A DNA stretch of 64,000 bases, taken from NCBI RefSeq assembly GCF_900112255.1, contig NZ_FOLE01000001.1, forward strand, positions 248,001 to 312,000, written 5' to 3'. The notes under the pieces were generated by a model, which was given only the letters and a program-made list of their open reading frames with translations, made no database searches and was not told where the DNA came from. This stretch comes from Flexibacter flexilis DSM 6793 (GTDB taxonomy: Bacteria; Bacteroidota; Bacteroidia; Cytophagales; Flexibacteraceae). Numbering within the stretch: the first letter of the stretch is position 1; every line of letters starts with the position of its first letter. The position numbers were made by a program, and so were the translations under genes. Shown piece by piece: positions 1-64,000 of the stretch.

Positions 1-491
1 TTTTGGGTATTTCTGGTTTCTCTTGGAATATTTTTTACCAACCTTTGGGCTTTATCATTTTCTTGATTTGTGCTTTTGCTGAGACCAACCGCACGCCTTT
101 CGATTTGCCAGAGTGCGAAGCCGAGTTGATTGGCGGTTATCACACCGAATATAGCAGTATGAAATTGGGCTTTTATTTGTTTGCCGAATACATCAACATT
201 TTTGTGGCTTCTGCCGTAATGTCTGCGATGTATTTTGGTGGCTACCATTTCCCATTCATCGACAAATTAGGTTTGCCTCACAACGTTTTGACTATCGTCG
301 GAACACTCGTGTTTTTCGGTAAAATAGTAGCTTTCATCTTCTTCTTTATGTGGGTTCGTTGGACGCTTCCACGCTTCCGTTACGACCAACTCATGAATTT
401 GGGCTGGAAATCGCTTATTCCTTTGTCAATTCTTAATATTATCCTGACAGGTGCGGCGATTATGATTAAGCAATACTTTTTCAATAACTAA
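1..491 (+). CDS. nuoH: NADH-quinone oxidoreductase subunit H, C-terminal part (cut by window start)
   Basis: This is the C-terminal half of the complex I membrane subunit that lies next to the quinone channel and links the hydrophilic arm to the proton pumps. The reading frame is open from the first bases of the window, so the real start lies outside. The conserved segment AETNRTPFDLPECEAELIGG and the following YHTEYSSMK are diagnostic of NuoH/ND1. At least three hydrophobic membrane segments follow. It is the first visible gene of a nuoH-I-J-K-L-M-N run on the same strand, 47 bases before nuoI. The TTG at position 3 is internal, not a start. Confidence 0.97.
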   Translation, partial: LGISGFSWNIFYQPLGFIIFLICAFAETNRTPFDLPECEAELIGGYHTEYSSMKLGFYLFAEYINIFVASAVMSAMYFGGYHFPFIDKLGLPHNVLTIVGTLVFFGKIVAFIFFFMWVRWTLPRFRYDQLMNLGWKSLIPLSILNIILTGAAIMIKQYFFNN

Positions 492-538
492 AAAGTATTT
501 GATTATCAGTTATTTGATAACTTAAAAAAGTATGTGCC

Positions 539-1123
539 ATGCAAAAACTATCCAATAGAGCTAAAAAGATAGAACAAAAGCCCCTGACGCTTTCTGAGCG
601 TATGTATTTGCCTGCTATTGCGCAAGGCTTGGGCATTACCATTAAGCACTTTTTCAGAAAGAAACCAACCATACAATATCCTGAGCAGCAACGCCCGATG
701 AGTTCGGTGTACAGAGGTTTGCACGTGCTCAAACGCGACGAACAAGGCCGCGAAAGATGTACGGCTTGTGGTTTGTGTGCGCTTTCTTGTCCTGCGGAGG
801 CCATCTCGATGGTGTCGGCAGAACGCAAAAAAGGAGAGGAGAATTTGTATCGTGAAGAAAAATACGCAGCGGTTTACGAAATCAATATGTTGCGTTGTAT
901 TTTCTGCGGTTTGTGCGAAGAGGCTTGCCCGAAAGCAGCTATTTTCTTGCAAAGCGACAAACTTGCTCCTGCATTCTTTGAGCGCGAAGATGTGATTTTC
1001 GGCAAAGACCGCTTGGTTGAGTCGCTTGACCGCAAGCGTGCGCCTAAGTCCGTGAAATCAGGACTTACTGATTCTGACCGTTATGTGAACAATGATTTGG
1101 TTCGTGTTCCCAAAAAACGCTAA
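539..1123 (+). CDS. nuoI: NADH-quinone oxidoreductase subunit I, two [4Fe-4S] clusters
   Basis: NuoI is the ferredoxin-like subunit of complex I that carries clusters N6a and N6b and passes electrons towards the quinone site. Two cysteine motifs are visible, CTACGLCALSCP at about residue 79 and CIFCGLCEEACP at about residue 121, each of the CxxCxxCxxxCP type. The 194-residue length is normal for the family. The C-terminal 40 residues are rich in charged residues and lack cysteines. The gene lies between nuoH and nuoJ; about 100 AT-rich bases separate it from nuoJ, the longest gap in this operon. Confidence 0.97.
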   Translation: MQKLSNRAKKIEQKPLTLSERMYLPAIAQGLGITIKHFFRKKPTIQYPEQQRPMSSVYRGLHVLKRDEQGRERCTACGLCALSCPAEAISMVSAERKKGEENLYREEKYAAVYEINMLRCIFCGLCEEACPKAAIFLQSDKLAPAFFEREDVIFGKDRLVESLDRKRAPKSVKSGLTDSDRYVNNDLVRVPKKR

Positions 1124-1225
1124 GCATCGGTTGCTCTTTTCTTAAAAATTGTAAAAAACTTTGTGAAAAAACTTTAAAATTTTCACTTTACTAATAAATT
1201 TACAGCTTTTTATCGCTCATCTTTT

Positions 1226-1741
1226 ATGGCAGATAAACTCTTTTATTTTCTTACATTCTTGGCCTTACTCAGTGCGCTGATGGTGGTGTTTTCGCGCAAC
1301 CCAGTGCATAGCGTTTTGTACCTGATACTTACGTTTTTCTCCCTTTCTGGCCACTACGTTTTGCTCAACGCCCAGTTTATTGCTGCCGTGAACATTATTG
1401 TGTACGCAGGTGCTATCATGGTACTTTTCTTGTTCGTGATTATGTTCCTGAACATGAAAAGTGAGCATGAAGTCCACAAAAGTAATTTGTTCAAAGTGGC
1501 TGCGTCCATTGCGGGCGGTATGCTGTTGGTCGTGATTGTGGCCGTTCTGAAAGATGCCAACTTGCACAGCGTAGATGAAACCACTTTCGACTCGCAAGTA
1601 GGTTTGGTCAAAAGTTTAGGTAAAGCCCTTTTCACACGTTTCTTAGTTCCTTTCGAATTGGCTTCGATTCTGTTGTTGGTTGCGATGGCTGGTGCTGTAA
1701 TGCTCGGCAAACGCGAAGCGGGAGAACGTAACACATTCTAA
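1226..1741 (+). CDS. nuoJ: NADH-quinone oxidoreductase subunit J
   Basis: NuoJ/ND6 is a small antiporter-adjacent membrane subunit of complex I that takes part in coupling quinone reduction to proton pumping. The protein has 171 residues with about five hydrophobic segments. The stretches RNPVHSVLYLIL and FIAAVNIIVYAGAIMVLFLF match the conserved core around the pi-bulge helix of this family. A charged loop near residues 95 to 135 (ATLHSVDETT-type region) precedes the last helix. It sits in operon order between nuoI and nuoK. Confidence 0.95.
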   Translation: MADKLFYFLTFLALLSALMVVFSRNPVHSVLYLILTFFSLSGHYVLLNAQFIAAVNIIVYAGAIMVLFLFVIMFLNMKSEHEVHKSNLFKVAASIAGGMLLVVIVAVLKDANLHSVDETTFDSQVGLVKSLGKALFTRFLVPFELASILLLVAMAGAVMLGKREAGERNTF

Positions 1742-1786
1742 TCAATTACAGATACTTAAGTTTATTGTACAATAAATACGATACCA

Positions 1787-2116
1787 ATGCACGAAATACC
1801 TGAGGTCATTAAGACCATTCCGCTAAACTACTATGTGTTTTTTGCTTCCGCTCTGTTTGTGATAGGCATAGTAGGTGTACTCACGCGCCGCAACGCTCTG
1901 ATTATTTTCATGTCCGTAGAGCTTATGCTCAACTCCGTGAATTTGTTGCTAACGGCCTTTTCGGCTTATCGCTCCGACCCGAACGGTCAAGTGTTTGTGT
2001 TTTTCATTATGGCGGTAGCTGCCGCCGAAGTAGCCGTTGGGCTTGCCATTATCGTCATGATTTACAGAAATGTACGCTCCATAGACGTAGAGTTGATGTC
2101 CAAACTCAAGTGGTAA
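1787..2116 (+). CDS. nuoK: NADH-quinone oxidoreductase subunit K
   Basis: NuoK/ND4L is the smallest core membrane subunit of complex I, with three transmembrane helices and buried glutamates that belong to the proton path. The product has 109 residues. The segment FMSVELMLNSVNLLL near residue 43 carries the conserved Glu of helix 2, and AAAEVAVGLAIIV carries the Glu of helix 3. Spacing to nuoJ is 45 bases and to nuoL 81 bases, in the normal operon order. Confidence 0.96.
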   Translation: MHEIPEVIKTIPLNYYVFFASALFVIGIVGVLTRRNALIIFMSVELMLNSVNLLLTAFSAYRSDPNGQVFVFFIMAVAAAEVAVGLAIIVMIYRNVRSIDVELMSKLKW

Positions 2117-2197
2117 CCGATTGGTTCATTTTTATACTAAAGAAAAACTCCATTCCCATAGGAAAAGTTATTTACTCATTATAATAAATTAAACTGT

Positions 2198-4123
2198 ATG
2201 CAATTGCTCTGTATTTTGATTCCTTTGCTACCATTGATTGGCTTCACTATCAATGGCTTAGGATTTCGTAAAGTACCAAAGAGTGCGGTAGGGCTTATAG
2301 GCTCGGCGGCGGTGATAGGCTCGTTTGTTCTTTCTTTGTTGGTATTCAGCCAGTTTTTGGCTGGTGGCAGCACTCCGCAGCGCGTACTACTTTTCGATTG
2401 GATTACCGTAGCAGACCTACATATTTCTTTCTCTTTCCTCATCGACCAGCTTTCTCTTATAATGTTGTTGTTGGTGACGGGCGTAGGTTCGCTTATTCAT
2501 ATTTACTCCATTGGCTATATGCACCACGACGAAGGTTTCGGTAAGTTTTTCGCTTTCCTTAACTTGTTCGTGTTCTCGATGTTATTGCTGGTAATGGGTT
2601 CTAATTACGTGGTAATGTTTGTTGGCTGGGAAGGCGTAGGGCTTTGTTCTTACTTGCTTATCGGCTTCTGGAACAGAAACACCAATTATAACAATGCTGC
2701 GAAAAAAGCCTTCATTATGAACCGCATCGGCGATTTGGGCTTTTTGTTGGGTATTTTTATGATTATTGCCAATTTCGGCAGCGTTGAATATGCCGACGTG
2801 TTTGCGCAAGCAGGTACAAAATTGGCTATCAATAGCGCAGCGGCTACGGCTATCACGCTATTGCTTTTTGTGGGTGCAATGGGTAAAAGTGCGCAATTGC
2901 CGCTTTACACTTGGTTGCCCGACGCGATGGCAGGTCCAACTCCAGTTTCGGCACTTATCCACGCCGCTACGATGGTTACAGCTGGTATCTACATGATTAT
3001 TCGCTCGAATGTGTTGTATTCGCTTGCGCCTACAACGCTTGAGTTTGTAGCCATTATCGGCCTTGCAACTTCTCTTTTTGCCGCTACAATCGGTATTTTC
3101 CAAAACGACATCAAAAAAGTATTGGCTTACTCTACGGTGAGTCAGTTGGGTTATATGTTTTTAGGCTTGGGCGTGATGGCTTACTCGTCGTCTATGTTCC
3201 ACGTCCTGACACACGCTTTCTTCAAAGCCTTACTTTTCTTGGGTGCGGGTAGCGTAATCCACGCCATGAGCGACGAACAAGACATTCGTAAAATGGGCGG
3301 TTTGCGTAAAGCATTGCCAATTACATTCCTTACGTTTCTGATTGGTACCATCGCTATTTCTGGTATTCCGCCGTTTGCTGGCTTTTTCTCCAAAGACGAA
3401 ATTTTGGCGCATGTGTACGAACACAACAAAGTAATGTGGGCGTTTGGTGTGTTGGGTTCGATTATGACATCGTTCTATATGTTCCGTTTGTTGTTCTTGA
3501 CTTTCTTTGGCGAGTTCAGAGGTAGCGAACACCAAAAATCACATTTGCACGAGTCGCCATTTTCGATGACTTTCCCGCTGATGGTGTTGGCGGTATTGTC
3601 GGCGGCAGGCGGTTTGCTTGGTGTGCCAGAAGTATTTGCAGAAGGCAAACATTGGTTAGCTAATTTTATGAGTCCGTTGTTTGCACAAGCAAAAGCAGCG
3701 AACCCAGAGGCGTTTGCAGGTCATCACCTCGACCACTCGACTGAGTTTATGTTGATGGGCGTTTCGGTGGCGGCTGCGGTGGTTTCGGCTATTGCTGCGT
3801 ATGTGGTGTATGTGAGCAAAAAATCGGTGCCAGTGGCCGACGGCCAACCTATTCCAGCTTTGCAAAAAGTGGTGTACAACAAATATTATGTGGACGAAAT
3901 TTATGACACCGTATTTGTAAAACCATTGTTTGCGCTTTCTACGTTTTTCTATGCCGTAATCGAATTTTTGGTAATTGATTTGGCCGTGAACGCCGTAGGA
4001 CAATTGGTAAAAGGTTTGAGCAGTTTGTTCCGACAAATCCAAACGGGTGTTACAGGCTTCTATATCTTTGTGATGGTGGCAAGCATCACGTTGATATTAG
4101 TGTTGAATTTCTTTATTCTGTAA
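2198..4123 (+). CDS. nuoL: NADH-quinone oxidoreductase subunit L
   Basis: NuoL/ND5 is the distal antiporter-like proton-pumping subunit of complex I. The 641-residue protein has the expected polytopic profile and the typical C-terminal lateral-helix region. Family motifs are visible: FVGWEGVGLCSYLLIGFW near residue 142, KKAFIMNRIGDLGF near residue 169, LPDAMAGPTPVSALIHAATM near residue 242 and KKVLAYSTVSQLGYMFLG near residue 305. A His-rich loop (GHHLDHSTEF) lies near residue 515. The ATG at 2198 is preceded by an A-rich stretch, the usual pattern here, with no clear Shine-Dalgarno. Confidence 0.97.
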   Translation: MQLLCILIPLLPLIGFTINGLGFRKVPKSAVGLIGSAAVIGSFVLSLLVFSQFLAGGSTPQRVLLFDWITVADLHISFSFLIDQLSLIMLLLVTGVGSLIHIYSIGYMHHDEGFGKFFAFLNLFVFSMLLLVMGSNYVVMFVGWEGVGLCSYLLIGFWNRNTNYNNAAKKAFIMNRIGDLGFLLGIFMIIANFGSVEYADVFAQAGTKLAINSAAATAITLLLFVGAMGKSAQLPLYTWLPDAMAGPTPVSALIHAATMVTAGIYMIIRSNVLYSLAPTTLEFVAIIGLATSLFAATIGIFQNDIKKVLAYSTVSQLGYMFLGLGVMAYSSSMFHVLTHAFFKALLFLGAGSVIHAMSDEQDIRKMGGLRKALPITFLTFLIGTIAISGIPPFAGFFSKDEILAHVYEHNKVMWAFGVLGSIMTSFYMFRLLFLTFFGEFRGSEHQKSHLHESPFSMTFPLMVLAVLSAAGGLLGVPEVFAEGKHWLANFMSPLFAQAKAANPEAFAGHHLDHSTEFMLMGVSVAAAVVSAIAAYVVYVSKKSVPVADGQPIPALQKVVYNKYYVDEIYDTVFVKPLFALSTFFYAVIEFLVIDLAVNAVGQLVKGLSSLFRQIQTGVTGFYIFVMVASITLILVLNFFIL

Positions 4124-4173
4124 AAAGCTGTAACCTAATATTTTAGAATATTTATTCTCATAGATAGAACGAT

Positions 4174-5622
4174 ATGATAACACTTGGACTGATTGCCTTA
4201 CCGCTTGTTTCGGCTGTATTACTGCTGTTCATGCAAGGCGAAAGCACAAAAAAGATAGCTTTCATCGCTACGCTCATTGAGTTGGGTTTGGCTTTGGCGG
4301 CTGTGGCGCAATTTACTGCTGATGCTTCCGTACAATTTGCTGTTAATTTCCCGTGGGTTGCTTCGGCTGGAATTAACTTTAGTTTGGGAATGGACGGCAT
4401 AAGCCTTTTACTTGTAATTCTTACTACATTCCTGATGCCTTGGATAGTGCTTTCTACTTTCAAGCATCATTATAAAAATCCTTCGGCTTTCTACGCGCTT
4501 ATACTGTTCATGCAGGCGGCCTTGATTGGTGTTTTCACGGCACAAGATGCAGTGTTATTCTACCTTTTCTGGGAAGCGGCCTTGATTCCTGTGTATTTCT
4601 TGGCAGGCATTTGGGGTGGCGAACGTCGCGTGGCTGTAACTTTCAAATTCTTTATTTACACGATTTTCGGTAGTTTGTTTATGTTGGTGGCTTTGGCTTA
4701 CCTGTATTTCCAAACGCCAGGCAATCACTCTTCAAGCCTTGAAGCGTTTTATGCGCTAAAACTTGATGAGTCTGCACAATGTTATGTATTCTGGGCTTTG
4801 TTCTTGGCTTTTGGTATCAAAATGCCAGTATTCCCGTTCCATACTTGGCAACCAGATACTTACACCGAAGCACCTACACCAGCGACAATGCTTTTGTCGG
4901 GTATTATGCTTAAAATGGGTATTTATGGCGTGATTCGTTGGCTTTTGCCTGTTGTGCCGCAAGCCGCAGCGCATTGGGGTACGTTGGCCATTGTTTTGTC
5001 GGTAATTGGCATTATTTACGGCTCTATTATCGCCATCAAACAACAAAACGTAAAACGTTTGATTGCTTATTCGTCGTTTGCACACGTTGGCCTAATGGCG
5101 GCAGGTGTTTTCTCGCTTACGCAAAACGGTTTGCAAGGTGCTATGGTACAGATGCTTTCGCACGGTATCAACGTAGTAGGTTTGTTTTTTATCGTGGAAA
5201 TAATTTATAGCCGTATCCAAACGCACGAAATTGAGCGAATGGGCGGTATTACGCGCAACACGCCAGCCCTTACCATTTTCTTTATGATTTTGATGCTTGG
5301 TAGTGTGGCTTTGCCGCTAACCAACGGCTTTGTGGGTGAATTTTTACTTTTGTCTGGTGTGTTCCAGTATAATGTTTGGTTTGGAGCGATTGCGGGCGTT
5401 ACGATTATCTTGGGAGCGGTTTATATGCTGCGTATGTTCCAAGGCGTGATGTTTGGCGAACAAAGTTCACTTACTACCAACTTCGGCGATATTAGCTTTG
5501 TAGAAAAAGCGACGTTGTTCCCGTTGGCTCTGATGGTGTTTTGGATTGGCTTATATCCTGCACCGTTCTTGAACATGACTGCGCCAGCCGTAGAACATTT
5601 ATTACAAGTTATAGCCCGATAA
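4174..5622 (+). CDS. nuoM: NADH-quinone oxidoreductase subunit M
   Basis: NuoM/ND4 is the middle antiporter-like proton-pumping subunit of complex I. The protein has 482 residues and about 14 membrane helices. Visible signatures are FYLFWEAALIPVYFLAGIWG with the key Glu near residue 137, FGIKMPVFPFHTWQPDTYTE with the key Lys near residue 215, and VKRLIAYSSFAHVGLMAAGV near residue 293. It follows nuoL after 50 bases and precedes nuoN by 54 bases. Nothing unusual is seen. Confidence 0.97.
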   Translation: MITLGLIALPLVSAVLLLFMQGESTKKIAFIATLIELGLALAAVAQFTADASVQFAVNFPWVASAGINFSLGMDGISLLLVILTTFLMPWIVLSTFKHHYKNPSAFYALILFMQAALIGVFTAQDAVLFYLFWEAALIPVYFLAGIWGGERRVAVTFKFFIYTIFGSLFMLVALAYLYFQTPGNHSSSLEAFYALKLDESAQCYVFWALFLAFGIKMPVFPFHTWQPDTYTEAPTPATMLLSGIMLKMGIYGVIRWLLPVVPQAAAHWGTLAIVLSVIGIIYGSIIAIKQQNVKRLIAYSSFAHVGLMAAGVFSLTQNGLQGAMVQMLSHGINVVGLFFIVEIIYSRIQTHEIERMGGITRNTPALTIFFMILMLGSVALPLTNGFVGEFLLLSGVFQYNVWFGAIAGVTIILGAVYMLRMFQGVMFGEQSSLTTNFGDISFVEKATLFPLALMVFWIGLYPAPFLNMTAPAVEHLLQVIAR

Positions 5623-5676
5623 AATGCTGTTTTACAGCTATTTTTGAATTGATTTTTCAAAAAAAGATACTACACG

Positions 5677-7059
5677 ATGATACCAATTATTCTATTATCG
5701 GTTTTCGGAATCGCTAATCTTTTTCTCGGATTTCAGAAAACGCGCAATATGTTACTACCCGCAGCCGTGCTGTTTTTGTTGGTAGTGTTTGGTGCAAATG
5801 CTTATTACTGGAACAATGCGCCAACAGAAGCGTATTTTGCGGAAATGATGACCGTAGATAACGTGTCCGTTGCCTTTTCGGGTATTGTGATACTGGCGGC
5901 TCTCTTGATTCTGCCGCTTTCTACGCGCTATTTGTCCGACCCACACGCCCAACCAGCCGAATATTACTCTATTCTGTTGTTTTCGGTGGTAGGTGCTATC
6001 ATGATGATTTCTTTTGAGAATATCATTATGTTGTTTGTGGGAATTGAAATTCTTTCTATTGCCATGTACGTGCTGACGGGTAGCGAAAAACGCAATCTTC
6101 GTTCCAATGAAGCCGCCCTCAAATATTTCTTGATGGGTTCGTTTGCCACAGGTATTTTACTTTTTGGCGTGGCTTTGGTGTACGGTGCTACCATGTCGTT
6201 CAGCTTACACGAAATTGCGGCACGCATTACCAACTTGTCAGGCGACAATGCCCCAATGCTTTACATGGGTCTTACGTTCATGTTGATTGGTATTTTGTTT
6301 AAAGTGTCGGCTGCGCCGTTCCATTTCTGGACACCAGACGTGTACGAAGGTGCGCCATCGTTGTTCACTACGTTCATGTCCACTGTCGTAAAAACCGCAG
6401 GTTTTGCAGCATTGTACAAATTGCTTTCGGTGTCTTTCGGCCAAATCTATGATTTCTGGTGGGTGAGCATCGCGACGATGACCGTTCTGACTTTGATTAT
6501 TGCCAACCTTACAGCTGTTTATCAGCAAAGTTTCAAACGCATGATGGCGTATTCGAGTGTGTCGCACGCGGGTTATTTGCTTATTGCGGTGGTAGCTCTC
6601 AACGACAAATCGCTACAAGCCATCTTGTTTTATTCGTTGGCTTATACAATAGCAACGGTGAGTGCTTTCGGCGTAATGATGGCCGTAGCTTCTGAGCGTG
6701 GCAACGAAAACTACGACAGTTTCAATGGTTTGGGTAAAAGCAATCCGTTTTTGGCTTTCGTAATGACGGTGGCCATGTGTTCGTTGGCTGGTATTCCGCT
6801 TACGGCTGGTTTCTTTGGTAAATTCTTCATCTTCGTAAGTGCCGTAGAACGCGGTCTTACTTGGTTGTTGGTGATTGCCGTGTTGGCTTCGGCGGTGAGC
6901 ATCTACTACTATTTCCGTGTGGTAATTGCCATGTACATGAAGTCTTCAAACGAACCAAAAGTAGCTGTTCACAGCAACTACAAAACCGTTTTGGCTATTA
7001 CGACTATGCTTACATTGATTTTGGGTTTGCTCCCAGGCTTAGTAAGCGAAATGTTCTAA
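5677..7059 (+). CDS. nuoN: NADH-quinone oxidoreductase subunit N
   Basis: NuoN/ND2 is the antiporter-like pump nearest NuoK and NuoJ. The 460-residue protein shows LFVGIEILSIAMYVLTG with the conserved Glu near residue 119, GILFKVSAAPFHFWTPDVYE near residue 206 and FKRMMAYSSVSHAGYLLI near residue 286. It is the last gene of the nuo run; a strong inverted repeat starts about 17 bases after its stop codon and ends the operon. Confidence 0.97.
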   Translation: MIPIILLSVFGIANLFLGFQKTRNMLLPAAVLFLLVVFGANAYYWNNAPTEAYFAEMMTVDNVSVAFSGIVILAALLILPLSTRYLSDPHAQPAEYYSILLFSVVGAIMMISFENIIMLFVGIEILSIAMYVLTGSEKRNLRSNEAALKYFLMGSFATGILLFGVALVYGATMSFSLHEIAARITNLSGDNAPMLYMGLTFMLIGILFKVSAAPFHFWTPDVYEGAPSLFTTFMSTVVKTAGFAALYKLLSVSFGQIYDFWWVSIATMTVLTLIIANLTAVYQQSFKRMMAYSSVSHAGYLLIAVVALNDKSLQAILFYSLAYTIATVSAFGVMMAVASERGNENYDSFNGLGKSNPFLAFVMTVAMCSLAGIPLTAGFFGKFFIFVSAVERGLTWLLVIAVLASAVSIYYYFRVVIAMYMKSSNEPKVAVHSNYKTVLAITTMLTLILGLLPGLVSEMF

Positions 7060-7075
7060 AAATATTGATTTAGAT

Positions 7076-7117
7076 AAAAAAAACAGGCAAGTGATATGTT
7101 TCGCTTGCCTGTTTTTT
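7076..7117. terminator. Bidirectional terminator between nuoN and the methyltransferase gene
   Basis: The arms AAACAGGCAAG and CTTGCCTGTTT pair, with an A-run before and a T-run after, so the hairpin can stop transcription from nuoN on the plus strand and from the converging methyltransferase gene on the minus strand. Confidence 0.85.
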
Positions 7118-7119
7118 GT

Positions 7120-7947
7120 TTATGCCTTTCGGGTGGCGGCGATGGCGTACACCATCGGGATTTTATTCCCCAAATGCTTGATTCTGAATTTCCCTGTTTC
7201 AAATTCTTCGGTTTCGCGGAAGCAATCGTAAGGCGAATAATCATATTCATCAAAAGAATTTATATCCAGACCATTACGAATCAGGCTATTGAGTACGTCC
7301 GAAACGGGGTGATTCCACATCACATATTTTTGCGTAATGGTGGCGTTGCGGTCGGCATACGTGCCGCTTTCGGTTTCTACGATCGCTCCATCGTTGAAAT
7401 AATTGTAGGCTACTTTTTGGAACGAATCGTCAAACATCCACACGACGGCGTGAAATTCCACAAAAACCAAACGGCCATTGGGTTTGAGAAAATGCGCAAT
7501 CACTTTGGCCCATTTGTCCAAGTCGGGCAGCCAGCCGATAGTGCCATAACTGGTAAAAACCACATCGAATTTTTGGTGCAGATGCTGCGGCAGCTCGTAA
7601 ATGTCAGCACAGATAAACTCTGCTTGTAGCTGCGTTTGGTGGGCTAATTCTTGGGCTGCCGTGATGGCTTTGTCCGACAAGTCCACGCCCGTAACCACTG
7701 CACCCAAATGTGCCAACGAAAGCGTATCTTGCCCGAAATGACATTGCAAATGCAAAATTTCTTTGCCTTTCACCTCGCCCAATAAATCTTGCTCAATGCT
7801 TTTGAGTGAGTTTTTGTGCGCCAAAAAGCCCGCTACATCATAAAATTCGGATTGTAAATGCGCTTCTACACGTCCGTTCCACGACTGGCGGTTTACGTGC
7901 AAATAATTGGCGGCTACTTCTCCCAAAAAGTCCTGATTTTCTGCCAT
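7120..7947 (-). CDS. Class I SAM-dependent methyltransferase
   Basis: The protein has the Rossmann-type SAM-binding core of class I methyltransferases. Motif I is the HLQCHFGQDTLSLAHLGA-like stretch after strand 1 (residues about 64 to 82), followed by the acidic VTGVDLSDKAI at the end of strand 2 and FDVVFTSYGTIGWLPDLD at motif IV. This family resembles small-molecule or biotin/ubiquinone-type methyltransferases, but the substrate cannot be read from the sequence. I place the start at the MAENQDF methionine (7947); an upstream in-frame ATG at 7971 would add eight basic residues. It converges on nuoN and shares its terminator. Confidence 0.88.
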   Translation of the reverse strand: MAENQDFLGEVAANYLHVNRQSWNGRVEAHLQSEFYDVAGFLAHKNSLKSIEQDLLGEVKGKEILHLQCHFGQDTLSLAHLGAVVTGVDLSDKAITAAQELAHQTQLQAEFICADIYELPQHLHQKFDVVFTSYGTIGWLPDLDKWAKVIAHFLKPNGRLVFVEFHAVVWMFDDSFQKVAYNYFNDGAIVETESGTYADRNATITQKYVMWNHPVSDVLNSLIRNGLDINSFDEYDYSPYDCFRETEEFETGKFRIKHLGNKIPMVYAIAATRKA

Positions 7948-8025
7948 AGTTTTTGCAATTTTTTTAATCAAAGATACATAAAACCTTTATTCTTTATAGA
8001 AGAAAGCAATGTGCCAAACTGGTTT

Positions 8026-8376
8026 TTATCTGTCCACCTGAAGTTTTCCGCTGCCATACGTGCCCCAAGAATCAAAATAAGAGCCACCATATAAGAACCA
8101 ATCCAAGCTTTCCAGATATTGAACGGCATTGCTTGGCGTAATGGTTTGTAGCTCACCTGCGCTAATAATGCCTCTATAATAACGGCCTGACTTCCTAAAT
8201 GACTCAAATTCAACAAAATAGTTAAGCCATATCGTTCCGCAATGAATACAAGTTTCGTGGGTTACTTCCGCAAATCGGCCATTGGTGTCGTCCGTGCCAA
8301 TAAAGTGAGATTGATAATCTGTATAATGCGGTGGCGGCACAAAGCATTTACATCGGTTTTGAGGAAGGTTTTTCAT
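8026..8376 (-). CDS. Small cysteine-containing protein of unknown function
   Basis: I do not recognise a characterised family with certainty. The 116-residue product has an N-terminal CKC, a CIHCG pair near residue 43 that suggests a zinc ribbon or metal site, and an aromatic, glycine-rich C-terminus (LYGGSYFDSWGTYGSGKL). This C-terminal pattern with YFDSWG looks like a conserved domain rather than random coding, which supports a real gene. It stands alone on the minus strand between the methyltransferase and ohr, with no operon partner. The start at 8376 is the first methionine of the frame. Confidence 0.7.
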   Translation of the reverse strand: MKNLPQNRCKCFVPPPHYTDYQSHFIGTDDTNGRFAEVTHETCIHCGTIWLNYFVEFESFRKSGRYYRGIISAGELQTITPSNAVQYLESLDWFLYGGSYFDSWGTYGSGKLQVDR

Positions 8377-8480
8377 GGTTCGTTCCGAGTAATCTAACTA
8401 AATAGAATATTGGCTTAAAATATAGGAAGTGCTGCTATAAACGTAGGCAATATACACTAAGATTAAATACTAACATATCA

Positions 8481-8525
8481 AAAAAATCCCTTGTGTGCGT
8501 TCGGGCAGCATACAAGGGATTTTTG
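8481..8525 (-). terminator. Terminator of the ohrR-ohr operon
   Basis: Near-perfect 17-base arms (8482-8498 and 8508-8524, cores ATCCCTTGTGTGC and GCATACAAGGGAT) enclose a 9-base loop. On the minus strand the hairpin ends in a T-run, 25 bases after the ohr stop codon. Confidence 0.88.
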
Positions 8526-8549
8526 AGATTTTTAGTTTCCAATTTATTA

Positions 8550-8969
8550 CTAATCAACCAATTTGAGGCTAACCTCAATGTTGCCGCGTGTGGCGTTTGA
8601 GTACGGACAAACCGCGTGTGCAGCTTGCAAAAGGCCTTCGGCTACGCTACGTTCCACATTCGGGATTTTCACTTCTAAGGCTACGGCCAATCCGAACCCG
8701 CCCGCTTCTGTTTTGCCGATGCTTACGTTTGCCGTTACGACGGTATCTTGCACAGCTACTTTTTGCATACGCGCCACCAAATTCAGGGCACTATCAAAAC
8801 AAGCAGCATAACCCGCCGCAAAAAGTTGTTCGGGGTTGGTGTACGCGCCACCTGTGCCGCCCAACGATTTTGGCATACGCACTTCCAAATTCAAAACGTC
8901 GTCCGATGAACGAACGTGGCCGTTTCTACCACCTTGGGCAGAAGCTTGGGCTGTATAAAGGATTTCCAT
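8550..8969 (-). CDS. ohr: Organic hydroperoxide resistance protein (OsmC/Ohr family)
   Basis: Ohr reduces organic and fatty-acid hydroperoxides to alcohols with a reactive cysteine pair that is recycled by lipoylated proteins. The 139-residue protein has both cysteines in the expected places: Cys57 in GYAACFDSAL and Cys121 in HAVCPYSNATRGN. The catalytic-network Arg (GGRNGHVRS, about residue 15) and Glu (NPEQLFAAG, about 47) are present, and the length is standard. It is the second gene of an operon with ohrR, 12 bases downstream, and is likely controlled by the OhrR site ahead of ohrR. Confidence 0.96.
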   Translation of the reverse strand: MEILYTAQASAQGGRNGHVRSSDDVLNLEVRMPKSLGGTGGAYTNPEQLFAAGYAACFDSALNLVARMQKVAVQDTVVTANVSIGKTEAGGFGLAVALEVKIPNVERSVAEGLLQAAHAVCPYSNATRGNIEVSLKLVD

Positions 8970-8981
8970 GATGAGGTAAAC

Positions 8982-9452
8982 TTAACTGTTGTTGGATTGA
9001 GGATTTATTTTATTTAATAATTTGTAAAGTTGTTCTCTAAGTTGCAGAAATTCAGTAATATCCATACCAAATTCACAAAACATTTGTGGCGGAATGGCTT
9101 TGGCTTTTTCGCGTAATTGTGTGCCTTCATCCGTGAGCCGAATCCAAACTTTGCGTTCGTCTGCCGTGTCTCGTTGGCGTGTGAGCAACCCTTTTTGTTC
9201 CATTCGCTTGAGCAATGGCGTAAGTGTTCCCGTATCCAATAACAAAGCCTTACAAAGTTCTGATACGCTGGCTTGCGGTTGTTCCCACAAAAATAACATA
9301 ATCAAATATTGCGGATAAGTAAGGTCAAGCTCTTTGAGATGCGGTTGGTATAGTTGCGTAATACTCCGCGAAAGCGCGTACAGCGGAAAGCAAATTTGCT
9401 CATTTAATTTTAGCCCGTCTTGGCTGCTGTTTTGTGCTGCTTCGTTGTTCAT
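8982..9452 (-). CDS. ohrR: OhrR, MarR-family peroxide-sensing repressor
   Basis: OhrR represses ohr until an organic peroxide oxidises its N-terminal cysteine. The 156-residue protein has the sensor Cys21 in NEQICFPLYALSRS, the motif LTYPQYLIMLFLWE and a winged helix (LLLDTGTLTPLLKRMEQKGLL, then the wing RQRDTADERKVWIRLT). Only one family-type cysteine is seen, so it is of the single-cysteine (Bacillus) kind as far as can be judged. The start at 9452 is the only methionine before the sensor cysteine. A TAnnTTTG box ends only four bases before this ATG, so the transcript may be leaderless. Confidence 0.94.
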   Translation of the reverse strand: MNNEAAQNSSQDGLKLNEQICFPLYALSRSITQLYQPHLKELDLTYPQYLIMLFLWEQPQASVSELCKALLLDTGTLTPLLKRMEQKGLLTRQRDTADERKVWIRLTDEGTQLREKAKAIPPQMFCEFGMDITEFLQLREQLYKLLNKINPQSNNS

Positions 9453-9456
9453 GCTA

Positions 9457-9497
9457 CAAATATAGTGTACAATTATATTGCATACAATATAATTTTG
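9457..9497 (-). promoter_or_regulatory. ohrR-ohr promoter with OhrR-type operator
   Basis: Reading the plus strand from 9468, TACAATTATATTG is followed after two bases by TACAATATAATTTTG, i.e. two AT-rich half-palindromes laid out as in the known Bacillus ohr operator (repeats of TACAATT-aa-ATTGTA). On the minus strand a TATATTTG box (9457-9464) fits the Bacteroidota -7 consensus TAnnTTTG and a TTG (9485-9487) lies 20 bases upstream. The operator therefore covers the promoter spacer, which fits repression of both genes by OhrR. Confidence 0.75.
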
Positions 9498-9572
9498 AAA
9501 AATATTTTAAATAAAAACATAAACGACTGATAATAAACAAATTGAATTTTCATAATTAATGAAAAGAATAAA

Positions 9573-9610
9573 AATAAACCCCAAAAGTAGAGGGACTTCG
9601 GGGATTTATT
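9573..9610 (-). terminator. Possible terminator after the DUF1801 gene
   Basis: Arms AATAAACCCC and GGGGATTTATT can pair around a 17-base loop just after the stop codon of the DUF1801 gene. An A at one side bulges and the loop is long, so this is less certain than the other terminators. Confidence 0.5.
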
Positions 9611-9624
9611 GAAAGAACTTAAGC

Positions 9625-10041
9625 TTATTGCGTTTGTAAATGTGCGATGGTAGCTTTGCAAATTTGTTCGAGCTTGGCCGTATCGATGTCCGCTAATTTT
9701 TTGATATAGATACAGGCTTTGCCCATTTTGTATTTGCCCAACTCGGCCAACAAATTCGTTTGGTTTTGGTCTGGCGTATAAACATACAGCGAAAATTCGG
9801 CTTTGCGGGGCGAAAAACCAATCAGCGGCGCATCGCCTTCGTGTCCGCTGGCATATTTGTAATGATAACTTCCGAATCCGACAATAGAGCCGCCCCACAT
9901 TTTGGCTTCACAGCCCGACCATTCGCGCATAAGTTCCACGAGACGAAAACTATCGTTTCTTTTTTCTTCGCTGTCTGTGCTGCTGTTCAGAAAATCTATA
10001 ACACTTATTTCGGAGGAAACAGTTTTATTTTGCTTAGCCAT
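9625..10041 (-). CDS. DUF1801 (YdhG-like) domain protein
   Basis: The product from the ATG at 10041 has about 138 residues. The pattern MWGGSIVGFGSYHYKY, then the glycine/arginine region PLIGFSPRKAEFSLYVY and the C-terminal KACIYIKKLADID fit the DUF1801 family of small cytosolic proteins, whose biochemical role is unknown. An upstream in-frame ATG at 10119 would add 26 hydrophobic and polar residues that do not look like the family N-terminus, so I prefer 10041. It is a single-gene unit between ohrR and the aldehyde dehydrogenase. Confidence 0.85.
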   Translation of the reverse strand: MAKQNKTVSSEISVIDFLNSSTDSEEKRNDSFRLVELMREWSGCEAKMWGGSIVGFGSYHYKYASGHEGDAPLIGFSPRKAEFSLYVYTPDQNQTNLLAELGKYKMGKACIYIKKLADIDTAKLEQICKATIAHLQTQ

Positions 10042-10135
10042 ATTTTTTGTTTCTGAATTACATATTGAATAAGTCAAAGTTAAGCAAAAAGGAATAGAGG
10101 TATTGCTAAATTTTAGCATACTAAATGTCTATTTT

Positions 10136-10174
10136 TTGCAAAAAACCCTTATAGCGGCTAAAACTATAAGGGTT
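10136..10174 (-). terminator. Terminator after the aldehyde dehydrogenase gene
   Basis: Perfect 11-base arms AACCCTTATAG (10144-10154) and CTATAAGGGTT (10164-10174) with a 9-base loop; on the minus strand the stem runs into a T-run. It lies about 80 bases beyond the stop codon. Confidence 0.8.
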
Positions 10175-10251
10175 ATAAAACAACATTGTTTGTAGATTTG
10201 ACCAATAACCGTTAATGACAAATCAAATCTACGTTTTCATTAAACCACATC

Positions 10252-11880
10252 TTAGAAAATATAATCCGTACTCAAAAAGTTGGATTTGTGGTCTTTCACG
10301 ATACCATTGAGTAACTGTTTGTTCGATTCGGTTACTTTGGTGGCTACCAACGCACGAATTGAGAACGAACGCAACGCATCAAATACCGAAAGCGTTCCTT
10401 CTGCACTGTCTTTGCGGCCTGTGAAGGGGAACACGTCTGGCCCGCGTTGCGCTTGGCAGTTGATATTTACGCGGCTTACCAAATTGACAAATGGGTCGAT
10501 AAGGCTAGCCACTTCTTCGGCATTTTCGCTAAAAATACTCACTTGCATACCGTGCGAGGCCTCAATCTGATATTTAAGCGGCTCTTCGAGCGAATCGAAA
10601 GGCACAATAGGAACTAATGGCCCAAATTGCTCTTCATGATACAAACGCATGGATTCCTTGACAGGATACACGACCGCAGGAATCACCAACGATTCGTTTG
10701 TATATCCACCGTTTGGGTTAATGACGTTTGCGCCTTTGGCCTGCGCGTCTTGCAGGCAACCTTGCAAATACGCTGGTTTGTTTGGTTCAGGCAATGGCGT
10801 GATTTTTACATCTTTTTCCCAAGGCAAACCCGCTTTGAGGTTGCTCACTGCCGCACTAAATTTCTCTACAAACGCAGGAGCTATTTCTTTTTGTACAAAA
10901 ATCAATTTGAGTGCCGTGCATCGCTGGCCATTGAACGAGAGCGAACCCGCCAAACATTCACTTACGGCCACATCTAAATTGGCGTTGTTGGTAACGATGG
11001 CAGCATTTTTGGCATCTAAACTCAAAATCGCACGTAGTCGGTTGATATTTGGGTGCAATTTTTTGAGGCCATTCGCCACTTTGCTCGACCCAATAAACGC
11101 CAGTACATTAATTCTTCCACTTTCCATGAGTGGCGCAATAATTTCTGCGCCTTTTCCGTACAGCGTGTTTACCGCACCCGCAGGAAAAGCCTCTTGGAAC
11201 GCTTTGAGCAAAGGATAATGCAGCAAAACACCATGCTTTGGCATTTTGAACAAAATCGTGTTGCCCATCAGTAACGCAGGAATAAGTGTAGTAAAAATCT
11301 CGTTGAGTGGATAATTGAAAGGCCCCATACTTAGCACCACACCGAGCGGAACTCTACGCACTTGCGCAATAGTGCCTTCGGCTTGTTGGAAACGTGAGGA
11401 TTCTCTGTCCAAATCTTTGAGCGCGTCTATCGTATCGTTGATGTAATCGACGGTTCGGTCAAATTCTTTGGTGGCATCGGCCAGCGTCTTGCCAATTTCC
11501 CACATGAGCAAACGAATCACCAAATCGCGCTGCTCCAGCATCAGGAACACGAATTTTTGCATACACTTGATGCGGCCTTCTACGGACATTTGCGGCCATT
11601 CGCCCAACCCGTTGTTGTAGGCTTTTTCGGCGGCATCCAATGCCTCAAAGGCTTCTTTGGACGTAATATTGGGTATGCTGCCGAGTCTTTTACGAACCGT
11701 TTGCCCATTTTCTAACACATGCACGGAAGAGTAAATGTCGGTTACCTCGCCGCTCCATGTGACGAGTTGGCCATTGAGCAAATATTCGCGCTGCTCAATG
11801 ACAGGAACGCGGAAGTTTTCGGGAATTTCGTTTTCGCTTTTAAAAACGCTAAATGTTGGATTTGAATTTGCGTTTGTCAT
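10252..11880 (-). CDS. Aldehyde dehydrogenase, GAPN (ALDH11)-like
   Basis: The protein belongs to the NAD(P)-dependent aldehyde dehydrogenase superfamily. The FNGQRCTALK segment with catalytic Cys321 and the MGPFNYPLNE cofactor motif (about 185 to 194) are most like the non-phosphorylating glyceraldehyde-3-phosphate dehydrogenases, which oxidise GAP straight to 3-phosphoglycerate while making NADPH. EEQFGPLVPIVPFD is present near residue 416. Where most members have the E-L-G-G-K motif with the general-base Glu, this protein reads SLDAKN (287 to 292), so the usual Glu is absent. Start chosen at MTNANS (11880); the longer frame from 11970 adds a basic, unlikely 30-residue leader. Single-gene unit. 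Confidence 0.85.
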   Translation of the reverse strand: MTNANSNPTFSVFKSENEIPENFRVPVIEQREYLLNGQLVTWSGEVTDIYSSVHVLENGQTVRKRLGSIPNITSKEAFEALDAAEKAYNNGLGEWPQMSVEGRIKCMQKFVFLMLEQRDLVIRLLMWEIGKTLADATKEFDRTVDYINDTIDALKDLDRESSRFQQAEGTIAQVRRVPLGVVLSMGPFNYPLNEIFTTLIPALLMGNTILFKMPKHGVLLHYPLLKAFQEAFPAGAVNTLYGKGAEIIAPLMESGRINVLAFIGSSKVANGLKKLHPNINRLRAILSLDAKNAAIVTNNANLDVAVSECLAGSLSFNGQRCTALKLIFVQKEIAPAFVEKFSAAVSNLKAGLPWEKDVKITPLPEPNKPAYLQGCLQDAQAKGANVINPNGGYTNESLVIPAVVYPVKESMRLYHEEQFGPLVPIVPFDSLEEPLKYQIEASHGMQVSIFSENAEEVASLIDPFVNLVSRVNINCQAQRGPDVFPFTGRKDSAEGTLSVFDALRSFSIRALVATKVTESNKQLLNGIVKDHKSNFLSTDYIF

Positions 11881-12344
11881 TTCATTGTGTTTTAGTGGAT
11901 ATTCAATAAAAAAAAGAATAAGTTTAATATTGCTTTTTCTGCTTACCCGAAGCCATTTTATTTCAATCAAAATAAATTGGATACGGCACTTTTACGTTTA
12001 ATATTTTATGAACAATATTTTTTGGAAATAAATGCCATTTTCCTGCACTATAATTAACAGATCAAATGCAAATAGTGCTCAACCCTACCCTACCTTTCAC
12101 TCACTAAGATTGATTATCAGACTATTTAAAAGCAAAGCGCACTGTCCGCTAATAGGGCAATATAATTTTACTTTTGATGTACAAAACTATTTATACATAA
12201 AGTGATCAGCTATATGCCTTTCTCTTTTATTGAAAAAATTGGCAGAAGAACCAACCCAAAAACACATATTTTAGGTGTGGCACGTTGATAGATTGGGGAG
12301 AATTAACCAAATTTGATGCAAAATTTTAATCTGTTGCTACAAAA
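11881..12344. other. 464-base AT-rich gap between divergent genes
   Basis: The gap separates the minus-strand aldehyde dehydrogenase from the plus-strand FKBP gene and must hold both promoters. No coding frame, strong hairpin or repeat is apparent. Stretches such as TACAAAACTATTTATAC occur, but I cannot assign a promoter with confidence. Confidence 0.6.
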
Positions 12345-13034
12345 ATGATGTCAAAAAAAACTTCTTATGCGGTATTGGCTGCCGCCGCGTTGTTGGCCGT
12401 ATCGCGTCCGAGCTTCGCGCAATGCGACAAATGCCCGACGTTAGAACCAACGCCAGACTATTGTTTCACGTCTGCCGACTGGCCTGAACAATGCGCACAA
12501 TTTGGCGCGAAATCCGACCAAGTGTATTATTCCAACAAAGCAAAAGGCAAACCCGTAACCATTACGATTCCTGCCAGCAGCGACGCGAAAGCATTGTTAG
12601 CTTTAAGCAATGCCAATAAAAAATTGAAAGTAGCCGACGTTTTGTTTTTGGGCGAAGCCTTCAAAAAATGGGCGGTAGAAAAAAATAAAATTGGTTATAC
12701 AAAACTACCTTCAGGCCTCGAATACAAAGTTTTGACCAAAGGCACTGGCCCCAAACCCATCGCGGGAAAAAACGTAACCGTGCATTACAGAGGCTCATTG
12801 GAAGACGGCAAAGTATTTGATAGCTCCTTCGACCGCGGCGAACCTGCCACCTTCCCTATTGGCGTTGGCCGCCTGATTAAAGGTTGGGACGAAGGTATTC
12901 CGATGTTTGAAGAAGGTACGCGCCTGATGTTGCGCATTCCGCCCGAATTGGGTTACGGCAGCCGCGACATGGGCAGTATTCCGCCAAACTCTACGCTTTA
13001 TTTCGAGATAGAAATTATCAAAGCTGAGCAATAA
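12345..13034 (+). CDS. Secreted FKBP-type peptidyl-prolyl cis-trans isomerase
   Basis: The protein has an N-terminal signal peptide (MMSKKTSYAVLAAAALLAVS, cleavage expected near PSFAQ) and then a segment with four cysteines (CDKCP, DYCF, EQCAQ) before an FKBP domain at about residues 125 to 227. The domain shows VTVHYRGSLEDGKVFDSSFD, FPIGVGRLIKGWDEG and IPPELGYGSRD, all typical of active FKBPs. It should act as a proline isomerase and folding helper in the periplasm or at the outer membrane. The second methionine at residue 2 could also be the start. The four N-terminal cysteines are an unusual addition; they may form disulfides or bind a metal. Confidence 0.93.
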   Translation: MMSKKTSYAVLAAAALLAVSRPSFAQCDKCPTLEPTPDYCFTSADWPEQCAQFGAKSDQVYYSNKAKGKPVTITIPASSDAKALLALSNANKKLKVADVLFLGEAFKKWAVEKNKIGYTKLPSGLEYKVLTKGTGPKPIAGKNVTVHYRGSLEDGKVFDSSFDRGEPATFPIGVGRLIKGWDEGIPMFEEGTRLMLRIPPELGYGSRDMGSIPPNSTLYFEIEIIKAEQ

Positions 13035-13039
13035 ATTAC

Positions 13040-13084
13040 AAAAGCAAACGCCTCTTGAATAAATTAAGAGGCGTTTGCTTTTTT
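13040..13084. terminator. Bidirectional terminator, FKBP gene and Rpn gene
   Basis: Perfect arms AAGCAAACGCCTCTT (13042-13056) and AAGAGGCGTTTGCTT (13066-13080) with a 9-base loop, extended by A/T pairs and a T-run. It starts 5 bases after the FKBP stop and also faces the converging Rpn gene. Confidence 0.92.
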
Positions 13085-13143
13085 GAAGGATTAAGAAAGA
13101 TGGAATTTTATTTGTGTTATTACAAATATTCGTTAAAAGCTGA

Positions 13144-14025
13144 CTATTTGCCAGTAAACTGTTGCTGAACTGATTTGACAAAGTCCACTGAAACGCCTGC
13201 AAGCGTTGCACATTGTTCCACTGTCAAGCCCATAAATAAGGCATTTTTTACCGTTTCCGTTTTTACTGCCAAGTTTTCAGCTTCTCTTGCTTCTTTTATT
13301 TTCCTACTCTCCGCTTTTACCGATTCAGCATTACGAGCAATTAAAATTTCCAAAGACGCTTTTTCGTCGGGTGTCATCTTTCGACTGTCCAACTCATCAA
13401 TGGCAACTTTGAGCCATTCTTCGTCCCAAAATTTGGGAAATTGTGTCGGTTGAGTAACTGTATGTATCGTTTTCATCGTATAAATCAGTTTTTGTAAGTC
13501 CGTCTGACAATCAACATCTTGCAACGTAAATTTATCTAACTCCACTGTAACAAACGTCATTTGGTCGTCAAAAAGTTCGGCTTTTTCATTTCGTAGGTTT
13601 GCCAAAGTGTGAAAGTCGTCGTAAGGTAGAATATTGTTTGCCAAAATAGCCACACAATAGATTTTTGTCAGCGTGCCATAGTCAAACTTTCCTCGTTTTA
13701 CCATTGCGTTAAACTTATGCAACGCGTAAAACTTCATACGTTGTACAAAATATGGGGCATCGCCATACTGCATTTCTACGATAAAATGATTGTCATTTTC
13801 ATCGGTACAAGCCAAGTCAAAAATACCGCTTCTGCCATCTTGTGTGATACCTTCAAAAGTGTTTTTGTCAAATTTAACCTCTTTTATGGGGACATCAGAC
13901 TTGATAAATGCTTGCAAAGCTCTACGCAAGAAAAGCGTATTGGCTTCATTGCCAAAAGTAGCCTTGAACCCATAGTCCGAGATTATCGGAATAAATATTT
14001 GGTCGTCTGTGTACAGTGCCTCCAT
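13144..14025 (-). CDS. Rpn-family PD-(D/E)XK nuclease / putative transposase-like protein
   Basis: This 293-residue protein matches the Rpn/PDDEXK_2 family (recombination-promoting nuclease, YhgA-like). The N-terminus TDDQIFIPIISDYGFKATFG and the nuclease signature D-x(n)-E-x-Q, visible as GIFDLACTDENDNHFIVEMQ at about residues 67 to 86, are typical. A long charged region (about 215 to 265) ends in a small helical motif LTVEQCATLAGVSVDFVKSV. Members are DNA nucleases linked to RecA-independent recombination and, in some cases, phage defence. It is the first of three AT-rich minus-strand accessory genes (13144-17078). Confidence 0.9.
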   Translation of the reverse strand: MEALYTDDQIFIPIISDYGFKATFGNEANTLFLRRALQAFIKSDVPIKEVKFDKNTFEGITQDGRSGIFDLACTDENDNHFIVEMQYGDAPYFVQRMKFYALHKFNAMVKRGKFDYGTLTKIYCVAILANNILPYDDFHTLANLRNEKAELFDDQMTFVTVELDKFTLQDVDCQTDLQKLIYTMKTIHTVTQPTQFPKFWDEEWLKVAIDELDSRKMTPDEKASLEILIARNAESVKAESRKIKEAREAENLAVKTETVKNALFMGLTVEQCATLAGVSVDFVKSVQQQFTGK

Positions 14026-14240
14026 GAAACAAAGTTACTCAAAATCAAGGCATTTACCAATAGATATTAATAGGCACTTTCTGCGGTAGTCGCTAACGGT
14101 CAAGTATTGGCGAAGGCGCTACTTTCCTATTCAGCCGTTACTGCCCCTGCCAACGAGTTCCGAACTTGCAAATTGTTCTGAAACCCGCATGATTTATACC
14201 CTTGTTGCGCCCAGTACTTATTTTTATAAATCTCAATATT
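14026..14240. other. Gap with a structured segment between Rpn and Fic genes
   Basis: No gene is seen. The block 14080-14215 is richer in G and C than the flanking genes and contains CAAGTATTGGCG, which recurs as CAAGTATTGGGCG in the next intergenic gap. This suggests a mobile or cassette-linked sequence shared by both gaps. Confidence 0.5.
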
Positions 14241-15026
14241 TTAAAACAATAAAGAAAAACCAGATTTACTTTTTTGGAATTTATCCAACTCCGATTCGTA
14301 AAATTTTATTTGCTGACGACAAATAAAATCTCTAAAAATATTCAAATCTTCCTTTTCTTCTGTTTCATTTAACGAATCAATATATTCAGCTCTATCCTCT
14401 GTAAATATTTTAATCAATGGCTCATGATGGTATAACTGAATATAGTTCATTAATAAACGAGTAGTTCTACCATTTACATCACCGAAAGGATGAATATTTA
14501 CAAAGTTATAGTGAATATCCGCCGACAATTTAATAATATCATCACCTTTTACTTTATCAATCCTGTCATTTATATTTTTCACCAAATCGCCTAAGAGATT
14601 TGGTATCTTTTTAAAATCAGGAAAATACTTTTTATCAACATAAACTTGGGCTAATCTTAAATCCCCTTTTGATGTATCAAAATCACCAGAAATTGTGCTG
14701 GTCATTGCGCCAGTTGATTTCATAACCAAAGCATTTATCTCTTGAATAAATTCAATTGACAATTTTCGCTTATTTATTGCATCCTGTTTAATCTTGACAA
14801 ACGCATTAAAATGGTCTTTAACCATTAAATGGTCTGTCAATGGTTTGCCTTGAGCTGTAATATTGTTTTCTAATAGAACTTTGGTGTCTGTTTCTGTAAG
14901 CGAACAGCCTTCAATTTTGGATGAGTTATAGACAATAGAAATCATACAAAATTTCTCATAATCAATCGAATCCATTATTCGCTGATTTATATACTGTTCT
15001 CGTAATATGCGAAGTTTATCCCACAT
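14241..15026 (-). CDS. Fic-domain protein with N-terminal inhibitory motif
   Basis: Fic proteins transfer AMP or related groups from nucleotides to hydroxyl side chains of target proteins. The 261-residue protein has the active-site loop HPFGDVNGRTTR at residues 179 to 190; the general-base His, the Asp, the Asn and both Arg are present, but Val replaces the usual Gly before the NGR. An N-terminal SSKIEG (35 to 40) fits the S/T-x-x-x-E-G/N inhibitory helix, so this is a self-inhibited (class II) protein rather than one controlled by a separate antitoxin, and no antitoxin gene is adjacent. The gene is AT-rich and sits between the Rpn and DUF4365 genes. Confidence 0.9.
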   Translation of the reverse strand: MWDKLRILREQYINQRIMDSIDYEKFCMISIVYNSSKIEGCSLTETDTKVLLENNITAQGKPLTDHLMVKDHFNAFVKIKQDAINKRKLSIEFIQEINALVMKSTGAMTSTISGDFDTSKGDLRLAQVYVDKKYFPDFKKIPNLLGDLVKNINDRIDKVKGDDIIKLSADIHYNFVNIHPFGDVNGRTTRLLMNYIQLYHHEPLIKIFTEDRAEYIDSLNETEEKEDLNIFRDFICRQQIKFYESELDKFQKSKSGFSLLF

Positions 15027-15188
15027 TGTTTTTTCTGCAAATATACTAAAAATATTACTTTAGCCGCGTCCAAGTATTGGGCGTAACGGGATTAGGTTGC
15101 AAAAGTGGCGGGTTTCTGTCTGTCAAGCATAAGTCTTTCAAAATTGGACATTAGCCCCTATTGCGAAAACATTTTGTTGGCGGCTGGG
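15027..15188. other. Gap with a structured segment between Fic and DUF4365 genes
   Basis: The segment 15061-15186 begins with AGCCGC and ends with GCGGCT, a 6-base inverted terminal match, and holds CAAGTATTGGGCG also found in the 14.1 kb gap. No coding frame is seen. Confidence 0.5.
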
Positions 15189-17078
15189 CTACTGTTCAAC
15201 GCTATCATCATCTTCATCGTAAAGGTTAGCCATATCGGCTAATATCCTAATTAGCTCTTGTTTAATCTCTATTGGTAAGTTTGGTTGGTCTAATATTGAT
15301 TGGGCAAAATGATTTACAAATTCACTACCAACGCTTTTGTAAGCTGCCCCATAAATAATTGAAAACAAGTCAAGCTTATTTGTTGTTAATGCCAAACTTA
15401 AAGAATTGCTCCATGCGTCTGAATCCCATGATTGAACACATGCAGTCATTAAAAATGCAGTCAATGCAGATTCCAACTCTCCTTTTAAGCTTAATGAAAC
15501 ACCATAATTAAACCATGCCATTCCATTCAGTGGATTTACTTTAATTGCCTCGTAAAAAAGTTGTTCGTTGTTTTTGTCTATTCCTTCGCTTGCAAGTTTT
15601 TCAGATAAAATTTGGTCAATGTTAAGATTGTCAAGTTTTTCGTCTGTTAAAGTTTTTGCAATCATGGATTTCAAGATAAACTCATAAGCAAAGGGATTCG
15701 GTTTGGTTTGTTGACTAATTAATTTATCAAAATACACCATTGAATCCGAAAACTTTCCTTGAAAGAATTTACAATCTCCTATCAATCCAAAAACTAAAGG
15801 TATGTTCTGGTCAGCTTTTAGTGCATGGCTTTTTTGATAAAATGCTTCAGCAATTTTGTAATGTCCAGTCAAGAAAAAAATACCTGCATATTCAAACCAC
15901 CAATAGTGTCGGTTTTTATACTTGGGTTCAAATTTTCTTGCATTTTGGTAGTTTAAACTGGACAAATAATAATTACTTGATGAACGAAATGAGTTTGCCA
16001 AGTTATAAGATAGCATACCTTTCATGTACAAATCAGTAATCTTCTCAATGGCAAAAATTAAATTGTCTTGATAAAGTTTATTTAGGGATTTATCCCTATT
16101 TAAAATAAGTATTGAACTGTTTAAGAATTGAAATTCATTTATCCTGTTAGTTAAAATAAATGTTTTTGCAAGTTCATTTACTTCCAATATTTTGTCGTTG
16201 CGAATTGCAGTTTGAGTGAGAACTATTAAAGATTCCATTGGCAAATAGTTGCCCGTGTAATCTTTAATAGTGTGTTGAATAATCTTTATAGCTGATTTGA
16301 TATTCTTATCACAATTGAGAAGAGAAAAAAGCAGCAAGCATTCCGATAATGCCTTAGGAATATTGTAGGAGTCAAGGTTAGGAAGGAAAAGAAAGTTTTC
16401 ATTCCCTAAAAGCTTCACTGGTTGAAGTTGATGTGTTTTGCCTTTAGCTGTAATTGTGATTTCAACTATTTCTGCTCGCGTAGTTTTATATTCTAACAAG
16501 CAAGTATTTGGTAAGAGATGATTCTCAAATTGAACCACGTCATTGAAAAAATACTTCAAGTATTTCACAAGGCATTTATGAAGTAATTTGGTTTTGGGAT
16601 TGCAGCTTTGATAAGCAATGTTGATTTTTGAAGGCAAGTCATTGGTAAAAGCGCTTTCCAACTCAACAAAGAAGTTTGCAGAAATAAGATTTTTAGAAGT
16701 TAGAGAGATTGTATATTTTTTTTGTTTCTCTTTTTTCAAAACGATATTCTCTTTTATTTCATTAGTCCACACGCCCCAAAATTTCTTTGATTGGGAACTG
16801 AAAAAGATTAGAAGAACAGGAAGTGTAATTGTATTCCAATACTCAATATTATCCAGTGAAAGTTGGTATGAAATTGTGTCGTTGATAATTTCGCTATCAG
16901 TGCCTTTAAGCTGAACAAAGAACAATTGTCCAGTAGAATTATTGCTTTTAAAAATCTCGACTAAATAGTCCAGTCCATAATCTGCACCTAATTCCCTCGC
17001 TACCCAAGTATCAGGGATAAGTGATTCAAATTGCTTCTTTGACTTCGTTTCAATTATATGTTGTTGAGGTCGTTTCAT
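15189..17078 (-). CDS. DUF4365 nuclease-like domain fused to TPR-like repeats
   Basis: The N-terminal 140 residues match the DUF4365 fold, a PD-(D/E)XK-like domain: GADYGLDYLVEIF supplies the acidic position and FFVQLKGT the Q-x-K strand, followed by a YW-containing region (IEYWNTITLPVLLIFF). The remaining 480 residues are alpha-helical with tetratricopeptide-like repeats, e.g. around LANSFRSSSNYYLSSLNYQN, IFFLTGHYKIAEAFYQKSHA and WFNYGVSLSLKGELESALTA. A C-terminal acidic tail ends in DEDDDSVEQ. The domain pair suggests a nuclease steered by a protein-binding scaffold, possibly in defence, but no function is established. AT-rich, third gene of the accessory block. Confidence 0.8.
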   Translation of the reverse strand: MKRPQQHIIETKSKKQFESLIPDTWVARELGADYGLDYLVEIFKSNNSTGQLFFVQLKGTDSEIINDTISYQLSLDNIEYWNTITLPVLLIFFSSQSKKFWGVWTNEIKENIVLKKEKQKKYTISLTSKNLISANFFVELESAFTNDLPSKINIAYQSCNPKTKLLHKCLVKYLKYFFNDVVQFENHLLPNTCLLEYKTTRAEIVEITITAKGKTHQLQPVKLLGNENFLFLPNLDSYNIPKALSECLLLFSLLNCDKNIKSAIKIIQHTIKDYTGNYLPMESLIVLTQTAIRNDKILEVNELAKTFILTNRINEFQFLNSSILILNRDKSLNKLYQDNLIFAIEKITDLYMKGMLSYNLANSFRSSSNYYLSSLNYQNARKFEPKYKNRHYWWFEYAGIFFLTGHYKIAEAFYQKSHALKADQNIPLVFGLIGDCKFFQGKFSDSMVYFDKLISQQTKPNPFAYEFILKSMIAKTLTDEKLDNLNIDQILSEKLASEGIDKNNEQLFYEAIKVNPLNGMAWFNYGVSLSLKGELESALTAFLMTACVQSWDSDAWSNSLSLALTTNKLDLFSIIYGAAYKSVGSEFVNHFAQSILDQPNLPIEIKQELIRILADMANLYDEDDDSVEQ

Positions 17079-17352
17079 TATGTCTTTGCAAAGAATTGTT
17101 TTATCTGTTCCTGAAAGTTCTTCATTGTTATTGTATTATTTCTTAAAATGCCACCAACATCCGTACAAACGAACCCCGTGCCATTCCTCCGCAAAATCCT
17201 AAACAAATACAATATTTACAAATATTTTTATATTTTATTTATTAACAGTAAGAAAAAAAGGCGGACACCGCCAGCAAAAAAAGCATGGCTTTTCAAAAGG
17301 CTTTTTGCCTTGCGCCTTTCCGAATTGCGGAAGGTTGTGTAATTTTGGGGCA

Positions 17353-19098
17353 ATGGAAAAATTTATAGTATCGGCTCGTAAGTACCGCCCCGCCCAATTC
17401 GATTCGGTGGTCGGGCAATCGCACATCACCACCACCCTCAAAAACGCCATCGCCAACAACCATTTGGCACAAGCATTTTTGTTCTGTGGGCCTCGTGGTG
17501 TCGGCAAAACCACCTGTGCGCGTATTTTGGCCAAAACCATCAATTGCACCAACCTGACACCCGAACACGAAGCCTGCAACGAGTGTGAATCCTGTGTTAG
17601 TTTCAATAACAATGCATCTTTCAATACGCACGAGTTAGATGCCGCCTCCAACAACTCCGTGGACGACATCCGAAATTTGGTGGAACAAGTGCGCTACGCG
17701 CCACAATCGGGGCGTTACAAAGTCTATATCATCGACGAAGTGCACATGCTTTCCAACGCGGCTTTTAACGCTTTTCTCAAAACCTTAGAAGAGCCGCCCA
17801 GCTACGCCATTTTCATTTTGGCAACCACCGAAAAACATAAAATCATCCCGACGATTTTGTCGCGTTGCCAGATTTTTGACTTTAACCGCATTCATCTCAA
17901 CGACATTGCGGGACATTTGGCAGGCATTGCCCAAAAAGAACACATCATCGCAGAGCCTGAGGCCTTGCGCCTGATTGCCCAGAAAGCCGACGGCGGTTTG
18001 CGCGATGCCTTGTCGCTGTTCGACCTGATAAGCACGTTTGCCGCAGGACGTGGCATTACTTACGCCCAAACGATTGAGAATTTGCACATTCTCGACTACG
18101 ACTATTATTTCAAAATTACGGATAGTTTTTTGCAAGAAAATCTCCCGCAAAGTCTTTTGATTTTTGATGAAATTTTACGGAAAGGCTTTGACGGTCATAA
18201 CTTTATCGTGGGACTTTCCGAGCATTTGCGCAACCTGATGGTTTGTAAAGATGCGGCCACCGTCCGACTGCTGGAAGTGTCCGAAGACGTGCAACAACGC
18301 TATTTGCAACAAGCCCAAAATGCGTCGGTGTCGTTTTTGCTGACGGCCTTAAATGTGGTTTCGGGCTGCGATATGCAATACAAAAACAGCAAAAACCAAC
18401 GGCTTTTGGTGGAGTTGGCACTCATGAAAATTTGCTATTTGCAACGAGCCATAGACCTTGCACAAGCTCCAACGGAAACGGTTTCTTCCGAAGAAAAAAA
18501 AAAGCCTAATCCCCAACCCGTCGTAAGTGGCGGAGCTGTGCCCACGACTCCCAACATAGCTCCACCACCTGCACACCTCAAAACCGCAACGCGTATCCCG
18601 ACGGCAGCCGAGCTGGCCACCAAAGCAGCCCAAACGCAACCCGCTGCCGCAATGCCAACAGCCGTAACACAACCTACGGCTACGCCGCAACCCGCCACAA
18701 CGCCAGTGGTTGCGGCGGCTATCATCACCAACAACGATTTTAGTTTTGAGCAATTACAAACCGCGTGGCAGGCTTTCGCGGAAATATTGCGCAACAAGCA
18801 AGACTACGCCAATTTGGCCACAGTCAGCAACAAAGAATACAAATTACAAGGACAACAAATTGTTTTACAAGTATTTAACCCTTATGAGCAAAAGCAATTT
18901 GCAGACCTCAAGCCACAGCTATTGGGCTTTTTGCGCGAGCAATTGCACAATAATTTGATTGATGTCCTGACGGAAATCAAACCACCTTCGCAGGAGCAGT
19001 TGGTGGCACATTCGCCGCAAGACAAGTTTGCGCGATTGTTAGAAAAATATCCGTTGGTACAAGAACTGCGCGACCGTTTGAATTTGGATATTCAATAA
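17353..19098 (+). CDS. dnaX: DNA polymerase III subunits gamma and tau
   Basis: DnaX is the clamp-loader ATPase of the replisome. The chosen start, 17353, gives 581 residues for tau. Visible: Walker A GPRGVGKT (46 to 53), zinc module cysteines 65, 75, 78 and 81, the Walker B-type IIDEVHML (about 127 to 134), and the sensor 1 SRC (170 to 172). A Pro/Ala/Thr-rich linker (about 385 to 460) leads to the C-terminal tau domain. At codons 382 to 384 the run of ten A followed by G forms an A AAA AAG slippery site; a -1 shift gives Ala then stop, i.e. a gamma form of about 385 residues. The longer frame from the TTG at 17305 is not needed. Confidence 0.97.
   Translation: MEKFIVSARKYRPAQFDSVVGQSHITTTLKNAIANNHLAQAFLFCGPRGVGKTTCARILAKTINCTNLTPEHEACNECESCVSFNNNASFNTHELDAASNNSVDDIRNLVEQVRYAPQSGRYKVYIIDEVHMLSNAAFNAFLKTLEEPPSYAIFILATTEKHKIIPTILSRCQIFDFNRIHLNDIAGHLAGIAQKEHIIAEPEALRLIAQKADGGLRDALSLFDLISTFAAGRGITYAQTIENLHILDYDYYFKITDSFLQENLPQSLLIFDEILRKGFDGHNFIVGLSEHLRNLMVCKDAATVRLLEVSEDVQQRYLQQAQNASVSFLLTALNVVSGCDMQYKNSKNQRLLVELALMKICYLQRAIDLAQAPTETVSSEEKKKPNPQPVVSGGAVPTTPNIAPPPAHLKTATRIPTAAELATKAAQTQPAAAMPTAVTQPTATPQPATTPVVAAAIITNNDFSFEQLQTAWQAFAEILRNKQDYANLATVSNKEYKLQGQQIVLQVFNPYEQKQFADLKPQLLGFLREQLHNNLIDVLTEIKPPSQEQLVAHSPQDKFARLLEKYPLVQELRDRLNLDIQ
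18494..18509 (+). promoter_or_regulatory. Slippery A10-G site in dnaX, predicted frameshift to make gamma
   Basis: Ten A (18494-18503) then G create A AAA AAG in the reading frame, the same heptamer used in E. coli dnaX. After a -1 shift the next codons are GCC and TAA (18504-18509); after a +1 shift a stop comes at 18524-18526. A weak GTCGT/ACGAC stem lies 16 bases downstream, and no Shine-Dalgarno-like stimulator is seen upstream, so RNA polymerase slippage is as likely as ribosomal slippage. Confidence 0.65.
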
Positions 19099-19117
19099 AA
19101 AACTTGACCGAACACAA

Positions 19118-19246
19118 ACAAAAAAGGCTGCCAAACGGTAGCCTTTTTTGCGTCATTCATTTTTATTTAAACCTAAACCTTTAGCGAAAAAACATATCGC
19201 TCTACTCTCTAAAACTCTTCTTTACGGCAATATTCCGTCCAGAACT
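19118..19246 (-). ncRNA. Candidate small RNA, copy 1 of a tandem triplicate (also dnaX terminator)
   Basis: The repeat unit covers 19114-19257. Read on the minus strand it starts after a perfect TAnnTTTG box (TATCTTTG, 19258 to 19251), then has a short stem ACGG/CCGT, a stem AGCGA/TCGCT and ends in a hairpin with arms of 13 bases (19120-19132 and 19137-19149) followed by a T-rich run. It is 143 of 144 bases identical to copy 2. On the plus strand the same hairpin can end dnaX. In minus-strand RNA one position of the stem is an A-C mismatch (G-U in plus-strand RNA), which is the main point against the proposed direction. Confidence 0.5.
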
Positions 19247-19310
19247 AATGCAAAGATAAGAACAGACTTCAACTCCGCATCTTTTTTTATGCGAAAAGCT
19301 AATTTTCCTC

Positions 19311-19340
19311 GACGAATGATTCATTTTCCTCGATGAATGG
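19311..19340 (-). promoter_or_regulatory. Paired 9-base direct repeats upstream of copy 1
   Basis: On the plus strand GACGAATGA (19311) and GATGAATGG (19332) start 21 bases apart, i.e. two helical turns. On the minus strand they read TCATTCGTC and CCATTCATC and lie 53 bases upstream of the TATCTTTG box. Paired 9-base sites at this spacing are typical of LytTR-type regulators; no such regulator gene is in the window. Confidence 0.45.
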
Positions 19341-19416
19341 ATTTATTTTTTCGACAAACACAATAGATAGTTCGAGTAAATCCACTACCCTATCGCCTTT
19401 TTTTGAGTTTATACAA

Positions 19417-19545
19417 ACAAAAAAGGCTGCCAAACGGTAGCCTTTTTTGCGTCATTCATTTTTATTTAAACCTAAACCTTTAGCGAAAAAACATATCGCT
19501 CTACTCTCTAAAACTCTTCTTTACGGTAATATTCCGTCCAGAACT
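19417..19545 (-). ncRNA. Candidate small RNA, copy 2
   Basis: The repeat unit covers 19413-19556, exactly 299 bases after copy 1, with a single C-to-T change. The -7-like box on the minus strand is CATCTTTG (19557 to 19550). The terminal hairpin (19419-19431 and 19436-19448) and its T-run are unchanged. It has no plus-strand gene to terminate, which argues that the element is more than the dnaX terminator. Confidence 0.5.
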
Positions 19546-19609
19546 AATGCAAAGATGTATAATTTCTAGTTAACAATTGCCTTTTTTTTACAAAACATAA
19601 CTTTTAATT

Positions 19610-19639
19610 GATGAATGGTATATTTCAGTTGATGAATGG
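19610..19639 (-). promoter_or_regulatory. Paired 9-base direct repeats upstream of copy 2
   Basis: GATGAATGG occurs at 19610-19618 and 19631-19639, again 21 bases apart and again 53 bases from the -7-like box of the adjacent copy. The sequence between box and repeats differs from that of copy 1 except for a T-tract at the same place, so spacing is conserved while filler is not. Confidence 0.45.
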
Positions 19640-19690
19640 TAAGTCAAAACAATATAAAACCCGAATTTCATTGACCTTTCCAACCAAAAA

Positions 19691-19818
19691 TACAATTGGC
19701 TACCAGTTGGTAGCCAATTGTACGTCATTCATTTTTCATTTTAAACCTAAACCTTTAGCGAAAAACACATCGCTCTACTCTCTAAAACTCTTCTTTACGG
19801 CAAACCCCGTCCAGAACT
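19691..19818 (-). ncRNA. Candidate small RNA, copy 3 (diverged)
   Basis: The unit covers 19692-19830. The 3' hairpin is ACAATTGGCTACC, loop AGTT, GGTAGCCAATTGT: the lower stem differs from copies 1 and 2 (AAAAAA/TTTTTT) but both arms have changed together so pairing is kept, and the mismatch is repaired. The AGCGA/TCGCT and ACGG/CCGT stems remain. The -7-like box is TACCTTTA (19830 to 19823). On the minus strand a run of five T follows the hairpin. The paired direct repeats are not found upstream of this copy. Confidence 0.45.
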
Positions 19819-19915
19819 GAAGTAAAGGTAATATGCTACTCATTAGGAGAACATTCTTTTATACCAAAATCTACAAAGGCTCGGTAAAACCACGGTTTTA
19901 CTCGGCGAATTACTT

Positions 19916-20845
19916 TTATTCTGCCAATAATCTTGTTCCGTCTTTGTCCACGGTGGTTACGATGGCATTGGCCGCTACGCCTGCGGACTCAAACGCTCCC
20001 ACAATGGCTTTTTGAATCTGCTCGGCCTTCTCCAATGATTCGGTAATCGCGAACACGGCAGGCCCCGAACCCGAAATAGTCATGCCGTCTGCGCCAGCCT
20101 CCAAAGCAGCTTTTTTGGCAGCGTCAAAACCTTTGATAAGTTTGGCGCGAACAGGCTCTACTACCACATCGTTGAGGCTACGCGCAAACAGCGAATAATC
20201 GTTGCGCGCGAAAGCCACCGTAATCAAAGCGGTATTGGCCATATTGGCTACAAAATCAGCCATTGGAATCATTTTGGGCAATACGTCGCGGGCGTCTTTG
20301 GTCAGGACGGTAAGTTCTGGCTTTACCAACACCACGTACAAATTGTCGATGTGCCCGATGGCCGTAACGTCCAGCGGCACGCACGAACGCGTAAGCGTAG
20401 CCCCTCCCAACAAGCAAGGCGAAGTGTTATCCGCAAAAAAGCTACCCGAAACCACTTCTTCGGCTTTGGTGGCCGCCAAAATCAAATCATCTTTGGAAAG
20501 TTTGCTTCCGTACAAATAATTGGTAGCAAAAGCCGCCGCACAAGCCGAAGCCGCACTCGAACCCAAGCCCGACCCCGCTGGAATGCCTTTTTGCAAGCGA
20601 AGTTCCACGCCTCCACGCTCGCCAAGCATCTCCAACACGGCGGCGGCGGCAATGCCTGCCGTATTTTTCAAAGGCTCAGTAGGCAACGAATAATTGTTGT
20701 CGCCCATGCTCAAAAAAACACCTGCTTGCGTGGTCGCACGCGCATAAAGTGTGTCGCCCCAACCGCGAACAGCCATTCCCAAAACATCAAAACCCGGCCC
20801 AATGTTACCGATGGTTGCAGGCGCAAATACTTTAATCCAATACAT
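19916..20845 (-). CDS. thrB: Homoserine kinase
   Basis: ThrB phosphorylates homoserine with ATP on the way to threonine. The 309-residue protein is a GHMP kinase: FAPATIGNIGPGFDVLGMAV at the N-terminus, the ATP loop GIPAGSGLGSSAASACAAA at about residues 86 to 104, and the C-terminal TISGSGPAVFAI motif near 257. The length fits the family. Neither thrA nor thrC is next to it. A palindrome GTAAAACC-AC-GGTTTTAC (19884-19901) just downstream might end its transcript, but it lacks a T-run. Confidence 0.95.
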   Translation of the reverse strand: MYWIKVFAPATIGNIGPGFDVLGMAVRGWGDTLYARATTQAGVFLSMGDNNYSLPTEPLKNTAGIAAAAVLEMLGERGGVELRLQKGIPAGSGLGSSAASACAAAFATNYLYGSKLSKDDLILAATKAEEVVSGSFFADNTSPCLLGGATLTRSCVPLDVTAIGHIDNLYVVLVKPELTVLTKDARDVLPKMIPMADFVANMANTALITVAFARNDYSLFARSLNDVVVEPVRAKLIKGFDAAKKAALEAGADGMTISGSGPAVFAITESLEKAEQIQKAIVGAFESAGVAANAIVTTVDKDGTRLLAE

Positions 20846-20873
20846 ATTTTTTTAGTGAATAATTTATAAAAAC

Positions 20874-20903
20874 AAATGCCCCTGATTTCCCAGAGGCATT
20901 TTT
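20874..20903 (-). terminator. Terminator after the YciI-like gene
   Basis: Arms AAATGCCCCT and AGAGGCATTT (20874-20883 and 20892-20901) pair with one mismatch; it lies 35 bases past the stop codon on the minus strand, between this gene and thrB. Confidence 0.6.
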
Positions 20904-20937
20904 ATGAAATACAATACAAAAACAATGCGTTTGTACA

Positions 20938-21225
20938 TCAATCCGTAAAAACCTTAAACTCTGGCGCGTGTTTGGTGGGCGTGAATTCCGTTATTTCGTA
21001 GTCGGCCAAGCCATTCGTATAGAATGGGTCTTCCGTCAGAATTTGCTCCAATTCTGTACGCGTGAGTTGATGCGCCAAGATAATGCCGCCTGTGCGAGGT
21101 ACTTTTCTACCTGAAACAATGAGTTTGCCCGCCTGATAGTATTTGTCCAAGAATGCCGAATGTGCTGGCAAATGCGCATCAAGCTCTTGTAAATCCTTTT
21201 TGTATGTAAGCGAAATCAAAAACAT
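20938..21225 (-). CDS. YciI-like protein
   Basis: The product from the ATG at 21225 has 95 residues and starts MFLISLTYKKDLQELDAHLP, as expected for the small dimeric YciI family, with the active-site-like His in HLPAHSAFLDKYYQAG and the following GRKVPRTGGIILA turn. The role of the family is unclear; some members act in catabolism of aromatic compounds or as domains of larger enzymes. The longer frame from 21282 adds a hydrophobic leader that is probably untranslated. It is upstream of thrB on the same strand but a terminator separates the two. Confidence 0.85.
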   Translation of the reverse strand: MFLISLTYKKDLQELDAHLPAHSAFLDKYYQAGKLIVSGRKVPRTGGIILAHQLTRTELEQILTEDPFYTNGLADYEITEFTPTKHAPEFKVFTD

Positions 21226-21342
21226 CTGTTCCGAAATTATTTGAAAAAACAATAGAAAATCACCGTTAGCGGCTCGAATCACAATACTATCAACTTTTTA
21301 TCAGAAAACAATCTTTTTATTATATTTTTTGAAAAACAAAAG

Positions 21343-21376
21343 AAAAGCCCCGCAACTAACATGTCGCGGGGCTTTT
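21343..21376 (-). terminator. Terminator after the YceI gene
   Basis: Perfect 11-base arms AAAAGCCCCGC and GCGGGGCTTTT with a 12-base loop, about 50 bases beyond the YceI stop codon. Confidence 0.9.
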
Positions 21377-21428
21377 GCATTCGTATATAAGTATCTGAAA
21401 AATTATGCTTTATCGAATGTGCGAAGCC

Positions 21429-21953
21429 TTAGGCTTCTTTCACGAATTGAACTTCAGCCACGATGCGTACTTCGTCACTTACTACTACGCCACCCGCTTC
21501 AGTTACTGCGCTCCATTGCAAATCAAAATCTTTACGATTGATTTTGCCGCTTATTGAGAAGCCAGCTTTAGTTTGGCCGTAACCGTCCACTACGATACCA
21601 CCGAAATCAACGTCAAGCGTTACAGGGCGCGTTACGTCGCGGATTGTAAGCAAACCTTCTACTTTACCACCTACTACAGAGGCACTTGTAGAAGTGAAAC
21701 GTACTTGAGGGAATTTAGCAGCCGAGAAGAAATCATCTGATTTCAAGTGGCCGTCGCGTTGGTCGTTGCCAGTGCTGATAGAATCAACTTCTGCCGTAAA
21801 AGTAACTTTCGCGTTAGTAAGTTTCTCGTCGTCAGCCGTGATGCTTGCCGCATATTTCGAGAAGCTACCAGTTACGTTGGTAATCATCAAGTGTTTTACT
21901 TTGAATTGGATTTCACTGTGGAATGGGTCGATAGACCATTTTGAAGTTGCCAT
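21429..21953 (-). CDS. YceI-family lipid-binding-like protein
   Basis: YceI proteins are beta-barrel, lipocalin-like proteins that bind polyprenoid or fatty-acid-like lipids. The 174-residue protein begins WSIDPFHSEIQFKVKHLMI and shows the HLKSDDFFSAAKFPQVRFTS motif near residue 80 and KAGFSISGKINRKDFDLQW near 125. There is no signal peptide, so it is predicted to be cytosolic, as in several Bacteroidota members. Single-gene unit with its own terminator. Confidence 0.93.
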   Translation of the reverse strand: MATSKWSIDPFHSEIQFKVKHLMITNVTGSFSKYAASITADDEKLTNAKVTFTAEVDSISTGNDQRDGHLKSDDFFSAAKFPQVRFTSTSASVVGGKVEGLLTIRDVTRPVTLDVDFGGIVVDGYGQTKAGFSISGKINRKDFDLQWSAVTEAGGVVVSDEVRIVAEVQFVKEA

Positions 21954-21989
21954 AATATTTGAAATTTTAAAATGTTATAAATGTTTTTA

Positions 21990-22289
21990 TTAAGATAAAT
22001 ATTGTTTTAATTCACCAAAAAGAAGACCACTCCCTCCCCCATAATGTTGCACGACGGGCACAGCAGGCCATTGCGTTTGTACGGTTTGGCGTATGTGCTG
22101 TTCCTGCGCTTCGGTCAGGCCGCTACTGAGCAGCACTAACTTTAGGTTGGGTAATCCTACTGGCCAAGCATCAACGTCAGGCTGTATGGTTTGTGCTTTC
22201 CATTGGGTTTGGTTGTTAATCACCCTGTGCAGCACTTCCAAAATATCCGCGTTCGCACCAAAGACCAGTATATTCGTATTGTCTTCCAT
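21990..22289 (-). CDS. Small protein downstream of pirin, function unknown
   Basis: The 99-residue product starts with MEDNTNILVFGANADILEVL, a strand-turn-helix like the first half of a Rossmann or receiver fold, and has a later strand LKLVLLSSGL and a glycine-rich HYGGGSGLLFGEL. It may be a degenerate receiver-like domain. It is translated from an ATG three bases after the pirin stop codon, so both proteins are surely co-expressed. I know of no defined function. Confidence 0.75.
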   Translation of the reverse strand: MEDNTNILVFGANADILEVLHRVINNQTQWKAQTIQPDVDAWPVGLPNLKLVLLSSGLTEAQEQHIRQTVQTQWPAVPVVQHYGGGSGLLFGELKQYLS

Positions 22290-22292
22290 TGT

Positions 22293-23009
22293 TTATTCGT
22301 ACATTGGTACTTCCATTAACAAAAATTCTGCGTCGGAAGTAGCCGTAAAAGTTACAGAATCTGTGTCCCAAACACCGAAGCCGTCGCGCGTGTCAAGGGC
22401 TTGGTCGTCGGCCAAAACGCTACCACTCAACACAAACACATACAGGCCGTTACCGTTCTTTTTGAAATTGTACGTCTGTTTTGTGCCAGCCTCAAACTTG
22501 GCTAAGTGAAACCACGCTTGTTGATGAATCCAAACGCCTGCGTCGTCGGGATTGGGCGATAAGATTTGCTCAAATTTGTTTTCGCGGTCTGCAACGCTGA
22601 GCGTTATTTGGTCATAACGTGGCGTAACATTCTTTTTGTCTGGATAAACCCAGATTTGCAAAAACTTCACTTCGCTGTCTTTGTTCTTGTTGTATTCGCT
22701 GTGATAAATGCCTGTTCCTGCGCTCATTACCTGAATGTCTCCGTTCTGAATCACGGCTACATTTCCCATACTGTCGCGGTGCTCAAGGTCACCAGCCAAC
22801 GGAATACTAATAATTTCCATGTTGTCGTGTGGGTGTTTACCAAACCCCATACCTGCCGCTACTGCATCATCGTTTAGCACTCTCAATGCCCCGAAACCCA
22901 TTCTTGTTGGTTCGTAATAATGAGAAAAACTAAAGGAGTGAAAACTTTTTAACCAACCCAAATTGGCGATACCACGAGTGTTGGCTTTATGTAACACGGT
23001 CTTTTTCAT
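22293..23009 (-). CDS. Pirin-family protein (quercetinase-like cupin)
   Basis: Pirins are double-cupin proteins with one metal site; bacterial YhhW-type members can cleave quercetin and may sense oxidants. The 238-residue protein has the metal-binding histidines in GKHPHDNMEI (about residue 57) and GDLEHRDSMG (about 74), and the family motifs MSAGTGIYHSEYN and FLQIWVYPDKKNV. It forms a two-gene unit with the small protein that follows. Confidence 0.92.
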   Translation of the reverse strand: MKKTVLHKANTRGIANLGWLKSFHSFSFSHYYEPTRMGFGALRVLNDDAVAAGMGFGKHPHDNMEIISIPLAGDLEHRDSMGNVAVIQNGDIQVMSAGTGIYHSEYNKNKDSEVKFLQIWVYPDKKNVTPRYDQITLSVADRENKFEQILSPNPDDAGVWIHQQAWFHLAKFEAGTKQTYNFKKNGNGLYVFVLSGSVLADDQALDTRDGFGVWDTDSVTFTATSDAEFLLMEVPMYE

Positions 23010-23168
23010 TGTATTATCCTCCGACAGTCAATTTTAGTTTGTTGGTGTTGCTGACTGTTTGATTTTGATAATGCAAAGGTATAGCCTCCCGCATGGCTGG
23101 CCAATAAGCTAAATTAAGAAAAAAAATTAAGGTAGATTAAGTCCGTTGGCGGCCAGCCCAAAAACACT

Positions 23169-23223
23169 ACTCGGTTGCGCTTATGCGTACCAGACACATG
23201 AGCGCAACCGAGTATCAAATTAT
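23169..23223 (-). terminator. Terminator after the Spy-like gene
   Basis: Perfect 13-base arms ACTCGGTTGCGCT (23169-23181) and AGCGCAACCGAGT (23211-23223) around a 29-base loop, followed on the minus strand by five T. It ends the sigma/anti-sigma/Spy-like operon. Confidence 0.75.
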
Positions 23224-23251
23224 TGTATTTCAATTAGTTAAATATATTTTT

Positions 23252-23686
23252 TTATTCGTCATTGTCGCCTCTGAGCCGTTTCAAGAGCATTTTGGTAAAC
23301 TCTTTTTCGGTTTTGTAAAGCGTAGCCAACTGGCGCGGAGAAATCACTTTGAGCAATTTTTCAAAATATTCTTTATCCAAATCCGCTTCCGAACGCCGAA
23401 ACGCCAACATCTTGCGCATATCGGCCACCAACTCTTCGTCGGGCGCGTCAAGATTGGCATTTTCTACGCGCAATTGCTTCATGGATTTGCGAATTTCTTT
23501 GCGCTTGGACACGTATTCATTGTAAACAGGCCAAAACGTTTTGGCTTGTTCGGAATTAAGATTGAGCCGATTGGTAATAATGGCAATTTTAGCGGTTTCG
23601 ATACGCTGCTGGCGGCGTTCACTTTGCGCCTGCGCCTTCAGACCTACGCAAAACAGCATTACCAACAAAATAAGATACTTTTTCAT
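23252..23686 (-). CDS. Spy/LTXXQ-like periplasmic protein
   Basis: The 144-residue protein has a signal peptide (MKKYLILLVMLFCVGLKAQA) and a fully helical mature part with LNLNSEQAKTFWPVYNEYVS (about residues 41 to 60) and ISPRQLATLYKTEKEF, which resemble the L-T-x-x-Q repeats of Spy/CpxP-like proteins that sense or chaperone misfolded envelope proteins. It follows the anti-sigma gene by 90 bases, which fits an envelope-stress output or sensor of that ECF system. Confidence 0.8.
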   Translation of the reverse strand: MKKYLILLVMLFCVGLKAQAQSERRQQRIETAKIAIITNRLNLNSEQAKTFWPVYNEYVSKRKEIRKSMKQLRVENANLDAPDEELVADMRKMLAFRRSEADLDKEYFEKLLKVISPRQLATLYKTEKEFTKMLLKRLRGDNDE

Positions 23687-23776
23687 GTACGTTGTTGTCG
23701 TGTTGAGTTATCATTTTTACTTTATCAGAAAAGAGAAAATGAAGGGAATTGCTAATGTATGTGTGCTTGGTAATCC

Positions 23777-24346
23777 TTAATCTATCAAATCTTCGTCGCG
23801 CAAACCTTCCAGTTCTATTTGTTCTATCAGCGAATCTTGGCTTACTTCAGGCAACACAATCATTTCTGTTTCAATGGGTTTGCCAGATTGTGCATAAAAT
23901 TCCATGATGTCGGCAGATTCTGTTTCGGCTTCGTCCTGCAAATATTGTTGCACGTCGTCGGTGCTAATGGCCGCCAACGATTTTTCGATAGCAGCATCAT
24001 TATTTAGCGTGTTTTGTTTTGTCCAAAATAAGGCCACCAACATCAGTGCAAGGCAAGCCACCGCCACGCCATACGCAGGACTCCACAGCACCGACCAATC
24101 CCAACGGCTGGCCGTCGTTTTGGCGTTGGCGATACGCGCCTGAATACGCGCAGGCAACCACTCAAAATATTGCGCTGGCGTAGTAAAAATATTGCGTTTG
24201 GCTGGCAAAAACAACAAATCTTCTTCGCCTGCGATACGATTTTCCACACGCTTTTCGAGCCGCTCAAAATAACCTTCTGGCGTAGCGAATGGCTCTGTTT
24301 GGCGCGGCCTGTCTGGCAACCGAAAACCTTTATTTATATTTTCCAT
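23777..24346 (-). CDS. Putative anti-sigma factor (single-pass membrane protein)
   Basis: The 189-residue protein has a cytosolic N-terminal part with two repeats (TPEGYFERLEKRVENRI and TPAQYFEWLPARIQARI), one membrane segment (about residues 92 to 110) and an acidic periplasmic part ending in EGLRDEDLID. It follows the sigma factor gene by 13 bases, the usual place for its anti-sigma factor. No H-x3-C-x2-C zinc motif is seen, so binding to the sigma factor would rely on the N-terminal helices. Confidence 0.75.
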   Translation of the reverse strand: MENINKGFRLPDRPRQTEPFATPEGYFERLEKRVENRIAGEEDLLFLPAKRNIFTTPAQYFEWLPARIQARIANAKTTASRWDWSVLWSPAYGVAVACLALMLVALFWTKQNTLNNDAAIEKSLAAISTDDVQQYLQDEAETESADIMEFYAQSGKPIETEMIVLPEVSQDSLIEQIELEGLRDEDLID

Positions 24347-24359
24347 ACTTTAACCTAAA

Positions 24360-24908
24360 TCAATCTGTTTTGCTCATGTATTCTTCTATCTTCTTGACGG
24401 CCAAGTGATAAGAAGCTTTTAATGCCCCTACGGACGTGCCTACGATTTCCGAGATTTCTTCATATTTCAACTCGTCGTAGTATTTCATGTTAAAAACTAA
24501 CCGCTGTTTTTCGGGTAGCCGAAGTATTGCTTTCTGAAGTTTTAGCTCAATGGCATCGCCGCTCAATTGTGCGCCGCCGTCCGTGAGTTTGGCCGTCAGC
24601 TCTCCTTCCACGTCCACGATGGGCAAAAAGAAACGCTGGCGTTTTTTCTTCAAAAAAGTAAGACATTCGTTGGTTGCGATTCTGTAAATCCACGTAAACA
24701 ACTTGGATTGTTCCTTAAAATCGGGCAGATAACGCCACACTTTAATAAAAGTTTCTTGCGTGAGGTCGTCGGCATCGTCGTGGTCAATCACCATTTTGCG
24801 AATGTGCCAATAGACGCGCCGCTGATATTTTTGTATCAGGACATTAAAGGCTTGCTGCCGCGTGTCGGGCTGAGCAAATTGCTCCAAAATGATTGCGTCG
24901 TCTAACAA
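24360..24908 (-). CDS. ECF RNA polymerase sigma factor
   Basis: The 182-residue protein has region 2 (DHDDADDLTQETFIKVWRYL, with the -10 recognition helix following in FTWIYRIATNECLTFL) and region 4 (LPEKQRLVFNMKYYDELKYE then the HTH ISEIVGTSVGALKASYHLAV). It is the promoter-proximal gene of an operon with a membrane anti-sigma candidate and a Spy-like protein, so it probably answers to envelope damage. Confidence 0.93.
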   Translation of the reverse strand: MLDDAIILEQFAQPDTRQQAFNVLIQKYQRRVYWHIRKMVIDHDDADDLTQETFIKVWRYLPDFKEQSKLFTWIYRIATNECLTFLKKKRQRFFLPIVDVEGELTAKLTDGGAQLSGDAIELKLQKAILRLPEKQRLVFNMKYYDELKYEEISEIVGTSVGALKASYHLAVKKIEEYMSKTD

Positions 24909-25039
24909 ATTTCTTCGTCGTTGTTTTGTGTAGGTTGGAACAAAAATTTACAAAAAGGTTTAAATATACTTTCAAAAATCTTGCAATGCGCTTGTGTTTT
25001 GCGTTTTGGTTCACAATCTATCTTATTCATAAAACAAAC

Positions 25040-25066
25040 AGCCCCAACAACTTGCGCTGCGGGGCT
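25040..25066 (-). terminator. Probable terminator after the YfiR-like gene
   Basis: Arms AGCCCC (25040-25045) and GGGGCT (25061-25066), followed on the minus strand by GTTTGTTTT. Confidence 0.55.
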
Positions 25067-25096
25067 GAGAGATTGAGTTAGGTAGTAATAATATTT

Positions 25097-25624
25097 TTAG
25101 TCCACCAGCAAAGCTAGTTGCACCAATTCGCCCGCCATGCGGAGTTTGTGCGATTCGAGCATTTTCCGACTTAGTTCAAATTTTAAAATATCATTATCCA
25201 ACGTTACAAAATTAATAGCTGCGCCTTTTTTGGTAAGTCCCTCACGTTCGGCCACAATCAAAACAGGCTGGCCTTTGGTTTTTTCCAAAAGCGGCTTTAG
25301 TTCTTTGCTTTTGTTGTCGGCCAAATACACCAACTGCGTTGTGCCAATATCGTTGGCAGTATTAGCCTTACGAATCACAATATTATAGCCTTCTGGTGTT
25401 TTTTTTATTTTGGCCATTGCTTGTAGCTCCGCAACGAGGGGAGTCTCCCCTACCACCGTAATCACAAACTCGTTGTTGAGGGGCGGGGAAGGCCATTTGC
25501 TATACTTCACGAAATTGTATAAGAATAACGATTGCGCTTTATAATTCATCTCTTGGGCTTGCGCAGCCATCGACACAAAGCCTAATAGCAGTACAAAAGA
25601 TATTTTGATAAGAAGATTTTTCAT
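25097..25624 (-). CDS. YfiR-family periplasmic protein (DUF4154)
   Basis: The 175-residue protein has a signal peptide (MKNLLIKISFVLLLGFVSMA) and the YfiR pattern KAQSLFLYNFVKYSKWP, then VITVVGETPLVAELQAMAK and a C-terminal INFVTLDNDILKFELSRKML. In Pseudomonas YfiR is a periplasmic repressor of a diguanylate cyclase; in Bacteroidota its relatives usually sit beside outer-membrane receptors and sensor kinases. It is the second gene of a unit with a TonB-dependent receptor, 35 bases downstream. No kinase or cyclase gene is next to it here. Confidence 0.88.
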   Translation of the reverse strand: MKNLLIKISFVLLLGFVSMAAQAQEMNYKAQSLFLYNFVKYSKWPSPPLNNEFVITVVGETPLVAELQAMAKIKKTPEGYNIVIRKANTANDIGTTQLVYLADNKSKELKPLLEKTKGQPVLIVAEREGLTKKGAAINFVTLDNDILKFELSRKMLESHKLRMAGELVQLALLVD

Positions 25625-25659
25625 GCTCAGAAAAGATGTTTAGTTGGAGAAATGGATTG

Positions 25660-27894
25660 CTACTTTTTGCTTTGTAGTGTGTAATTAAGCTTTACTACAA
25701 ATTCTCGCGAACTACCAGCCATCGGGGTGCTCAGGCCATAATAAGGCTGTACATATTTAAATTGCTGATTAAATAAGTCGTACACGCCTACGCCAGCCGT
25801 AAGACCAGTGTTGGCAATATTTTCGTAGCGTACAAACACATTCGCCAACAAAACGGGGTCAAAAGTTCTAAGTCTTGGATATGGGCTACCATCGCTTTTT
25901 ATGCCAATATCATAACCATAACGTTTGCTATAAAATGAAGCTGATGGATTGACTGTCAGCTTTTTAGTAATATTATACGAAACATTTAAATTAACTTTAT
26001 GCGCAGGGAAACCTAATGACAGATTTTTTGTAACAGTATTGCCAAAACTAATGGCACCATTATTCTGAATTGCTTCGCGTGCAGAATACACACCTATCAA
26101 GTCTTTGCCGCCTGTAGAATAAAAGGCATAATTCGCACTCAAATAGCCCCACTTTTGTCTGATTTTGTATTCCAATTCGACACCTCGGCTACCTGTTTTT
26201 TTGAAGTTGCTATACACGCTTTGGTGCGTAGTTTCAGTGCTATAATACACAATTGCATTTCGGGTAGTAATTTCATAGAAATTAGCCGTCAGGAACATAT
26301 CGCGCGTGAGCTGATAACCTACCTCAATTTCAAATACAGAAGTTTTTTCGGGCTTCAAGGTCACTTGCTCACCAATTACGGCTGTAGAATCAACCGAACC
26401 GTCAGGTCGTGTCCCTAATGTATATTGTCCATCATAAGCCAATTTTACGTTTTGGATACTTGGCGCACGGAATGCCTGACTATACAAAGCCTTGAAATTG
26501 AATCGTTTGATTTTCTTGGTAATCCCTAAACGAGGCACAAACGCTTCGCCATAGCGCGTATTTTTATCATAGCGTGCCCCTACAATAATATTGGCCAAAC
26601 GTGTTTTGTATGTGCCTTGTGCAAAAAATGCTAAATTTTTGTATTCTACTTTGGTAGAATCTATCAAATCATTAGTGCTTTTATCTTCTTCGTAGGCTTG
26701 GTCTTCAAAATATTCGCCACCAAAAATGACATTTAACTTTCTATTAAAATCATAAGAACCCGTTAAATTACTTTTCAAACGCATTGCGTATTGTGAATTA
26801 GGCAAATCTCTCATTGCACTGTCTGGTATGTTTTTAATGCTTACATCTGGGTTTTGCAGAATAATGTTCACGCGCGGTGTAAGTGTCAATTTATTACTAA
26901 TCTTCGCTTCATATTTTAGCTCCGAATAAATAGAGTTAAGCGACTGGTCAAGAATACCTTGTCCTTTTTTATTAATGTACGCAGGATTTTCTAATGTATA
27001 TTTATCCAAAATCGTCCTAAAACTCAGGCCTTTGTATTTTGCCCCAACATTCAAATTCATATCCCGAATATTGGATTTGTCTTTGAGTGTTACGAATTTG
27101 CCCAAAGAGTCAATATCGCCGCCTCTTCCAGAAATACCCTTCGGAAAAAAAGAGAAAAAGTCATTGTTATCGCTGCGATTAGCTGTTCCCACAAATCCAG
27201 AAGCATCAAGTTCCCAGTTTTTAATTTTCTTGCCTGCCGAAACTTGTACATTGGCACGGCCTAATGTCTCTTGCATTTGCCCACCCGTAACAGCCGCCGA
27301 AATACCATTCAGCTCCGCTTTTTTGGTGATAATATTGATAACCGCAAACTCCGCAAAGCCGCCATAAACAGCAGAACCCGGCCCACGAATAATCTCAATG
27401 CGCTGAATATTTTCGATAGGATAATGATTGCCAAAAGTCAAAGACGCGCTAAAAATTTCGTTCATTTCTTGGCCATCTATCATCAAAAGCACTTTGCCTT
27501 CGTGCGCCCAGTTGCCACGAACACCCAGCCCCACGATGCCGTTGCCTTGCAAACCAAAATCAAAACCTGGCACTTGACGCAAAACGTCCATCAAATCACG
27601 TGCGCCTGACTTCTGGATTTCCTCTGCCGTAATCATACTCACGATGCTTGGCGACTCACGCGCCGACAGCGATTTTTTGGAAGCCACACCCACAATGGAG
27701 TTGATGAGCTTTTCTAGCTCCGAGGAAACACCCGAAGCACGGAGCTTTTCCAAGTCCGCAATAGACATGTCGTAATACTTAGAAAGTGTATCCGTTTGGG
27801 CAGTTGGCGCTGTTTGAGCTAAGGCCTTTTGTCCAGACAACCAGCAACTTACGAGAGCTGCCAAACATATTAAAAAAGATTTATTGTGTTTCAT
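25660..27894 (-). CDS. TonB-dependent outer-membrane receptor
   Basis: The 744-residue protein has a signal peptide ending near KALAQ, a short N-terminal stretch with a YYDMSIADLEKLRASG motif, a plug domain (about 75 to 195: ESPSIVSMITAEEIQKSGAR, MIDGQEMNEIFS, IEIIRGPGSAVYGGFAEFAV) and a beta-barrel that ends in an aromatic-free FVVKLNYTLQSKK. It lacks a carboxypeptidase-like N-terminal domain, so it is a vitamin/siderophore-style receptor rather than SusC-like. Its ligand is unknown. Paired with the downstream YfiR-like gene. Confidence 0.92.
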   Translation of the reverse strand: MKHNKSFLICLAALVSCWLSGQKALAQTAPTAQTDTLSKYYDMSIADLEKLRASGVSSELEKLINSIVGVASKKSLSARESPSIVSMITAEEIQKSGARDLMDVLRQVPGFDFGLQGNGIVGLGVRGNWAHEGKVLLMIDGQEMNEIFSASLTFGNHYPIENIQRIEIIRGPGSAVYGGFAEFAVINIITKKAELNGISAAVTGGQMQETLGRANVQVSAGKKIKNWELDASGFVGTANRSDNNDFFSFFPKGISGRGGDIDSLGKFVTLKDKSNIRDMNLNVGAKYKGLSFRTILDKYTLENPAYINKKGQGILDQSLNSIYSELKYEAKISNKLTLTPRVNIILQNPDVSIKNIPDSAMRDLPNSQYAMRLKSNLTGSYDFNRKLNVIFGGEYFEDQAYEEDKSTNDLIDSTKVEYKNLAFFAQGTYKTRLANIIVGARYDKNTRYGEAFVPRLGITKKIKRFNFKALYSQAFRAPSIQNVKLAYDGQYTLGTRPDGSVDSTAVIGEQVTLKPEKTSVFEIEVGYQLTRDMFLTANFYEITTRNAIVYYSTETTHQSVYSNFKKTGSRGVELEYKIRQKWGYLSANYAFYSTGGKDLIGVYSAREAIQNNGAISFGNTVTKNLSLGFPAHKVNLNVSYNITKKLTVNPSASFYSKRYGYDIGIKSDGSPYPRLRTFDPVLLANVFVRYENIANTGLTAGVGVYDLFNQQFKYVQPYYGLSTPMAGSSREFVVKLNYTLQSKK

Positions 27895-28047
27895 TTTTTG
27901 TAAAGATTAGTAGTCTAACTTACAATTGTTGAGATAAAGAAGAATAGTCATGTTCGTTTGGCTATATTAACACCAAAGCCCCTTTTTTATTGTTGCAAAT
28001 AACAGGGTATGTAATAAAATCACTGAGATTTCTGTTCCAAACGGATA

Positions 28048-29295
28048 TTAGAGTTGTTGAAACATCCGTAAATTTGGTTGATTCGGTTTGGGCGTTGCCT
28101 TTTCGTACTGGCGAATTACTTGCCCCAAATTTTTCAGGAAATTAAAACCCAAGCCATAAGCATAAACCCCGTCGTTGTAAACGCAGTTTTCGTTTACATT
28201 AATAATAGCCGAAATCATAAATTCGGTATTATTCTCAAAATCAGCTATATAAGCACAGTCAATCTGATAGCCATACGATAGCCCCACGATATTGAAAATC
28301 CGCAAATTGTCCGTAATCGTGTCCATGCGTTGCCCATACAACAGGTATTTTTTGTAACTGTCGTTGTAAGGGCGGCGTTTGTATTCGGCAAATTCCGACT
28401 CGCGCGGGTAACGACTCATGTATTTGCGGATAAACTGATAATCTTCTGTTGTCAGGTCAAAACGACGACTTTTGGGCACGGAATACGGAAATATTAAGGC
28501 CGTCAGGATGTCATGCAAATTCTTCAAAGACAAGAAATTGGAATAAGTAAACGGATATGGTTCTGCCACATATCGGCCACCGCTGTAATAACCTTTTCCT
28601 TTCAGCGTATTGGCCAACGGCACATATAACTCGCGGCTGTTGTGAGCGGCAGCTTGCTTATACAGCAATTTCTTTTTGGGTGAATAAAAACTAAAAACAG
28701 GCGTTTGGCAGTTGCCTGCGGGCGTACACGGCATGAATTTCTGAATGATACGCGCATTTTTATAACCCAACTGCTCCAAACGATCGTTTACGTAAGCTTG
28801 CCCCAGAAAATCATACAGACGATTGTAACCATTGTTATCACTTACCAACAACATTCGTTTCATGTATTCGGCCAACGTATGACGCGCGGGAAATGCTTTT
28901 TGCGCACGTTGGCAAGGCGTTGCACCCCACCCAATTATATCATTTTTAGAGATTTTAACGCCTTTCCTCTGCAAATGATTTAGTTTCTCCAGTGTCAGGG
29001 CGATGCTCGGCAGCTTTACGGTACTAGCAGGATTGAAATATTGCGTCGTGTCGAGTTGGAATGTGTGATGCTCAAAACGCGGTTTATTGTCTTTGTCCCT
29101 AAAAATGCGCGTGTAAATAATTTGCACGTCGTAATGGGGCAAATTGTTCAGCACTTTACCGAAAAGTGGCGCGTTGCTACGCAAAAGGCTATCCACTAAA
29201 CCTGTGTAGTGCGCTTGACTGCTGTCTGGTTGGGCTACGGCAGTTCGAAAACACAACATACAGGCCACTAAGCAAAAATATTTAAGGTGTTTCAT
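28048..29295 (-). CDS. Secreted serine hydrolase with class A beta-lactamase fold
   Basis: The product from the ATG at 29295 has about 415 residues and a signal peptide (MKHLKYFCLVACMLCFRTAV). The active-site S-x-x-K is visible in NPASTVKLPS and the S-D-N loop in RMLLVSDNNGYNRLYDFL, as in beta-lactamases and DD-peptidase relatives. The protein is larger than typical class A enzymes (about 290 residues), and I do not see a clear K-T-G triad, so a peptidase or esterase role on cell-wall or other substrates is as likely as resistance. Single-gene unit. Confidence 0.8.
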   Translation of the reverse strand: MKHLKYFCLVACMLCFRTAVAQPDSSQAHYTGLVDSLLRSNAPLFGKVLNNLPHYDVQIIYTRIFRDKDNKPRFEHHTFQLDTTQYFNPASTVKLPSIALTLEKLNHLQRKGVKISKNDIIGWGATPCQRAQKAFPARHTLAEYMKRMLLVSDNNGYNRLYDFLGQAYVNDRLEQLGYKNARIIQKFMPCTPAGNCQTPVFSFYSPKKKLLYKQAAAHNSRELYVPLANTLKGKGYYSGGRYVAEPYPFTYSNFLSLKNLHDILTALIFPYSVPKSRRFDLTTEDYQFIRKYMSRYPRESEFAEYKRRPYNDSYKKYLLYGQRMDTITDNLRIFNIVGLSYGYQIDCAYIADFENNTEFMISAIINVNENCVYNDGVYAYGLGFNFLKNLGQVIRQYEKATPKPNQPNLRMFQQL

Positions 29296-29530
29296 AGAAA
29301 ATTGGGTGTTTGAGGAAAATAAACAAAAACACCTGCGCAAAATTAGGTGCTTTAGGATGTACCGAACAAAATCAGGCTAAAAAAACATTGTACTTTCGCC
29401 AGAGAATTTGACTAAAAATAATATTTGGTAACCTTGCCAACGATTGTTCAAATAAATTCATGTTATTTCTTTTAAAGTCGCGTAATTCTTGGATAACTTG
29501 CGGCTGACAATGGCTGTAATCTGACCGCAA

Positions 29531-30625
29531 ATGAAACGACTGTTTTACAAGAAAATTCACTACAAAACCGTAAACATCAATACTTCCGCGCCCAAACCTG
29601 CGGAAGCCTCTATTTTGGTGATTTACACGGGTGGCACATTGGGCATGGTGTTCGATGAAGTAGGCAAGCACTTAGTGCCTTTTGATTTTGAGCAAATTCT
29701 TGATAAAATTCCCGAATTGAGTCGTTTTGGATTTAGCCTCACGGTTATTTCATTCAATCAGCTCATCGACTCGGCGAATGTAAGCCCTGCGCACTGGATT
29801 GCCTTGGCTACACTTATTGAAGAAAATTATGCCAAATACAATGGTTTCGTGATTATTCACGGCACGGATACCATGGCGTATAGTGCTTCTGCTTTGAGCT
29901 TTTTGCTCGAAAATCTTAACAAACCCGTAATTTTGACGGGGGCGCAATTGCCAATTGGTGCCGTGCGTACCGATGCACGCGAAAACCTCATTACGGCACT
30001 CGAAATCGCTGCTGCTCGCAAAGACGGCAGGCCGCTGGTAACGGAAGTTTGTATTTATTTCAATAACAAACTGCTGCGCGGCAATCGTGCCAAAAAAGTA
30101 GAAAGTGCGCAATTCGGAGCATTTGAGTCGGCCAACTATCCAGCACTGGCCGAATGCGGTATCCGTATAGATTATAATAGTCTGGTAATCAAGCCTTACC
30201 AGCCATTTAGTACGCTTAAGGTGTACAAGAAAATGGATACGCGTGTGGCTATTCTCAAACTCTTCCCTGGTGTAGGCCCCGAAATTGTAGAAAGCATTAT
30301 CAACTTGCCCAATCTGAAAGGCGTGGTAATCGAAACGTATGGTTCGGGTAATGCGCCAACGGAGTCGTGGTTTATCGAAAGCCTCAAAAAAGCCATTAAC
30401 AAAGGCATTATTGTCTATAACGTGTCGCAATGCAATGGCGGAACGGTCATGCAAGGCCGCTACGAAACCAGCAAATCACTCATGCAAATTGGCGTGTTGA
30501 GCGGTGGCGACATCACCACAGAAGCCGCCGTAACCAAACTCATGTTCTTACTGGGCAACGATGACAGCTACGGTGACGTAAAACGCAACTTAACAAGAGC
30601 TATTAGAGGAGAAATGACTGTTTAA
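29531..30625 (+). CDS. ansA: Type I L-asparaginase
   Basis: Asparaginase hydrolyses asparagine to aspartate and ammonia. The 364-residue protein has both catalytic threonine motifs: VIYTGGTLGM near residue 34 and IIHGTDTMAYSASALSF near 113, followed by KPVILTGAQLPIG. Absence of a signal peptide points to the cytosolic type I enzyme. The N-terminal 28 basic residues (KRLFYKKIHYKT) are a little longer than usual; there is no later methionine before the first motif, so the start is kept. A strong terminator follows. Confidence 0.94.
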   Translation: MKRLFYKKIHYKTVNINTSAPKPAEASILVIYTGGTLGMVFDEVGKHLVPFDFEQILDKIPELSRFGFSLTVISFNQLIDSANVSPAHWIALATLIEENYAKYNGFVIIHGTDTMAYSASALSFLLENLNKPVILTGAQLPIGAVRTDARENLITALEIAAARKDGRPLVTEVCIYFNNKLLRGNRAKKVESAQFGAFESANYPALAECGIRIDYNSLVIKPYQPFSTLKVYKKMDTRVAILKLFPGVGPEIVESIINLPNLKGVVIETYGSGNAPTESWFIESLKKAINKGIIVYNVSQCNGGTVMQGRYETSKSLMQIGVLSGGDITTEAAVTKLMFLLGNDDSYGDVKRNLTRAIRGEMTV

Positions 30626-30654
30626 TTTTCTCTCTATCGTTTAAATATTTCATG

Positions 30655-30694
30655 TCCCTGCCAAGACGCTTTTGTTTTGGCAGGGATTTTTTTT
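30655..30694 (+). terminator. Terminator after ansA
   Basis: Perfect 10-base arms TCCCTGCCAA and TTGGCAGGGA with a 12-base loop followed by eight T. Confidence 0.93.
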
Positions 30695-30786
30695 GTAAAA
30701 AAAGAAATGAAACTGTGACATTTAGCATTGCCTTGCGAATAATTGTACAAAAACGAAAATCATTGATACAAATAAATATTGTTTAG

Positions 30787-31290
30787 ATGAACAAATCAGG
30801 TGAATTTCTTTCGGTAGTGCGGCAGCATAAAGGTATTATTTACAAAATAGTTAATTCGTATTGTGCCGATGCCGAAGACCGCAAAGATTTGGCGCAAGAA
30901 ATTATTATTCAGCTCTGGAAATCGTTTGAAAAATACGATACAACTTTCAAATATTCTACATGGATATACCGCATCGCGCTCAATGTTTCTATTTCTTTTT
31001 TGAGAAAAGAAGTAAGTCGAAAAAAAATAAATAATACAATAAATGATAACTTTTTTGAGCTATCTGAACAAGATATTTCGGAGCAGCCAGAAAGTAATTT
31101 AACGATTTTACAAGTAGCGATTTTTCAACTAAAAGAATTAGACAAAGCCTTGATATTGCTTTATTTAGAAGAAAAAAGCTACAAAGAAATTTCGGAAATA
31201 CTCGGCATTTCAGAAACTAATATTTCCACCAAAATCAGCAGAATAAAACAATTATTAAAACAAAAAATTACTCACCTTCAAAACACTTAA
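30787..31290 (+). CDS. ECF RNA polymerase sigma factor
   Basis: The 167-residue protein has region 2 (ADAEDRKDLAQEIIIQLWKS and YSTWIYRIALNVSISFLR) and region 4 with the HTH YKEISEILGISETNISTKIS. It is AT-rich. It precedes a four-helix membrane protein gene by four bases; such sigma/membrane-protein pairs recur in Bacteroidota and the partner presumably controls the sigma factor. Confidence 0.92.
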   Translation: MNKSGEFLSVVRQHKGIIYKIVNSYCADAEDRKDLAQEIIIQLWKSFEKYDTTFKYSTWIYRIALNVSISFLRKEVSRKKINNTINDNFFELSEQDISEQPESNLTILQVAIFQLKELDKALILLYLEEKSYKEISEILGISETNISTKISRIKQLLKQKITHLQNT

Positions 31291-31294
31291 TACA

Positions 31295-31954
31295 ATGGAA
31301 TACAACGATTTGATTGCACTTTGGAAAAGCCAAGACGCAAAACTCGAAAAAGCCCTAAAAATGAATGACTTAATGTTGATTGAGCTGATAAATCAGAAAG
31401 CTAAATCATCGTTAAATAGCCTCATTAGATTTAAAGTACAAGGAATTATTGGCTTCGTATTGTACTTACTTTTACTTGGTTATGGGCTATATTATGCAAT
31501 TACTTATTATTCATCTGGCTGGAATTATTTTATAGCGTCTGTTGGGGCTATTTTTGTGATTAACCTCAAAGGTTTTTCGGATTATATCCGCCATATTTAT
31601 TTAGTCAATAAAATAAATTATGATAATAATGTTGTATTGATACAACAACAACTTTTAGATATTCAGTTGTCTATTATCAATCACGCCAAATTTATGTGTT
31701 TACAATTTCCTTTTTACTCTACTTTTTATTTGAGTAATCGTTGGTTTCCTGCACAAGTAGATACCGTATATCTGATTTTTCAGTGCTGCATGACAGGCGG
31801 ACTTATTTATTTTTCGTATTGGCTATACAACCAGCACAAACCCGAAAATTTGAACAAAAAATGGTTCAGAATCATGATTTCTGGTTCGGGAGCAGCTGCC
31901 ATTGCCAAAGCCCTCAATTTTTATAAAGAATTGGACGCATTTCGGGAAGAATAA
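31295..31954 (+). CDS. Membrane protein paired with ECF sigma factor, possible anti-sigma
   Basis: The 219-residue protein begins with a charged cytosolic segment (MEYNDLIALWKSQDAKLEKA) and has four likely membrane helices at about 50-70, 76-95, 130-150 and 153-172. The N-terminal LWKSQDAKLEKALKMND pattern recurs in proteins encoded next to ECF factors in this phylum. No zinc-binding anti-sigma motif is present. The four-base gap to the sigma gene indicates translational coupling. The assignment as an anti-sigma factor is inferred from position only. Confidence 0.7.
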   Translation: MEYNDLIALWKSQDAKLEKALKMNDLMLIELINQKAKSSLNSLIRFKVQGIIGFVLYLLLLGYGLYYAITYYSSGWNYFIASVGAIFVINLKGFSDYIRHIYLVNKINYDNNVVLIQQQLLDIQLSIINHAKFMCLQFPFYSTFYLSNRWFPAQVDTVYLIFQCCMTGGLIYFSYWLYNQHKPENLNKKWFRIMISGSGAAAIAKALNFYKELDAFREE

Positions 31955-32034
31955 AATCCAATCTCCTCCTATTGATTTATACCATTCGTTCCAAAATATT
32001 CGTTTTATTGGGAGCAATCAAACATAAATGAGAG

Positions 32035-32820
32035 ATGAATAACAGACGAACTTTCCTTAAAAAATCAATTCCATTAGGGTTATTACCTTTTGTTCCCATT
32101 GCGGCAACAGCAGAAAATGAGACAGTTACGGCAACAGCCAATACTCTATCCAAACCCAAAGTTATTTTCTTTGATGTCAATGAAACACTATTGGATTTAG
32201 AACCACTCAAACGCTCAGTCGTAAAAACGCTCGGCGGCCAAAAAGAACTTGGAAGTCTGTGGTTTACCACCATGCTCAAATATTCGTTGGTGGCAACGGT
32301 AGCTGGTCAGTATTTTGATTTTGGGAAAATAGGAGCTGCTACCCTAATAATGGTAGCCCAAAACAATGGTATCGTGCTTACGGAAGAAGACGCAAAAAAT
32401 GCCGTAAAACCTATCCTATCGCTACAACCACACGTCGAAGTAAAAGAGGCTTTGGAACTATTAAAACAACATAAATACACCCTCATTTCCTTTACCAATT
32501 CTTCCAATAAGGCCGTTGCGCAGCAGTTGAAAAATGCAGGCATCATACAACTTTTCGACGGTAGCATTAGTGTAGAAGATTATGGGAAATACAAACCCGA
32601 CACGGAAGTATATCATTGGGCAGCACGCAAAATGCAAGTCCAAAATAGTGATTGTATGCTCGTGGCCGCGCACGGCTGGGACATTGCAGGTGCTCTTTGG
32701 GCAGGCTGGCAAGGTGCTTTTATTGCACGAGCAGGACAACAATTGTTCCCGTTGGCTCCTACCCCACAAATCAACCAAAAGGATTTGCTCAAAGTAGCCA
32801 AAGAAATAGTTGCGTTGTAA
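32035..32820 (+). CDS. Haloacid dehalogenase type II-like protein with Tat signal
   Basis: The 261-residue protein has a twin-arginine leader (NRRTFLKKSIPLGLLPFVP) and then a HAD domain of the 2-haloacid dehalogenase subfamily: IFFDVNETLLDL with the nucleophile Asp near residue 48, SFTNSSNKAVAQQLKNAG with the Ser/Asn motif, YKPDTEVYHWAARKM with the Lys and the VAAHGWDIAGALWAGWQGAF terminal motif. It would hydrolyse halogenated short acids or similar small molecules. Export through the Tat system implies a periplasmic site, which is uncommon for this family. Confidence 0.85.
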   Translation: MNNRRTFLKKSIPLGLLPFVPIAATAENETVTATANTLSKPKVIFFDVNETLLDLEPLKRSVVKTLGGQKELGSLWFTTMLKYSLVATVAGQYFDFGKIGAATLIMVAQNNGIVLTEEDAKNAVKPILSLQPHVEVKEALELLKQHKYTLISFTNSSNKAVAQQLKNAGIIQLFDGSISVEDYGKYKPDTEVYHWAARKMQVQNSDCMLVAAHGWDIAGALWAGWQGAFIARAGQQLFPLAPTPQINQKDLLKVAKEIVAL

Positions 32821-32917
32821 TATGACCAAAACCATACAAGCATTATATCATACTGACAATCAACAAAATAGACTCATTTCGAATGTCAGACATAACTTTT
32901 ATACAATAACAAACCAA

Positions 32918-33466
32918 ATGTCTTACTGTAACTTCATTGCCAATTTGCCGCCATCGGAGCGCAAAACTTTGCATCAAAACTACCATGACAAACTATATGG
33001 GTTTCCAATTTCTGACGATAACGAACTGTTTGGCCGCTTAATATTGGAAATCAATCAAGCAGGTTTGAGCTGGGAAACGATTCTAAAAAAAGAAGCCTCC
33101 TTTCGGGTAGCTTACGATAATTTTGAGATTGCACGGGTGGCCGCTTACACCGACCAAGACCGCGAACGTTTGCTTCAAGATCAAGGAATCATCCGCAACA
33201 AACTGAAAATCAATGCGGCCATAGAGAATGCCAAAGCCATACAGCAACTTCAGGCGCAACACGGTTCGTTTGACCAATGGCTAGAGCTACACCATCCGCT
33301 CAGCAAAGACGAATGGGTAAAACTCTTTAAGAAAACATTTCGGTTTACAGGCGGCGAGATTGTGAACGAATTTCTGATGAGTATCGGGTATTTGCACGGC
33401 GCACACGCCGAAAACTGCCCGATTCATTCCCAAATTTTAGAGCAAAAACCCAAGTGGGTACAATAA
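32918..33466 (+). CDS. tag: DNA-3-methyladenine glycosylase I
   Basis: Tag removes 3-methyladenine from alkylated DNA. From the ATG at 32918 the protein has 182 residues. The zinc ligands of the family are in place: Cys4 in MSYCNF, His near residue 17-18 in NYHDKLYGFP, and the C-terminal His and Cys in GAHAENCP. The stretch FGRLILEINQAGLSWETILK holds the conserved Glu and Trp of the base pocket. The longer frame from 32810 adds 36 residues without family similarity and overlaps the preceding gene. It follows the dehalogenase gene by about 100 bases. Confidence 0.94.
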   Translation: MSYCNFIANLPPSERKTLHQNYHDKLYGFPISDDNELFGRLILEINQAGLSWETILKKEASFRVAYDNFEIARVAAYTDQDRERLLQDQGIIRNKLKINAAIENAKAIQQLQAQHGSFDQWLELHHPLSKDEWVKLFKKTFRFTGGEIVNEFLMSIGYLHGAHAENCPIHSQILEQKPKWVQ

Positions 33467-33477
33467 TTTGTAACAAG

Positions 33478-33518
33478 AAAAACGGGGAATAGACTGTAAA
33501 AAGCCTATACCCCGTTTG
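33478..33518. terminator. Bidirectional terminator between tag and an anti-sigma gene
   Basis: Arms AAACGGGG (33480-33487) and CCCCGTTT (33510-33517), with an inner ATAG/CTAT pairing, between two converging genes. Confidence 0.8.
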
Positions 33519-33541
33519 ATTTATATACGTGTGGTTGCTTG

Positions 33542-34483
33542 TTATAGTTTGTGCCCCAAAAAGAATTTGCCGTGCTGCAAAATACTGGCATTTTCATTTT
33601 CCAAAACCCAGTAATAAAGTCCATCTGGTAAATTTTGTTTTTTCAGATTAACCGATTCTGTTTCAGATGTTTCAAAGCTAAAAACCTTTTTAGCTTTATT
33701 GTTATAAATCACAATGGTTAATTTTTCACTTTCAGGGTCAAAGCCATCCACCCATTTTATGTGGAAGTTATCGGTAATTTCTGCGTATTCAATTGGCTCT
33801 ACTACAATTTTTTCATTGTTGTTACTTCTTACATTCAAATTCATCATATTATCCCAAGAAGCATTTTCTGCGAAATTAGCAGCTATCCACTGATTTTCAG
33901 ATGGTTGTGTTACACTTTTTTCTATATCTTTTTTGTGTGACGCTATAGCCTTACTAGAGGGGGTATTTAAATTATTTTGTGCTACTGTACCTTGTGCCTC
34001 AGGTAGTGTAGTGGGTCTCATACTAAAATCAGAGGGTTTATAACGCGCAGCCTCCCTTCCGACAGTATCAATATTGATAGCCAAAGGGCTTTGCTGATTC
34101 AATGCTTGAGAGAGATTGTTGTACTGGTACCAAAGCCAAACCAATGGCGCAAGCACTGCCACAACAGCCACAGCTTGTAAAGGGCGGACATAAAACTTGC
34201 TACGTTTTTTATGGTTAGCCAAGATTTTATTAAAATTTCTTCTGGTATTTTTTTGCAGGAAATCATCCAGCTCTTCAGTAGATTTTTGATTTTTTTCTAA
34301 AAAAAATGTAATATCACTCAGAATAAGACTGCAATGATTACACTCCCTCAAGTGATCGTCAATGTGCTGTTTTTCTGATATGTCCAAAGAGCCTTTAGCA
34401 TAGCTCTTCAGTGTTTCGAAAGATAAGTGTTCGCTTGCGCTGGAGTGGTTCGTCGCAGCCGATGTGATATTTTTCATGTCCAA
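33542..34483 (-). CDS. Zinc-binding anti-sigma factor, membrane-anchored
   Basis: The 313-residue protein has an N-terminal anti-sigma domain with the H-x3-H-x3-C-x2-C-type motif HIDDHLRECNHC (about residues 41 to 52), one membrane segment (AVAVVAVLAPLVWLWYQY, about 104 to 122) and a periplasmic part with a low-complexity linker and a C-terminal beta-sandwich-like region ending LPDGLYYWVLENENASILQ. It starts on the base after the sigma factor stop codon, so the two are translationally coupled. The ATG at 34477 is an alternative start. Confidence 0.85.
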   Translation of the reverse strand: MDMKNITSAATNHSSASEHLSFETLKSYAKGSLDISEKQHIDDHLRECNHCSLILSDITFFLEKNQKSTEELDDFLQKNTRRNFNKILANHKKRSKFYVRPLQAVAVVAVLAPLVWLWYQYNNLSQALNQQSPLAINIDTVGREAARYKPSDFSMRPTTLPEAQGTVAQNNLNTPSSKAIASHKKDIEKSVTQPSENQWIAANFAENASWDNMMNLNVRSNNNEKIVVEPIEYAEITDNFHIKWVDGFDPESEKLTIVIYNNKAKKVFSFETSETESVNLKKQNLPDGLYYWVLENENASILQHGKFFLGHKL

Positions 34484-35041
34484 TTAAATTAAATTTTTTA
34501 ATCTGCGTAATTTCTCTTTGCCCCGTCTAATCAGTGTTTTTACGGTGTCAGATGAAATATCCAAACGGTCGGCAATTTGCTGATACTGATGTCCATCTGC
34601 ATATAACTCAAATGCTTCTTTCTCTCGCGCAGAGAGCAAAGCCAACAACTTTTCTTTATCATAGTCCCCTGTTGATATTTCGTTGTGGCCATTCCCGCCC
34701 AAAAGCCACCGCCCAAACTCAAAATAAGAACGTTTGCGCATGGCCTTGTGGCGCATAGCATCAAGAGTTCTGTTTTTAATAAGCGTGTAAAACCAGCCCT
34801 GCACATTAACCAACGAATTGGAAGCAATAAATTTATTTCGCTCTTGTGATGATTGCTGAAGCAAATACTCGAAAAGTTCTGCAACACAATCATGCGCCAT
34901 CTCCCTATCTTCACAGATACGATAGCTATGCAATAATAGTACCTTTTCTAAGCGCAAGTACAGTACCCCTAACGCTTCCTGCTGCCCTTGGCAATATGCT
35001 TCAAATAGCTCTGTTTCGGATTGAGAATTACTCATTTTCAT
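34484..35041 (-). CDS. ECF RNA polymerase sigma factor
   Basis: The 185-residue protein has region 2 (EDREMAHDCVAELFEYLLQQ, NVQGWFYTLIKNRTLDAMRH) and region 4 (LSAREKEAFELYADGHQYQQ with the HTH IADRLDISSDTVKTLIRRGK). It is most like the ECF factors of Bacteroidota that work with a zinc-binding membrane anti-sigma factor, and such a gene follows directly. A second in-frame ATG is at residue 3. Confidence 0.92.
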   Translation of the reverse strand: MKMSNSQSETELFEAYCQGQQEALGVLYLRLEKVLLLHSYRICEDREMAHDCVAELFEYLLQQSSQERNKFIASNSLVNVQGWFYTLIKNRTLDAMRHKAMRKRSYFEFGRWLLGGNGHNEISTGDYDKEKLLALLSAREKEAFELYADGHQYQQIADRLDISSDTVKTLIRRGKEKLRRLKNLI

Positions 35042-35259
35042 AATGCACTTAGCTTTAAAGATGGCGTTGTTTTGAGAAAGGTTCTGTATTTACAAACGGC
35101 AATATAGCGGCTAAATGACATTTTTCAAATATAAAGTATCCAAACTTTACAGTGCAATATATAAAATAGAGTGGTTTTTTTTAAAAGAAATATAGAGTGT
35201 CTAAAACTTATTGTATTACACAGTTTTATTTATAAAACTTTAAGAGTAACCCCTAAAGC

Positions 35260-35565
35260 TTATCGGCGCACAATAGAAAGCTCTGTAGTCCAGCCCATAC
35301 CTGTACCTTTTGTGGCATCAGCCAGCCTGTCAAACAAAGATGGCGGAGGCGGATCCATTGGTTTTGATGGAGGCCAAAATTTGACAAATTCAAACAAGTG
35401 TTGCAACAGTCTTCTTTGTACAGGATCATAAGTAACATAAGTGCCCTCTGAGACAAATACACCACAGCTAAAACCCTCTTCGTTTACTGACTGTACTAAT
35501 TTCATGACAGAATCATGATATACCCTGTCATACAGAAACGTAATTTCATAAGCATTGTACTCCAT
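35260..35565 (-). CDS. Small protein of unknown function
   Basis: A 101-residue frame that starts MEYNAYEITFLYDRVYHDSV and has a proline-rich segment (PSKPMDPPPPSLF) and a C-terminal RR. There is no signal peptide, membrane segment or known motif. It lies upstream of the ECF sigma gene on the same strand, 220 bases away. Normal composition and absence of a better frame support a gene, but it may be lineage-specific. I do not recognise it. Confidence 0.55.
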   Translation of the reverse strand: MEYNAYEITFLYDRVYHDSVMKLVQSVNEEGFSCGVFVSEGTYVTYDPVQRRLLQHLFEFVKFWPPSKPMDPPPPSLFDRLADATKGTGMGWTTELSIVRR

Positions 35566-35916
35566 TTGTCTAATAGATTTATAAGGTGAATAATGAACTA
35601 AATTTTATACAAGACGTTTCTCGAAGGCAAAAAGGGTGACACGCTTTTCAAAAAAAAATAAAATATTTTTTAATCAACTGATTTTCAGTGCCTTTTTTTG
35701 AAAAAAAATTTCACTATTTAAAACGTTTGCTTTTCTTTCTGTACTCTGGGCAAACGTTGCCGAAGGCTACGACAAACTAAATCTTTCCAAAATCTAAAAA
35801 CTGATTATACATTTTTTTTGTAGGAATCTATTTATATTGCAGCATCGTAACCAAAAAGATTCTACGCCAAACTATTTCCAAAAAAATAATTCAACACAAT
35901 AAACCCACAAATAACA
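35566..35916. promoter_or_regulatory. 351-base upstream region of pyk with an inverted repeat
   Basis: No gene is seen. Perfect 8-base arms ACGTTTGC (35723-35730) and GCAAACGT (35750-35757) lie 27 bases centre to centre about 160 bases ahead of pyk, a plausible operator or attenuating hairpin. A TACATTTT stretch near 35810 may be the -7 element. The rest is AT-rich. Confidence 0.45.
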
Positions 35917-37356
35917 ATGGAAATTCTCTTTAACAAAACAAAAATTGTTGCAACCTTAGGCCCTGCCTCTGATACACGCCCAAAAATTCAGGAACTCATA
36001 GAAGCGGGTGTAGATGTGTTCAGACTTAATTTTTCGCACAGCAAAAGCCCTGAAGAACATTCGCAAAAAATCCAGTTCGTACGCGAACTCAACCAAGAAC
36101 TTGGAACTTGCGTAGCCCTATTGCAAGACCTTCAAGGGCCTAAAATTCGTGTGGAAACGGTGGCCAATAATGGCGTGCTGCTCGAAGAAGGCAAACACCT
36201 AACCATTACCATTGACCACATTGCAGAAGGTACTAGCGAACGCGTAAGCACTAGCTATCAGGCTTTGCCACAAGACGTAGAAGTGGGGCACCGCGTATTA
36301 ATTGATGATGGCAACTTGGAGTTGCGCGTGATCTCCAAAACTGCTCGCGAAGTAGTTTGTATGGTGATTTATGGCGGCATCATGAAGTCTCGTAAAGGAA
36401 TTAACCTGCCAGACAGCCAAGTTTCGGCCTCTTCACTACCCGAAAAAGATTACAAAGACCTAATGTTTGGTCTTGAGAATAATATTGACTGGGTTGCTCT
36501 TTCGTTTGTGCGCACTGCCGCAGACGTATTGGCTGTTCAGGAGATTATCAAACAACAGGGAAAACATACCAAACTCATCGCCAAAATCGAAACGCCGCAA
36601 GCCGTAGAAAATATAGATGAAATCTTGGCTGTTTCGGATGGCATTATGGTCGCCCGTGGCGATTTGGGGGTTGAACTTCCGATGGAAGTAGTGCCTGTTA
36701 TCCAAAAGACGTTGGTAAAGAAATGTAACGACGCGGGCAAACCCGTAATCGTGGCAACACAAATGCTCGAAAGCATGATTACCAATCCGCGCCCGACACG
36801 TGCCGAAGCCAGTGACGTAGCCAATGCCGTGATGGACGGAGCAGATGCCGTGATGCTTAGTGCCGAAAGTGCCTCAGGAAAATATCCGTTGCAGTCTGTG
36901 CAAAGTATGGTCAGAATCATCAAGGAAATTGAAGAAAATCTAGATTCTATTTATGACAAAAAATTTGCGATAGATACGACTTCCGAATATTTCTTGGCCG
37001 ATAGCCTCATTGCGCAGGCTTGCAGTTTGGCACACGACACCAAAGCCAAAGCAATTTGCTCGCTTACTAGTTCGGGATATTCGGCGCATCGCCTTTCGCA
37101 GCACCGCCCCAAAGCCAATATTTTTATTTTCACGCGCCACCCGCACCTCATGACGCGCCTAAGTCTTTTGTGGGGCGTGCGTACGGTACAATTTGCGCGA
37201 ACAAAACCTACCGATGAAACCATCGAAGAGGTAAAAGCCTTGTTAGTAGAACTTGACCACCTCAAAAAAGGAGATGTGTTTATTAACTTGGCCACTATTC
37301 CTGTTACATCGGGCAATAACCAACGCGTAAATATGATTAAAGTGAGCATGGTTTAG
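35917..37356 (+). CDS. pyk: Pyruvate kinase
   Basis: Pyruvate kinase makes ATP and pyruvate from phosphoenolpyruvate. The 479-residue protein shows TKIVATLGPASDTRPKIQEL and FRLNFSHSKSPEEH at the N-terminus, the active-site motif LIAKIETPQAVENIDEIL (about residue 220) with the essential Lys, VARGDLGVELP and ATQMLESMITNPRPTRAEAS. The C-terminal allosteric domain is complete. It is a single gene with a strong terminator. Confidence 0.97.
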   Translation: MEILFNKTKIVATLGPASDTRPKIQELIEAGVDVFRLNFSHSKSPEEHSQKIQFVRELNQELGTCVALLQDLQGPKIRVETVANNGVLLEEGKHLTITIDHIAEGTSERVSTSYQALPQDVEVGHRVLIDDGNLELRVISKTAREVVCMVIYGGIMKSRKGINLPDSQVSASSLPEKDYKDLMFGLENNIDWVALSFVRTAADVLAVQEIIKQQGKHTKLIAKIETPQAVENIDEILAVSDGIMVARGDLGVELPMEVVPVIQKTLVKKCNDAGKPVIVATQMLESMITNPRPTRAEASDVANAVMDGADAVMLSAESASGKYPLQSVQSMVRIIKEIEENLDSIYDKKFAIDTTSEYFLADSLIAQACSLAHDTKAKAICSLTSSGYSAHRLSQHRPKANIFIFTRHPHLMTRLSLLWGVRTVQFARTKPTDETIEEVKALLVELDHLKKGDVFINLATIPVTSGNNQRVNMIKVSMV

Positions 37357-37711
37357 ACCGCAAATAATCTTATTTATTATTTGTTATTTACAAAATAAAT
37401 TATACTTAATTTTTATATCAAAAAGGAGAATCACAGTAATTTGATACGTCTTAATACTGCGATTCTCCTTTTTTGATACCACATCTGCTGCCTTAAAAAA
37501 ACAAGGCACATCTATTCGTTTTCTCCCTAATATTTACTTTTTCAACTCATTGTTATTTCATATTTGTTGTTTTTTTCGAATGATTTTCTTCTTATTGAAC
37601 AAAATAAGTTAGAATAGAATATTCTGAAAAATTCTTCTTTGGCATTAAAAAAAACGCAATAGTTTTTACTTTTTGTTAAGTTTATGGCTTTATTTTGCCC
37701 AAAAAACTGCC
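37357..37711. other. Gap between pyk and the serB-serA fusion
   Basis: Apart from the pyk terminator the 230 bases from 37480 are very AT-rich and hold no gene or repeat. A TTG (37675) and TTATTTTG (about 37691-37698) resemble promoter elements for the downstream gene, but they are weak. Confidence 0.4.
37415..37477 (+). terminator. Terminator after pyk
   Basis: Long arms with cores AAAAAGGAGAATC and GATTCTCCTTTTT (37419-37432 and 37461-37474), extended by an inner CAGTA/TACTG and outer TATC/GATA, about 60 bases after pyk. Confidence 0.88.
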
Positions 37712-39604
37712 ATGACTAAAAACATCTATATCGTAATTGATTTTGATAGCACTTTTACGCGCGTCGAAGCAATGGATGAGCTAAGTCTTATCTCTCTTGC
37801 TGGTAATCCGCAAGCCGCAAGCAAGCAAGCGGAAATAAAAGACATCACAGATTTGGCCATGAGCGGACAACTATCCTTTGCCGAAGCCCTCAAACGCCGT
37901 GTGGACTTGCTCGAAGCCTCCAAACATCATCTTCCGCAACTCGTGGACGTACTCAAGACAAAAGTTTCGGGTTCTTTCATTCGCAATCGCGAGTTTTTGG
38001 AAAAACTTTCCGACCGTATCTACATTGTTTCCAGTGGTTTCAAAGAATTTATTGTACCTATCGTAACCGAATACGGCATTTTGCCACAAAACGTTTACGC
38101 CAATACATTCACCTACGACGAGCAAGGTCGCATTACGGGCTTCGATACCGAAAACCCACTAAGCAAAGATGGAGGAAAGGTGATTTTGCTCAAACAAATG
38201 AACTTGCAAGGCGATGTCTATGTCATCGGCGACGGCTACACGGACTACGAAATCCGTGAAGCGGGTCTTGCAAACAAATTCTATGCTTTTACAGAAAACG
38301 TACAGCGCGACAAAGTGGTACAAGCTGCCGACCACGTGGCCGCTACGTTGGATGAATTTTTATATGACAATAAACTCCCTATGGCAATTTCTTATCCCAA
38401 AAACAGGATTAACGTTTTACTTTTAGAAAATATCCACCCGCACGCGGTCGAGCTGTTCCGCACGGAAGGTTACAACGTGGAAGTAGTGGCTGGCGGTCTG
38501 GACGAAGACGAACTTTGCGAAAAGATTAAAGACGTTTCTATTTTGGGCATACGCTCCAAAACCCAAGTTACGGCCAAAGTTCTCGAACACGCCAACAAAC
38601 TCATTGCGGTGGGGGCTTTTTGTATCGGAACAAATCAAATTGACTTAAAGGCTTGTTTGCGTCGTGGTGTAGCGGCCTTCAATGCGCCATACAGCAACAC
38701 CCGCAGCGTAGTAGAATTGGCCATTGGCGAAATGATTATGCTCATTCGCAACATAACAGACAAAAGCAACCAAGCGCACAACGGTATTTGGAACAAATCG
38801 GCTGGCAATAGTTTCGAGATTCGTGGTAAAAAGTTAGGTTTGGTGGGCTACGGCAACATTGGCACACAATTTTCTGTATTAGCCGAATCTTTGGGAATGC
38901 AAGTCTATTATTATGATGCAGTGGACAAACTCGCGTTGGGTAATGCCCGCAAATGTCATTCCTTGCACGAACTTTTGAACCTCGCCGACGTAGTTTCTTT
39001 GCATGTGGACGGACGCAAGGAAAATACAAATTTGATTGGCAAAGCCGAATTTGAAGCCATGAAAGACGGTGTCGTATTTATGAACCTTGCAAGAGGTCAT
39101 GTGGTGGACATTGAGGCATTAGTCGAAGCCATCAAAAGCAAAAAAGTGTTGGGTGCAGGCGTGGACGTGTTCCCCTACGAACCAAAAACCAACCAAGAAG
39201 AATTTCAAACGCCTTTGCGCGGCTTGCCAAACGTGATACTAACGCCACATATCGGCGGAAGCACAGAAGAAGCGCAATTAAACATCGGTACATTTGTTCC
39301 CGAAAAAATAATAGAGTACATTAACACAGGAAATACATTCAGTAGTGTAAACTATCCGAACTTACAACTACCCGAATTTAGTGCATCACATAGGCTAATT
39401 CACGCGCACGAAAACGTTCCGGGTATCTTGGCAAAGATTAACAGTGTGTTGGCGGCTCACAACATCAACATTGTTGGTCAATACCTCAAAACAAATGAGA
39501 CTATCGGCTACGTGATTACGGATATTGACAAACAATACAACAAAGACGTAATCAAGGCACTTAAAGAGATACCCAATACAATTAAATTCAGGGTTTTATA
39601 TTAG
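37712..39604 (+). CDS. Fused phosphoserine phosphatase and D-3-phosphoglycerate dehydrogenase
   Basis: This 630-residue protein joins the first and third enzymes of serine synthesis. Residues 1 to 215 are a HAD phosphatase: IVIDFDSTFT (D10-x-D12 nucleophile pair), IVSSGFKEFI and VIGDGYTDYEI, as in SerB. Residues 228 to 540 are a 2-hydroxyacid dehydrogenase: LGIRSKTQVT, LGLVGYGNIGTQF (NAD loop), VFMNLARGHVVDIEAL with the Arg and LTPHIGGSTEEAQLNIG with the catalytic His. Residues 555 to 630 are an ACT domain (ENVPGILAKINSVLAAHNIN), a likely serine sensor. Start at 37712; an upstream in-frame TTG is ignored. The transaminase serC is not adjacent. Confident in domain calls. Confidence 0.93.
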   Translation: MTKNIYIVIDFDSTFTRVEAMDELSLISLAGNPQAASKQAEIKDITDLAMSGQLSFAEALKRRVDLLEASKHHLPQLVDVLKTKVSGSFIRNREFLEKLSDRIYIVSSGFKEFIVPIVTEYGILPQNVYANTFTYDEQGRITGFDTENPLSKDGGKVILLKQMNLQGDVYVIGDGYTDYEIREAGLANKFYAFTENVQRDKVVQAADHVAATLDEFLYDNKLPMAISYPKNRINVLLLENIHPHAVELFRTEGYNVEVVAGGLDEDELCEKIKDVSILGIRSKTQVTAKVLEHANKLIAVGAFCIGTNQIDLKACLRRGVAAFNAPYSNTRSVVELAIGEMIMLIRNITDKSNQAHNGIWNKSAGNSFEIRGKKLGLVGYGNIGTQFSVLAESLGMQVYYYDAVDKLALGNARKCHSLHELLNLADVVSLHVDGRKENTNLIGKAEFEAMKDGVVFMNLARGHVVDIEALVEAIKSKKVLGAGVDVFPYEPKTNQEEFQTPLRGLPNVILTPHIGGSTEEAQLNIGTFVPEKIIEYINTGNTFSSVNYPNLQLPEFSASHRLIHAHENVPGILAKINSVLAAHNINIVGQYLKTNETIGYVITDIDKQYNKDVIKALKEIPNTIKFRVLY

Positions 39605-39633
39605 TAGAATTGATATTTTTGGAATGATGAGAG

Positions 39634-39666
39634 AAAATCTCCTGCGCACATGTGCAGGAGATTTTT
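39634..39666 (+). terminator. Terminator after the serB-serA fusion
   Basis: Arms AAAATCTCCTGC and GCAGGAGATTTT with a short loop and T-run, 30 bases past the stop. Confidence 0.9.
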
Positions 39667-39742
39667 ATTTTAACTTTAGGTAAAAGCTGTTTTTGCTAAC
39701 ATTGTTTTACAAACAAAACGCCACCGATTCAGTTTTTACGCT

Positions 39743-41230
39743 ATGCAACAACAACCAAACGACATAGATGTATTGCTGGTGGGTAGCGGCTTGGGTTCGC
39801 TTACTGCCGCGTGTTTGCTGGCCGCCGAAGGGCTAAAAGTAAAGGTGCTGGAGCAAAATTATTTGGTAGGTGGCTGTACCAGTTCGTATTGGCGCAAAGG
39901 TTTTGTGTTTGAGGCTGGCGCAACGACGGTCGTGGGTTTGGATGAGGCCATGCCGCTACGTTTTTTGCTTCAAAAAACAGGAATTTCGTTGCCCGACCTT
40001 GTGCCGCTTGATTTGCCGATGCTAGTACATTTGCCTGACGGACAGCTTATTAACAAATACCAAAATCTTCAACATTGGATAACCGAAGCGCAACGTGCCT
40101 TTCCCGAAACTTCGCCCACAGCACAAGCGCAATTTTGGGAATTTTGCTATAAAATCAGTGAGTTTGTGTGGCAAACATCTACGGCACAACGGCATTTTCC
40201 GCCTTCAAGCCTGCGCGACCTTTGGCCGATGTTGTCCAATATTCGTTGGGAACAACTGCGTTATGGGGCGTATTCGTTTCGTACAACAGACTGGCTTTTA
40301 AAGCGTTACGGCTTGGATAAAAGTTCGCGTTTTGTGCGTTACATCAACGAGCAATTACTTATCACGGCACAAAACCACGCCGCAGAAGTCAATGTATTGT
40401 TTGGCGCAACGGCACTTTGTTACACCAATTACACGAACTACTATGTGCGCGGCGGCCTTATCAATTTGGTAATGCCTTTGGTGCGCTACATTGAGCAGCG
40501 CGGCGGCCAAGTGCAGGTGCGCGAAAAGGTATTGAATATAGAAAAGCAAAATACTGGTTATCAGATTTTTACAAATAAAAATACCTATCAAGCGCGTTTT
40601 GTGGTGTCAGGGATTCCTGCCAATAACATTGCAGATATTTACCCAAATAATCCGCGCCAAAACGCGCTACGCAAGGCCTTGTTTCCGTCCGAAAAACTTA
40701 ATTCTGCTTTTCAAATGGGCATTGCTTTTCGCAGAAAACACCATTTTGAGGCGATTCATCATCAAATACATTTGCCTGAGCAACTGCCGCATTTGGATTC
40801 CAAAAGCATTTTTGTAAGCCTAAGCCACCCCGCCGACCTCACGCGCAGCGATGTGCCCGATGTGGTGATTGCCTCGGTGAGTACGCATATCCCCAATCCT
40901 GCGGCGCAAGCGGCTTTCGATAAAACCGAGACGGAAAATCAAATACTTGCTTTGCTGGAAAAACGCGGCTTTTTGCGGCGCGAAGACGTGCTTTATACGC
41001 ATTCGTCGTCGGCCAAATCGTGGGAAAAATGGACGGTTCGCGCCTTTGGTTTTGTGGGAGGTTATCCGCAATTGGCAACCGTGCGGCCTTGGCAAATGCT
41101 CGATGCGCGTCTGGACGGACACGGCGCGTATTTGTGCGGCGATACGGCCTACCCTGGGCAAGGCGTGCCTGGTGTGGTGCTTAGCGGCCTGATTGCCTAC
41201 GAAAAATTAAAAACCGATTGGTTAAAGTAA
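39743..41230 (+). CDS. FAD-dependent phytoene-desaturase-like oxidoreductase
   Basis: The 495-residue protein is of the CrtI/CrtO and retinol-saturase class. An N-terminal dinucleotide-binding fold (VLLVGSGLGSLTAACLLAAE, residues 10 to 29), the continuing motif KVLEQNYLVGGCTSSYWRKG and a C-terminal FAD motif YLCGDTAYPGQGVPGVVLSG are present. Such enzymes saturate or desaturate polyenes such as carotenoids. No other carotenoid gene is adjacent, so the substrate is open. Normal length, no membrane anchor. Confidence 0.87.
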   Translation: MQQQPNDIDVLLVGSGLGSLTAACLLAAEGLKVKVLEQNYLVGGCTSSYWRKGFVFEAGATTVVGLDEAMPLRFLLQKTGISLPDLVPLDLPMLVHLPDGQLINKYQNLQHWITEAQRAFPETSPTAQAQFWEFCYKISEFVWQTSTAQRHFPPSSLRDLWPMLSNIRWEQLRYGAYSFRTTDWLLKRYGLDKSSRFVRYINEQLLITAQNHAAEVNVLFGATALCYTNYTNYYVRGGLINLVMPLVRYIEQRGGQVQVREKVLNIEKQNTGYQIFTNKNTYQARFVVSGIPANNIADIYPNNPRQNALRKALFPSEKLNSAFQMGIAFRRKHHFEAIHHQIHLPEQLPHLDSKSIFVSLSHPADLTRSDVPDVVIASVSTHIPNPAAQAAFDKTETENQILALLEKRGFLRREDVLYTHSSSAKSWEKWTVRAFGFVGGYPQLATVRPWQMLDARLDGHGAYLCGDTAYPGQGVPGVVLSGLIAYEKLKTDWLK

Positions 41231-41505
41231 TTTTATAAAAAAATTTATATTTATTGAATTACGTTATAAAAATTAAAATCAACGGTTTTATGCAATGTTA
41301 TTTTATAAGTAAATGATTCAAATATTTGGTAGATAGTATTTTGTATTGAAAAATATTTTTATTGAAATGTGAATATTGCAAAACAACTACCAAAAATATT
41401 TTTGCCAAAAGCCTTGATTAATTCAAATAATATTTTGTAGATTTGGGAAAGCGGCAGCATGTCGCGCACTTTTTAACAAATACTACCAAATTAATAACCT
41501 GTTTT

Positions 41506-41985
41506 ATGAGAAGTATGCAAAATTGGTTCGACGAATACGCCGAGAGCCACCAAAACATTTTTAATAAAATCGTTCATACGATTTGTGTGCCTTCCATTTT
41601 TTTCTGTGTGATTGGCTTATTTGCCAGTATTCCTGTGAGCTTGTCGAGTGTTTTTCCTGAGGCTTTGGCCGCGTATGCGCATTTGGGTACAGTGGTCGTG
41701 ATAGCGGGTTTAGTGTTTTACCTGCGCGTTTCTCCTGCGATGTTTGTGGGAATGGCTGCCGTGAGTGTGGCTTCGCTGTGGGGCGTGGCGTATATCAATA
41801 CGCATTTTAGTACGCCACTTTGGCAAATTTGCCTCACCGTGTTTGTGGTGGCTTGGATTGGTCAGTTTATCGGCCACAAGGTCGAAGGCAAAAAGCCGTC
41901 ATTCTTTAAGGATTTGCAATTTTTGATGATTGGCCCAGCGTGGTTGTTGGGTTTTGTGTACAAAAAAGTAGGCTTGAAATACTAA
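41506..41985 (+). CDS. Mpo1/DUF962-like membrane protein
   Basis: The product from the ATG at 41506 has 159 residues. The pattern YAESHQNIFNKIVHTICVPSI at the N-terminus and QFIGHKVEGKKPSFFKDLQF near residue 125 are the conserved His-containing motifs of the Mpo1/YGL010w family, whose yeast member is a 2-hydroxy fatty acid dioxygenase bound to membranes. Four hydrophobic helices are seen. A fatty-acid-related role is inferred from the family. The frame from 41443 adds 21 residues and is less likely. Confidence 0.87.
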   Translation: MRSMQNWFDEYAESHQNIFNKIVHTICVPSIFFCVIGLFASIPVSLSSVFPEALAAYAHLGTVVVIAGLVFYLRVSPAMFVGMAAVSVASLWGVAYINTHFSTPLWQICLTVFVVAWIGQFIGHKVEGKKPSFFKDLQFLMIGPAWLLGFVYKKVGLKY

Positions 41986-42005
41986 ATCTCTCTGATTATA
42001 TCTGT

Positions 42006-42056
42006 ATCGGTTGCCGAGTGAGTACGGGGGTGCTTGCTTGGCAACCGATTTTTTAT
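42006..42056 (+). terminator. Terminator after the Mpo1-like gene
   Basis: Perfect 10-base arms ATCGGTTGCC and GGCAACCGAT, 24-base loop, then six T. Confidence 0.85.
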
Positions 42057-42242
42057 TCTTTAATCTTCTGAAAATCTACACTTTAACTCCTTTTTTCGGA
42101 TAGATAATTGCCCAATCGTTTGAATCCTTCCCAAACAAATCTTAACATTGTGGCTCATTTGGTTTTGCCTTTGGTCGGTAAAGCCTTGTTATTGTGGACG
42201 TTTGGCCACATTCACACCAAAAAATATTCAAATATAACGAAC

Positions 42243-43118
42243 ATGAAAGCATACGTTTTTCCTGGGCAAGGCTCGCAGTTTTCGGGAATGGGCAAAGACC
42301 TTTACGAAAGTTCGGCACAAGCCAAAGACCTTTTTGAACAAGCTAACGAAATTTTAGGTTTTCGTATCACTGATATTATGTTTACTGGTACGGACGAAGA
42401 ACTCAAACAAACCAAAGTTACGCAGCCTGCTATTTTCTTACACTCTGTCGTAAAGGCACTTACCATGCCTTCTTTTGATGGGCAAATGGTGGCTGGCCAC
42501 TCACTGGGCGAGTTTTCGGCGTTGGTGGCGGCTGGTGCGCTGTCGTTTGCAGATGGTTTGCGTTTGGTGTACCAACGCGCAATGGCCATGCAAGAGGCTT
42601 GCGAAGCTGTACCTTCTACGATGGCTGCCGTGTTGGGTTTGGCCGACGAGAAAGTGGAAGAAGTTTGTGCTGCGATTACGGAAGAAATCGTAGTGCCTGC
42701 CAACTACAACTGCCCAGGCCAATTGGTGATTTCGGGTAGCAAAGTAGGCATTGATTTGGCTTGCGTGAAAATGAAAGAAGCAGGTGCGAAACGTGCATTG
42801 CCGTTGCCTGTGGGCGGTGCGTTCCACTCGCCATTGATGGAGCCTGCTCGCGTGAAATTGGCGGCAGCTATCGAGGCAACCAACTTTAGTGCGCCAGTTT
42901 GCCCGATTTATCAAAACGTAAACGCGCAACCTTCTACGGACGTGGCCACTATCAAAGCTAATTTGGTAGCGCAACTTACTGCCCCAGTTCGCTGGACGCA
43001 ATCAGTACAAAACATGGTAGCCGATGGCGCAACGGAATTTGTAGAATGCGGGCCGGGCAAAGTGTTGCAAGGCTTGGTACAAAAAATCGCGAAAGAAGTA
43101 CAAGTAGCGAGCGTATAA
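42243..43118 (+). CDS. fabD: Malonyl-CoA:ACP transacylase
   Basis: FabD loads malonyl groups on acyl carrier protein for fatty acid synthesis. From the ATG at 42243 the protein has 291 residues and starts KAYVFPGQGSQFSGMGKDLY, the family N-terminus. The active-site serine is in VAGHSLGEFSALVAAG (about residue 88 to 92), the Arg in YQRAMAMQEA and the catalytic His in GGAFHSPLMEPA. The longer frame from 42108 (TTG) has no family similarity. No other fab genes are adjacent. Confidence 0.96.
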   Translation: MKAYVFPGQGSQFSGMGKDLYESSAQAKDLFEQANEILGFRITDIMFTGTDEELKQTKVTQPAIFLHSVVKALTMPSFDGQMVAGHSLGEFSALVAAGALSFADGLRLVYQRAMAMQEACEAVPSTMAAVLGLADEKVEEVCAAITEEIVVPANYNCPGQLVISGSKVGIDLACVKMKEAGAKRALPLPVGGAFHSPLMEPARVKLAAAIEATNFSAPVCPIYQNVNAQPSTDVATIKANLVAQLTAPVRWTQSVQNMVADGATEFVECGPGKVLQGLVQKIAKEVQVASV

Positions 43119-43134
43119 TTTTTTTGATTCAAAC

Positions 43135-43166
43135 AAACCTATAAGGCCTCAAAATCTTATAGGTTT
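43135..43166. terminator. Hairpin between fabD and the ABC ATPase gene
   Basis: Perfect 11-base arms AAACCTATAAG and CTTATAGGTTT with a 10-base loop. No T-run follows on the plus strand, so termination would be partial; similar ACCTATAAG hairpins are common intergenic elements in related genomes as far as I recall. Confidence 0.5.
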
Positions 43167-43183
43167 GATAACCAGACTATTGC

Positions 43184-44104
43184 ATGAAAAATTTGTTGGT
43201 TGCCGAGCATATCGTAAAAAATTATGCGAGTCATTGCGCCCTCAACGACGTGAGTTTTACGATTCCCGAAGGGCAAATTTGCGGTTTGTTGGGGCCAAAT
43301 GGCGCGGGCAAAACGTCTTTGATTCGAATTATTACGCAAATCACGGCAGCCGATAGCGGCCAAATTTGGTTTGATGGCCAACCGCTTGCGCCCGCACACA
43401 CCACCCAAATCGGCTATTTGCCCGAAGAACGCGGCCTTTACAAAAAAATGAAAGTGGGCGAACAGCTTTTGTATTTGGCGCAAATCAGGGGCATGAGCAA
43501 AGCCGAAGCCATCGACAAACTGCGCGACTGGCTCACGCGCTTTGAGATGAAAGAATGGTGGAACAAAAACGTAGAGGATTTGTCGAAGGGAATGCAGCAA
43601 AAAGTACAATTTGTGGCGACGGTTTTGCACCAACCCAAATTGCTGATTCTGGACGAACCGTTCACGGGTTTTGACCCCATCAATGCCAACGCCGTAAAAG
43701 ATGAAATTTTGCGCTTGAAAGCCGAAGGTACGACCGTGATTTTTTCGACGCACCGCATGGAGTCTGTCGAGGAGCTTTGCGACCACATTATTCTTATCAA
43801 CAAATCCCAAAAAATATTGGACGGAGCTACGCGCCAAATCCGCCACGAATACAAAAATAATGTATTTGCGTTGGAACTAAAAGCAGCACAACCGCCCATT
43901 TTGGACAGTGCCGTACAAGTGATTTCGTGCGAGCAACCCGAAGCCGACGTTTGGCGCATGGAAGTACAATTGCCGCCAGCGATGCCCGCCAATCAACTGT
44001 TATTCAGTATTTTAGAAAAAGGCGAAGTGTTGTATTTTGCCGAACAAATCCCGACTATTGGCCAAATTTTCGTGAGTAAAGTGAAGGAAGCAGAAAAAAT
44101 ATAA
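43184..44104 (+). CDS. ABC transporter ATP-binding protein (NatA/DUF4162 type)
   Basis: The 306-residue protein has Walker A GPNGAGKT (about 37 to 44), the Q-loop (RIITQITAAD region), the ABC signature LSKGMQQKVQ (about 135), Walker B LLILDEPFTGFDP and the switch His in IFSTHRMESVEE. A C-terminal extension of about 80 residues (DUF4162-like) is typical of NatA and related exporters. The usual ABC-2 permease gene does not follow; the next gene runs on the opposite strand and is AT-rich, so the ATPase is an orphan here. Confidence 0.92.
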   Translation: MKNLLVAEHIVKNYASHCALNDVSFTIPEGQICGLLGPNGAGKTSLIRIITQITAADSGQIWFDGQPLAPAHTTQIGYLPEERGLYKKMKVGEQLLYLAQIRGMSKAEAIDKLRDWLTRFEMKEWWNKNVEDLSKGMQQKVQFVATVLHQPKLLILDEPFTGFDPINANAVKDEILRLKAEGTTVIFSTHRMESVEELCDHIILINKSQKILDGATRQIRHEYKNNVFALELKAAQPPILDSAVQVISCEQPEADVWRMEVQLPPAMPANQLLFSILEKGEVLYFAEQIPTIGQIFVSKVKEAEKI

Positions 44105-44197
44105 AACCGTTGCTTACGGCAAAAAAAATGGTTTTGTGAGGACACAGGCCATGGGGGAGCTATAATCTCTTTTTTATTATAAATGCACTTGCTCAAT

Positions 44198-45184
44198 TTA
44201 TTTTTTTGAGACGTTATAATAATCAATCCAATCTTTTATTCTGCCAACAAACATTTTAAGATAGTTTTCGGTTAGAAATATATTAGACCAATCAAATCTT
44301 TGTGCTTGCACTCCAAGATAAAAAATAAAAACTGATGCTCCTGCTTCTGGAATTAAATTAATTTCGGTCTCTGACAATTCTCTGAATTTCCTGTAACCGT
44401 CAAGAAAATTTTTAACTTTTAATTCGTATTGATTTTTATCTTGTTCTATAAAAAACAATTGTTTGCAGAAATATCCAATATCTAAAACAAGTAATCCATT
44501 TCCGCAATTATCAAAATCGAATACAGTTATTTCGTCTTCTGCATTTACACTAAAGTTATCATACCAAATATCAAGATGAACAACTCCTTTTTGATTATTT
44601 TCTAAATTACTCTCCTGAAATGTTTCTGATATTTTTTCGCCAATTTCTTTTAATAATTTCATTTCACTCAAATCTTCTTTAAAAAATAGATTTAAGTGAT
44701 TGTATGATTTTTTTAAAAGTATTTCAGCGTCATAATTCACTCTATCTATTTTTTTGTTTGCCGTTATATTATGAATTTTAGCCATAAGAGAACCCACCGT
44801 AAAGCAGTTTTCATTTGTCATAAATCGCTTTTTTTCGCCACTTGCAAAGGAAAAAAGCACAATATAACGAATCCCTTCTGGAGCATTAATTTCCTGAATT
44901 AAAGCGTCTTCTTTGTCCGAAATTGGAAAAGAAATAGAAAGATTATTTTTTTTGAGTAATTGCAGAAGTGCTAATTCTTCTTTTATTTCATTTTTACTTC
45001 TCCAGTTATGGCAGTACACCCTAACGACATATTTTGTATTGGAATCTGAAATAAAATACGTGTGATTTACGCCAGTTCTGAATAATTTACATTTAAAATT
45101 ATTATTTAGATTGTATTTTTCTATTATAAAATCACCTAAATATTTTTCTGATAATGTAGAAGCAATTACAGGGAAAGTTTTCAT
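44198..45184 (-). CDS. Aminoglycoside phosphotransferase-like kinase
   Basis: The 328-residue product from 45184 belongs to the APH/homoserine-kinase-II-like fold. The Brenner motif HLDIWYDNF (H-x-D-x4-N) and the following metal motif VFDFDNCG are clear; the N-lobe shows YVVRVYC with a candidate ATP-binding Lys missing from the usual spot but Arg present, and LALLQLLKKNN. The substrate could be a sugar, choline, homoserine or antibiotic. The gene is much more AT-rich than fabD and was probably acquired. The frame from 45223 adds 13 residues of low likelihood. Confidence 0.82.
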   Translation of the reverse strand: MKTFPVIASTLSEKYLGDFIIEKYNLNNNFKCKLFRTGVNHTYFISDSNTKYVVRVYCHNWRSKNEIKEELALLQLLKKNNLSISFPISDKEDALIQEINAPEGIRYIVLFSFASGEKKRFMTNENCFTVGSLMAKIHNITANKKIDRVNYDAEILLKKSYNHLNLFFKEDLSEMKLLKEIGEKISETFQESNLENNQKGVVHLDIWYDNFSVNAEDEITVFDFDNCGNGLLVLDIGYFCKQLFFIEQDKNQYELKVKNFLDGYRKFRELSETEINLIPEAGASVFIFYLGVQAQRFDWSNIFLTENYLKMFVGRIKDWIDYYNVSKK

Positions 45185-45225
45185 TTTGTTTAAGTAAAAG
45201 TTAACAAAGGAGAAATTTTTCAAAT

Positions 45226-45263
45226 AAAAAAGGCTGTCTCGATGTATTGAGGCAGCCTTTTTT
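45226..45263 (-). terminator. Terminator after the SDR gene
   Basis: Arms AAAAAAGGCTGTCTC and GAGGCAGCCTTTTTT pair with one mismatch; T-run on the minus strand; 15 bases after the stop codon. Confidence 0.88.
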
Positions 45264-45277
45264 ATTTTATATAAATT

Positions 45278-45931
45278 CTAATAAGCAGCTGTAAATCTTT
45301 GCTTTACAAATTTATTATTTTCTAATTCGTCCACTAAAGCTACCGCCACATCTTCCGCAGAAAGTACACTTCTATTGTTTTCATCAAAAACAGGATTTTC
45401 TAAGGCAGTTCTATAAGTTCCTTTTCTAACACCAGAAGTCCCTGGGTGCATTTCTATGGCAGGCGAAAAGAAAGTCCAGTCTAACACTTCATTTTTCTTA
45501 AGAATATCTAAATATTTTCTGGCCGCATCTGCACCTGGCTTTATCTCCGCAGGAAATTGTGGCGTATCAATTAGTTGAAGCCCCTCTGCAATATACAAAC
45601 TACCTGCACCGCCTACGATGATATATCTTTTTACGCCTGCTTTTTCTACCGCTTTTTCTATGCTGGCAGCTCCTTTTAAGAAATCTTCAAAAATATTTGG
45701 ATTCGTCCAGCCAGGATTAAATGTGCTAATTACAGCATCTACTCCCTTCAAACCTTCAGCCAATTCATCTACATTATAGACATCTAATTTTTTGGCTTTT
45801 ACCACATCCGATTCTACAATTTTAGTGGTATCTCTTGCAATGGCTTCTACTGCATAACCTCTATTTGCTAGTTCGTTTACTACTTTTGAACCTACAAAGC
45901 CCGTAGCACCAATTACTGCTATTTTTTTCAT
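45278..45931 (-). CDS. Atypical short-chain dehydrogenase (NAD(P)-binding, NmrA/SDR-a5-like)
   Basis: The 217-residue protein starts with a clear NAD(P)-binding loop KKIAVIGATGFVGSKVVNEL (residues 2 to 21) and has VDAVISTFNPG and VKRYIIVGGAGSLYI strands, as in the YwnB/NAD(P)H-binding group of extended SDRs. No Y-x3-K catalytic pair is obvious, so it may sense redox or bind a flavin-like substrate. It lies in an AT-rich segment with a secreted esterase. Confidence 0.87.
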   Translation of the reverse strand: MKKIAVIGATGFVGSKVVNELANRGYAVEAIARDTTKIVESDVVKAKKLDVYNVDELAEGLKGVDAVISTFNPGWTNPNIFEDFLKGAASIEKAVEKAGVKRYIIVGGAGSLYIAEGLQLIDTPQFPAEIKPGADAARKYLDILKKNEVLDWTFFSPAIEMHPGTSGVRKGTYRTALENPVFDENNRSVLSAEDVAVALVDELENNKFVKQRFTAAY

Positions 45932-46090
45932 AATTTTAAAATTTTAGTTATAAAAAAATGAACAAGTCCTTGAAAAATAAAGTTCATCACGTTTGATTAA
46001 ATTTGTTTTATTTTGATGGAAGTAATACTCAAAAAAAAGAAAGATTTCACGAATGAAATCTTTCTAATAAAAAGCAAAAATTATTTAAAT

Positions 46091-47275
<1,185 letters not shown>

Positions 47276-47415
47276 TTAATTATCTATTGCTTTAATAAGA
47301 AACAAAGCAATATTACATTGATTTTCTGAATCAACAAAGAAAAAATAAAATGACCTGCGCAAGGATAAGTTAAAGATCGATAGTTTTACCATCACTACCG
47401 ACCTTGTGGATCGTT

Positions 47416-48234
47416 TTATTTTAAATAATTTTCAATAATTATTTTTTTATATTTTTGAGGAATTGGACAGGCATTTATCCCCCCAATTTTAGATTTTATG
47501 GAATATCCTTGGGCAATTTCGAGTGCTTCTTCCTGATAAGTCTCTAAGTTATATTGCCTTAATTGTGTCTCATTCAAACTATATAATTTGTGTTGCAATG
47601 AATCCCCTAAAGAATTAATAAAATAGATGTCTTGCAAATCATTTATTACTATTTCTTGCTTTTTGTAGTCATATAAAATACATTTTGAATCAATGTATAG
47701 ATTAAACATGCTTAATGAAAATGGCGTGTCGGTAATCTTATTATATTCCTTATCACCAAATAAAAATTTTTCTTCTAATAAGTTGTATAAATTGCTATGT
47801 TTTTGGGTTCTGCATTCATAATAATTGATATGTTCTGTCTGTTCAATTTTGGTATAAATAGGCGGAATTAATTCTCTTATAATATTGCCTTCAATGATCA
47901 ATAGTCCGATATTATTTCCTTTCCAAATATAAAAATAGTATGTATCTTTTTTTATATAACTTTGATTGAAATATGGATTTTTAGGTTTTATTAGTGTATA
48001 TTCAAACGGTAATATTATTTGATAATTACTGTTAATTATTCCATATTGTTGGGTTTCTAAATCTTGGCCGCAATGGTAAGATACAAAATCGGCTGATTTC
48101 GTAGGAAGTTCACCCACAAAACATTGCCTGCCCACTCCATCATCAAATTTCAAATTTTCCCATTCCCAGAAAGGTTGCCCAATATTTTCTCCTAAAAATA
48201 GATTTGGCAAGAAATTTTCTTTATTAATTTTCAT
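47416..48234 (-). CDS. WG-repeat-like protein of unknown function
   Basis: The 272-residue AT-rich protein has short repeats of the type G-I/L-I-x-G/N-x-x-I-I-P-x-x-Y, e.g. YGIINSNYQIILPFEY and IGLLIIEGNIIRELIPPIYT, similar to WG (KWG) repeats that often occur in proteins near polymorphic toxins. The N-terminal WEWENLKFDDGVG and the rest give no domain hit that I know. No signal peptide. A role such as immunity protein is only a guess from similar contexts. It precedes a repeat-rich gap and the OLD nuclease. Confidence 0.6.
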   Translation of the reverse strand: MKINKENFLPNLFLGENIGQPFWEWENLKFDDGVGRQCFVGELPTKSADFVSYHCGQDLETQQYGIINSNYQIILPFEYTLIKPKNPYFNQSYIKKDTYYFYIWKGNNIGLLIIEGNIIRELIPPIYTKIEQTEHINYYECRTQKHSNLYNLLEEKFLFGDKEYNKITDTPFSLSMFNLYIDSKCILYDYKKQEIVINDLQDIYFINSLGDSLQHKLYSLNETQLRQYNLETYQEEALEIAQGYSIKSKIGGINACPIPQKYKKIIIENYLK

Positions 48235-48405
48235 ATTTTAATTTATTGTATTGTCATTTTTTGGGTTTTGCCTTCGGGCTGGTATTGTCTTATATCACTC
48301 CGAAATCAAGTGCAAAGGCTCGACTTTCTCGCAAAGTCCGAAACCAGAAAGATTTTTGCAAGTATTTTTGTGTTTGAGGATAGAAAGGAATATAATTTCT
48401 GGACT

Positions 48406-48600
48406 AAGATGTCACGCCCAAAGGCGTTAGTTTTTTATTACATTACATCACATTTCACTACAAAGATGCCAAGCCCAAAGGCTTTTTGATTTTACCTTCA
48501 CCAACCCAATCCGTTAGGATTGAAATCTTGATAGCAAGAAATTGGGGAGACTACGCACCGAACGCCGTAGGCGTGAAATCTTGGTAGGGCAAAAAATAAG
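48406..48600. repeat. Cluster of four short palindromic repeat units
   Basis: Four units occur in 48406-48600: ACGCC-CAAA-GGCGT (48414-48427), AAGCC-CAAA-GGCTT (48471-48484), CAATCC-GTTA-GGATTG (48507-48522) and ACGCC-GTA-GGCGT (48562-48574). The first two follow AAGATGTC/AAGATGCC, the last two precede GAAATCTTG. Stem bases change in pairs while the flanking AAGAT/ATCTT stays the same, so units are short hairpins with shared flanks. A second cluster is at 61.5 kb. The rest of the gap 48235-48666 holds no gene. Confidence 0.75.
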
Positions 48601-48666
48601 GCTTTCTTGTTCTGAATATTTATTCAAAGTATTTCATAAATTGTTAGCAATAATTTTAATAAACTT

Positions 48667-50337
48667 ATGTGGCTTAAAAATATAAACCTAAGGAGTATTT
48701 ATAGTTTTGATGAATCAGGAACTCCTGAATTATCAAACTTTAGTCGGTTAAATTTATTCATCGGAAAAAATGGAAGCGGCAAAAGTAATGTGATGAGGGC
48801 TATTTGTAATTTAGACGTAATTCTAACCTACAATGAGGATGTAGGAATGTATTCTTTCTATCTAGATAATAGTGTAAATAATTGGCACATTCCACACCAT
48901 CGAAAGTTAGATCCAGCTATATTACTGCAATTTGATAATGAAGTTATTGAATTTAAAAACTGGATTCATATAAGAGGTGATTTTAAAGGGTACTCAGGTT
49001 CGTATATTTCACAAGAATATTCAATACACGATTTTAAAGAAAAACTACATAGAATAACAGAAAATCATAATGCCCACATTCCTCTTTTAAGTTTTGTATT
49101 AACTTATATATATCAAATAGATTTTTCTTTTAGCGGAGGGGAAATATCAGAATATTTTACAATAAGAGATGGCAACAGTAAAGGAACTGTTGGAAAACGT
49201 GTTTTTAAATATGAAAATTGGTCTTCTGGTTTTTTCTCTGTATCCAATCTATTTCTCCAGTTATTATATGCAGATAAAAGAATTATTTGTATAGATGAAC
49301 CAGAGATACATCTTGAGCCTAGAGTTTTGCGTCGAGTTTTTGACATTATTATTTGGCTTTTAATGAAAGAACGCACACCCCAAGATAAAGAATTGCTTGA
49401 GGCTTGTGAATTGATAGAAAATCAATGGATTGAATGGTTTAATAATAGCACATGGCAAGAGTCCGTTGAGTTAAAAACACACGAGAGCTTGAATTTTTTA
49501 AGTAGAAGGCAGCTTTTTATAAGCTCACACTCATCTACTTTAATTAATGAATTTATAAAATATCCTGAATTATGTAAAATCTACGAGTTTAATCGCTCTC
49601 TTCAGGATACTAGTTATGTTGCTGATTTTGTAAAACATTCAAGAGAGGTAATACAACAATCGGTTATTAGTTCTATAAGGCAAATAGGAGCGTATCCACA
49701 TTCTATTTTAGATAATTTAGGAGCACAAGGTTCTGATATACTTCAAGCTAATGGAATTATTTGGGTTGAAGGGCCAAGTGATATCATATATATTCGTAAG
49801 TGGTTAGAAATGTTTGCTACTGAAAAAAAACTTCCAAAATTAAAGCAAGGCGTTAACTACGAATTTCAAATGTATGGCGGTGCATTACTTGATAGCATTT
49901 GCCTAATGAATACGGGAAATTCAGAAGAAAGTGAATTAAAGAAATTAGTAAGTATGTTTAGTTTTAGTCGTAACGCATTTGTAATTACGGATAGCGATGC
50001 TGTTAAGAAAGATAATGGGGTTATTTTTGACCAATCAAAATTTAAAGAGGCAAAAGATTTTATTCTTAGTGAGTTTCAGAAACTTTCAAACTTAAATTAC
50101 TCATTAGGTCTTTGGTATAAAAAAAACAATGTAGAGATTAGAACCCTTGAAGATTATATAGACGAGCATAGCATCAGACAATTTAAATCACAAAACAAAA
50201 GTGGTTTAACAAAAAAAATATATGCACAATTTGTAACTAATAGTTGGAACGAGACAATATCTCTTAAAAACTTCAAACATTCATTAATAGATGAAATAGA
50301 AATATTGTATAATACAATACTCAAGTGGAATCAATAA
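48667..50337 (+). CDS. OLD-family ATPase-nuclease (AAA plus TOPRIM)
   Basis: The 556-residue protein has an ABC-like ATPase part: Walker A FIGKNGSGKS (32 to 40), a Q/S-region, Walker B IICIDEPEIHLEP (near residue 208) and the His-switch ISSHSSTLINE. A C-terminal TOPRIM nuclease follows: IIWVEGPSDIIYIRKWLE (near 367) and VITDSDAVKK (near 440) with the metal-binding acids. Standalone OLD proteins act against phage; Gabija and some retrons use the same fold with a partner. No UvrD-like helicase, reverse transcriptase or other partner is next to it, so a class 1 OLD is the best call. The gene is AT-rich. Confidence 0.87.
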   Translation: MWLKNINLRSIYSFDESGTPELSNFSRLNLFIGKNGSGKSNVMRAICNLDVILTYNEDVGMYSFYLDNSVNNWHIPHHRKLDPAILLQFDNEVIEFKNWIHIRGDFKGYSGSYISQEYSIHDFKEKLHRITENHNAHIPLLSFVLTYIYQIDFSFSGGEISEYFTIRDGNSKGTVGKRVFKYENWSSGFFSVSNLFLQLLYADKRIICIDEPEIHLEPRVLRRVFDIIIWLLMKERTPQDKELLEACELIENQWIEWFNNSTWQESVELKTHESLNFLSRRQLFISSHSSTLINEFIKYPELCKIYEFNRSLQDTSYVADFVKHSREVIQQSVISSIRQIGAYPHSILDNLGAQGSDILQANGIIWVEGPSDIIYIRKWLEMFATEKKLPKLKQGVNYEFQMYGGALLDSICLMNTGNSEESELKKLVSMFSFSRNAFVITDSDAVKKDNGVIFDQSKFKEAKDFILSEFQKLSNLNYSLGLWYKKNNVEIRTLEDYIDEHSIRQFKSQNKSGLTKKIYAQFVTNSWNETISLKNFKHSLIDEIEILYNTILKWNQ

Positions 50338-50471
50338 TTATATTGCATCGCCCAATCAGCCCCCGCCCCCCTTTCTACTTCCTTGTAATTTATTATTGAA
50401 AATGGACAATATATCCGTACTTTTGCCGCCACGATAATCCAAGTATTTAAGTTTAATAGAAATTCAGATTT

Positions 50472-51971
50472 ATGGCACAAGCAGAAACTACTGCCACCGA
50501 TAACAATCAACTCAAAGATATTATCTCGCACGCCAAAGAATATGGCTTTGTGTTTCCTTCCAGTGAAATTTACGATGGCTTGGCCGCCGTGTACGACTAC
50601 GGTCAGTATGGCGTAGAGCTTAAAAATAACCTCAAAAACTTGTGGTGGAAATCCATGACGCAGCTACACGGTAACATCGTGGGCATTGATGCGGCTATTT
50701 TCATGCACCCACTCACTTGGAAAGCCTCTGGCCACGTGGACGGTTTCAGCGACCCGATGATTGACAACAAAGACAGCCAAAAACGCTACCGCGCCGACCA
50801 ACTCTTGGAAGCCAAAGCCGAACAATACGAAGCCGCAGGCCAACCCGAAAAAGCGCAAGCATTGTTGGCCGAAATGGGCAGACTCTTGGGCGCGGAAGAT
50901 TTGGAAGCTGTAAAGCAACTCATTATCAGCGAAGGAATTGTTTGTCAGATTTCGGGTACAGCCAACTGGACAGACGTGCGTCAGTTCAATTTGATGTTCT
51001 CTACGCAAGTGGGTTCGGTGGCCGAAGATGCCAACACCATTTATTTGCGCCCCGAAACGGCTCAAGGTATTTTCGTAAACTTTTTGAACGTACAGAAAAC
51101 AGGCCGCATGAAAATTCCGTTTGGTATTGCCCAAATCGGTAAGGCTTTCCGCAACGAAATCGTGGCGCGTCAGTTCATTTTCCGTATGCGTGAATTTGAA
51201 CAAATGGAAATGCAATTTTTCGTTCGCCCTGGTACACAAATGCAATGGTACGAGCACTGGCGCGAAACGCGTCGCACTTGGCACGAGGCCTTGGGCGTTC
51301 CTGCGAGCAAACTAAAATTCCATATTCACGAAAAATTGGCACACTATGCCGACGCTGCCGTAGATATTGAGTTCCAATTTCCGTTTGGTTTTAAAGAAAT
51401 AGAAGGCATTCACTCGCGCACGGATTTCGATTTGCGCAACCATCAGGAGCTTTCTAAAAAGAAAATGCAGTATTTCGACAACGACCTTGACGAAAACGGC
51501 AAACCTTACGGCAACTATATTCCGTATGTAGTAGAAACGTCGGTGGGTGCAGACCGTTTGTTCTTGGCTACGCTTTGCAACGCCTACACAAACGAGACGA
51601 CAGGCGAAGGCGCAGAACAAAAAACACGTACTTTCTTGAAATTCCACCCAGCAATCGCGCCTGTAAAAGCAGCGATTTTGCCGATTACCAAAAAAGACGG
51701 TTTGCCAGAAAAAGCCTTAGCGATTTTTGATGATTTGCGTTTGGATTTCAATATCATTTACGAAGAAAAAGATTCGATTGGCAAACGCTATACACGCCAA
51801 GACCTTATCGGTACGCCGTTCTGTGTAGCCATTGACTATCAAACACTTGAAGACGATACCGTAACCATTCGTTACCGCGACACCACCGAGCAAGAGCGTT
51901 TGCCTATCTCGGCTTTGCGCGAAAAATTGGCTTACGAAACTTCATTCAAACGCGTGTTTGAGAAATTATAA
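50472..51971 (+). CDS. glyS: Glycyl-tRNA synthetase
   Basis: This is the single-chain (dimeric, eukaryote-type) glycine-tRNA ligase. The 499-residue class II synthetase has motif 2 (FRNEIVARQFIFRMREFEQM), the glycine-binding TSVGADRLFLATL as motif 3, and the ETAQGIFVNFLN stretch near residue 196. The C-terminal anticodon-binding domain (AILPITKKDGLPEKAL) is complete. It is a single gene with its own terminator. Many bacteria name this type glyS or glyQS. Confidence 0.95.
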   Translation: MAQAETTATDNNQLKDIISHAKEYGFVFPSSEIYDGLAAVYDYGQYGVELKNNLKNLWWKSMTQLHGNIVGIDAAIFMHPLTWKASGHVDGFSDPMIDNKDSQKRYRADQLLEAKAEQYEAAGQPEKAQALLAEMGRLLGAEDLEAVKQLIISEGIVCQISGTANWTDVRQFNLMFSTQVGSVAEDANTIYLRPETAQGIFVNFLNVQKTGRMKIPFGIAQIGKAFRNEIVARQFIFRMREFEQMEMQFFVRPGTQMQWYEHWRETRRTWHEALGVPASKLKFHIHEKLAHYADAAVDIEFQFPFGFKEIEGIHSRTDFDLRNHQELSKKKMQYFDNDLDENGKPYGNYIPYVVETSVGADRLFLATLCNAYTNETTGEGAEQKTRTFLKFHPAIAPVKAAILPITKKDGLPEKALAIFDDLRLDFNIIYEEKDSIGKRYTRQDLIGTPFCVAIDYQTLEDDTVTIRYRDTTEQERLPISALREKLAYETSFKRVFEKL

Positions 51972-51995
51972 TATTGGCCTTTCGGGGCAAAAAGC

Positions 51996-52030
51996 AAACG
52001 GGCAACTTTTGAGTAAAGTTGCCCGTTTTT
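51996..52030 (+). terminator. Terminator after glyS
   Basis: Arms AAACGGGCAACTTT and AAAGTTGCCCGTTT with a 5-base loop and T-run. Confidence 0.92.
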
Positions 52031-52052
52031 GTTGTTATGAAGATGTTTTGCT

Positions 52053-52484
52053 TTATTTTTTTGCGCGGAATTTGACCTTTATCCAAATCAGGATAAACAG
52101 CGGAATCAGGCACATAAAATTATAGGCCAACGAAAAAAATACGCCGCTGTGAAAACCGTACCACATATTTTTTACAATAAACGGGTGTTCTTGCGAGGAA
52201 GGCAAAATAAAAAACGCCAACGAGGCCAAATCCATTGTTTTGTAGGTATAAACCTTATCGCCAATTTCTTTGTCAAAAACATGCGATTGAATCTTATATA
52301 ACTCGCCATTTTCCAACGAAATATCTTTGTAGTAAAGGCTGTTTTGTCGGTATTTGTGGATTGAACGCACTTGCGTAGGCTCGGCGGTGGCCAGCCCCAA
52401 CATTTTGTCGGCCAGCAACACAATGCCCAGCAGCATAAACGAAAACGGAATAAGCAAAATGGATGTACGTGATAGCATAAGCAA
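52053..52484 (-). CDS. Membrane protein of unknown function with two helices
   Basis: The 143-residue protein has an N-terminal hydrophobic helix (about 5 to 24), an extracytoplasmic part of about 80 residues (RSIHKYRQNSLYYKDISLEN) and a C-terminal helix (LAYNFMCLIPLFILIWIKVK). No known motif. It lies just downstream of the LTA-synthase-like gene on the same strand, separated by 60 bases, so it may be co-transcribed. Confidence 0.7.
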   Translation of the reverse strand: MLMLSRTSILLIPFSFMLLGIVLLADKMLGLATAEPTQVRSIHKYRQNSLYYKDISLENGELYKIQSHVFDKEIGDKVYTYKTMDLASLAFFILPSSQEHPFIVKNMWYGFHSGVFFSLAYNFMCLIPLFILIWIKVKFRAKK

Positions 52485-52544
52485 GTTTGTTTTAGTTTGT
52501 CAATGATAGGCCTAAAAAACAAAATTGCCAATACGCTATTCGGG

Positions 52545-54392
52545 TTATTTATCCAAAAACTCCTGAAAAACACGCTGTTCGTAGGCTTTCAGGTTGGCGG
52601 TAGCCGCCGTATCAGGTGTGCCCATTTCAAAAATCAGACTTTTGCCCACATTGTCCCAAGCCCTGCGGCTGTCGGGGCGAATCCAGCCCGCGCCATCATT
52701 AAACGCATAAAACGCAAAAGCATTTTCGGGGGCAAGTGTCGCGATGTTCTGGCTCCACGCATACGGTTTTTGTGGCTGAACGTGAAGCTGTTGCAAAAGC
52801 GTTGCGGCCAAATCAGTTTGGTTACAAACCGTCTGAATGACAGTATCTTGCACGGCCAACGCGCCACCAAGCCAAAGCATCGGAATCGTGAATTTTTCGG
52901 GGGCATGATTCGGCGACTCGTGCGGCAGCCTATGGCCATGGTCGGCAATAATCACCACTACCGTATTTTTCCACCAATCCTGTTTTTGGGCTTGCGCCAC
53001 AAACGCCCCGATACTGCGGTCGGTGTAGCGATGCGCATTCAAAAAAAGTTGCTCTTCGCTGGCGTTAGTCAATGGTTTTTCGTCGGGCACTTCAAACGGT
53101 TCGTGGCTGCTGAGCGTAAAAAGTGTGTAGAAAAATGGCTTGTCTGCGTTTGGTCGTTGGTTGAGGTCGGCCAGCATTTTATTTAGTACAATGTGGTCGT
53201 GTGCGCCCCATTTGGAGTTGCAATCTTTGGCCGAAAAATCATTTTTACCGATTATTTTTTCAAATCCACCATTAAAAAAATAAGAACGCATATTAGCAAA
53301 TTCTGGTTCACCGCCATAATAAAACGCTGTTTGATAGCCTTCTTTGCGCAAGTCGGCGCACAAGTGCGGCAAATGGCGGGTTTTATCGGGATAAGAAATA
53401 ATACTCGTAGTTGGCTGGGCTGGAAATCCGCTCAAAATACTCACCAAACCTTTGTCGCTGCGGTCGCCTGAAGCGTAACAATTACTAAACAAAATGCCTT
53501 GCTTGGCGAGACTGTCAAACTGTGGCGTAATGCCTTTTTCGCCTCCCAAACTCCCAAAAACTTTGGCCGTGGCACTTTCCCAAACGATGAGCAGGACGTT
53601 AGGATTCTTTACTTTAATCCACTGATTGTTAGTGTTTTTTGACTTATTTTGATACAAATTCTTAACTCTTTGCGCCGCTACATTATCCGAAAAAAAAGTA
53701 TAAGGATTTTGTTTGCTGGCACGGTGCGTAAGGGCGTGCATCAAGTTCCAAGCCGCATTTACGGCGGCCTGATTGGCAAAGCGATTAGCCGAAAAATACG
53801 AGGCACTTTGATTGATGGGAATGAGTTGTAGCCCGCCACGCATCGGAATAATAAGCATAGCCGTTAGTAACAAAAATACAGGCGCGAATTTCCAAGAACT
53901 TGGCTTTATTTTGTCCCAAGACCACACCAACCAACGACTAAACAACCAATAAAACACGCCAAAAAATACTACGAAAATACTCACTAACAACAACATAGGT
54001 GCATTGCCCGAAGCGGCCAAAGCCTCACGTGGCGAAGCCAAATACAGCAGCGGTGTGGCATTGAGATGGCTGCCCCATTCTCTGTAAATCTCCAAGTCTG
54101 CCACCACAATCAGCGTCATCAGAAACAAAATAATACCCGTGTAAATTTTCAGGAATTTGGGATAAAACTGTCCCGTATAATCGGTTACGGCAATAAGCAA
54201 AAACGGCAACATACACCAATACGCCGCAAACGACGCATCAAGGCGCAAGCCATACCAGAAAAGTTGGCCGATGGTGCGCACGTCCAAAGCATCGGCCTGC
54301 GCGTGCAAATACAGCAAGAAAATCGCTTTGGCTACCACAAAAAACAGAATGGTAAAGGCGTAGTATTGCAACAAAAATAGAATTTTGCGCAT
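52545..54392 (-). CDS. LTA synthase family sulfatase-fold membrane enzyme
   Basis: The 615-residue protein has five N-terminal membrane helices (to about residue 200) and a periplasmic sulfatase/phosphatase-like domain: NVLLIVWESATAKVFGSLGG, then ASGDRSDKGLVSILSGFP and VVIIADHGHRLPHES with the metal-binding Asp-His. In Gram-positive LtaS the nucleophile is a Thr; here the matching position in GDRSDKG appears to be a Ser. In Gram-negative bacteria relatives add phosphoglycerol or phosphoethanolamine to envelope glycans. Substrate unknown. It overlaps no neighbour. Confidence 0.9.
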   Translation of the reverse strand: MRKILFLLQYYAFTILFFVVAKAIFLLYLHAQADALDVRTIGQLFWYGLRLDASFAAYWCMLPFLLIAVTDYTGQFYPKFLKIYTGIILFLMTLIVVADLEIYREWGSHLNATPLLYLASPREALAASGNAPMLLLVSIFVVFFGVFYWLFSRWLVWSWDKIKPSSWKFAPVFLLLTAMLIIPMRGGLQLIPINQSASYFSANRFANQAAVNAAWNLMHALTHRASKQNPYTFFSDNVAAQRVKNLYQNKSKNTNNQWIKVKNPNVLLIVWESATAKVFGSLGGEKGITPQFDSLAKQGILFSNCYASGDRSDKGLVSILSGFPAQPTTSIISYPDKTRHLPHLCADLRKEGYQTAFYYGGEPEFANMRSYFFNGGFEKIIGKNDFSAKDCNSKWGAHDHIVLNKMLADLNQRPNADKPFFYTLFTLSSHEPFEVPDEKPLTNASEEQLFLNAHRYTDRSIGAFVAQAQKQDWWKNTVVVIIADHGHRLPHESPNHAPEKFTIPMLWLGGALAVQDTVIQTVCNQTDLAATLLQQLHVQPQKPYAWSQNIATLAPENAFAFYAFNDGAGWIRPDSRRAWDNVGKSLIFEMGTPDTAATANLKAYEQRVFQEFLDK

Positions 54393-54430
54393 GATTTAAT
54401 TTAATGATTATAAGGTTTTTACAAAAAAAA

Positions 54431-55150
54431 TTAGTCGATTTTAATGGCTTGGCCTTCGCCTTTGCGCACGATAGCAAGTACAGGATTGTGTTTGTAGAAA
54501 ATATTACCTGTGCTCAGGATTTGCCCTTCCAGTTTGTCCGAACAGTTTATCGTAATATTAGTTTCGGCACCTTGATGGACATACGCGCTTTTCACTACAA
54601 AATTTTCGGTGTGCAGTTTGGGGGTCTTATCCAAACTAAATTTGGCGTAATTGCTTTGCCCGCTCAGACGCAATGTGCCCAAACTATTGATGTCCGTATA
54701 AAAATTCTGGGCATTAATATTGGCATCCACTTCCGACACGCCATAAATATTCAACGTAAAATTATCGGTCTTTAATTGATTGGTAAACATGATATTACCA
54801 AAACCCTTTTGCGTGATTTCGTATAAATTTTTTACGTGCAAAAACACCTTGAGTTTACGCTTATAAGTGCGAACCCAATTGCATTTGTTGTGGTTGGCGA
54901 TGTACAGCGTGCCATTGTTTACGTCGGTTTTGATGGACGGAAGCAAGTTTTCGCCACCTTCGAGGCGCAAACTAACGGCGGTGTCGGCGGTAACGTACAG
55001 GTCTATATTGTCGTCTATCACAATACGCTGAAAATCTGCTACTTCACGGCTGATTTGTTTGGTATGTCCTGTACTTTTCAGGCAGTCGGGCGCGTCGGGG
55101 TTGCTACACGTGGCAAGGGCAAAAGCCGCCAACCAAAACCATTTTTTCAT
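54431..55150 (-). CDS. DUF2807 adhesin-head-like putative lipoprotein
   Basis: The 239-residue protein begins MKKWFWLAAFALATCSNPDAP, which looks like a lipoprotein leader with Cys15 as the lipidated residue, although Thr precedes the Cys. The mature part is a beta-helix-like DUF2807 domain with repeats such as LRLEGGENLLPSIKTDVNNG and NLYEITQKGFGNIMF. Such proteins are anchored in the outer membrane in Bacteroidota with no fixed function. The stop is 38 bases before the LTA-synthase-like gene start, so they may form one unit. Confidence 0.85.
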   Translation of the reverse strand: MKKWFWLAAFALATCSNPDAPDCLKSTGHTKQISREVADFQRIVIDDNIDLYVTADTAVSLRLEGGENLLPSIKTDVNNGTLYIANHNKCNWVRTYKRKLKVFLHVKNLYEITQKGFGNIMFTNQLKTDNFTLNIYGVSEVDANINAQNFYTDINSLGTLRLSGQSNYAKFSLDKTPKLHTENFVVKSAYVHQGAETNITINCSDKLEGQILSTGNIFYKHNPVLAIVRKGEGQAIKID

Positions 55151-55386
55151 TTTCTTTGATTTAAAAACTTAGTAAAAGCGTTGGCAAAATTATGGATTGT
55201 TGGGCGGATAAAAAACAAACTTCTTACGGAATATTAACGAACTGTTAATCAAATTTTTAGCAAAAAAAGCGAGGATTTCGGTCGTTTTTCATTGATTTTT
55301 CAAAAGCAGCCTCCTACATTTAGAAGCAATTATATTTTTTTAAATAGATAAGCCCTTTTCTTAATTTTTTGTTAGAAATAAATACA

Positions 55387-57042
55387 ATGAAAACAGCAAA
55401 AACCGCACAACGCTCGTATGTAAGCGGGGCAAGCAATGTTCCCTTACTCGGCCAAACGATTGGCGAAAACTTGCGCGAAACCGTTGCCAAATTTCCGCAA
55501 CGCGATGCGCTTATATGCGTAGAACAACAATATAGAGCCACTTACGCCGAATTTTGGGAGCAAGTGGAGCAAGTGGCCAAAGCGTTTTTGGCTTTGCACG
55601 TGCGCAAAGGCGACCGCGTCGGGATTTGGTCGCCCAACCGATACGAATGGGTACTGGTGCAATACGCCACCGCACGCATCGGAGCTATTTTGGTGAATAT
55701 AAACCCCGCTTACAGAGCTGCCGAACTTTCGTATGCACTCACGCAGTCGGGGATTTCGGTATTGGTTTCTGCCGTAGCTTTCAAAGACAGCAACTACAAA
55801 CAAATGGTGCAAGAAGCCGAAGAGGTTTGTCCAGAGCTGCGCAAAACCATCTTTTTTGATGAAAATTGGGACGAGTTTTTGCAAGGCACAAGCCACGTTT
55901 CTACGCACGATTTGGAAGCCGTAGAAGCTACTTTGCAATTCGATGAACCCATAAACATTCAATACACGTCAGGCACGACGGGCTTCCCGAAAGGCGCGAC
56001 GCTTACGCACCATAACATTCTGAACAACGGTTATTTTATTGGCCAACGCCTCAACTATACGGAGCTTGACCGCGTGTGTATTCCTGTGCCGTTTTATCAT
56101 TGTTTTGGCATGGTAATCGGTAATTTGTGTTGCACATCGCATGGGGCTTGTATGGTGGTTCCGTCGGATAGTTTTGAGGCCGCCAAAACGCTGTATGCCG
56201 TAGAAAAAGAAAAATGTACGTCGCTTTATGGCGTGCCTACAATGTTCATTGCTGAGCTACAACATCCTGATTTTGAGAAATATAACCTTACTTCTTTGCG
56301 CACTGGCGTGATGGCGGGTTCGCCTTGCCCTGTGGAAGTAATGAAGCAAGTGCAGTCTCGGATGTATATGCGCGAGGTTGGTATTTGCTATGGCATGACG
56401 GAAACTTCACCCGTTTCTACCCAAACCAAAATCGGCACGCCACTGGAAAAACAAGTAAGTACCGTTGGTACGATTCACGACCATTTAGAAATAAAAATCA
56501 TTGACCCAAGCACAGGCCAAACCATGCCGCGCGGCGTGGCTGGTGAGCTTTGTACACGTGGCTATTCAGTAATGTTGGGTTATTGGAATAATCCAGAAGC
56601 TACGCGCGAGGCCATAGACGCAGGCCGCTGGATGCACACTGGTGATTTGGCTACGATGGACGAGGAAGGTTATATCAATATCGTTGGCCGCATCAAAGAT
56701 TTGATACTACGTGGCGGCGAGAATATTTATCCGCGCGAAGTGGAAGAGTTTTTGCACAAACACGAAGCCGTTGCCGACGTGCAAGTAATCGGTGTGCCAA
56801 GCGAAAAATATGGTGAAGAAGTAATGGCTTGGGTCAAACTCAAAGAAGGTTATAATCTGACGGCAGAAGATTTGCAGGTCTATTGCAAAGCGCACATCGC
56901 ACGTTACAAAATCCCGAAATATTGGAAATTCGTGGACGGCTTCCCGATGACGGTTTCGGGCAAAGTACGTAAAATCGCCATGCGCGAAGAGTCTATCGCC
57001 GAACTGGGTTTGGAGCACGTCGCCAAAATCAAAACGTCATAA
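55387..57042 (+). CDS. AMP-forming acyl-CoA synthetase
   Basis: The 551-residue protein activates a carboxylic acid to its CoA thioester through an acyl-adenylate. Signatures: [16 protein letters not shown] (ATP loop), [45 protein letters not shown] with the Asp and [16 protein letters not shown], with the C-terminal catalytic Lys in VSGKVRK. It is most like medium-chain fatty acyl-CoA ligases. The start at 55387 is preferred over 55369. Probably part of fatty-acid use with the hydroxyacyl-CoA dehydrogenase 1.3 kb on. Confidence 0.93.
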
Positions 57043-57067
57043 TTTCTTGCAAATCAATTTCATATAT

Positions 57068-57114
57068 AAACAAAAAATCCTACTTCGTACTCAATGAAGT
57101 AGGATTTTTTGTTT
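57068..57114. terminator. Bidirectional terminator, acyl-CoA synthetase and AI-2E gene
   Basis: Perfect 19-base arms (57068-57086 and 57096-57114; cores AAAAAATCCTACTTC and GAAGTAGGATTTTTT) around a 9-base loop. The right arm overlaps the last bases of the converging AI-2E gene. Confidence 0.95.
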
Positions 57115-58231
57115 ATAGTAATGGTTTTTGGTATCGGCTAAACACCTGATAGCGTTTGTAACCGTTGGCCAGCTCCGTAAAAGACACGCGCAACACCGTA
57201 TAAACAGGAATCGCCGACACCATGCCAATCACGCCAGCAAGCGACGCTCCCGCAAAAATGGCTACAAATATTTCCAACGGATGCGCTTTGACGGTTTTAG
57301 AAAAAATGATAGGCTGTAACAAAATATTGTCGATGAGGTGTACAATAGTTGCCACCCCAATAATTTGCAGAATCAGAACGCCGTATTGTTCGCCCGTCCA
57401 AGTCAGAGGCGCGGTGGTAAGTCCCACAATCACAGCCACCAGTCCGCCCACAAACGGCCCGATGTACGGAATTACGTTGATAAAAGCGGCGAAAACAGCT
57501 ACCGTAAAGGCGTATTCTATCCCGATGATGGTCAGCCCCGTAGAAGTCAATGTAAAAATGGCAAAAGTCTGTAACAGCAAGCCCAGCAGATAGTTAGTGA
57601 GAAGTTTTTCGATTTTGTAAAGCGCGGCAATCGTCATTTCAAAATAGGCATTGGGGACGATGGACAGAAACAACCGTTTCAAAATTCCTTTTTCGTAAAG
57701 CAAAAAGAAAGTAATAAACGTAACAGCCAACAGCCCAATGAAAAACTGACTCGTAAAATTAATGAAATGGTTAATTACTTTGCTGGCATCTAAGGCTGTA
57801 ATGTCCGACAAAAAATGGTCTTCGAGCGCATCGACCATAAAACCTTCTTGCTTGTCGTGTACGAGTTGTTTTTTGATAAGAAACTTTTCTAATACATTGA
57901 TTGGCTCTTCAATGGAAGCGAGCATTTTATCCATTTTGATTTGCTCAATCATTTCTAACTGATTGGAAACAAGCGGAATAAACATGACCACCAAAAGCGT
58001 TACGACACCCAACAGCACCGCATACGCAATCAGAATCGCGACCACGCGCGGCAACCCGACCACTCCCAAAAACTTGAAATGCGTAATGCCGCTTACCATT
58101 GGTTTGAGTATCGTGGCCAAAATCACGGACACGACGATATACAAAACAATGTTGGAGAAAACCCAGCCGACCAGCAACAACAAGGCCACCAGCACCGCAA
58201 TTTTGAGTGTAAATTTATTGAGTAGAAACAT
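57113..58231 (-). CDS. AI-2E/PerM family transporter
   Basis: The 372-residue membrane protein has about eight helices and the family features: N-terminal pairs of helices, a hydrophilic middle (residues 100 to 160), FINVIPYIGPFVGGLVAVIV near 265 and a C-terminal IDNILLQPIIFSKTVKAHPL near 310. Members export autoinducer-2, small molecules or sodium; the substrate here is unknown. The stop codon overlaps its terminator. Confidence 0.93.
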   Translation of the reverse strand: MFLLNKFTLKIAVLVALLLLVGWVFSNIVLYIVVSVILATILKPMVSGITHFKFLGVVGLPRVVAILIAYAVLLGVVTLLVVMFIPLVSNQLEMIEQIKMDKMLASIEEPINVLEKFLIKKQLVHDKQEGFMVDALEDHFLSDITALDASKVINHFINFTSQFFIGLLAVTFITFFLLYEKGILKRLFLSIVPNAYFEMTIAALYKIEKLLTNYLLGLLLQTFAIFTLTSTGLTIIGIEYAFTVAVFAAFINVIPYIGPFVGGLVAVIVGLTTAPLTWTGEQYGVLILQIIGVATIVHLIDNILLQPIIFSKTVKAHPLEIFVAIFAGASLAGVIGMVSAIPVYTVLRVSFTELANGYKRYQVFSRYQKPLL

Positions 58232-58324
58232 AGACGACTTAAATATACAGCGATTTTAGCGGATTCTTTCGCTTTTTCAAAACGGATATTTACTTTTGAA
58301 AAACACCAACATTTTCCAAATCAA

Positions 58325-59176
58325 ATGACAAACGTAAAAACGATTGCAGTTATTGGCGCAGGCACAATGGGACAAGGGATTGCCCAAGTGGCCGCTGCCG
58401 CAGGCTTTGAAACATTGCTCTTTGATGCACAGGCTTCTATGGCACAAAAAGCCCTTGCCACCATCGAAAGCCATTTGGCCAAAGCCGTGAGTTTGCAGAA
58501 AATAACTGCCCAGCAACAAGCCGAAACATTTTCTCGCATTCGGGTAGTAGAAGAGTTGGCGCAAGTGAAAGCCGATTGCATTATAGAAGCCATCGTGGAG
58601 CGGCTCGACATCAAGAAAACACTTTTTGCGCAGCTCGAAGCCCAAAACTCCGCCCAAACGATTTTGGCTTCCAATACCTCCTCTATTTCCGTAACGCAAA
58701 TTGCGCAAGGTTTGCAGCACCCCGAAAGAGTCGTAGGAATGCACTTTTTCAATCCTGCGCACCTGATGAAACTCGTGGAAGTGATTAGCGGCGCGGCCAC
58801 TGCTCCGTACTATGCCCAGCAAGTGTACGAACTGGCGCAGCGCATGGGCAAAACGCCTGTCATGGCCAAAGATGCGCCAGGCTTTATTGTGAATCGGGTG
58901 GCGCGGCCATTTTATACCGAATCGCTGAAACTGGCGGAAGAAAAGGTGGCCGACATCGCCGACATTGACCGACTGTTGGAGTCGGCGGGTTTTCGGATGG
59001 GCGCGTTCAAACTCATGGACATGATTGGCATGGACGTAAATTTTGCCGTTACCAGTTCGCTGTACGCAGGTTTTCACCAAGAGCCGCGCTTCAGACCCAA
59101 CCGCCTACAACAACAAAAAGTAGATGCGGGACATTTAGGCCGTAAAACGGGCAAAGGTTTTTATGACTATGAATAA
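58325..59176 (+). CDS. 3-hydroxybutyryl-CoA dehydrogenase
   Basis: The enzyme interconverts 3-hydroxyacyl-CoA and 3-oxoacyl-CoA with NAD(P). The 283-residue protein has IAVIGAGTMGQGIAQVAAAA at the N-terminus, ASNTSSISVTQIAQGLQHPE, GMHFFNPAHLMKLVEVI with the catalytic His and the KDAPGFIVNRVARPFYTES motif near 181. The C-terminal domain ends DAGHLGRKTGKGFYDYE, complete. Its stop overlaps the start of an AraC-type regulator gene. Confidence 0.94.
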   Translation: MTNVKTIAVIGAGTMGQGIAQVAAAAGFETLLFDAQASMAQKALATIESHLAKAVSLQKITAQQQAETFSRIRVVEELAQVKADCIIEAIVERLDIKKTLFAQLEAQNSAQTILASNTSSISVTQIAQGLQHPERVVGMHFFNPAHLMKLVEVISGAATAPYYAQQVYELAQRMGKTPVMAKDAPGFIVNRVARPFYTESLKLAEEKVADIADIDRLLESAGFRMGAFKLMDMIGMDVNFAVTSSLYAGFHQEPRFRPNRLQQQKVDAGHLGRKTGKGFYDYE

Positions 59177-59900
59177 ACAATTGTATTTCGGTGGCTACTG
59201 GGGTTTGTTTGTGGGCACATTCGAGGAGAATTTGCCGCATCGGCATTACGCCACCCAAATCAGCGTGAGCAGTGGCGCAGCAATTGGTATTGTGTCGGAA
59301 ATGCAAACCCAAACTTTTGAGGCTTGCCTTATCAAAGGCAATGTGTTGCATCAGTTCCAGTGTCCAGATCTACATTTACTTTTACTCATTAGCCCTACTT
59401 CGTCGGTAGGGCATTTTCTTAATAGTCTGACCAGCAGCAATGTGGCGGCAATGCCCGCAACACACGCGCAATTTTTACAAGAAATATTAAACGCTCTTGT
59501 AAATAAAAAAATAGACTTTGGGCAGTTGGTGGAGCAAGTAAATCAATGGCTTGAGGGGTTGCGCTGCCAGTGCCAAACCAACGACCATTGGAACGAAGAC
59601 CGCATCACGAAAGCCATTCTTTTTTTGGAACAAAACTTCAACCGCGTGGTTTCGCTTTCCGAGATTGCCGACTATTGCCATTTGTCCGAAAGCCGTTTTT
59701 TGCATTTGTTCAGGGCACAGACGGGCATTAGTTATAGGCGTTTTCAGCTTTGGAATAAAATGGCCGCATCCGTGCGTGTGCTTACGACTCAATCCATTAC
59801 CCAAACGGCGCATGAATTTGGTTTTACGGATAGTGCGCATTACTGCAAAATCTTCAAAGAAAACTTTGGTTTTAGCCCCAAATTCTTAGCCAAAATATAG
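59163..59900 (+). CDS. AraC-family transcriptional regulator
   Basis: The 245-residue protein has a variable N-terminal sensing part with an HYATQISVS-like cupin pattern and a C-terminal double HTH: FNRVVSLSEIADYCHLSESR (first helix pair) and TQTAHEFGFTDSAHYCKIFK with FGFSPKF (second). The gene starts 14 bases inside the dehydrogenase gene (or 8 bases if the second ATG at 59169 is used), so it is translationally coupled to it. It may control a fatty-acid unit, but the ligand is unknown. Confidence 0.9.
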   Translation: MTMNKQLYFGGYWGLFVGTFEENLPHRHYATQISVSSGAAIGIVSEMQTQTFEACLIKGNVLHQFQCPDLHLLLLISPTSSVGHFLNSLTSSNVAAMPATHAQFLQEILNALVNKKIDFGQLVEQVNQWLEGLRCQCQTNDHWNEDRITKAILFLEQNFNRVVSLSEIADYCHLSESRFLHLFRAQTGISYRRFQLWNKMAASVRVLTTQSITQTAHEFGFTDSAHYCKIFKENFGFSPKFLAKI

Positions 59901-59974
59901 CCAGTTTATACAATTTTGGGCGGCGAGCAATGCCGAATTTTGTCCTATCAAAACAATCAAACTTAAAAAGATTT

Positions 59975-60679
59975 ATGATGGAAAATTCAGCTCGTTATTT
60001 AGCGCAAACGCCCATTTTGGATTATCAAAATCCAGCCATTGCCCAACTCGTAAAAGACCAAATGTGGCGCACAATGCCGCCAGTGGAACGCGTAAAAGCC
60101 ATTTATACGTTTGTGCGCGACCAAATTTTGTTTGGGTACAATGCTTCCGACCAGCTCAAAGCCTCGCAAGTGTTGGCCGACGGCTATGGGCAATGCAACA
60201 CGAAAGCCACTTTGCTCATGGCATTGCTGCGCGCTGCGGATATACCGTGTCGGATTCATGGATTTACGATAGACAAAGCCCTACAAAAAGGCGCGATTTC
60301 GGGCATTTGGTACGCACTTTCTCCCCAAAACATTCTGCACAGTTGGGTAGAAGTTTGGGTAAATGATACTTGGTATTTTCTGGAAGGTGTGATTTTGGAC
60401 AAAAAATATTTGGCAGCCCTGCAAAAACGTAATCCTGATTGCCAAACATTCTGTGGCTTTGGGGCGTACACCGACGATTTGCAGCAGCCCCCCATCGACT
60501 GGAATTTGAATAATACCTATATTCAGGACAAAGGCATTAACCAAGATTTTGGCGTTTTTGACTCACCCGACCAATTTTATGCTCTTCACCAACAAAAACT
60601 AAATTGGTTCAAACGCTTGGTTTTTGAGCGAGTAGCCCGACACTTGATTAATGCCAATGTGCGCAGTATTAGGAAATAA
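59975..60679 (+). CDS. Transglutaminase-like domain protein
   Basis: The 234-residue product from 59975 has a transglutaminase/cysteine-protease-like core: YGQCNTKATLLMALLRAADI with the catalytic Cys near residue 75, HSWVEVWVNDTWYFLEGVIL with the His near 120 and an Asp in the last part. The stretch IPCRIHGFTID is typical. Such proteins may be peptidases or cross-link proteins. A second ATG is at 59978; the longer frame from 59930 lacks conserved residues. Confidence 0.85.
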   Translation: MMENSARYLAQTPILDYQNPAIAQLVKDQMWRTMPPVERVKAIYTFVRDQILFGYNASDQLKASQVLADGYGQCNTKATLLMALLRAADIPCRIHGFTIDKALQKGAISGIWYALSPQNILHSWVEVWVNDTWYFLEGVILDKKYLAALQKRNPDCQTFCGFGAYTDDLQQPPIDWNLNNTYIQDKGINQDFGVFDSPDQFYALHQQKLNWFKRLVFERVARHLINANVRSIRK

Positions 60680-60832
60680 TTTAATATAACTTTTGCACTT
60701 ATTTCTGCTAAGTAAACTCAAAGCAAATGGTTACTTTGGGTATTATCGCTCACATGGTAGTTTATGAAAATAAGTAATAACTCGCCAGCTAGAAGCATCC
60801 CAATACAAGTCAAGACGGTAAATATCTTGTCG

Positions 60833-61417
60833 CTACATTTGTTTCAAATACGCCTCGATGGTCGGGGCAAAATGTGCGTGTTCGAGGCGCAACACTTTCG
60901 CGCCAATGTCTTCGGGCGTGTCGGTGGCCGCAATGCTACATTTGGCCTGAAACAACACTTGACCTTTGTCGTATTCTTGGTCTATGAGATGAATCGTCAT
61001 GCCAGATTCTGTTTCGGCAGCGGCTTTTACAGCCTCGTGTACGTGATGGCCATACATTCCTTTTCCGCCAAATTTGGGCAACAAAGCAGGGTGAATATTA
61101 ATAATTCGTTGCGGGAAAGCCGCTATCAAATTGCTGGGTACAAGCCACAAAAAACCAGCCAACACCAACACATCCGCTTCCACGCGTCGCAACTGCTCCA
61201 GCACCGCATCTGTTTGGTAAAAATCCGTGCGCGAAAACACAAAAGTTTCTACGTTTAGGGCTTTGGCGCGTTCCAGCGCGTAGGCTTTGGGCGTGTTGGC
61301 CAACAATAACACTACTTTTCCAAAATCATTTTCTTGGAAATGCTCCATTATTTTTTGGGCATTGCTGCCCGAACCCGAACAAAAAATAGCGATACGCTTG
61401 GGGTTGGATTGGTTCAT
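60833..61417 (-). CDS. purN: Phosphoribosylglycinamide formyltransferase
   Basis: PurN adds formyl from 10-formyl-THF to glycinamide ribonucleotide in purine synthesis. The 194-residue protein begins KRIAIFCSGSGSNAQKIMEH, the family N-terminus with the substrate-binding loop, and has LAGFLWLVPSNLIAAFPQRI and the active-site IINIHPALLPKFGGKGMYG with the catalytic Asn and His. The Asp follows in VHLIDQEYDKGQVL. No other pur genes are adjacent, but guaA is close on the same strand. Confidence 0.95.
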   Translation of the reverse strand: MNQSNPKRIAIFCSGSGSNAQKIMEHFQENDFGKVVLLLANTPKAYALERAKALNVETFVFSRTDFYQTDAVLEQLRRVEADVLVLAGFLWLVPSNLIAAFPQRIINIHPALLPKFGGKGMYGHHVHEAVKAAAETESGMTIHLIDQEYDKGQVLFQAKCSIAATDTPEDIGAKVLRLEHAHFAPTIEAYLKQM

Positions 61418-61492
61418 TTTTCCAAAAATAAAAATTTGATAATCAGGATTATAAAAAAGAAATTATTGCGCACCGTCAAGCAATAGTTGTTT

Positions 61493-61660
61493 AAGATGCC
61501 ACACCTACGGCGTTTTTCTACTTCCTAAATTCCAATTTGCTACAAAGATGCCAAGCCTAAAGGCTTTGTTATTACCCAAATAAATAAATCCGTTAGGATT
61601 GAAATATTGGTAGCTAAAAGCTATTCGATAAAACAAAAACACCGTAGGTGTGGCATCTTT
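61493..61660. repeat. Second cluster of palindromic repeat units
   Basis: Four units: ACACC-TAC-GGCGT (about 61501-61513), AAGCC-TAAA-GGCTT (61553-61566), AATCC-GTTA-GGATT (61587-61600) and ACACC-GTA-GGTGT (61639-61651). The two outer units face each other, forming an 18-base inverted repeat (61493-61510 and 61642-61659, ends AAGATGCC/GGCATCTT). The inner units have the same flanks as the 48.4 kb cluster. No gene is seen in 61418-61724. Confidence 0.78.
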
Positions 61661-61676
61661 CCGTAACAACACCAAA

Positions 61677-61712
61677 TCCAACACCTTCCACCAAAATGCG
61701 AAAGGTGTTGGA
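61677..61712 (-). terminator. Terminator after guaA
   Basis: Perfect 11-base arms TCCAACACCTT and AAGGTGTTGGA with a 14-base loop, 13 bases past the guaA stop; T-run on the minus strand is weak. Confidence 0.65.
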
Positions 61713-61724
61713 CTTTAGACAATG

Positions 61725-63260
61725 TTATTCCCACTCAATCGTAGCGGGCGGCTTAGAGCTAATATCGTAAACGACGCGGTTAATGCCTTTTACTTTATTG
61801 ATGATTTCGTTAGAAACCAACGCCAAAAACTCATACGGCAAATGCGACCAGTCGGCAGTCATGCCGTCCACACTGGTTACGGCACGCAAGGCCACCACGC
61901 GTTCATAAGTACGCTCGTCGCCCATTACGCCCACGCTTTGCACTGGCAACAAGATGGCACCCGCTTGCCATACTTTGTCGTAAAGGCCTTTTTCTTTGAG
62001 CAAACCAATAAAAATGGCATCGGCTTCCTGCAAAATAGCCACTTTTTCGGGGGTAATATCGCCCAAAATACGAATGGCAAGCCCCGGCCCTGGGAACGGG
62101 TGACGGTTCAGGATATTCGGGTCAATGCCCAAGGATTTGCCTACCAAACGCACCTCATCTTTGAACAGCGTGTTGAGCGGCTCTACCACCTTGAGTTTCA
62201 TGTAGTCGGGCAAACCGCCTACGTTGTGATGGCTTTTGATGGTAGCCGAAGGGCCTTTTACGGAAACCGACTCGATTACGTCGGGGTAAATCGTGCCTTG
62301 CCCGAGCCAACGCGCATCGGTTACTTGGTGCGACTCGTCATCGAACACCTCCACAAACACGCGGCCAATGGCTTTGCGTTTGGCTTCGGGGTCGGTAAGG
62401 CCAGCGAGGGCATCATAAAAACGCTGTTTGGCATCTACGCCCTTCACGTTTAGCCCCATATCTTTGTAAGAATGAAGCACTTGCTCAAATTCATCTTTGC
62501 GCAAAAGGCCGTTGTCCACGAAAATACAATGCAGGTTCTGGCCAATGGCTTTGTGCAAAAGCACCGCCGCCACCGACGAGTCCACGCCGCCCGAAAGTCC
62601 CAAAATCACTTTGTCTGTACCGAGTTTTTCGCGCAATTCGGCCACCGTGCTTTCCACAAAAGAAGCTGGAGTCCAGTTGGGCGAGCAACCGCAAATGTCG
62701 TACACGAAATTTTGGATTAATGTTTTGCCTTCGGTAGAATGCGTTACTTCTGGGTGGAATTGGATTCCGAAGGTTTGCTCGCCCGCCAGTTGGTAGGCAG
62801 CCACGCGCACGGAAGGCGTTTGGGCAATGAGTTGAGCGTTTTCGGGTAGTTGTACGATGGTATCACCGTGCGACATCCAGACTTGGGAGTTAGGCGAAAG
62901 GCCTTGGGTCAGGGGATTTTGTTGGTCAATTTCGGAGAGCAACGCACGGCCATACTCTCTGATGGTAGAAGGCAGCACCTGTCCGCCGTTGGTTTGCGCC
63001 AAAAGTTGCGCCCCATAACACACGCCCAGCACAGGGATTCGGCCTCTAAACGCACTTAAATCTACTTGGGGGGCTTCAGGTTCGCGCACCGAATGGGGGC
63101 TTCCCGAAAGAATGAGTCCCTGCACGTTCTGGAGATTGGTGGGGACTTTGTTGTAAGGATGGATTTCGCAATACACTTGCAGTTCGCGAACCCTACGGGC
63201 TATCAGTTGGGTGTACTGAGAGCCAAAATCAAGAATGAGAATTTGAGCTTGTTGTACCAT
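61725..63260 (-). CDS. guaA: GMP synthase (glutamine-hydrolysing)
   Basis: GuaA makes GMP from XMP, ATP and glutamine. From the ATG at 63260 it has 511 residues: a class I glutamine amidotransferase domain (about 1 to 190) with the nucleophile in [14 protein letters not shown] and QFHPEVTHS; an ATP-pyrophosphatase domain with [20 protein letters not shown] (P-loop, near 225) and a C-terminal dimerisation domain ending [17 protein letters not shown]. The earlier in-frame start at 63287 adds nine hydrophobic residues and is less likely. The start codon lies in one arm of an inverted repeat. Confidence 0.96.
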
Positions 63261-63288
63261 GTGCAAAAGTAGTAGCCTATGGTACAAC
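63251..63288 (-). promoter_or_regulatory. Inverted repeat across the guaA start codon
   Basis: Perfect 10-base arms GTTGTACCAT (63251-63260) and ATGGTACAAC (63279-63288) with an 18-base spacer. On the mRNA the downstream arm is the guaA start codon and the next seven bases. Both arms are followed by GTGCAA on the plus strand, so they can also be read as two similar 16-base sites. It may be an operator or an RNA hairpin that hides the start codon. Confidence 0.5.
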
Positions 63289-63331
63289 GTGCAAGTTTTC
63301 GGAAAGATTAAATTTTGGGAAGGGCTTAAAG

Positions 63332-64000
63332 TTATAAAGTTGGAGCGTCGGGGGGTAGTAAACTCTCAAATGTTACTTGCGAGACATCTACCCCATCATA
63401 ACCATCAGCTTTAAGCTTTTCATTAAGCCTTGTAATAAGCGTTTTAAACCCTTCTTTTTGATGTATTTGCGTTGAAAGTGTATTAAGGTCAGCTATTTGT
63501 TTTATGACACTTATTCCTTTATAATCAAAAAGATTTAAAATTAACTCATATTCTTCTAATTTTTTAATTTCTGCTTTCCTCTTAAGTAAGCTCCCTCCTT
63601 TTGAAAGCGATTTATTTAATTTTTTCATCTTTTTCTCCCAATATGTAATTAATTTGCTCCTATCTATGTCATCATAAATACAAACACCATCTAAAGTAAC
63701 AATATGCACCTGTGATTTTATTTTCTCAAAATCAAAATTATTATGTTCGGCAATTTTAGCCAGCTCGTACATACAATTCGGTGAGTTTAAATAGTCATTG
63801 CCGATGACAACCAGTATGTATTTTCCGCGCCCAATCTCTTGCATAAAATCCGAAATAGACTGCATATAACCTACGCCATTTACTTTGTCGCGTATAAGTT
63901 CAATACCACATTGTTGTAATTGTGATTGTAACTGATTGGCTATATTATCGCTCTCTGTTTTCCAAGAATACGAAATATAAATTTTAGGTTTTTGTATGTT
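63332..64000 (-). CDS. TIR-domain protein (5' end beyond the window)
   Basis: The frame is open to the end of the window; the part visible has 222 codons and lacks a start. The N-terminal [28 protein letters not shown] and [20 protein letters not shown] followed by CMYELAKI match a TIR domain, with the likely catalytic Glu in MYELAK. After about residue 130 it turns to a charged coil-rich part and ends [14 protein letters not shown]. Bacterial TIR proteins of this kind degrade NAD or make signal nucleotides in phage defence, or act as adaptors. It lies upstream of guaA on the same strand and is AT-rich. The ATG at 63865 is internal. Confidence 0.8.

Follow-up and report, generated by a model that had tools for sequence, protein, structure and literature searches.

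The Qrr, LhrC, and Cia-dependent small RNAs (sRNAs) form sets of several near-identical RNAs, some of them in tandem, that answer to one regulator and carry fixed unpaired seeds; Hfq is the partner of Qrr. To our knowledge, few sRNA families have been described in Bacteroidota outside Bacteroides, where FopS is the best-studied multi-copy family. According to the portions of the reports drawn on here, the FopS family of Bacteroides thetaiotaomicron comprises 14 members that are AT-rich and mostly intergenic, with canonical promoters and a terminator hairpin (PMC11697453, PMC7366714). They pair with mRNA start regions, such as those of susC-like mRNAs, through a seed that is common to the members and lies near the 5′ end, and they act together with the RRM protein RbpB (PMC11697453). 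That account also names Qrr (Vibrio), LhrC (Listeria), and the Cia-dependent sRNAs (Streptococcus) as sibling sRNAs (PMC11697453). In the part of the work on Flavobacterium psychrophilum drawn on here, Rfp18 is described as a structured independent sRNA with predicted mRNA targets (PMC9723704).

Here we describe a set of seven homologous units in one genome, three of which lie in a single 64-kb stretch of DNA (the window). A multi-copy regulatory RNA had been proposed for the three units in the initial annotation, and this is the best-supported reading, given seven copies, paired stems, fixed linkers, an operator in the same phase in 5/7 copies, and mostly no gene close downstream. We consider it probable, as our best reading, that the units are sibling sRNAs that act in trans under a common activator and make up a new, lineage-specific family of seven members. 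The likeness to the Qrr, LhrC, and Cia-dependent sRNAs would lie in near-identical sibling RNAs, some in tandem, with one regulator and fixed seeds, both of which are putative in the present set. The difference is that no sequence relation appears at Rfam gathering scores, and that Qrr works with Hfq, which was not found in this genome. Neither Hfq (PF17209) nor RRM_1 (PF00076) gave a match here; control searches were positive in 5/14 and 2/14 genomes, respectively, the latter including Bacteroides ihuae. Like FopS and GibS, as far as the consulted portions describe them, the units appear to be multi-copy, AT-rich, mostly intergenic Bacteroidota sRNAs with a promoter, a terminator, and a common seed. 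Unlike FopS, they score 26.8 bits at best with its model (RF04319; gathering score 56), they occur in a genome with no RRM_1 match, whereas FopS works with an RRM partner, and their invariant linkers lie at RNA bases 37-51 and 67-94 rather than near the 5′ end; a phased operator such as the one found here is not described for FopS in those portions (PMC11697453, PMC7366714). Rfp18 is comparable in that it is structured, independent, and found in a member of Bacteroidota from outside the gut, although the likeness is by description only and the portion consulted does not mention several copies (PMC9723704). A seven-copy family with an operator that is largely limited to its own promoters, and with no detected Hfq or RRM protein, would be a compact system in which to test partner-free sRNA action, and would also help to test why bacteria retain sibling sRNAs.

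Tandem units between dnaX and thrB and their paralogues

Three units lie in tandem, in minus orientation, between dnaX (17305-19098, plus strand; matches DNA polymerase III families in Pfam) and thrB (19916-20845, minus strand; GHMP kinase domains in Pfam, gene name from the initial annotation). These had been recognized as three minus-strand repeat units, which we confirmed at 19114-19250, 19413-19549, and 19685-19822 and found to belong to a larger family (n = 7 in the genome). Copies 1 and 2 are 99% identical across 144 nt (19114-19257 versus 19413-19556), and copy 3 can be aligned to them in blocks of 82% (71 nt), 74% (57 nt), and 84% (25 nt) identity. The features, in window coordinates unless a contig is given, are as follows.

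19114-19250, minus strand: copy 1, predicted sRNA transcript with terminator, ends approximate
19251-19258, minus strand: copy 1 -7 box, TATCTTTG, strict TAnnTTTG
19308-19358, minus strand: copy 1 operator, three repeats 21 bp apart (19308-19316, 19329-19337, 19350-19358)
19203-19213, minus strand: copy 1 linker A, TTTAGAGAGTA, the same in 7/7 copies
19168-19182, minus strand: copy 1 linker B, AAAGGTTTAGGTTTA, the same in 7/7 copies, presumed seed
19119-19150, minus strand: copy 1 terminator hairpin
19413-19549, minus strand: copy 2, predicted sRNA
19550-19557, minus strand: copy 2 -7 box, CATCTTTG, one base off
19607-19636, minus strand: copy 2 operator, two weaker repeats (7/9 each) at the offsets seen in other copies
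19502-19512, minus strand: copy 2 linker A
19467-19481, minus strand: copy 2 linker B
19418-19449, minus strand: copy 2 terminator hairpin
19685-19822, minus strand: copy 3, predicted sRNA
19823-19830, minus strand: copy 3 -7 box, TACCTTTA, one base off
19880-19909, minus strand: copy 3 operator, two repeats (9/9 each), between copy 3 and thrB
19776-19786, minus strand: copy 3 linker A
19742-19756, minus strand: copy 3 linker B
19691-19722, minus strand: copy 3 terminator hairpin, sequence unlike copies 1 and 2, 15-bp perfect stem
C4:29721-29856 and C4:29465-29598, both minus strand: copies C4a and C4b, downstream of dnaB, found with the full-length model
C2:410480-410625 and C2:376216-376364, both plus strand: copies C2a and C2b, found with the full-length model

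We searched the genome (48 contigs totaling 4,249,974 bases; completeness, 99.84%) with a full-length covariance model and recovered seven copies, the three in the window and C4a, C4b, C2a, and C2b, spread across three contigs. An exact core pattern (backward control, 0) and a core covariance model (R2) each returned the identical seven. Because four further copies lie elsewhere in the genome, the tandem units are not a product of chance. With 7/7 copies returned by all three methods, the genome appears to hold several homologous transcription units, as in the sibling or multi-copy class of sRNAs. Comparison at the DNA level likewise supports seven copies. The earlier claim that the units share no coding frame nearly stood, the exception being the plus-strand frames of copies 1 and 3, which share KPKPLAK and then diverge.

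The units could instead be cis-acting elements, terminators or leaders for neighboring genes rather than free RNAs, a reading that we regard as very unlikely. In its favor, the hairpin of copy 1 follows directly after dnaX, 20 nt past the stop codon, with a T-run on either strand, and for these reasons it may also terminate dnaX; in addition, C2a has a same-strand gene ∼300 nt downstream. However, once frames that lie antisense within a longer gene are set aside, the first 290 nt after each copy contain no start of a same-strand frame of at least 90 aa, which favors free RNAs over leaders. After the gene behind C2a, the next nearest same-strand gene lies ∼660 nt after C4b, and what follows the remaining copies is a further copy or a converging gene; C2b, for one, sits between converging genes that are gltD- and nadC-like by eye. 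Only another copy lies ahead of copy 2, copy 3, and C4a, and the list of open reading frames bears out the observation, made at the outset, that there is no protein gene for copies 2 and 3 to terminate. Finally, stems, linkers, and operator would be superfluous for a terminator alone.

A comparison with Rfam, Flavo-1 included, and a covariance search across the order had both been suggested in the initial annotation. No Rfam 15 family, including Flavo-1 and 6S, reached its gathering score, either in the window or in L009, L010, and L011, the loci of the four remaining copies. A permissive scan gave 46 weak matches, which we put down to chance, among them FopS (26.8 bits for copy 3 and 17.5 bits for copies 1 and 2), RsaE (24.8 bits on the plus strand; gathering score 79), BTnc231 (22.5 bits versus 80.4), and AbsR25 (22.3 bits versus 47). 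The family appears to stand outside FopS and any other Rfam family at threshold. With the full-length model (R1), weak matches appeared in 1/10 other genomes of the taxonomic family and, under stricter filters, in 6/290 other genomes of the order, where ∼3 would be expected at E 0.01. We rejected these seven weak loci as relatives: GAGAGTA occurs in 0/7 and GGTTTAG in one (L111), and what they have in common is a terminator-like hairpin. Model R2 matched 0/38 other related genomes at E 0.1, and the exact core was found in 0/389 other genomes of the order. The covariance search across the order thus yielded no credible relative, and conservation is seen only among the paralogues of one genome; as this genome is the sole representative of its genus in the set compared, the family may be genus-wide. 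A narrow search of the open-access literature found no publication on an sRNA of Cytophagales.

Predicted promoters and a phased upstream operator

A TAnnTTTG-like box had been assigned to every copy in the window; we find it strict in copy 1 only, with copies 2 and 3 one base off. Across the family the -7 box is strict in 5/7 copies (copy 1, C4a, C4b, C2a, and C2b), and these boxes appear Bacteroidota-like. At the other end of the unit a hairpin with a T-run is present in 7/7 copies, and each copy appears to have its own promoter and intrinsic terminator. Each unit is likely to be transcribed independently. A consensus TTG at -33 is plain by eye at the usual distance only for C4a, a pattern that would fit activator-dependent promoters.

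Upstream of the -7 box, TTYRYCGAG-like repeats lie at exactly 58 and 79 nt in 5/7 copies (copies 1, 2, and 3, C4a, and C2b). The two repeats score 9/9 and 9/9 in four of these five copies and 7/9 and 7/9 in copy 2, and copy 1 has an extra repeat at 100 nt (8/9). C4b reaches at most 6/9 (at 79 nt) and C2a 6/9 at 58 nt, with no array at the expected places. We counted such pairs in a sample made up of the window and 20 stretches of 20 kb (464 kb; 926,740 positions, both strands): 21-bp pairs scoring 17 or 18 of 18 occurred three times, all before copies 1 and 3, and at a low threshold (7/9 twice) there were 77 pairs, so the array of copy 2 is convincing by position alone. Genome-wide, a longer operator pair with at most one mismatch occurs at seven places, four of them sRNA promoters and three elsewhere (control, 1). 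A single operator site with at most one mismatch occurs at 107 places versus 86 for the backward control, and is therefore not specific; 26 single-site loci outside the sRNA promoters had no partner scoring at least 9/12 at 21 or 42 bp, the best (L149) reaching 8.

LytTR-type operators consist of direct repeats ∼21 bp apart above a promoter. The array described here is like them in its 21-bp head-to-tail spacing (58 and 79 nt, in 5/7 copies), and unlike them in that the repeat sequence does not resemble the LytTR consensus. We propose that a single activator, which would occupy the repeats in a head-to-tail arrangement and be LytTR-like by this spacing, likely turns on most copies together.

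Two loci outside the family carry related sites. L149 (C3:306203, plus strand) is an intergenic perfect repeat, followed at a distance of 21 bp by a partial one (8/12); a TAnnTTTG box, looked for within 140 nt, was absent. At L120 (C11:60057-60086, minus strand), a TACCTTTG box has a one-mismatch operator pair upstream of it, at 58 and 37 nt, on the same grid as in the sRNA promoters, and an ATG lies 58 nt after the start of that box. This is possibly a co-regulated gene, or chance.

Predicted RNA anatomy and divergence of the copies

Read in the direction of the RNA, each unit runs from the -7 box through stem 1, linker A, stem 2, linker B, and a short tail to the terminator hairpin, and the two stems and terminator-like hairpin with T-run reported earlier for the window were seen in every copy. 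The linkers are invariant in 7/7 copies (UUUAGAGAGUA between stems 1 and 2, AAAGGUUUAGGUUUA after stem 2). The sequence of the terminator differs in copy 3 and in both C2 copies, with a strong hairpin retained. The string GTTTTAGAG resembles a Cas9 crRNA repeat, a likeness that we took to be chance.

Measured against dinucleotide shuffles, the minus-strand folds of copies 1, 2, and 3 have z scores of -3.65, -3.08, and -4.68, with 0, 2, and 0 of 200 shuffles folding as well. The plus strand folds even lower in the two copies for which it was folded (z -5.45 for copy 1 and -6.54 for copy 3), so the strand is decided by the -7 box and operator and not by folding alone. Random drift in the stems had been named at the outset as a pattern that would speak against a small RNA family. 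With arms chosen by hand, and among the seven paralogues only, we found instead that stem 1 is paired in 56/56 cells, with two-sided changes at 5/8 pairs, and stem 2 in 35/35 cells, with two-sided changes at 4/5 pairs. Every two-sided change stems from the diverged copies C2a and C2b, and the covariation therefore amounts to few events. On a MAFFT alignment with gaps badly placed in stem 2, the covariation term of RNAalifold was unfavorable (+1.11), and the program returned a different, longer stem 2 that pairs parts of both linkers; single folds of copies 1 and 2 likewise pair parts of the linkers with each other. Because both approaches pair the linkers together, an unpaired state of the linkers is something that we infer.

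To place the limits of the conserved unit, we compared identity inside and outside the transcript. Between copies 1 and 2, identity is 0.99 and 1.00 in the two parts of the transcript but falls to 0.55 above it and to 0.45 below it, near the background of 0.49 (sd 0.03) given by shuffled upstream sequences. Copy 1 and C4a, on different contigs, are 0.98 and 1.00 identical in the transcript, 0.69 above, and 0.45 below, and some upstream likeness remains. The transcript is thus the unit that is kept alike. This identity pattern would result from gene conversion, or from selection acting strongly on the entire RNA; the terminator, too, is identical, and for that reason we favor conversion. Judging only by this pattern, multiple copies may supply dose, and conversion may keep their RNA parts uniform as the promoters drift apart.

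Loss of identity at the transcript edges of copy 1, copy 2, and C4a, together with dispersal over three contigs, would also suit a MITE-like element, a short mobile or repeated sequence that folds like an RNA but has no host function. We regard this as highly improbable, since the diverged copies combine two-sided stem changes with fixed linkers and the operator phase is preserved outside the copied unit. In addition, the exact core was found in 0 viral contigs, and 9 phage and 3 plasmid records gave fragments only, none covering 80% of the query.

Candidate targets and a prophage lead

As a default mechanism for sibling sRNAs of this kind, the invariant linkers, chiefly the second, would block translation by pairing with target mRNAs at their start regions, with no Hfq or RRM protein. 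We adopt this default because FopS pairs with mRNA start regions, according to the portion of its description drawn on here (PMC11697453). Across 364 start regions of mixed genes, we found no enrichment of complementarity for either linker: for linker B, 11/60 shuffled seeds did as well on the mean and 4/60 on the top ten, and for linker A, 16/60 and 46/60. This lack of enrichment, together with two invariant motifs and many copies, would also fit an RNA that binds protein rather than mRNA, the seven copies titrating an RNA-binding regulator as a CsrB-type sponge. We think this unlikely, as CsrB-type sponges carry many motif repeats, whereas each motif here occurs once per copy, and Hfq and RRM_1, the sole candidate proteins searched, had no match.

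Returning to pairing with mRNA, we located complements of linker B with at most two mismatches outside the family at 10 places, versus 72 for the backward control. Such sites are thus not commoner than chance, and only the position and strength of some are notable: 3/10 are in the sense orientation and a short distance ahead of an ATG. At C13:3379, 14 bases are paired with linker B (score 32), ending 11 nt before the ATG of a 66-aa frame, and at C19:4203, 13 bases are paired (score 30), ending 12 nt before the ATG of a 69-aa frame. The third site (L142, C8:203572-203587, plus strand) is weaker (score 25.5), ends 27 nt before its ATG, and follows a gene with a weak match (9.8e-06) to a virion structural family. 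Using 400 shuffled seeds, and scaling from the 364 start regions to an assumed 3,700 genes, we expect 0.05 and 0.18 sites at scores of 32 and 30 and ∼2 at 26 or more, which places the L142 site within chance.

The two stronger sites lie in related prophage-like cassettes on C13 (L175, 914-4456) and C19 (L176, 1753-5304), each with a portal-like gene, the small gene, which would encode a membrane protein, and a CHAP endolysin-like gene; a DUF6712 gene is present in the C13 cassette, the one tested for it. Neither the 66-aa nor the 69-aa protein matches a Pfam or PHROG family. Both have two hydrophobic stretches by eye, and from its place and size we guess that the small gene is a holin. The two cassettes have a common leader, in which TAAACCTAAACC is complementary to linker B, and this leader is the same while the small proteins differ. 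It may equally be a phage translation signal, because a similar CTAAACCCTT also precedes the start of the next gene. Since their relatedness reduces the two cassettes to a single event, and since two linkers were tried, a fair chance figure is ∼0.1 to 0.3. We treat the complementarity in C13 and C19 as the best target lead and not as a result. It would be compatible with a more specific role, which we put forward as a doubtful proposal, in which the seven-copy host sRNAs, under their own activator, restrain resident prophages, with linker B pairing over 14 and 13 bases with the start regions of small membrane-protein, possibly holin, genes that precede an endolysin gene, and perhaps at a third phage-like locus, without Hfq or an RRM protein. 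Beside the C13 cassette (L175, 7370-11480) lie overlapping genes of 299 and 1073 aa, the larger of which is ATPase-like by eye.
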